Source of the DNA: a virus
IMG/VR virus record: IMGVR_UViG_3300027152_000019
Coordinates: 1 to 22,786 of that record
Length of the DNA stretch: 22,786 nucleotides
Reading direction: 5' to 3' (one strand)
A model generated the notes under the pieces. It ran no database searches, was not told the DNA's origin, and saw only the letters and a list, made by a program, of their open reading frames with translations. This document shows positions 1 through 22,786 of the stretch, piece after piece. The position numbers and the translations under genes were made by a program. Each line of letters opens with the position of its first letter. Within the stretch, counting starts at the first letter, position 1.

Positions 1-37
1 CTATATAAGTATAGGGCGAATGTTAATGAGCCCCCAG

Positions 38-60
38 AAAGCAGGCTTAACGCCTGCTTT
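38..60 (+). terminator. Perfect hairpin before terL, possible terminator
   Basis: A perfect inverted repeat with 9-bp arms at 38-46 (AAAGCAGGC) and 52-60 (GCCTGCTTT) encloses the 5-nt loop TTAAC. The right arm ends in TTT but no longer T-run follows, so intrinsic termination would be weak. It lies 3 nt before the TTG taken as the terL start. It may end an upstream operon, act as an attenuator or affect terL translation. The stem is seen directly; the role is inferred. Confidence 0.5.
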
Positions 61-63
61 ACC

Positions 64-2022
64 TTGGTTAAAATATATAGTGGGGATACTTCTGTCTATA
101 CCCCTGTAGACCACTACAGTACTGGAGAAGACTTGGAAAGAAACCTGACCCCCGAAGAAGCCAGGAAAGAGCTAATCAGCCTGGTACGCCAGGGGCGTAC
201 TATCGTTGATGCCCTAAAGGTTATTGGTCGTTCTCGGTCTTGGTATGATACCCAACGGCGCGAAGCTGAAGGCTTCGCTGCTTATATAGATAATGCTCGG
301 TCAAGAACATCAGACCTCGCTGACGAAGCTCGGTCTGGTATATCTGACTTTGCCGAGTTCTCTGAGAAGTACCTGGGAGCTAAAGTCTGGGACCACATGC
401 TTAACGTGGTCGATATGTTAGAAGGTAAGGAACCTCGCTGGATACATCCATCGATGACTTACGAAAAAGGGTCGGCGGGTTTGTCCCGCCTCTTGGTAAA
501 TATACCTCCAAACCATGCCAAGACTATGACCATAACCATTAACTACGTTACCTACCGCGTAGTTAAAAACCCTAACATCAATGTGATTGTTATTTCTAAA
601 ACCCAAGAGCAGGCTAAGAAGTTTCTTTATGCTATCAAGCAACGCCTGACTCATCCTCGGTATGCTGACCTACAAGCAGGCTTTGGTCCTACCGATGGGT
701 ATAAAGCCACTGCCGACATGTGGTCGGCTAATAAGATTTATCTGGGCGCGGATATCCGTGAGTCAGATGCTAAAGACCCTACCATCGAAGCTATTGGTAT
801 GGGCGGTCAGGTATACGGCGCTCGCGCCGACTTAATCGTACTTGACGACGTAGTCACTCTCTCTAATGCTGGAGAGTGGGCTAAGCAACAAGAATGGATT
901 CGCCAAGAAGTTGCCAGCCGTCTTCCACCAGGTGGAGGGCAGCTTCTTGTCGTTGGAACTCGCGTATCTGCAGTCGACTTATATAAAGAACTTCGTAGCC
1001 AGCAACATTACACGGACGGAATCGTACCGTGGTCATACTTGTCCATGCCTGCCGTATTAGATTACGCAGACGACCCAAAGGATTGGAAAACTCTTTGGGG
1101 TAAGTCAGAGCAACCACTCGCTGAGGATGATACCCCAGATGAGAATGGATTCTTTGACCGATGGACTGGACCGCGTCTAACCGCGGTCCGTAATGAGGCT
1201 GGTCCTTCCAAGTGGTCCTTGGTATACCAAAACCTCGATATCGCAGAAAATGCAATCTTCGACCCGATGTGCGTCAGAGGCGCAGTAAACGGAATGAGAA
1301 AATCGGGTGCGCTGATTGCAGGCGCTGCTGGTCATCCAGATTCACCGCAGAACTTTTACCGAGTAATCGGTATTGACCCTGCTATGTCTGGTGACACCGC
1401 AGCAGTTGCTTACGCAGTCGACCGCAGAACACACAAGCGCTTTGTCATGGACGTTCACGTCATGAGCAGCCCCACACCTGCAGCGATTCGCAATCTGATT
1501 CGAGATTGGACGGATGCTTACCATCCTCATACTGTTATCGTTGAGTCCAACGCATTTCAGCTTTTCCTAACCCAAGATGAGGAAATTAGAAACTTCCTCT
1601 CTACTCGCGGTATTAACTACCGCCCCCACTACACAGGTAATAACAAGCAAGACCCAGAGTTTGGTGTAGCTTCTCTGGCTCCGTTGTTCGGCACTATCAT
1701 GAAACGTGATGGCAATAACAACAACTTGAAGCATGCTGGCGATAACATAATTGAGTTACCAGACTCTTCACGTAATGAACATATCAAGAAGTTAATAGAA
1801 CAGTTAGTCGTATGGCAACCAGGAGTTCAAGGCAGAAGACTAAAGATGGATGCTGTAATGGCTCTATGGTTCTGCGAGATTGTTGCCCGTGATGTTTTGT
1901 TAACCTCAAGTAATGTGCCAAATTTCTTAAAGAATGAATTTACTCCTCAGAAGCAAATCGAAGATAGGTACATTGTTAACCTAGATGATTTAGCTGCTGC
2001 ACAGCGAATAGTGAGAATGTAA
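64..2022 (+). CDS. terL: Terminase large subunit, with N-terminal HTH-like segment
   Basis: This is the ATPase and nuclease that drives phage DNA into the prohead through the portal and cuts the concatemer. Numbered from TTG 64 (652 aa), the Walker A-like motif is PPNHAKT (148-154) and Walker B is LIVLDDVV (257-264, acidic D261 and D262). A coupling-type VVGTR motif lies at about 296-300. The RNase H-like nuclease has candidate metal ligands D438 (IGIDPA), E494 (VIVESN) and D606 (KMDAV). Residues 40-67 look like a helix-turn-helix of the small-terminase type, and no separate small subunit is visible here. The start is uncertain: no ribosome-binding site precedes TTG 64, the frame is open to the window edge, and TTG 133 has GGAG five bases upstream. 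The portal gene follows after 2 nt. Function is near certain; only the N-terminus is in doubt. Confidence 0.95.
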   Translation: MVKIYSGDTSVYTPVDHYSTGEDLERNLTPEEARKELISLVRQGRTIVDALKVIGRSRSWYDTQRREAEGFAAYIDNARSRTSDLADEARSGISDFAEFSEKYLGAKVWDHMLNVVDMLEGKEPRWIHPSMTYEKGSAGLSRLLVNIPPNHAKTMTITINYVTYRVVKNPNINVIVISKTQEQAKKFLYAIKQRLTHPRYADLQAGFGPTDGYKATADMWSANKIYLGADIRESDAKDPTIEAIGMGGQVYGARADLIVLDDVVTLSNAGEWAKQQEWIRQEVASRLPPGGGQLLVVGTRVSAVDLYKELRSQQHYTDGIVPWSYLSMPAVLDYADDPKDWKTLWGKSEQPLAEDDTPDENGFFDRWTGPRLTAVRNEAGPSKWSLVYQNLDIAENAIFDPMCVRGAVNGMRKSGALIAGAAGHPDSPQNFYRVIGIDPAMSGDTAAVAYAVDRRTHKRFVMDVHVMSSPTPAAIRNLIRDWTDAYHPHTVIVESNAFQLFLTQDEEIRNFLSTRGINYRPHYTGNNKQDPEFGVASLAPLFGTIMKRDGNNNNLKHAGDNIIELPDSSRNEHIKKLIEQLVVWQPGVQGRRLKMDAVMALWFCEIVARDVLLTSSNVPNFLKNEFTPQKQIEDRYIVNLDDLAAAQRIVRM

Positions 2023-2024
2023 TA

Positions 2025-3782
2025 ATGAAAGAACTTGTACACGCATATGAGCAACTAAAGGCTCGTAATTCCGAGCGCGATAAACGCATGCGCGAGGTTG
2101 CACTAGTCCGTTCTGGAAATGCAGACCAAGTATTTCGTGGTTTGTTACCAGAAGGAACATGGTCTAAACCTATTATTGCCAACCTTATCGATGTGGTTGC
2201 TCGCGATGTTTCTGAGCAGGCAGGTGTACTACCTACCATAACGGCTGCTGGAGATTCATCCCTTGATGATTCACAGCGTTCTAAGGCTGATAAGAGAACT
2301 AAGATTGCAAATTATTATGTTGCCTCTTCTCGTCTTGGAACAGAGCTACTGCGTGGCGCAGACCAATTAGGAACCTATGGTTTCTGTGTATTTAGAGTAG
2401 AACCTAATTTCAAGGAAAATAGACCACACATCCATGTAGAAAACTCCATGGGTGCATATTACGACATGGACAGGTTCGGAGAAGTATCTGTCTATTGTCG
2501 TTCGTATTATCGTAAAGCTGGAGATTTAGCAGCGCTATACCCAGAATACGCAGACAAAATTCTAAAACCAAATTCATTTGGTCAGACTGCAAGCGGAAAC
2601 GAATTACTTGAGGTAGTTCGATGGACCGACAAGAAACGTGCGGTCATGTTCATACCAGAACGTGGGGGCATAGTACTTGCCGAAATACCAAACAAAATCG
2701 GTAGAGTCCCAGTTGCGATTGCTCAGCGTCCTTCGCTTGATGGCGAAACCAGAGGTTCGTTCGATGACGTTCTACCAGTATATGCAGCGAAAGCGCGTCT
2801 TGCTTTGCTTACTATGGAAGCTGTTCAGAAATCTGTTGAAGCTCCTCTTGCTCTTCCCAATGATGTTACTCAGCTTTCCATTGGTCCTGATTCGGTCATT
2901 CGTTCGAACAGTCCTGAGAAAATACGTCGTATAAATTTAGACGTACCACAGTTTGCTTTTGCTGAGAACAACGTCCTAGCAGATGAAATGAAGTTGGGAA
3001 CAAGATTCCCACAAGCACGTGCAGGACAAGCAGAAGGTTCTGTCGTTACTGGTCAGGGTGTCAAGGCACTTATGGCTGGGTTCGATTCACAAATTAAAGT
3101 TATTCAATCAATACTTGGCGAAGCAATAGGTGGAGCAATCTCCATTGCGTTCGCTACAGACGAAGCATACTTCCCAACATTGACTCGCGAAGTATCTGCA
3201 ACAGCTAATGGAGTTCCATATAAATTAAAATATAAGCCATCAATCGACATCAACGGAAACTACGGTGTAACAGTTGAATACGGATTGATGGCAGGTCTTG
3301 ACCCTAACCGAGCATTGGTATGGGGTCTGCAAGCAAGAGGCGATAAGTTAATATCTCGCGGAATGTTACGTCGTAACTTACCAATCTCCCTTAATGCAGG
3401 AGAAGAAGAGCGAGCAATTGATATAGAAGAAATGCGTGATTCACTCAAAGCATCCATCTCGCAGCTTGCAGCAGCGATTCCTCAAATGGTTTCGCAAGGA
3501 CAAGACCCAATGCAAATTGTTGAGAAGATGGCAGTAGTCATCGATGAACGTAAAAGAGGGACCTCGCTTGAAGATGCGGTAGCTAAAGCGTTTAAGAAAG
3601 AACCAGAACCAGAACAACCGCAATCGCCAGAAATGGCACAACCAGAACAACCTATGGGTATGGGTGGCGGTATGCCACAGATGCCACAAGGTAGACCAGC
3701 AATGCAAGAGTTGCTAGCAGGTCTTACTGGTGGAGGAAATCCAAATCTAGCAGCGAGAGTCACTCGCCAAATACCAGCATAA
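2025..3782 (+). CDS. Portal protein
   Basis: This 585-aa protein would form the dodecameric ring at the head vertex that docks terminase and conducts DNA. Support comes from its position directly after terL, its length, and its build. An N-terminal alpha/beta part is followed by a central stretch (about 275-360) with KSVEAPLALP and a later Gly/Gln-rich helical part around GTRFPQARAGQAEGS, as in portal proteins of short- and long-tailed phages. A helical region follows at about 480-530. The C-terminal tail (about 530-570) is low complexity, rich in Pro, Gln, Met and Gly. It has two cysteines, the last at residue 158, after which no cysteine codon occurs in any called gene until 17515. ATG 2025 follows the terL stop almost immediately. 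Identification rests on family resemblance and position, not on a single diagnostic motif. Confidence 0.85.
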   Translation: MKELVHAYEQLKARNSERDKRMREVALVRSGNADQVFRGLLPEGTWSKPIIANLIDVVARDVSEQAGVLPTITAAGDSSLDDSQRSKADKRTKIANYYVASSRLGTELLRGADQLGTYGFCVFRVEPNFKENRPHIHVENSMGAYYDMDRFGEVSVYCRSYYRKAGDLAALYPEYADKILKPNSFGQTASGNELLEVVRWTDKKRAVMFIPERGGIVLAEIPNKIGRVPVAIAQRPSLDGETRGSFDDVLPVYAAKARLALLTMEAVQKSVEAPLALPNDVTQLSIGPDSVIRSNSPEKIRRINLDVPQFAFAENNVLADEMKLGTRFPQARAGQAEGSVVTGQGVKALMAGFDSQIKVIQSILGEAIGGAISIAFATDEAYFPTLTREVSATANGVPYKLKYKPSIDINGNYGVTVEYGLMAGLDPNRALVWGLQARGDKLISRGMLRRNLPISLNAGEEERAIDIEEMRDSLKASISQLAAAIPQMVSQGQDPMQIVEKMAVVIDERKRGTSLEDAVAKAFKKEPEPEQPQSPEMAQPEQPMGMGGGMPQMPQGRPAMQELLAGLTGGGNPNLAARVTRQIPA

Positions 3783-3794
3783 CAAGGAGAAACA

Positions 3795-3944
3795 ATGTTT
3801 GGAAAACAAGGAAAGCATGCCCCAGCCCCAACTTCTACAGCACGTATCGGTCAGAAGCCTGGTGGTAAGGGAATTGGACTAGGAAACGTACAGAAAGCCC
3901 CAGAAGTAAAGGGCATCAAGGGCAACAACAACAAGATTAAGTAA
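3795..3944 (+). CDS. Small basic Gly/Lys-rich protein, unknown function
   Basis: This 49-codon ORF fills the gap between the portal and LysM-protein genes. ATG 3795 has a good AAGGAG Shine-Dalgarno at 3784-3789. The protein is rich in Gly, Lys, Asn and Gln and strongly basic, has no cysteine or acidic cluster, and is probably disordered. Its stop (3942-3944) overlaps the AAGGA that serves as the ribosome-binding site of the next gene, which indicates coupled translation. I do not recognise a family. A small nucleic-acid-binding or head-associated peptide is possible, judged only from charge and place. Confidence 0.72.
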   Translation: MFGKQGKHAPAPTSTARIGQKPGGKGIGLGNVQKAPEVKGIKGNNNKIK

Positions 3945-3952
3945 GGATAACC

Positions 3953-5506
3953 ATGGCGAAAAAGACAAGTAAGAAACCTTACAGGTTCCGCCAAGCCAGA
4001 AAAGACGCTAAATCTGCATCAAAGAATACTTTCAAGGGAAACAAAGCTTCAGGAACAAAAGCTAAAGTAAAAGATATTACTACAAAGCAAACACTTGAAG
4101 ATAGAGAAGCCCTTAAGGAATTAAGCGATGCAAAGAAGCGTCAGGCATCTGGCAAGCCTGATTATATCGTTGACGATAAAGGTCAGAAGGTTTATGTAAA
4201 GGCAACCGAAACTTCGGAAGAGCGTATTGCTCGTGACCGTCGTGAGGCTAAGGCAGCAGTTGACCGCCAATATGCGGATGAAGATGCCAAAGAAGCCAAG
4301 GAAAAACCAAAGAAGAAGACTGTCAAGAAAGCTGCTACTAAGGTAGATTCGCCAGCAAAGAAGCCTGCCGTCAAAAAAGCAGGTACTTCCGCTGGGACGA
4401 TAAGCAAGCCAACGCTTCCACCTAAAGATGTTATTGAAGCAGATTTTAAGAAAGCTACAGCCAAAACAAAGAAGCCAACTCGTGCAGAGAAGTCTGCTAT
4501 GAATAAAGCTAGATGGGCTTCTATGACAAAGGAAGAGCGTAAAAACTGGAGCAAAGCCAATGGCGGAGCACCAGATACTAAACCTGCTGCTACTAAAGCA
4601 GATACTCCTGCGTCAAAGCGTCCAACTCTTGCAGACCTAGAAAAGAATGAAGCCAAAGGTTTAGATGATGCAAAGAAGCGCGTCGCTGCAAAAAATCAAG
4701 CTCTAGCTAATTCTGCCAAAGGTAAGACTCAAACACCTACAGCAACAGAAGCTAAGAAGAAAGCAGCAGCTAATCCAGAAGGACGTAAGAAGATTACCGT
4801 AGATGGAAAAACTTCTACTGCTGATAAACCAACTGCTGGAAAACAAGCTATAGATAAAATGAAGGCAGAGGCTAACGCTAAAGCTACAAAGAAGGACAAG
4901 CCAAAGTTTAGAAAAACCAAAGTCGTTGCTAAAGGCGCACTTCTTGCTGGGCTTGTTGGCGAAGTAGGTAGCCTTCTTAAAGGTTCTACCAAAAAAGACT
5001 TTGATGAGATTATGCGTCTTGAAGCAAAGCTTGCTGAAGTTACTGGAAAAGAAGGAAAAGGCGCTTTTACAAGAGGTCGCCAAGGAGCTCAGCAACAATT
5101 ATCAAGCATTCTTAAAAACTCAGCCATGGGTCTTAGTGTTGGTAAAACCCGACGTGACCGTATGGACGAGCTTAATCGTATGATTGCTAAAGCTTCTGGA
5201 AAAAACAAAGAACTTAGATATGGCAAAGATGGTTCATCTCTTGTACCTGGAACTGCAGCATATAAGGCTGGTTCTAAAACAATGCCAGCTTATGGAACTA
5301 CTCCAACTGGTGGTGGTTCTACATCAAAAACTGACAGTAGATACACCGTAAAGAGAGGCGATAATTTATACAATATCGCTAAGACCGCAGGGTTAACTCT
5401 GGCAGAGATACGAGCAGCAAATCCTGAAATCATGAAGAAGAAAAAGTACAAGCAAGGCGCAATGATTTGGGCAGGAACAAAGGTTAATATTCCAAAGAAG
5501 AAGTAG
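3953..5506 (+). CDS. Lys/Ala-rich histone-like protein with C-terminal LysM domain
   Basis: This 517-aa protein has two contrasting parts. Residues 1 to about 320 are low complexity and dominated by Lys, Ala, Thr and Pro, with repeats of KKA, AKK and TK type resembling histone H1 tails. Within it MNKARWASMTKEERKNWSK (183-201) looks like a short ordered helical segment. A hydrophobic patch (about 324-343, GALLAGLVGEVGSLL) and a helical stretch follow. The end (about 464-517) is a LysM domain, a fold that binds N-acetylglucosamine polymers such as peptidoglycan, recognisable by YTVKRGDNLYNIAK and a closing WAGTKVNIP. No hydrolase domain is visible. Placement between portal and capsid genes suggests a virion protein. 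A basic region that could bind DNA joined to a wall-binding end would fit a packaged, ejected protein, but that is inference. ATG 3953 is preceded by AAGGA. Confidence 0.85.
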   Translation: MAKKTSKKPYRFRQARKDAKSASKNTFKGNKASGTKAKVKDITTKQTLEDREALKELSDAKKRQASGKPDYIVDDKGQKVYVKATETSEERIARDRREAKAAVDRQYADEDAKEAKEKPKKKTVKKAATKVDSPAKKPAVKKAGTSAGTISKPTLPPKDVIEADFKKATAKTKKPTRAEKSAMNKARWASMTKEERKNWSKANGGAPDTKPAATKADTPASKRPTLADLEKNEAKGLDDAKKRVAAKNQALANSAKGKTQTPTATEAKKKAAANPEGRKKITVDGKTSTADKPTAGKQAIDKMKAEANAKATKKDKPKFRKTKVVAKGALLAGLVGEVGSLLKGSTKKDFDEIMRLEAKLAEVTGKEGKGAFTRGRQGAQQQLSSILKNSAMGLSVGKTRRDRMDELNRMIAKASGKNKELRYGKDGSSLVPGTAAYKAGSKTMPAYGTTPTGGGSTSKTDSRYTVKRGDNLYNIAKTAGLTLAEIRAANPEIMKKKKYKQGAMIWAGTKVNIPKKK

Positions 5507-5514
5507 GTAAATAA

Positions 5515-5928
5515 ATGTCAATGATGCAGCCATCTGGTCCAGGTAAGTTTGCTAAACGTACTGACCGACAAGGCATAAAAAGACTTCCTGATGCTGCCTA
5601 CGGCGAGCAAAAAGAATTTCAAGAACAACAGCAGGGTGCGCCCATGGCTAGGTCTAATCAACCACAGCCAACTGCCAACCCGATGGCTGGCATCGTTCCA
5701 TTAAATGCACCAACCCAAAGACCAGATGAGCCTGTTACTACAGGCGTAGATATCGGTCCTGGTGCTGGCAGAGAGATACTTGGAATGAAAAGTCCAATTG
5801 ATAATCAGTTACAAGATTTATCAAAGTTATCTAAATACATGCCACTATTTATGCAATATGCGGATTCCCCACAATCAACTGGGACTATGAAAGCTTTTGT
5901 TAAGTATTTACGGAGTCAATCAGAGTGA
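5515..5928 (+). CDS. Unknown 137-aa Pro/Gln-rich protein of the structural block
   Basis: I do not recognise this protein. Residues 1 to about 75 are Gln, Pro and Met rich and look disordered. Residues about 75-137 contain a more ordered segment, including GVDIGPGAGREILGMKSP and a helical end with SKLSKYMPLFMQYAD. It lacks cysteine. ATG 5515 lies 8 nt after the LysM gene stop, with an AGTAGGT-like Shine-Dalgarno. Its own stop overlaps the GTG of the next small ORF as GTGA (5925-5928), so the pair is probably translationally coupled. A minor head or internal protein is plausible from position only. Confidence 0.8.
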   Translation: MSMMQPSGPGKFAKRTDRQGIKRLPDAAYGEQKEFQEQQQGAPMARSNQPQPTANPMAGIVPLNAPTQRPDEPVTTGVDIGPGAGREILGMKSPIDNQLQDLSKLSKYMPLFMQYADSPQSTGTMKAFVKYLRSQSE

Positions 5929-6101
5929 AGATAGTTAAACGGTTCGAAGAGAACCTTGAGTATCTTGGATTTGAAATGGCTCCAATTGCTTGGGATTTAG
6001 CCAAGTTCCCCTTCGAATCCGATGACGACCGAATCAAAGTATTAGAGGAACTAACGGCTAAGGAGGATACACCTAGTGTCAATAACAGAATGGTGGACTG
6101 A
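5925..6101 (+). CDS. Small 58-aa ORF coupled to both neighbours
   Basis: The ORF begins at GTG 5925 inside a GTGA overlap with the upstream gene and ends at TGA 6099-6101, 26 nt inside the next gene. The peptide opens KIVKRFEENLEYLGFEMAP and continues with an acidic, helix-forming stretch (FESDDDRIKVLEELTAKED). This composition looks like a real protein, and without it a 147-nt hole would sit in an otherwise gap-free operon. Its 3' end carries the AAGGAGGA ribosome-binding site of the giant gene. Function is unknown. A role as a small partner of its neighbours would be a guess. Confidence 0.62.
   Translation: MKIVKRFEENLEYLGFEMAPIAWDLAKFPFESDDDRIKVLEELTAKEDTPSVNNRMVD
6060..6067 (+). promoter_or_regulatory. 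Strong Shine-Dalgarno setting the GTG start of the giant gene
   Basis: AAGGAGGA lies 8 nt before GTG 6076 and is the strongest Shine-Dalgarno match I noticed in the window. It supports GTG 6076 as the start of the 1651-aa protein, in spite of the overlap with the preceding small ORF. Confidence 0.75.
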
Positions 6102-9100
6102 CCCTTCTATAGCCAAAGACCCTACCAAAGAACCAAAGTTATCCAAGGTTGATAAGTTCAAGAAAGATAACACTAAAGTTGGTGGCGTAGAACAAGCCAT
6201 TATTCCTAAAGTTGCAGAAAAACTTGAGTCTGCACAAAAAGGAAAATTTGGATTTATTGTTAATCCAGCTTTGTCATTGCTTACTCAAATTGGTGAAAAG
6301 GTTATTCAACCAGTAACTCAAACTGTTTCTGCTGGATTACTTACGCCTCAAGCTATGGCTAAAGGTAAGGGTGGCTTAACTGAAAGTTATCGTTTCTCAA
6401 GAAACCAAGCTAAAAAGATTTCTATGGGGCAGGCATTAGCAAGCGCCGTAGGTAAAGTCGCATCCCCTGTGCTTGACCCTATAACCGATATCTCATTTCT
6501 TGATAAAGACTTTGATGTATTTGATGAGCGCAAACGCGATAAAGCATTCCGTGATGAATGGGCTGGAATCCTAGCTTCTGGTGTTACAGACTTAGCGTTA
6601 GCTGCATTAGGAACCAAGGGTGCTGGTATGGCAGTGCGAGGCACTGCAAAGAAAGCAATTGGTCCGAAGCGTCTTGCTACCACAGACGATATGGATGTAT
6701 TCAGGACAGAGCTTGAAGAGATTGTCGCACAAAAAACATTACCTACGGCAGTAGAAGTCAAGACTGGCTTGTCTGTACTCGTAGATGACCTAGTAGCCGA
6801 AACAAATTTAACTAAACTTGCATCAAACCCACTGGTTTATGAAACATCTAACCCTTATAGAACCGCAACTATTGTATCTAGGTTGGATAATCACCAAGAT
6901 GTAGCGGATTATCTGCTAGCTGAACGTGGAGATGTTGCTGCATTCCAAAGATTCTTCGACCGTAGTCCGTTAGCAGCAGACCATATTGATAATTATGGAA
7001 TTACTGCCACAGGTCCAATCGATAACTTTGCTACAATAGGATTAGATGCACTAGACCCAAAGCTTGTAAGTAGATATCAGAAAATTATTGATGCTAAAAA
7101 GGCTGAAGACCCTAACCTTGCTCGCGCTTTAGATGATTTCATGGAGAAAGCACGTGCTGGCGTTATTGAAAGCTATCGACCAGGACGTTTTGCAGCGCTA
7201 GAGCAGATTGGTTTAGCTAAGAAGAAGATACAATCACAAGCTGCATACGGCGACCTAAAGATGTTTGGTCAAGATGCCGATGGTGGTTGGAAAACACAGG
7301 TTTATCAATCAGGTATTTACGATAGAGCAATACGTGTTATTGCATGGACTGGCTCAGGTCGTCCACAAGGGTATATTAATATTTCTAACCCACGTAAGTT
7401 TGAAGCAGCCAACGATTTACTGTCCGACCTTAACCGTCTTCAGTTCCTTAAAGGAGCAGAAGGTGCTAAATACAAGCGTCGCATGGTTGAGCAGTTTCTT
7501 GATGCACAAAGCGATACCCAACGTGCTATAGCACTTGGTCGTATCGAAGAAAGCGTTATGGGTCGTCTTGCTAAGTACTACGGTATTAATGAAATGCAGG
7601 ATATTGCAAGCACTAAAGAGGCTATAGACCAGATTAGACAATGGCATGCTGGTATAAATAAGAACCGAGGCGGTCTAAAGGAATACGCAGTTAGAAATGG
7701 TTTCATCCCAGATGAAGGCGGTGGAATAAACGTCACAAATTTCCTATCGCCATCTAATGAAGCGCAGAATCTTCCGATGCTTGACTTCCGTAAGCTTGAA
7801 ACTGAGGTCATCTTCAACGCTCGTCGCGTTGGTGGCAAAGGTACAAAGGTAACTGAAGGTCAGTATATTGGAGCAAGATTAACCCAAGGCGGTATGGCTT
7901 TAGGTTCTTTCTTCGATTTAGCTAACATGGTATTTAGTAATTTGAACCTACTTCGCCTTGCATATATACCAAAGAACTCAATGGTTGACCCATTTGCACG
8001 TGCAAGCATGGCTCTAGAATCAATGGAGCTCGTCAAGAACGCATCTCCTGGTATAGATAATGTTGTTTACAATACTAGTGTCCGTGCCGAATCAGTTAAA
8101 AAATGGATTCCAGGTAGCCCTGCATCAAATGCTCGCAAGCAAGGTGATGCAGCAAAAGCTCGTGTAGAAAAATACGTTGCGGATTTACAACCTAAGATTA
8201 CGGCACATGAAAAAGCCGTAGTTGCTTATGACGATTTAGAAAAATCATTAACAAAACTTACTACAGCACGTGATAAAGCTAAAGCTAAAGCGATGAAGAG
8301 TAATGACGCTGAAGTTCAGAATAAGTATTATGAACTTGAAGACAAAGTCACAGAATTACAGACCAAGACCGACGCTGCACTTGATGAGATGAGCCGTCTT
8401 GGTGATTTTATTAATGGTACTGCCAAGCTTATCCAGCGTGAGCGTAAGGATTGGGCGGAGTTTGCTAATACTCAAGGAACTTTAAGACAAAGAAAGACAC
8501 TTGGTCAAGAAGGCGAAACCATTACAGTCGATGGTAAGACATATACTATCCAAGGATTAGCTGACCCTAATGTCCGTGGCGCTGGTGCATACATGTCAGA
8601 GATTGATACCGCTTCAAACTTCTATTCAGCCTCTATGCAGTCCGAAATAGCAAGAAGGCTTCGTGCTGATGGTGCTCGATTCGTAAAGATTCCTCGCAAG
8701 AACCGTGAAGAATATATGAATGCGCTAGCACATATTGCTAACCGTCAGGTTCGTAACGAACTTGAGTTACCAGTCGGATGGATGATGCGAGGCGAAAAGT
8801 CCAACGCAGAGATACTAGAGTGGCTATATAGCCCAGCAGGTAAAGAGTACAGACTTAGGGTTTCCGAGCGATTTGGCGATGATATGCCAGCTTGGGTATC
8901 CCAAACAAGGGAAAAACTCAATGCCATGTATCCAGATGCAGAATTACGTAAGATTATTACAGAGCGTCCAGTAACATACCAAGAAGTAGATGCCATGTTA
9001 TATGGCAGAACAGACCTACTTCCAGAGATAGATGGACCTAGCCTTAACCTTCAAGACTTAAATGGGTATGAACAAGTTGCAGCAAAGATTGGTGGAGTAA

Positions 9101-11031
9101 CCGATGCAGCATGGAGATTCCTTTCACTTACCGAAACAAGGTTAGTACGTAACCCACTGTTCTTGTCTTATGCTCGTGACGAAATGAAGACATTGATTAA
9201 TGCAGCACAAAGGTCTGGTATTGATGTATCAGATGCCGTTGTAAACAACGAGATTCGTCAGATTGCATACCGTAAATCGTTAACTAGGGTAGAAGAAACT
9301 CTTTATTCTTCACGTCGCTTAACCAATGGTATGTATACAGCACGTTATGCAATGAGCTTCCCATTAGCTTTCTTTAATTCACAACTGGTTGCGCTTCGCC
9401 TACTGGCTCGCAACCCGATGAATGCTTACTGGTATAACAGTATTCAGCAGGCGTTTGATAAATACGAAGCTTATGAAGACCAAGATGGAAACACCTATTC
9501 AACAATCAAGGATGTTCCACCTGGGGTATCGGTATCAGTAAAGTATCCACTTCCATTCGGAGATAAGTTACCTGATTCTATCAAGACAGCTCTTAGACCA
9601 TACACTGACCCTCGTGGTGGTGGCATTAAGTTCAACCCTAAGCAAATGGAGTTTATGGTTGCAGACCCATCAGTGTCTTGGTTCGGCACAGCACTTATAT
9701 CCGAATTAATTGACAACGGATTTAACACTGGCTTATGGAAGAAAAACGGAGAAGAGATAGCCTTATCTCTACGTCAAACTCTTGGTGATGATTTGTATGA
9801 ATCCAGCATTCTTTATGGTGGCTACCCAGTAGAAGGTAAAAACCTTGCTGAAAAAGTAAAGAACACCATGGTTCCAGGGTATGTTCAATCATTGATTGAT
9901 TCAGGTAAATTACCGTATCCAGTTCGTACAGCGTTCTCACTTATTGGACTTGAAAAAAGTGAGCGTTTTACTGACGAGGTTTATTCTCAATACCGTTACG
10001 GATTCTCCGATTGGGTAAAGAATGGACGAGTTGGTCAACCACCGTCAATGGAAGATGCTGCTAAAGCAGCAGGAAATATGGCATTTATCAGGTCTGTTGT
10101 TCAATTCAACGCACCTATCTCAGCGACGTTTGACCCTGTAACTCGCTCTGCTACTGCATATTATGCAGACTTAGTAGAGCTGGCTAACGGCGATTATGAC
10201 ATAGCCCAGAAAATCATGATTGATGAGTGGGGAATGGATGCCCTGGCTCTTGTCGGGTCCAACAAAAAGAATGTCGCAGGCGTAGCCTCGACTATGAATG
10301 ATATTAAGGTTCTTCGAAATAATACAAAGTTATTACAAGAACTAGGTGAAACCAATACTAAGTATGCTGGAATGCTATCAACTGGTTATGGTGATATTTC
10401 AGGTACTGGCAGTGGACCAAATGATTACTCGACTGAAGTAGCCTCCATCTATAAAAGGATGAAGTTTGCTGGTGGGTTTAACAATACAATTACTCAGAAG
10501 AAGAACGAAGATGAATTAAGGAAGTCGGTTTCAGCCCGTGTTGGTTGGGCGGAGTTTCAGAAAGCTGTTGATTGGCGCAACGCCATGATGAAGCAGTATG
10601 GAATTAAATCAACCTATGAAGCTAGGTATGAATACTCTGGAATCAAAAGAATCTATGATGACATGGTAGATGAAATTGAAAATGATTACAAGGGTTGGGT
10701 AGAAGAACGCGACGAAGACCGTAAAGATTATTGGAACGGAACTATTGTAGCAGTTGAAACTATCACTAAAGACCTTGACTGGAGAGCCCATGCATATTCA
10801 ACTAATGACAAATGGGAAGAGATTACTTTCTGGGTTGGTAAAGCCCGTAGATTCAAAGATGAGTACGACCGACCAAATAACAGTGACGAAAGAAAGTTGT
10901 TCTTAAAGCAACAGTTTTCTCAGTTCCACTATGACTTCTTACAAACAGCATCTGAAGAGTTTGATGCATTTTCCACGAGGTGGTTAAACAATATGCCAGA
11001 ACTAGAAAATGAATACACGGTGAAAAAGTGA
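6076..11031 (+). CDS. Giant 1651-aa putative internal/ejection virion protein
   Basis: This is the largest gene here and makes a protein of about 185 kDa with no cysteine. From the N-terminus it has a hydrophobic or amphipathic stretch (about 58-90) and a second (about 162-187, GILASGVTDLALAALG). A long central alpha-helical region follows, with a Lys/Glu/Ala-rich probable coiled coil (about 690-795). Near 1080-1114 is an Arg- and aromatic-rich segment (MSFPLAFFNSQLVALRLL), a type I associate with very large phage internal proteins. The C-terminus is charged and helical with several Trp and Tyr residues. No catalytic motif for lysozyme, protease or single-subunit RNA polymerase was found by eye. 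Size, location before scaffold and capsid, and coupling to LysM genes suggest a protein carried in the head and released with the DNA. A structural tail role cannot be excluded. The GTG start has a strong ribosome-binding site, and the stop overlaps the next start as GTGA. Confidence 0.85.
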   Translation: MSITEWWTDPSIAKDPTKEPKLSKVDKFKKDNTKVGGVEQAIIPKVAEKLESAQKGKFGFIVNPALSLLTQIGEKVIQPVTQTVSAGLLTPQAMAKGKGGLTESYRFSRNQAKKISMGQALASAVGKVASPVLDPITDISFLDKDFDVFDERKRDKAFRDEWAGILASGVTDLALAALGTKGAGMAVRGTAKKAIGPKRLATTDDMDVFRTELEEIVAQKTLPTAVEVKTGLSVLVDDLVAETNLTKLASNPLVYETSNPYRTATIVSRLDNHQDVADYLLAERGDVAAFQRFFDRSPLAADHIDNYGITATGPIDNFATIGLDALDPKLVSRYQKIIDAKKAEDPNLARALDDFMEKARAGVIESYRPGRFAALEQIGLAKKKIQSQAAYGDLKMFGQDADGGWKTQVYQSGIYDRAIRVIAWTGSGRPQGYINISNPRKFEAANDLLSDLNRLQFLKGAEGAKYKRRMVEQFLDAQSDTQRAIALGRIEESVMGRLAKYYGINEMQDIASTKEAIDQIRQWHAGINKNRGGLKEYAVRNGFIPDEGGGINVTNFLSPSNEAQNLPMLDFRKLETEVIFNARRVGGKGTKVTEGQYIGARLTQGGMALGSFFDLANMVFSNLNLLRLAYIPKNSMVDPFARASMALESMELVKNASPGIDNVVYNTSVRAESVKKWIPGSPASNARKQGDAAKARVEKYVADLQPKITAHEKAVVAYDDLEKSLTKLTTARDKAKAKAMKSNDAEVQNKYYELEDKVTELQTKTDAALDEMSRLGDFINGTAKLIQRERKDWAEFANTQGTLRQRKTLGQEGETITVDGKTYTIQGLADPNVRGAGAYMSEIDTASNFYSASMQSEIARRLRADGARFVKIPRKNREEYMNALAHIANRQVRNELELPVGWMMRGEKSNAEILEWLYSPAGKEYRLRVSERFGDDMPAWVSQTREKLNAMYPDAELRKIITERPVTYQEVDAMLYGRTDLLPEIDGPSLNLQDLNGYEQVAAKIGGVTDAAWRFLSLTETRLVRNPLFLSYARDEMKTLINAAQRSGIDVSDAVVNNEIRQIAYRKSLTRVEETLYSSRRLTNGMYTARYAMSFPLAFFNSQLVALRLLARNPMNAYWYNSIQQAFDKYEAYEDQDGNTYSTIKDVPPGVSVSVKYPLPFGDKLPDSIKTALRPYTDPRGGGIKFNPKQMEFMVADPSVSWFGTALISELIDNGFNTGLWKKNGEEIALSLRQTLGDDLYESSILYGGYPVEGKNLAEKVKNTMVPGYVQSLIDSGKLPYPVRTAFSLIGLEKSERFTDEVYSQYRYGFSDWVKNGRVGQPPSMEDAAKAAGNMAFIRSVVQFNAPISATFDPVTRSATAYYADLVELANGDYDIAQKIMIDEWGMDALALVGSNKKNVAGVASTMNDIKVLRNNTKLLQELGETNTKYAGMLSTGYGDISGTGSGPNDYSTEVASIYKRMKFAGGFNNTITQKKNEDELRKSVSARVGWAEFQKAVDWRNAMMKQYGIKSTYEARYEYSGIKRIYDDMVDEIENDYKGWVEERDEDRKDYWNGTIVAVETITKDLDWRAHAYSTNDKWEEITFWVGKARRFKDEYDRPNNSDERKLFLKQQFSQFHYDFLQTASEEFDAFSTRWLNNMPELENEYTVKK

Positions 11032-11846
11032 ATAAACCAAAACGTTCAGATTTTCCCAAAGGTAAAAAGGGAGATGAGCAATTAAAAAAAGCTCTAGTTG
11101 AGTATCAAAAATACTTAAAAGACCTTGCTGCAGATTTAGAACAAACGAACTTTGCGCCTATAAAGCTTCCTGGAATTACACCAGAACAGGGCATTAACGA
11201 TACTCAAGCTAAGGCTTGGCTTAAGTACAGTGGAGCAACTGCAAAAAAAGGAACCGAAGCTCGCAATTATTACGAGCAATTTATCGCAAGATTAAAGCAA
11301 GCTGGTATCCCAGAAAGTAAATGGCAGTCCGTATGGAACGATGCTGTTGATTGGACACAGACCCCAGGGTCTGGTTCGACTGGCGACCCACGGATGTACC
11401 TAAACGTATGGAACCCTAGCCAATATCTAAAAGACGATGGCACTGGACCTAAGTATGGAACTCAAAAACAACGTACTGAAACCACTACAAAATATGGTCC
11501 TTCCGATGCTGCGAATACCATAAACCAAACCTTTGAATCTGAGATTGGTAGAACCGCAACTAAAGAAGAGATTGATGCCTACACAATGGGTGCTAACGCT
11601 GCTGCTAAGAAAGAGCCTAGTATCTATGATGGGTTTACTACCACTACTGGTCCAACTAAAGGCGCATCTTTAGGGACCACAACAAGTAAGGGAACAAACA
11701 CAACTGGCTTTGACCCTGCTATCTACGCAGCTAACTTTGCTAGAAGTCGTCCCGACTTCGCAGAATCTTTTGCAACTAAAAACTTCTTAAAGATTATTGA
11801 GCGTCTTCTTAAAGACCCCAACGCTATCGGAACGGTGGTTGAGTAG
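11028..11846 (+). CDS. Unknown 272-aa protein coupled to the giant gene
   Basis: This cysteine-free protein starts at GTG 11028, which overlaps the upstream TGA as GTGA. The N-terminal part (about 1-130) is Lys rich with helical and Trp-containing segments (KWQSVWNDAVDW). A central helix pair around residues 165-195 contains ESEIGRTATKEEIDAYTMGA, a pattern I associate with structural proteins of actinobacterial phages. A Thr/Gly-rich linker (about 205-230) precedes a helical tail (NFARSRPDFAESFATKNFL). Its stop overlaps the next gene as TAGTG. It probably acts with the giant and LysM proteins in one particle component, inferred from strict co-linearity. Molecular function is not recognised. 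Confidence 0.8.
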   Translation: MNKPKRSDFPKGKKGDEQLKKALVEYQKYLKDLAADLEQTNFAPIKLPGITPEQGINDTQAKAWLKYSGATAKKGTEARNYYEQFIARLKQAGIPESKWQSVWNDAVDWTQTPGSGSTGDPRMYLNVWNPSQYLKDDGTGPKYGTQKQRTETTTKYGPSDAANTINQTFESEIGRTATKEEIDAYTMGANAAAKKEPSIYDGFTTTTGPTKGASLGTTTSKGTNTTGFDPAIYAANFARSRPDFAESFATKNFLKIIERLLKDPNAIGTVVE

Positions 11847-13159
11847 TGGCTGAAAAAGTAACAGTCAGGTCTGGTCAAACACTTAGTTCTATTGCTAAGG
11901 CAAATGGAACCACGGTTGCTGCGATTATCAAGGCTAACCCAAGGTTAACCACTGACCCTAAATATAACGGTGGAAGCACATTATTTTCTGGAACTGTATT
12001 AACATTACCTGGTAGTTCTAATTCGTCAATCACCAGTCCTTACACTCCAGCATCAGATAACGGACTTTTTACTGGACCAATACCAATTGGTACAACTCGA
12101 ACCACTACTGGTTATACGACAGCAGCTGCAACTACTACTACTACTGATACCTTTACCTCTAATCTAAGTATGTCAACTGCCTCACCTACCGCAGTCCCAT
12201 TGACAGCCGATAAATTATCAATGGCTATGCTTCAAAAGATGTTTGGTATTACGGCTGCAGTTATTAACAATGACCCAAGTCTATTGGCTGCACTTAATAG
12301 GATTCTTGGCGTTGATGGTGGTCCAATGGTTACTGACCCAGCGCTACAAGAAGCTATCGTCAAAGGCACATCTTGGTATCGCGACCAGACGGATACTCAA
12401 CGTCAGTTTGATTTTGCTAGAGCAACTAACCCAGGTCAGTTTGCTGCAGACTTACAGAAGAACGCAAGTAATATTGTTAAACAATTTTCAGGGATGGGTC
12501 TTACTCTAACCGCTGCAGAAGCAATTGAATATGCTAATAATATGATGAAACAATCTATTATTAAAGACGGCAAGGTTGTTAGGTTTGACCAAGATTACTT
12601 AAACAAGCTGATGGCTGATTCAATTAAGTTTGTTACAACAAACTCTATTGATGGTCGGGTTGTCTATACTGGTATGGCTGGCAAGCTAGAAACCATGGCT
12701 GGTAAATTATATGAGATGGCTCGTGAATATGGTTACGAGCAGACTACATCTAATGCCAACTTTACTAAATGGTTTGAGGCTAGCTTGAAAGGTTTGGTTG
12801 CTGGAACCCTAAACCCAGAAGATGTTAACAATGATTTACAAGCCAGAGCAAAGTCATTTGCTCCTGGTCTATCTAGATTTATTGACCAAGGTCAGACGTT
12901 GCGTCAAGCAGCAGACCCATGGTTAAAGGCAATTGCCGACACATGGGAAATGGATGTTGACCAGGTTGACCTTAACGATGATTATGTACAAAGAGCTATA
13001 AACCAACAAGATGAAAAAGGCGCTTTCACTACAATGAATTTGTATGAAGCAAAAAAACTTGCACGTCGTAGTTCTAAGTGGGATACAACTCAAACGGCAA
13101 AAGAGGAAAAGACCAACATGGCTTCACGCATTCTTAAAGACTTTGGATTCCTGGGGTAA
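11846..13159 (+). CDS. LysM-domain virion-type protein (437 aa)
   Basis: Residues 5-55 are a LysM domain starting VTVRSGQTLSSIAKANG and closing with LFSGTVLTLPG. A Ser/Thr-rich linker (about 57-115) includes a run of five threonines. The rest (about 120-437) is a mostly helical domain. Its C-terminal third (FAPGLSRFIDQGQTLRQAAD, then a segment with RRSSKWDTTQTAKEE and the ending RILKDFGFLG) resembles a conserved C-terminal region I know from actinophage structural proteins of unknown function. There is no cysteine and no amidase, lysozyme or peptidase motif, so it probably binds rather than cuts the wall. The start is GTG 11846 in a TAGTG overlap. It is followed 2 nt later by a second LysM-first gene, and together they look like a duplicated wall-binding module with different C-terminal domains. 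Confidence 0.85.
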   Translation: MAEKVTVRSGQTLSSIAKANGTTVAAIIKANPRLTTDPKYNGGSTLFSGTVLTLPGSSNSSITSPYTPASDNGLFTGPIPIGTTRTTTGYTTAAATTTTTDTFTSNLSMSTASPTAVPLTADKLSMAMLQKMFGITAAVINNDPSLLAALNRILGVDGGPMVTDPALQEAIVKGTSWYRDQTDTQRQFDFARATNPGQFAADLQKNASNIVKQFSGMGLTLTAAEAIEYANNMMKQSIIKDGKVVRFDQDYLNKLMADSIKFVTTNSIDGRVVYTGMAGKLETMAGKLYEMAREYGYEQTTSNANFTKWFEASLKGLVAGTLNPEDVNNDLQARAKSFAPGLSRFIDQGQTLRQAADPWLKAIADTWEMDVDQVDLNDDYVQRAINQQDEKGAFTTMNLYEAKKLARRSSKWDTTQTAKEEKTNMASRILKDFGFLG

Positions 13160-13161
13160 AC

Positions 13162-14823
13162 ATGCCAATATATGACGATTTTTATGAATCAGTAATTGCC
13201 ACACAAACCGCTGCACAGCAAGACGCAGCAGAACGTGCTCGCATTTCTCAAATGCAATCAGCAGCTGCTAATGTTGCAGCTACAACGAAACAAGTTCCAG
13301 TAAAGGTTACTGTTAAACCTGGTGATACGCTTTCTGAAATTGCTGCAAAAAATAAAGTATCATTAAAAGAAGTTTTAGAATTAAACCCTAAGTTTCAGAC
13401 CAACCCTAAGTATGACGGTGGCAGAACAATTTGGTCTGGCACTACAGTTAATGTTGGATATAAGAATGAAACAGTAACACCCCCTATAACCACACCAACA
13501 ATTACTGCTACTGCTACACCAACGGTTACAAGTACTGCTACATCTACTGATACAAGTACTGCTACATCTACTGATACAAGCACTGACACATCTACCGTTA
13601 CTACTACTGCTACATCTACCGTTACTACTACTGCTACCGCTACTGTTACCGCTACTGCAACAGCAACAAATACGGCAACAGCAACAAATACGGCAATGAA
13701 TACAGCAACAGCAACTTCAGACGCTGCAGCAACCGCTGCAGTTATTGAGCAGATTGCAGCTTTAACTAAGCAAATAGCCGACATGCAGGCTGCTGCTGCA
13801 GCCGAAGCTGGAAAGCCAAAAGTTACTGGCACACGTACGGTTCGTAAAACTGGTGGCGTTGTTGAGGTATATCAACAGATGTCCGATGGTTCTCTTGGTA
13901 ACTTAATTGAATTCTACAAAGACTTTGGCGCTAAAGATTCAGTAATGAAGATGTTTGAAAATACTGGACTCGGCGATACTTTTATCAAGTCATTGATGGG
14001 TGTAATAGACGCAGTCTATGAAGATAACATCATGCCTACTGACTCTCAAGTGTTGAATTCAATCTACAATAGCGATGCTTACAAGACCCGCTTTGCTGCT
14101 AATGAAGCAATTAAAAAGCGTATTGCCGAAGGTAAGGCAAGACCTGGTGACAGACTATTAGCGCCAGCCGAGTATGTTGCTACCGAAGATGGATACAGGG
14201 AGATTCTACAAGAGGCTGGATTACCTACTGGTTTCTATGACCAAGCAGAAGACTTTACTAATTTAATTTCTAACGCAATAAGCGTGGGCGAACTTACCTC
14301 ACGAGTCAACATTGCCCAGAAAGCACTACAAACAGCAGACCAAGAAATTGTTAAAGCACTTAAAGATTATTACGGTCTATCAACTGGTGACTTAGTTTCC
14401 TATCTACTGGATAAGGATAAAGCTTTTAGAGCTATCGACTCTCGCTTCACGTATGCAACAGAAGATGCGAAGTTAATGTATACATCTGCTGAAGTCGGCG
14501 CAGATGCAACCCGTGCAGGATTTAATACAGGTATCTCTAGAGGATTTGCCGAAGAGATTACCAAGGCTGGTAAGGCAAAGTCTGCCGAAGCAGCTTTCCA
14601 AGGCGCAGCCCGTGACCAAGGTGATTACCGTCGATTGATGGAGCTTTACGGTGAAACCGCTGGCTCAGAAGATTTAGCACGTGAGTCACTCGGTCTTGCA
14701 GGTGGTGCTTCAGTTGGTATTAAGACTAAGAAACTTGCTTCTAAGGAACGAGCTAAGTTCCAGCAACGTGGAGCAATTGATAAAACATCGTTGGGTTCTC
14801 GTCTAAAGACACCTGACGTTTAA
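13162..14823 (+). CDS. LysM-domain protein with long Thr/Ala repeat linker (553 aa)
   Basis: A helical, Ala-rich leader (1-45) precedes a LysM domain (about 48-99) starting VKVTVKPGDTLSEIAAKN and ending TIWSGTTVNVG. Residues about 104-191 are almost entirely Thr, Ala, Ser, Val and Asp in a stepped repeat encoded by tandem 24-bp and 18-bp units. A helix rich in Ala, Ile and Gln (about 192-215) and a helical C-terminal domain follow. That domain ends in an Ala/Gly/Arg-rich stretch (AEAAFQGAARDQGDYRRLM) resembling the tails of phage internal proteins. The KYxGGxTxxSGT segment is shared with the preceding LysM protein, so the two LysM domains are probably paralogous. No cysteine and no hydrolase motif are present. 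ATG 13162 comes 2 nt after the upstream stop. This is the last gene before the scaffold-capsid pair. Confidence 0.85.
   Translation: MPIYDDFYESVIATQTAAQQDAAERARISQMQSAAANVAATTKQVPVKVTVKPGDTLSEIAAKNKVSLKEVLELNPKFQTNPKYDGGRTIWSGTTVNVGYKNETVTPPITTPTITATATPTVTSTATSTDTSTATSTDTSTDTSTVTTTATSTVTTTATATVTATATATNTATATNTAMNTATATSDAAATAAVIEQIAALTKQIADMQAAAAAEAGKPKVTGTRTVRKTGGVVEVYQQMSDGSLGNLIEFYKDFGAKDSVMKMFENTGLGDTFIKSLMGVIDAVYEDNIMPTDSQVLNSIYNSDAYKTRFAANEAIKKRIAEGKARPGDRLLAPAEYVATEDGYREILQEAGLPTGFYDQAEDFTNLISNAISVGELTSRVNIAQKALQTADQEIVKALKDYYGLSTGDLVSYLLDKDKAFRAIDSRFTYATEDAKLMYTSAEVGADATRAGFNTGISRGFAEEITKAGKAKSAEAAFQGAARDQGDYRRLMELYGETAGSEDLARESLGLAGGASVGIKTKKLASKERAKFQQRGAIDKTSLGSRLKTPDV
13528..13575 (+). 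repeat. Perfect 24-bp tandem repeat, two copies
   Basis: Two identical 24-bp copies (13528-13551 and 13552-13575) each encode eight residues of the Thr-rich linker of the LysM protein. The unit length is a multiple of three, so copy-number change would keep the frame. Confidence 0.9.
13591..13638 (+). repeat. Near-perfect 24-bp tandem repeat, two copies
   Basis: A second 24-bp unit beginning TCTACCGTTACTACTACT repeats at 13591-13614 and 13615-13638, with a mismatch only at its last base. It codes for Thr, Val, Ala and Ser in the same linker. Confidence 0.85.
13657..13692 (+). repeat. Perfect 18-bp tandem repeat, two copies
   Basis: GCAACAGCAACAAATACG occurs at 13657-13674 and again at 13675-13692, giving two copies of a six-residue Ala/Thr/Asn unit. 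A decayed third copy may follow (GCAATGAATACAGCAACA). Confidence 0.88.
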
Positions 14824-14965
14824 TAGATTCCGTTCCTGACCGTCCAGCCCAGGTAACGTGTATAAGTCTGGTAGTCATCACTTCTACGAATCACTTCCCC
14901 TAGTGAGGAGTACGTGTGATGCAAAACCCGATGAGGGTTCCACAACTAATAAGGGAGAAAAAACA
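14824..14965 (+). promoter_or_regulatory. Intergenic gap before scaffold, possible promoter and leader
   Basis: This 142-nt stretch is the longest non-coding interval in the window and precedes the scaffold and capsid genes, where extra transcription would be useful. A TATAAG (14861-14866) could be a -10 box, with CTGACC (14836-14841) as a weak -35 at 19-nt spacing. Further on, GAGGAG (14905-14910) sits 8 nt before ATG 14919, which opens a 21-codon reading frame ending at 14984. A short inverted repeat, TCACT (14891-14895) with AGTGA (14902-14906), lies beside that site. All roles are inferred. Confidence 0.35.
14951..14957 (+). promoter_or_regulatory. Ribosome-binding site fixing the scaffold start at ATG 14966
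   Basis: AAGGGAG ends 8 nt before ATG 14966. The same frame stays open upstream to a GTG at 14858, but that start has no such site, and the added 36 residues would include a cysteine and a composition unlike the rest. ATG 14966 is preferred. Confidence 0.8.
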
Positions 14966-15418
14966 ATGGCAGAACAATATCTAGAGTACGACTTCGAAGA
15001 TGAAGACAATGGCAGTGGAACTGACCTAGTTAAGAAACTTCGCAAGCAAGTTGATTCACTTTCCAAGCAACTCAAGGAACGTGATGAAGTTCTTGCAGAG
15101 TACACAACACAAAGTCATGAAGCTTCTGTTGGAGAAATCCTAGAATCTTTCGGACTCAATCGTAAAATCTCACAATTCATCCCAGATGATGTCGAGGCAG
15201 ATGAAGATGCTATCGCACAATGGTTAAACGAATACGGCGATGCATTTGGTATTGAAGCCGTTGAAGAGGGGATAGAAGAATCCCCCGACGCTCAAGTATA
15301 TGAGCGAATGTCAAGCTTTGATGATGGCGCAATGGACCCATACGTGGGTCAAGACATAGCTTCTCGTATAGCGAACGCAAATTCGCCAGAGGAGTTAAGC
15401 GCTTTTCTTAAAAGCTGA
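14966..15418 (+). CDS. Putative capsid scaffolding protein
   Basis: Scaffolding proteins guide coat subunits into a prohead and then leave it. This 150-aa protein fits by position, immediately before the major capsid gene, and by build. An acidic N-terminus (LEYDFEDEDNGSG) is followed by a clear coiled-coil stretch (about 19-48, KKLRKQVDSLSKQLKERDEV) and a second acidic helical half. The end is short (SPEELSAFLKS), without the strongly basic helix-turn-helix tail known from P22 scaffold. Such proteins vary too much in sequence for identification by motif, so the function is inferred from context and composition. The start is set by the ribosome-binding site at 14951-14957. Confidence 0.8.
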   Translation: MAEQYLEYDFEDEDNGSGTDLVKKLRKQVDSLSKQLKERDEVLAEYTTQSHEASVGEILESFGLNRKISQFIPDDVEADEDAIAQWLNEYGDAFGIEAVEEGIEESPDAQVYERMSSFDDGAMDPYVGQDIASRIANANSPEELSAFLKS

Positions 15419-15451
15419 TAGTCCACAATAACCCTCAATTAGAAGGAAATT

Positions 15452-16429
15452 ATGCCTACAACACCCGCAACGTCAACTACGACATCAACGATGTCGAACT
15501 TGATTCAGACGGCGTATGATAAGTATATCGAGTTTGCCCTTCGTTCAGAGCCAATGTTCCGCAAGTTTGCGGATAAGCGCCCTGTCGATGTAACAAACCC
15601 TGGTAATACTGTCGTATTCCAGGTCTACACAGACCTATCTCGTGCTACCACAGCACTAACTCAAACCCAAGACCCAGATGCAGTAACACTTAACAACACC
15701 AATAAGGTGAATGTTACAGTTGATGAATACGGCAATGCTGTAATCACAACTGAGCGTCTTGCTCTTGAGTCCCTATCCGCAATCGACCCAGCTGTTGCAG
15801 ACATGTTGTCATTCAACTTGCGTGACTCACTAGACTCACTCGTGTGGTCTAAGCTCACATCTCTTGCAACAATGCGTTATACAGGAAGCTCCGCTGCTGA
15901 TGAGTCAACACTCAACGGTGAAGACGTTTCAGCAAGCACCACCGCTCCATACATCTCTTCTGCTCTCGCACGTAAGGGTGTTGCAAAGCTTCGCGGTGCA
16001 TCTGTACAACCACGTGATGGTGGTTACTACACAGCGTTAATTCACCCAGATGTTTCTTATGACCTTCGTTCAGAAGCAGCAACCTCTGGAAACGTATCTT
16101 GGCAACTACCTCACACCTACACAGAGGCTGGCGTAGCCAACCTTTGGTCTGGTGAAATTGGTGTGTTCGACCAGGTTCGTTATATTGAAACTGCTCGTGC
16201 TGAATCTATTTCAGGTTCTGGTACATCAAAGGTATACGCAACTGTTCTACTCGGAAAGCAGGCTCTTATTGAGGCTGTTGCATACGAGCCAAAGACAGTC
16301 ATCGGTCCTGTAACTGACAAGTTAATGCGTTTCCGTCCCGCTGGATGGAAGGGTCTTCTCGGTTGGAACATCTACCGTAAAGAAGCTCGCTACGTCATTA
16401 AGTCAAAGTCAAGCATCGCAACTGCGTAG
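15452..16429 (+). CDS. Major capsid protein, N4-gp56 family type
   Basis: This 325-aa protein would be the coat subunit of the head, with an HK97-like fold. It fits the N4-gp56 family of major capsid proteins in length and layout. A Thr/Ser-rich N-terminus leads into a helix (LIQTAYDKYIEFALRSEPMF) and a beta-rich segment with the VTVDEYGNAVITTERLALES pattern. A core follows with ALIHPDVSYDLRSE and LWSGEIGVFDQVRYIET, and the protein ends in a C-terminal strand region with GWNIYRKEARYVIKS. There is no cysteine and no leader long enough for a delta domain, consistent with a separate scaffold gene just upstream. ATG 15452 has the Shine-Dalgarno AGAAGGAA. The stop is followed by a strong hairpin. 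Family assignment is by recognised pattern, not search. Confidence 0.9.
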   Translation: MPTTPATSTTTSTMSNLIQTAYDKYIEFALRSEPMFRKFADKRPVDVTNPGNTVVFQVYTDLSRATTALTQTQDPDAVTLNNTNKVNVTVDEYGNAVITTERLALESLSAIDPAVADMLSFNLRDSLDSLVWSKLTSLATMRYTGSSAADESTLNGEDVSASTTAPYISSALARKGVAKLRGASVQPRDGGYYTALIHPDVSYDLRSEAATSGNVSWQLPHTYTEAGVANLWSGEIGVFDQVRYIETARAESISGSGTSKVYATVLLGKQALIEAVAYEPKTVIGPVTDKLMRFRPAGWKGLLGWNIYRKEARYVIKSKSSIATA

Positions 16430-16439
16430 TTTACAAAGT

Positions 16440-16465
16440 AAGAGGGGTGGGCAACCACCCCTCTT
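16440..16465 (+). terminator. Perfect 11-bp GC-rich hairpin after the capsid gene
   Basis: Arms 16440-16450 (AAGAGGGGTGG) and 16455-16465 (CCACCCCTCTT) pair without mismatch around a GCAA loop, a stable GNRA tetraloop. The bases after it (CTCAACAGG) are not T-rich, so a full intrinsic terminator is unlikely. It may be a leaky terminator lowering expression of the small genes downstream or a 3' barrier protecting capsid mRNA. The next Shine-Dalgarno starts 7 nt further on. Confidence 0.75.
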
Positions 16466-16480
16466 CTCAACAGGAGGAAC

Positions 16481-16708
16481 ATGGCTAAAAAGAAAAAGGC
16501 TGAAGAATTATCCTTAGATTTTTTTACACCACTCCAGCAGTACGCACATCAGGCTCATGAGTTATACAACTCATTTGCTTCGGCAGGTTTTTCAGAAGGT
16601 GAAGCATGGGAGTTAATGATTCGTCATCTTCCTGACTGGGAACTAGAAGCACCAGAGTACACAGAAAAAGACATAGAAACAATACAAGAAGAGATAGAGG
16701 AAGAATAA
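16481..16708 (+). CDS. Small acidic 75-aa protein after the capsid gene
   Basis: ATG 16481 has a strong AGGAGG site (16472-16477). The protein opens with a basic run (MAKKKK), continues with a helical, aromatic centre (FFTPLQQYAHQAHELYNSF) and a Trp-containing segment (EAWELMIRHLPDW), and ends in a very acidic helix (ETIQEEIEEE). It has no cysteine. I do not recognise a named family. A position just after the coat gene fits a head-decoration, head-completion or accessory protein, but nothing in the sequence proves this. Confidence 0.8.
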   Translation: MAKKKKAEELSLDFFTPLQQYAHQAHELYNSFASAGFSEGEAWELMIRHLPDWELEAPEYTEKDIETIQEEIEEE

Positions 16709-16710
16709 CA

Positions 16711-16860
16711 ATGCCAAATGTAAACGGAAAGAAGTTCCCTTATACTGCAAGCGGAATGGCTATGGCTAAGAAAGCAGCCAAGAAGACTGGCAAGAAGATG
16801 GTAGTAAAGCCTGCGGTTAAAAAGGCAATGATAAAGAAAATGAGCAAGAAAGCTTACTAA
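16711..16860 (+). CDS. Tiny Lys-rich 49-aa protein
   Basis: This ORF, too short for usual length cut-offs, starts at ATG 16711, 2 nt after the preceding stop, and ends in a TAATG overlap with the next gene. The peptide begins MPNVNGKKFPYTASGMAMA and turns into a Lys/Ala/Met-rich basic helix. I associate that opening pattern with short proteins in many actinophage structural operons, which supports it being real. Very basic small head peptides may bind packaged DNA, but no function is known to me. Confidence 0.75.
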   Translation: MPNVNGKKFPYTASGMAMAKKAAKKTGKKMVVKPAVKKAMIKKMSKKAY

Positions 16861-17030
16861 TGTCATCGGGTCGATACAAGCCACATCATGGCTTTAACCC
16901 AATACAGATTAAAAACGGAATGATAGTTCGTGTTCGTAAAGACGGACGTATTCAATCGGTACTAGGAAAGTACGGAGAGTATAATAAGAATGGACCCAAG
17001 ACTAAAGAGGGCAGGAGTATCGGGTTTTAA
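16860..17030 (+). CDS. Tiny basic 56-aa protein, unknown
   Basis: ATG 16860 shares its A with the upstream TAA. The 56-residue product opens MSSGRYKPHHGFNPIQIKNG and is rich in Arg, Lys, Gly and Tyr. A probable beta-hairpin lies around MIVRVRKDGRIQSVLGKYG. The 3' end overlaps the next gene by 41 nt in another frame. The overlap is long for this operon, so the ORF is slightly less certain than its neighbours, but the start coupling and gap-free packing favour it. Confidence 0.65.
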   Translation: MSSGRYKPHHGFNPIQIKNGMIVRVRKDGRIQSVLGKYGEYNKNGPKTKEGRSIGF

Positions 17031-17265
17031 TAAACCTAAACGTACTCCAAGTCATCCAACCAAATCTCATATTGTCGTAGCCAAATCTGGCACACAAGTA
17101 AAGACAATTAGGTTTGGTCAGCAAGGCGTATCTGGTTCTCCTAAGAAATCTGGAGAAACAAAATCCTATCGCCAACGTCGTCAATCATTCAAAGCTCGTC
17201 ATTCTAAGAACATAGCTAAAGGCGTTATGTCAGCAGCATACTGGGCAGATAAGGCTAAATGGTAA
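16990..17265 (+). CDS. Conserved small basic phage protein (91 aa), unknown function
   Basis: The product starts MDPRLKRAGVSGFNKPKRTP and ends with a Lys/Arg/Trp-rich helix (QSFKARHSKNIAKGVMSAAY followed by WADKAKW). The middle has KTIRFGQQGVSG. I recognise this combination from short conserved proteins found across marine, freshwater and other phages, annotated only as hypothetical or domain of unknown function. The high positive charge suggests nucleic acid binding or head association, which remains inference. It overlaps the preceding small ORF by 41 nt and the following ATG as TAATG. No cysteine is present. Confidence 0.85.
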   Translation: MDPRLKRAGVSGFNKPKRTPSHPTKSHIVVAKSGTQVKTIRFGQQGVSGSPKKSGETKSYRQRRQSFKARHSKNIAKGVMSAAYWADKAKW

Positions 17266-17519
17266 TGGCAAAAATATTCCGTGGTCCAAGCATGAAAATC
17301 AAACTTGGTCGTCAATACGACTTATGGTTTGTTGCATACAACTGGGGAAAAACAGTTGTCAAAAGTAACGGAACTTGGTCAACCATAGTTTCACCACAAG
17401 ATAGCAGCTTGGCTGATTATGACAAAGTGCTTCGTGGTGGATATGACAACCCAATTACTGACTCAGAGGCAGCAGAGTTAACTGCTGCAGGATATGGTGA
17501 ATACATTGTCGAAGTGTAG
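17265..17519 (+). CDS. Small 84-aa protein, likely beta-rich, unknown
   Basis: ATG 17265 shares its A with the stop of the previous gene (TAATG), preferred over the in-frame ATG 17259 two codons earlier. The product begins MAKIFRGPSMKIKLGRQYDL, contains several short beta-like segments (LWFVAYNWGKTVV) and ends with an acidic, Gly-rich tail (AAGYGEYIVEV). It resembles other small structural-operon proteins in length and place. I cannot assign a family. Its last 26 nt overlap the next ORF. Confidence 0.78.
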   Translation: MAKIFRGPSMKIKLGRQYDLWFVAYNWGKTVVKSNGTWSTIVSPQDSSLADYDKVLRGGYDNPITDSEAAELTAAGYGEYIVEV

Positions 17520-17748
17520 AACTGGATGCCCTACCCAAAACCATGAAAGTTGGGGTGACTGCCTTCGTGCAGCTAATCTCAGCATATCTAATCTAACTGT
17601 AATGGCTGATATAAAGAATACCGATAAAGAATTAAGCGCTTATCGTGAAGCTCGCAAGCAAGGAATACAACCTGCTACAACAAAAATGAAAGACATTCAA
17701 AACGCGGTCAGGGCATCTGACCTTATCGGAAGGGCAGCAAAGGCATAA
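17494..17748 (+). CDS. Small protein with CxxxC cysteine motif (84 aa)
   Basis: Near its start this protein has CRTGCPTQNHESWGDC, with cysteines at residues 8, 12 and 23, followed by LRAANLSISN and a charged helical C-terminal half. The short CxTGCPTxxHxSxGxCxRAAN pattern is one I associate with small proteins in actinophage structural operons. Three Cys plus a His could bind a metal, but this is unproven. These are the first cysteine codons after residue 158 of the portal gene. The start is uncertain: ATG 17494 or GTG 17497, with AGGA at 17489-17492, better spaced for the GTG. The stop overlaps the next ATG as TAATG. Confidence 0.8.
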   Translation: MVNTLSKCRTGCPTQNHESWGDCLRAANLSISNLTVMADIKNTDKELSAYREARKQGIQPATTKMKDIQNAVRASDLIGRAAKA

Positions 17749-18647
17749 TGGCAACATTAAACCAACTGACTGAACAAACCCTTGGCGAAGTAAACTCTTA
17801 TGTCAAGAACCAAGAATCCGTAACTGTGATTACTAGCGCAGCTACTGCTGGAGATTTAACCATGTTGGTCGATGACTCAACAGCGCTTAGTAAAGGCATT
17901 GTTGAAATAGATGATGAACTTATTTATCTAAAGAAAGTTATTGCTGCTAGCGGTAGTATCCAGGTGCTTGGAGTTTCAGGTAATACAATAGGACGTGGCT
18001 GGCGTGGCACAACAGCAACAAGCCATGTTACTGGCTCGGTCGTAAGAAACAATCCAATCTTCCCAAGAACTCAAGCAAAGAGAGCAATCCTTGAAACCAT
18101 AAAAGGAATGACCTTCCCTTGTGTTTCATACCATACATTTACTTTTGATGGTTCTGACTATTCATACATACTGCCAGATGCGGTACAAGATATTGTTGGT
18201 ATCTCATGGGACTTACCAGACTCAACTGGTGTATGGCAGATTATTAAGAACTATCGAATAGATAAAAACTATTATGACACTACCACGGCATCTATCAAGA
18301 CAGCCTTGATTCTCAAAGAATCACCAATGCCTGGTCGTACAGTCAATGTGCAATATACAAAGTTTCCAACAGTAATTACAGATAACCAAGAGTTGACGGT
18401 AAGTGGTCTTCCTTCATCCTGCGAAGACGTAGTTCGTCTTGGCGCTATGTATCGTTTGTTATCCACAGTAGACCCTGGAAAAGTCACAGCAACTACGGTA
18501 TCTGCGGATGTTTTGGACCAACCAGTTGCAGCTGGCGCATCTACCAGCACAGCAAAATATATATTTCAGCTTTACACTGTTCGCTTGCAAGAGGAAATTG
18601 CCAAGCAACAAGATAAATTCCTTAACACTATCCAGTATACGAGGTAA
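17748..18647 (+). CDS. Putative head-tail connector or tail-base protein (299 aa)
   Basis: The N-terminal half (about 20-105) is a beta-rich domain with the pattern EIDDELIYLKKV and GRGWRGTTATSHVTGSVV. A helix (about 106-120) follows with AKRAILETIKGM, and then a second beta domain (about 121-225) including FDGSDYSYILPDAVQDIVG. A helical C-terminus (about 228-299) contains SSCEDVVRLGAMYRLLS and the end QLYTVRLQEEIAKQQDKFLN. It is the only medium-sized protein between the capsid cluster and the fibres, so a connector, neck or tail-base role is likely. The N-terminal pattern recurs at the N-terminus of the next, fibre protein. Two cysteines are present. The ATG start is coupled as TAATG. Function is inferred from place and architecture. 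Confidence 0.75.
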   Translation: MATLNQLTEQTLGEVNSYVKNQESVTVITSAATAGDLTMLVDDSTALSKGIVEIDDELIYLKKVIAASGSIQVLGVSGNTIGRGWRGTTATSHVTGSVVRNNPIFPRTQAKRAILETIKGMTFPCVSYHTFTFDGSDYSYILPDAVQDIVGISWDLPDSTGVWQIIKNYRIDKNYYDTTTASIKTALILKESPMPGRTVNVQYTKFPTVITDNQELTVSGLPSSCEDVVRLGAMYRLLSTVDPGKVTATTVSADVLDQPVAAGASTSTAKYIFQLYTVRLQEEIAKQQDKFLNTIQYTR

Positions 18648-18650
18648 TCA

Positions 18651-20471
18651 ATGCCAACAATTTCACGTTATTATAGCTCTACCGCAGCTAAGACAACACT
18701 GTCTAGTGCGGTTGATGCAAGCACGACAAGCACAAGCTTGACGCTGGCTGCTGCCACTGGTTTACCATCGCAGTACCCATTTACACTTATTCTTGAAAAG
18801 GATACCGCCAACGAAGAAATCGTAACGGTAACCGCCCTTGTTGGTACTGCATATACGGTAACTCGCGCTGTTGATGGAACTAGTGGTAAGTCACACTCAG
18901 TTGGAGCAACAGTAGAACACGGTGTTTCTGCTTTAGACTTTTCGGATTTTCGTACACATGAGGCTGGCACATCAGCACACGGAGTAACTGGAGATATTGT
19001 AGGAACTGGCGGAGCACAGACCCTGGCTTCTAAGACTCTTACATCACCAACAGTTAATACACCAACCATTGCTGGTGCAACAATCAGCGGTACGTTTACA
19101 TCTACCGCAACAATTACTGGTGGCACATACTCCACCGCAACTTTAGGTTCTAACCTATCTGCTGGTGGATTTAAGATTACAAACCTTGCTACACCAACAT
19201 CATCTAGCGATGCTGTTCGTAAAGACTTTGCTGACGCTCAAGTTGCTGCTGCTGCGACATCCGCAGCATCGGCAGCAACCAGCGCTACTGCAGCAGCAAC
19301 CTCTGCTGCATCCGCTGCAACGTCAGCTACATCCGCTGCTAACTCAGTGGCTACTATTCAAACATCTGCTACATCAGCTGCAAGCTCAGCTACTGCTGCA
19401 GCAACTTCAGCAACTAGTGCTGCTGCGTCAGCAACAGCTGCTGCCACTTCAGCATCCTCTGCTCTTACATCTCAAACTTCTGCAACCACTTCTGCTACAT
19501 CAGCAGCAGCGTCTGCAACAGCAGCAGCAACTAGTGCTTCATCTGCATTAACTAGCCAAACTTCGGCAGCAACATCTGCAACGTCTGCAGCAACAAGTGC
19601 AACCAGTGCAGCCAATAGTGCTACCACAGCTGCAGCATCTGTTGCCTCAATTGCAGGGTATGCAACCGCTGCAGCATCAAGTGAAACCGCTGCTGCTTCT
19701 TCGGCTACTGCTGCTGCTACATCTGCATCATCGGCTTCTACGTCAGCATCTAGTGCTTTAACATCACAGACCTCTGCAGCAACCAGCGCTACAAGCGCTG
19801 CTAATAGTGCGACTACCGCTGCAGCTTCCGTGGCTACTATTCAAACTTCAGCAACCAGTGCTGCTAACTCGGCAACCGCTGCTGCAACCAGTGCATCAAG
19901 TGCTGCTACTTCTGCTGCCAGCGCAGCAGCTAGCGCAGCAAGTATTGTAGGAGATGCAGCTGCTGCTGCTACGTCAGCATCATCTGCTGCTGCAAGTTTT
20001 GATTCGTTTGATGATAAGTATTTAGGTGCTAAAGCTTCGGCTCCATCTTTAGATAATGATGGAAACGCTCTAGCAACAGGCGCTTTATATTGGAACACAA
20101 CCAGCAATCTTATGTTTGTATGGGGTGGAGCATCATGGGGTTCAATCTCATCCTCAGCTGAAATCTTCCGCTATAAATATATAGCAGCTGGTGGAGAAAC
20201 TTCTTTCAGCGGGGTAGATGCAAACAGTGCAACTCTTTCTTACTTAGTTAACAAAGAACAAGTATATCTAAACGGTGTGCTACTAGTTCGTAACTCTGAC
20301 TACACGGCAAGCAATGGCTCAAGCATTACTTCTTTAGCTGCCTTGGCTGTTGACGACATATTAGAAATTATTACTTTTACTTCTTTTGAAGTCGCTAATG
20401 CTGTAACCCAAAACAACTTTGATACAGGTCAACAAGAACAAAACATATTAGCAATCATGGGGGTATTTTAA
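18651..20471 (+). CDS. Tail fibre protein with long Ala/Ser heptad repeats (606 aa)
   Basis: Residues about 5-85 form a beta-rich attachment-type domain (TLSSAVDASTTSTSLTLAAA, then VTRAVDGTSGKSHSVGATV). A Thr/Ser/Gly-rich segment (about 110-180) looks like a beta-helical or triple-stranded shaft. Residues about 198-449 are almost entirely Ala, Ser and Thr, in a heptad-phased repeat resembling the long shaft of lambda side tail fibre. The C-terminal domain (about 450-606) has ALYWNTTSNLMFVWGGASW and an EQVYLNGVLLVRNSDYT segment, common in receptor-proximal parts of fibres. It is probably trimeric and exposed. It starts 3 nt after the connector stop, and its own stop overlaps the next fibre gene as TAATG. 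No cysteine is visible. Confidence 0.9.
   Translation: MPTISRYYSSTAAKTTLSSAVDASTTSTSLTLAAATGLPSQYPFTLILEKDTANEEIVTVTALVGTAYTVTRAVDGTSGKSHSVGATVEHGVSALDFSDFRTHEAGTSAHGVTGDIVGTGGAQTLASKTLTSPTVNTPTIAGATISGTFTSTATITGGTYSTATLGSNLSAGGFKITNLATPTSSSDAVRKDFADAQVAAAATSAASAATSATAAATSAASAATSATSAANSVATIQTSATSAASSATAAATSATSAAASATAAATSASSALTSQTSATTSATSAAASATAAATSASSALTSQTSAATSATSAATSATSAANSATTAAASVASIAGYATAAASSETAAASSATAAATSASSASTSASSALTSQTSAATSATSAANSATTAAASVATIQTSATSAANSATAAATSASSAATSAASAAASAASIVGDAAAAATSASSAAASFDSFDDKYLGAKASAPSLDNDGNALATGALYWNTTSNLMFVWGGASWGSISSSAEIFRYKYIAAGGETSFSGVDANSATLSYLVNKEQVYLNGVLLVRNSDYTASNGSSITSLAALAVDDILEIITFTSFEVANAVTQNNFDTGQQEQNILAIMGVF
19242..19996 (+). repeat. Ala/Ser/Thr heptad repeat region of the fibre
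   Basis: About 252 codons of Ala/Ser/Thr repeat. The 11-residue motif ASSALTSQTSA occurs at 19452-19484, 19536-19568 and 19746-19778, spaced 28 and 70 codons, both multiples of 14. ATIQTSATSAA starts at 19350 and 19833, 161 codons apart, a multiple of 7. The copies use different synonymous codons, so the repetition is kept at protein level and is not recent DNA duplication. Confidence 0.9.
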
Positions 20472-21349
20472 TGACAAAAGCAAGAACGCTTGCGGATAAC
20501 TTTGCTGCAGACATAAACGCAATTACCGCATCAACGCCCCTTACAGGTGGCGGAACATCAGGCACAGTAACTGTTAGTATTCAAGATGGAACCACATCCC
20601 AAAAAGGTGCAGTACAACTTGAAGATTCTACTGCTAGCACATCAACTACTAAGGCTTCCACACCTAACTCCGTTAAGTCAGCCTATGACTTGGCTAATGG
20701 TGCTATTGCCAAGTCTTTAGTAGATGCCAAAGGTGACTTACTAGTTGGCTCTGCAAACGATACAGTAAGCCGTCTAACCGTTGCATCTACTGCAGGCTAC
20801 CTTCTTTCGGTTGACTCTGCGGAAAGCACAGGCCTTAAATGGGCTGCTCCTGCTAGTGGTGGTAGTTTAACTTTACTAAGCACAACTACGCTTACTGGTA
20901 CTAGCAACTCAATAACAATAGCACCTACAGGTTATGTTAATCTCTTGGTCTTATTTAGAGAAGTTCACGCTGCTTCAAACAATGGCACATTCTTTGGAAG
21001 GTTTAATGCTGACACTGGAAGCAATCACACTTACGGCCAATGGCGTAAATATATGGGCGGTGCAGGCGATTTCCAAGTGCCACAAAATCAATCAAGTTTT
21101 GAAATCACAAATCAATTAGGAACGAGTAGTGCTTATCAAAGTGCATTGAGTGGTTCTATGGATGTTTTCCGCGTAACTGATACGAGCAAAATTGCTTTTG
21201 AATGTAGAGTCCTCAACTTTAATGATAGTTCTCAGGCAGGTTGGTATCACACTTATGGCAACTATAACGCAAGCGCAGCAATCACCAATTTGACTTTATT
21301 TGGTTCTCAGAATTTATCAGGCACAGTTTACATTTACGGAGTAAAATAA
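20471..21349 (+). CDS. Second tail fibre / receptor-binding protein (292 aa)
   Basis: The N-terminal part opens MTKARTLADNFAADINAIT and has a repeat-like segment seen in many tail fibre and tail collar proteins: STPLTGGGTSGTVTVSIQD, then GTTSQKGAVQLEDST, then SVKSAYDLANGAI. A middle segment (about 80-125) with DAKGDLLVGSANDTVSRLTV resembles shaft units of phage fibres. The C-terminal domain (about 135-292) is beta-rich with several aromatic residues (WRKYMGGAGDFQVP) and looks like a jelly-roll type head that could contact the receptor. It starts as TAATG with the preceding fibre and ends as TAATG with the next gene. One cysteine is in the head domain. It probably sits distally or as a second fibre; which one is not readable. 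Confidence 0.85.
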   Translation: MTKARTLADNFAADINAITASTPLTGGGTSGTVTVSIQDGTTSQKGAVQLEDSTASTSTTKASTPNSVKSAYDLANGAIAKSLVDAKGDLLVGSANDTVSRLTVASTAGYLLSVDSAESTGLKWAAPASGGSLTLLSTTTLTGTSNSITIAPTGYVNLLVLFREVHAASNNGTFFGRFNADTGSNHTYGQWRKYMGGAGDFQVPQNQSSFEITNQLGTSSAYQSALSGSMDVFRVTDTSKIAFECRVLNFNDSSQAGWYHTYGNYNASAAITNLTLFGSQNLSGTVYIYGVK

Positions 21350-21570
21350 TGACTAAACCAACAATTATGTTTCACAATACTGAAACAAATGAAATTGTAG
21401 AACGCGAAATGAACGCTGAAGAATTGGCACAATGGGAATCTGATATTGCTTATTATGCTGCAAAAGCAGAATTAGCCAAAGCCGAAGCCGAAGCAAAGGC
21501 CACCCAAAAGGCAGCCCTGCTTGACAAACTAGGCATCACCGAAGACGAAGCAAAACTTTTACTATCCTAA
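21349..21570 (+). CDS. Small fibre-associated helical protein (73 aa)
   Basis: The protein starts MTKPTIMFHNTETNEIVERE. A short beta segment is followed by a charged helix (NAEELAQWESDIAYYAAKAE) and an Ala/Lys/Glu-rich helix ending AALLDKLGITEDEAKLLLS. This short pattern occurs next to tail fibre genes of many phages and probably assists assembly or folding of a fibre, as tail-fibre assembly proteins do. That is analogy, not proof. The start is coupled to the fibre stop as TAATG. A 29-nt gap with AAAGG precedes the next ATG. Confidence 0.8.
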   Translation: MTKPTIMFHNTETNEIVEREMNAEELAQWESDIAYYAAKAELAKAEAEAKATQKAALLDKLGITEDEAKLLLS

Positions 21571-21599
21571 CAAACAAACAGAAAGGTATGTAGTAACTA

Positions 21600-21914
21600 A
21601 TGGCTACAACAAGTAAGGCACTGGCTAGAACAGCAGCTGCCACATCCTCAGCAACACTATACACAGCACCAAACACATCTAGCGTGGCGGTAGTAACCAA
21701 CATCGTGTTGGCTAACGCAGCCACCTCTGCATCAACAGCAACCATTGCTCTTGATGGCATAGTGATTATTCCAGCGGTTAGCCTTGCTGCTAACTCTGTG
21801 GTTGGGTTTGATATGAAGCAGGTTATACCTGCTGCTAACCCAGCAAAAACTATTACTGGCTTTGCATCTACAACTGCTGTGTCAATCCACATCAGTGGAG
21901 TGGAGATTTCATAA
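21600..21914 (+). CDS. Small beta-sandwich protein in the fibre cassette (104 aa)
   Basis: The product is Ala, Thr and Val rich, with alternating hydrophobic strands (VAVVTNIVLANAATSASTA, then ALDGIVIIPAVSLAANSVV), and ends in VSIHISGVEIS. Short beta-sandwich proteins with this sequence texture are common beside tail fibre genes, where they are annotated as hypothetical or minor structural. It may be a fibre tip, decoration or receptor-contact accessory. The start ATG 21600 follows an AAAGG site at longer than ideal spacing. The stop overlaps the next ATG as TAATG. No cysteine. Confidence 0.75.
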   Translation: MATTSKALARTAAATSSATLYTAPNTSSVAVVTNIVLANAATSASTATIALDGIVIIPAVSLAANSVVGFDMKQVIPAANPAKTITGFASTTAVSIHISGVEIS

Positions 21915-22786
21915 TGGCACTATCACAATATCCTTTTAAGGGTGGCATTCCTACAGGTAATACGGCAGGTAGACCAGCCAGCGCTGTGGTGGGCGATGTT
22001 TATTACAATGGCCAATTAGGTCTTCTTGAAATTTTTGATGGCTCTGAATTTATTGCTTGTTCTGCACCGCCAACCCCGCCAACAATTGCAACTCCAACAG
22101 ATGCTTCAACAACTGATGCTTATACATCTACTGCTGGAAAACTATCTGTAGTATTTACCGATGGCGCAGGTGGTGGATTAGTTGGTCAGCGTAATGCTTT
22201 TACTACTGCTGGAGGACATAGCGCTTTTAGTAGCGGAACAACTGTAACTATTGCTGGTCTTACTCCAGGAACATCTTATACTCTTTATGGTAATTCAGCA
22301 AATGATTTTGGAACTTCTGTTAATACTCCAGAGGCAGTACCAGTGACTCCTACAACTTTACCAGAAGTAAGAACTATTGGCACAGCAAGCACATCTGGTA
22401 CAACGTCAGATGTAACAGTAACTTGGACTAATACTAACAATGGTGGTAAAAACCTTACCTCTATAACAATTACTCCGTTTCTTAATGGAACAACTGCTGG
22501 AACTCCGCAAACTGCTGCATCTACAAGTTCTACGTCATATGCATTTACTGGTTTAACCCAAGGTTCTTCTTATACTTTTAAAGTTAAAGCAACTAATGCT
22601 AATGGTACTTGTGCTGACTCAACTGCTACTAACTCTGTAACTATTCCTACGCTTGTTACAGTAAATTATCTTGTTGTTGCTGGTGGTGGAGGTGGCGGTT
22701 CTGGTAATGAGGCTGGCAACAGCGAAGGGTCAGGCGGTGGTGGTGCAGGTGGTATGCGTTGTAGTGTTACTGCTACTGGTGGTGGT
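21914..22786 (+). CDS. Fibre with two FN3-like domains and glycine-rich end (partial)
   Basis: This reading frame is open to the window edge (291 codons), so the 3' end is missing. ATG 21914 overlaps the upstream stop as TAATG. Residues 1-50 contain GDVYYNGQLGLLEIFDGSEF, a strand pattern also seen in the C-terminal part of the Ala/Ser fibre. Two fibronectin type III-like modules follow (about 54-144 and 145-242), each with Pro-rich joints and motifs such as VTIAGLTPGTSYTLYGNSAN and FTGLTQGSSYTFKVKATNAN. From about 250 the protein becomes glycine rich (NYLVVAGGGGGGSG), the start of a glycine-rich domain typical of phage adhesins. It is probably a receptor-binding protein that sticks to cell-surface glycans, a role inferred from architecture. 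Confidence 0.85.
   Translation, partial: MALSQYPFKGGIPTGNTAGRPASAVVGDVYYNGQLGLLEIFDGSEFIACSAPPTPPTIATPTDASTTDAYTSTAGKLSVVFTDGAGGGLVGQRNAFTTAGGHSAFSSGTTVTIAGLTPGTSYTLYGNSANDFGTSVNTPEAVPVTPTTLPEVRTIGTASTSGTTSDVTVTWTNTNNGGKNLTSITITPFLNGTTAGTPQTAASTSSTSYAFTGLTQGSSYTFKVKATNANGTCADSTATNSVTIPTLVTVNYLVVAGGGGGGSGNEAGNSEGSGGGGAGGMRCSVTATGGG

Follow-up and report, generated by a model that had tools for sequence, protein, structure and literature searches.

Three LysM proteins in the head-gene block of an uncultivated phage: candidate delivery proteins, at least one with a LysM domain where homologues carry a wall enzyme

The wall-cutting domains of phage delivery proteins are usually assumed to be necessary for crossing peptidoglycan. 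The locus described here raises the question of what such proteins might do when they end in LysM domains and carry no recognisable hydrolase. The window that we analysed is the whole of IMG/VR record IMGVR_UViG_3300027152_000019 (22,786 bases; IMG/VR records may be fragments), and it encodes, all on the + strand, a terminase, a portal, a 517-aa protein (protein A, 3953..5506), a 137-aa protein (5515..5928), a 1,651-aa protein (6076..11031), a 272-aa protein (11028..11846), a 437-aa protein (protein B, 11846..13159), a 553-aa protein (protein C, 13162..14823), a scaffold-position gene (14858..15418) and the major capsid protein (MCP, 15452..16429). The open reading frames of A, B and C are all intact. 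A preliminary description of this DNA had placed three LysM genes between portal and scaffold, and we confirmed that they are flanked by the portal (PHROG 104) on one side and by the scaffold-position gene (PHROG 7813) and major head protein (PHROG 1357) on the other. PHROGs 10618, 6654, 8424, 8200 and 7813 already cover families of this block, without a function.

All three proteins match the Pfam LysM family (PF01476) above its curated cut-off of 20.9 bits, and the domain is C-terminal in A and N-terminal in B and C, as had been proposed. The matches score 30.8 bits in A (residues 464-514), 35.5 bits in B (residues 6-55) and 31.3 bits in C (residues 50-78), where the match spans only profile positions 2-29; the matching sequences retain the GDTLSxIA motif. 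When the whole record was searched in six frames, exactly three LysMs were found, all of the long type and on the + strand: those of A (5342..5494, 35.0 bits), B (11861..12010, 38.5 bits) and C (13306..13458, 35.6 bits, of which 13306-13395 is the Pfam match and the remainder comes from alignment to B). The linkers also have the composition first reported, being Lys-rich in A (128 K/R vs 58 D/E), Ser/Thr-rich in B and made of Thr/Ala-rich repeats in C. In B, the only one of the three that was modelled, the LysM is predicted as beta-alpha-alpha-beta and matches the LysM of a Thermus NlpC/P60 protein (4uz2; Z 7.7, rmsd 1.1 over 49) and the GlcNAc-bound 7r1l (Z 7.4), so that profile and structure comparisons both uphold the LysM assignment. 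By sequence, the nearest solved LysMs belong to glycan-binding or wall-active proteins (Ecp6, LytE, SafA/CtCBM50, MltD and AtlA), and a BLAST search with a composed, consensus-like LysM query matched Bacillus phage proteins, mostly annotated as endolysins. As the nearest solved relatives include glycan-bound LysMs, we predict that the LysMs of A, B and C bind GlcNAc-containing glycans.

In Mu, Milano and A-1(L), LysM domains serve as structural parts (PMC11915804), and those of A, B and C might dock the proteins to one another or to the portal or tail, as in myophage baseplates, with no glycan bound. Baseplate LysMs were indeed among the fold matches to B, at Z ~4.5-6.5 and rmsd 2-3.6, whereas the best glycan-binding LysMs reached Z 7-7.7 at rmsd ~1; Z differences below 1 count as ties, and the modelled domain thus appears somewhat nearer to glycan-binding than to baseplate LysMs by scores that are close and not decisive. 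Mu gp43 and Milano gp25 resemble the proteins studied here in that structural genes of a phage encode a LysM fold, but theirs is a structural element of a contractile-tail baseplate, whereas the LysMs described here are tethered at one end of proteins from the head block of a podovirus-related phage. The PF01476 match with its retained motif, the attachment through linkers, the dispensability of the domains in relatives and the location of B's LysM in a slot where homologues have wall enzymes all argue against a purely structural role, which we think distinctly unlikely.

The preliminary description had seen no hydrolase in the LysM genes, and Pfam and NCBIfam likewise recognise no hydrolase family in A, B or C. 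The same databases gave none in the 1,651-aa protein, and Pfam found no hydrolase domain in the 272-aa protein. Matches of the A-C proteins to PHROGs labelled 'endolysin' or 'transglycosylase' are confined to the LysM segment and linker. The 1,651-aa protein (PHROG 10618; family of Streptomyces phage gp09) is mostly helical and a candidate large internal or ejection protein; a PDB profile search also returned no hydrolase family for it. Its helical model has low confidence (mean pLDDT 58 over residues 1-1125, too poor for a confident fold), and a fold search with that region gave no significant match. A hidden hydrolase in this protein is backed by no Pfam, NCBIfam or PDB profile match, but the low confidence of the model leaves some room for one.

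LysM is usually found together with hydrolases, and LytE, MltD and NlpC/P60 enzymes are among the nearest solved LysM proteins. A, B and C might thus target a hydrolase located on another virion chain, either the 1,651-aa protein, which has no functional assignment, or a tail protein, in which case the wall would still be cut. The profile searches of the 1,651-aa protein speak against such an arrangement, as do searches of relatives: no wall hydrolase is included among the best 25 of 28 Pfam families in the 35 proteins of a 41.4-kb relative, of 16 relatives only one has NlpC/P60, in the slot of the endolysin, and Amidase_2 was found in none of the relatives examined. We therefore regard an enzyme split between virion chains as unlikely.

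Scanning IMG/VR with the 1,651-aa protein recovered 70 loci with the same gene order. Among genes with an assignable slot, counting the window, fragments and near-identical contigs, the LysM is kept in 61 of 63 relatives for A, 52 of 57 for B and 39 of 53 for C. For the long LysMs, pooled dN/dS values are 0.25 in A, 0.19 in B and 0.24 in C, and mean identity within B is as high in the LysM (0.62) as in the core (0.63), vs 0.28 in the linker. Because gene order and, for the most part, the domains are kept in ~70 relatives, with dN/dS of ~0.2, we consider the LysM modules real and selected. For the wider group the domain is dispensable, since one relative (L066) lacks it in A, B and C, another (L050) lacks it in B and C, and the cultured Planktophila phage F5 has it nowhere in its genome. 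The earlier proposal was of a wall-binding ejection or anchoring system that does not simply degrade the wall; its non-hydrolase, wall-binding part is what best fits the conserved LysMs, their purifying selection and their likeness to glycan-binding domains.

The nearest named and annotated phages are Streptomyces podoviruses of the Beephvirinae (Immanuel3, Manuel, FlowerPower and Abafar), a group whose members show podovirus morphology under the electron microscope (PMC9753666, PMC11536984). Terminase, portal and MCP are homologous between the two, the MCPs being 44-47% identical, and the order terL-portal-small genes-1,650 aa-270 aa-gp11/gp12-gp13-scaffold-MCP is shared. The 137-aa protein (PHROG 8200), conserved in the block, is a homologue of Immanuel3 gp07, the 272-aa protein is a remote homologue of gp10 (hhalign probability 94%, E 9.6e-8), and the core of C is homologous to gp13. 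The helical, 320-aa core of B (12194..13156) is homologous to the cores of both gp11 (hhalign E 9.3e-24) and gp12 (E 5.1e-19), which are paralogues of each other; in a structure search with the B model, a FlowerPower protein was the second-best match (E 1e-11), and a fold search, which barely probes the core, found no convincing solved structure for it. The Beephvirinae differ in having these two paralogues where there is a single B here and an endolysin gene that adjoins terL, which is placed otherwise in the present group, and the window has no tRNA array. From gene order and homology we judge the window virus to be related to the Beephvirinae, a claim of relatedness and not of membership. 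The A-C genes lie in a head/delivery block and the cores of B and C have podovirus homologues, as would podovirus internal (ejection) proteins.

The two groups also differ in what precedes the common core. At the N-terminus, gp11 has an NlpC/P60 domain (102-105 bits) and gp12 an SLT domain, which scores 24 bits and was detected in two of three phages, whereas B begins with LysM. The alignments start at residue 117 (114) of B, residue 143 of gp11 and residue 135 of gp12, and homology therefore begins directly past the LysM and linker in B and directly past the enzyme domain in gp11 and gp12. Profile comparisons revealed no counterpart in B of the NlpC/P60 and SLT domains, and no LysM was found anywhere in three Beephvirinae reference genomes. 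The same core thus occurs with four N-terminal states: an NlpC/P60 endopeptidase, an SLT transglycosylase, a LysM or none, the last in L050 and in the B-position open reading frame of F5. As judged from these alignments, LysM takes the place of an enzyme in at least one protein, B; we use 'replacement' for position, not for history. This comparison of heads on one core appears to be new, although the genes themselves are known as sequences, and a search of open-access literature found no paper describing it and nothing relevant on LysM in freshwater actinophages or ejection proteins.

The Planktophila phages LanE43AprE7 and F5 (OX376640, OX376641; PMC10202952) are cultured relatives that infect freshwater 'Ca. 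Nanopelagicales' (PMC10202952). They share the head-gene order, and their MCP is 47% identical to that of the window, but their open reading frames in the places of B and C have no LysM and no recognised hydrolase; the F5 genome contains no LysM or NlpC/P60. The host of the window virus was approached through its relatives. The near-full-length, 41.4-kb record of a close relative (L061) encodes WhiB (56.5 bits; L083:7926-8192), a mark of actinobacterial phages (PMC10202952), which points to a probable actinobacterial host; the window stops before that region. Two genome-collection scans, one with the long-type LysM and one with the 1,651-aa protein, yielded no bacterial host genome.

Relatives also have a candidate endolysin gene downstream of tail-fibre-type genes. 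In the 41.4-kb record its product has 168 aa, SDHNTGxAxDL and HLHIS are conserved segments, and a 637-aa tail-region gene follows directly. The protein looks like a putative M15-type endolysin, as judged by its conserved His/Asp positions and by its slot, which in another relative (L070) is filled by an NlpC/P60 protein matching PHROG endolysins; Pfam lent the M15-like identity no support and a PDB search gave no meaningful match. Because relatives have an M15-like or NlpC/P60 gene in this slot, lysis is probably carried out by a separate gene past the end of the window. This bears on whether A, B and C belong to the virion at all. Endolysins of many phages carry LysM, and the three proteins might instead be assembly helpers or late proteins for lysis or adsorption control, whose location in a structural block is incidental. 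With a separate putative endolysin in the relatives, the portal-scaffold position kept in ~70 loci, and the cores of B and C likewise placed in the Streptomyces podoviruses, we find a role outside the virion quite improbable.

The reading that we prefer, and hold to be probable if only just, is that A, B and C are delivery proteins that grip the wall through LysM and do no cutting of their own. B, and probably C and A, would be packaged internal (ejection) proteins of a Beephvirinae-related actinobacterial phage. Their conserved cores, probably together with the 1,651-aa protein, would build an internal delivery apparatus by analogy with T7, and the variable, linker-tethered terminal domain would face the host wall. 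In the Streptomyces relatives the heads of gp11 and gp12 would cut wall peptide and glycan, whereas LysM heads would bind wall glycan and so hold, anchor, orient or guide the delivery conduit, perhaps with no hydrolase taking part in entry. The core protein gp16 of T7, which is ejected and can degrade peptidoglycan (PMC6116005), offers a parallel in that the A-C proteins, too, may be internal proteins that come into contact with the wall as DNA is delivered, but gp16 carries a catalytic domain where the present proteins have a binding domain, and no sequence relation between it and the A-C proteins was found. The fullest form of our proposal, a short-tailed phage whose delivery apparatus gets through the actinobacterial wall on several LysM anchors and no virion hydrolase at all, with binding heads in the enzyme slot of its relatives, is conceivable and still doubtful. 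A homologous core that carries NlpC/P60, SLT, LysM or nothing amounts to a natural test of what the head domain is for, and the question is approachable with Streptomyces phages in existing laboratories. The phages concerned form a large and widespread freshwater group, uncultivated and related to the first cultured phages of 'Ca. Nanopelagicales'.

B and C had been thought to be duplicates on account of a KYxGG-type insertion in their LysMs. The insertion is present in both (KYNGGSTLFSGT in B), but it is not exclusive to them, as A has one too (KYKQG; KYKQGAMIWAGT). Profiles of B and C align over 52 LysM columns only, and we therefore reject duplication of the genes; common descent could apply only to the LysM module itself. 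In a LysM tree built on 51 columns, A stands apart from B and C, the relations between B and C being poorly resolved. Two LysM subtypes swap within one slot: one is short (~44 residues), and the other, the long type, has KYxGG inserted ahead of its final strand. Because these subtypes interchange in the same slot and the insertion also occurs in A, we interpret it as the mark of a LysM subtype.

In a minority of the phages resembling F5, a cultured Planktophila phage (OX376641), ORFs that precede the capsid gene encode a LysM. Five homologues of the F5 ORF at the gene position matching that of protein C, the third LysM protein of the window, bear the domain, as recognized by motif (L111:7942-9354, L138:662-2182, L159:6227-7747, L160:2112-3632, and L162:1922-3304). 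Its presence in a minority of these phages suggests repeated gain or loss of the module.

Protein A (window 3953-5506) is strongly basic, with 128 K/R versus 58 D/E residues, and could bind the packaged DNA. The corresponding slot of the most divergent relative, L066, holds an 880-aa ORF (L066:1090-3732) with no Pfam match, PHROG match, or LysM.

Among relatives, the endolysin slot has two alternative occupants: a 168-aa putative M15-like protein (L083:2177-2683), which matches phrog_32486, a family without assigned function, or an NlpC/P60 protein (L086:2609-3124). Both variants adjoin the same conserved tail-region gene, whose 635-637-aa product (L083:2694-4607) has a below-threshold match to a PorZ beta-propeller domain. 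The 606-aa protein at the tail-fibre position of the window (18651-20471) contains a long Ala/Ser/Thr repeat, which probably forms a coiled or fibrous stalk.
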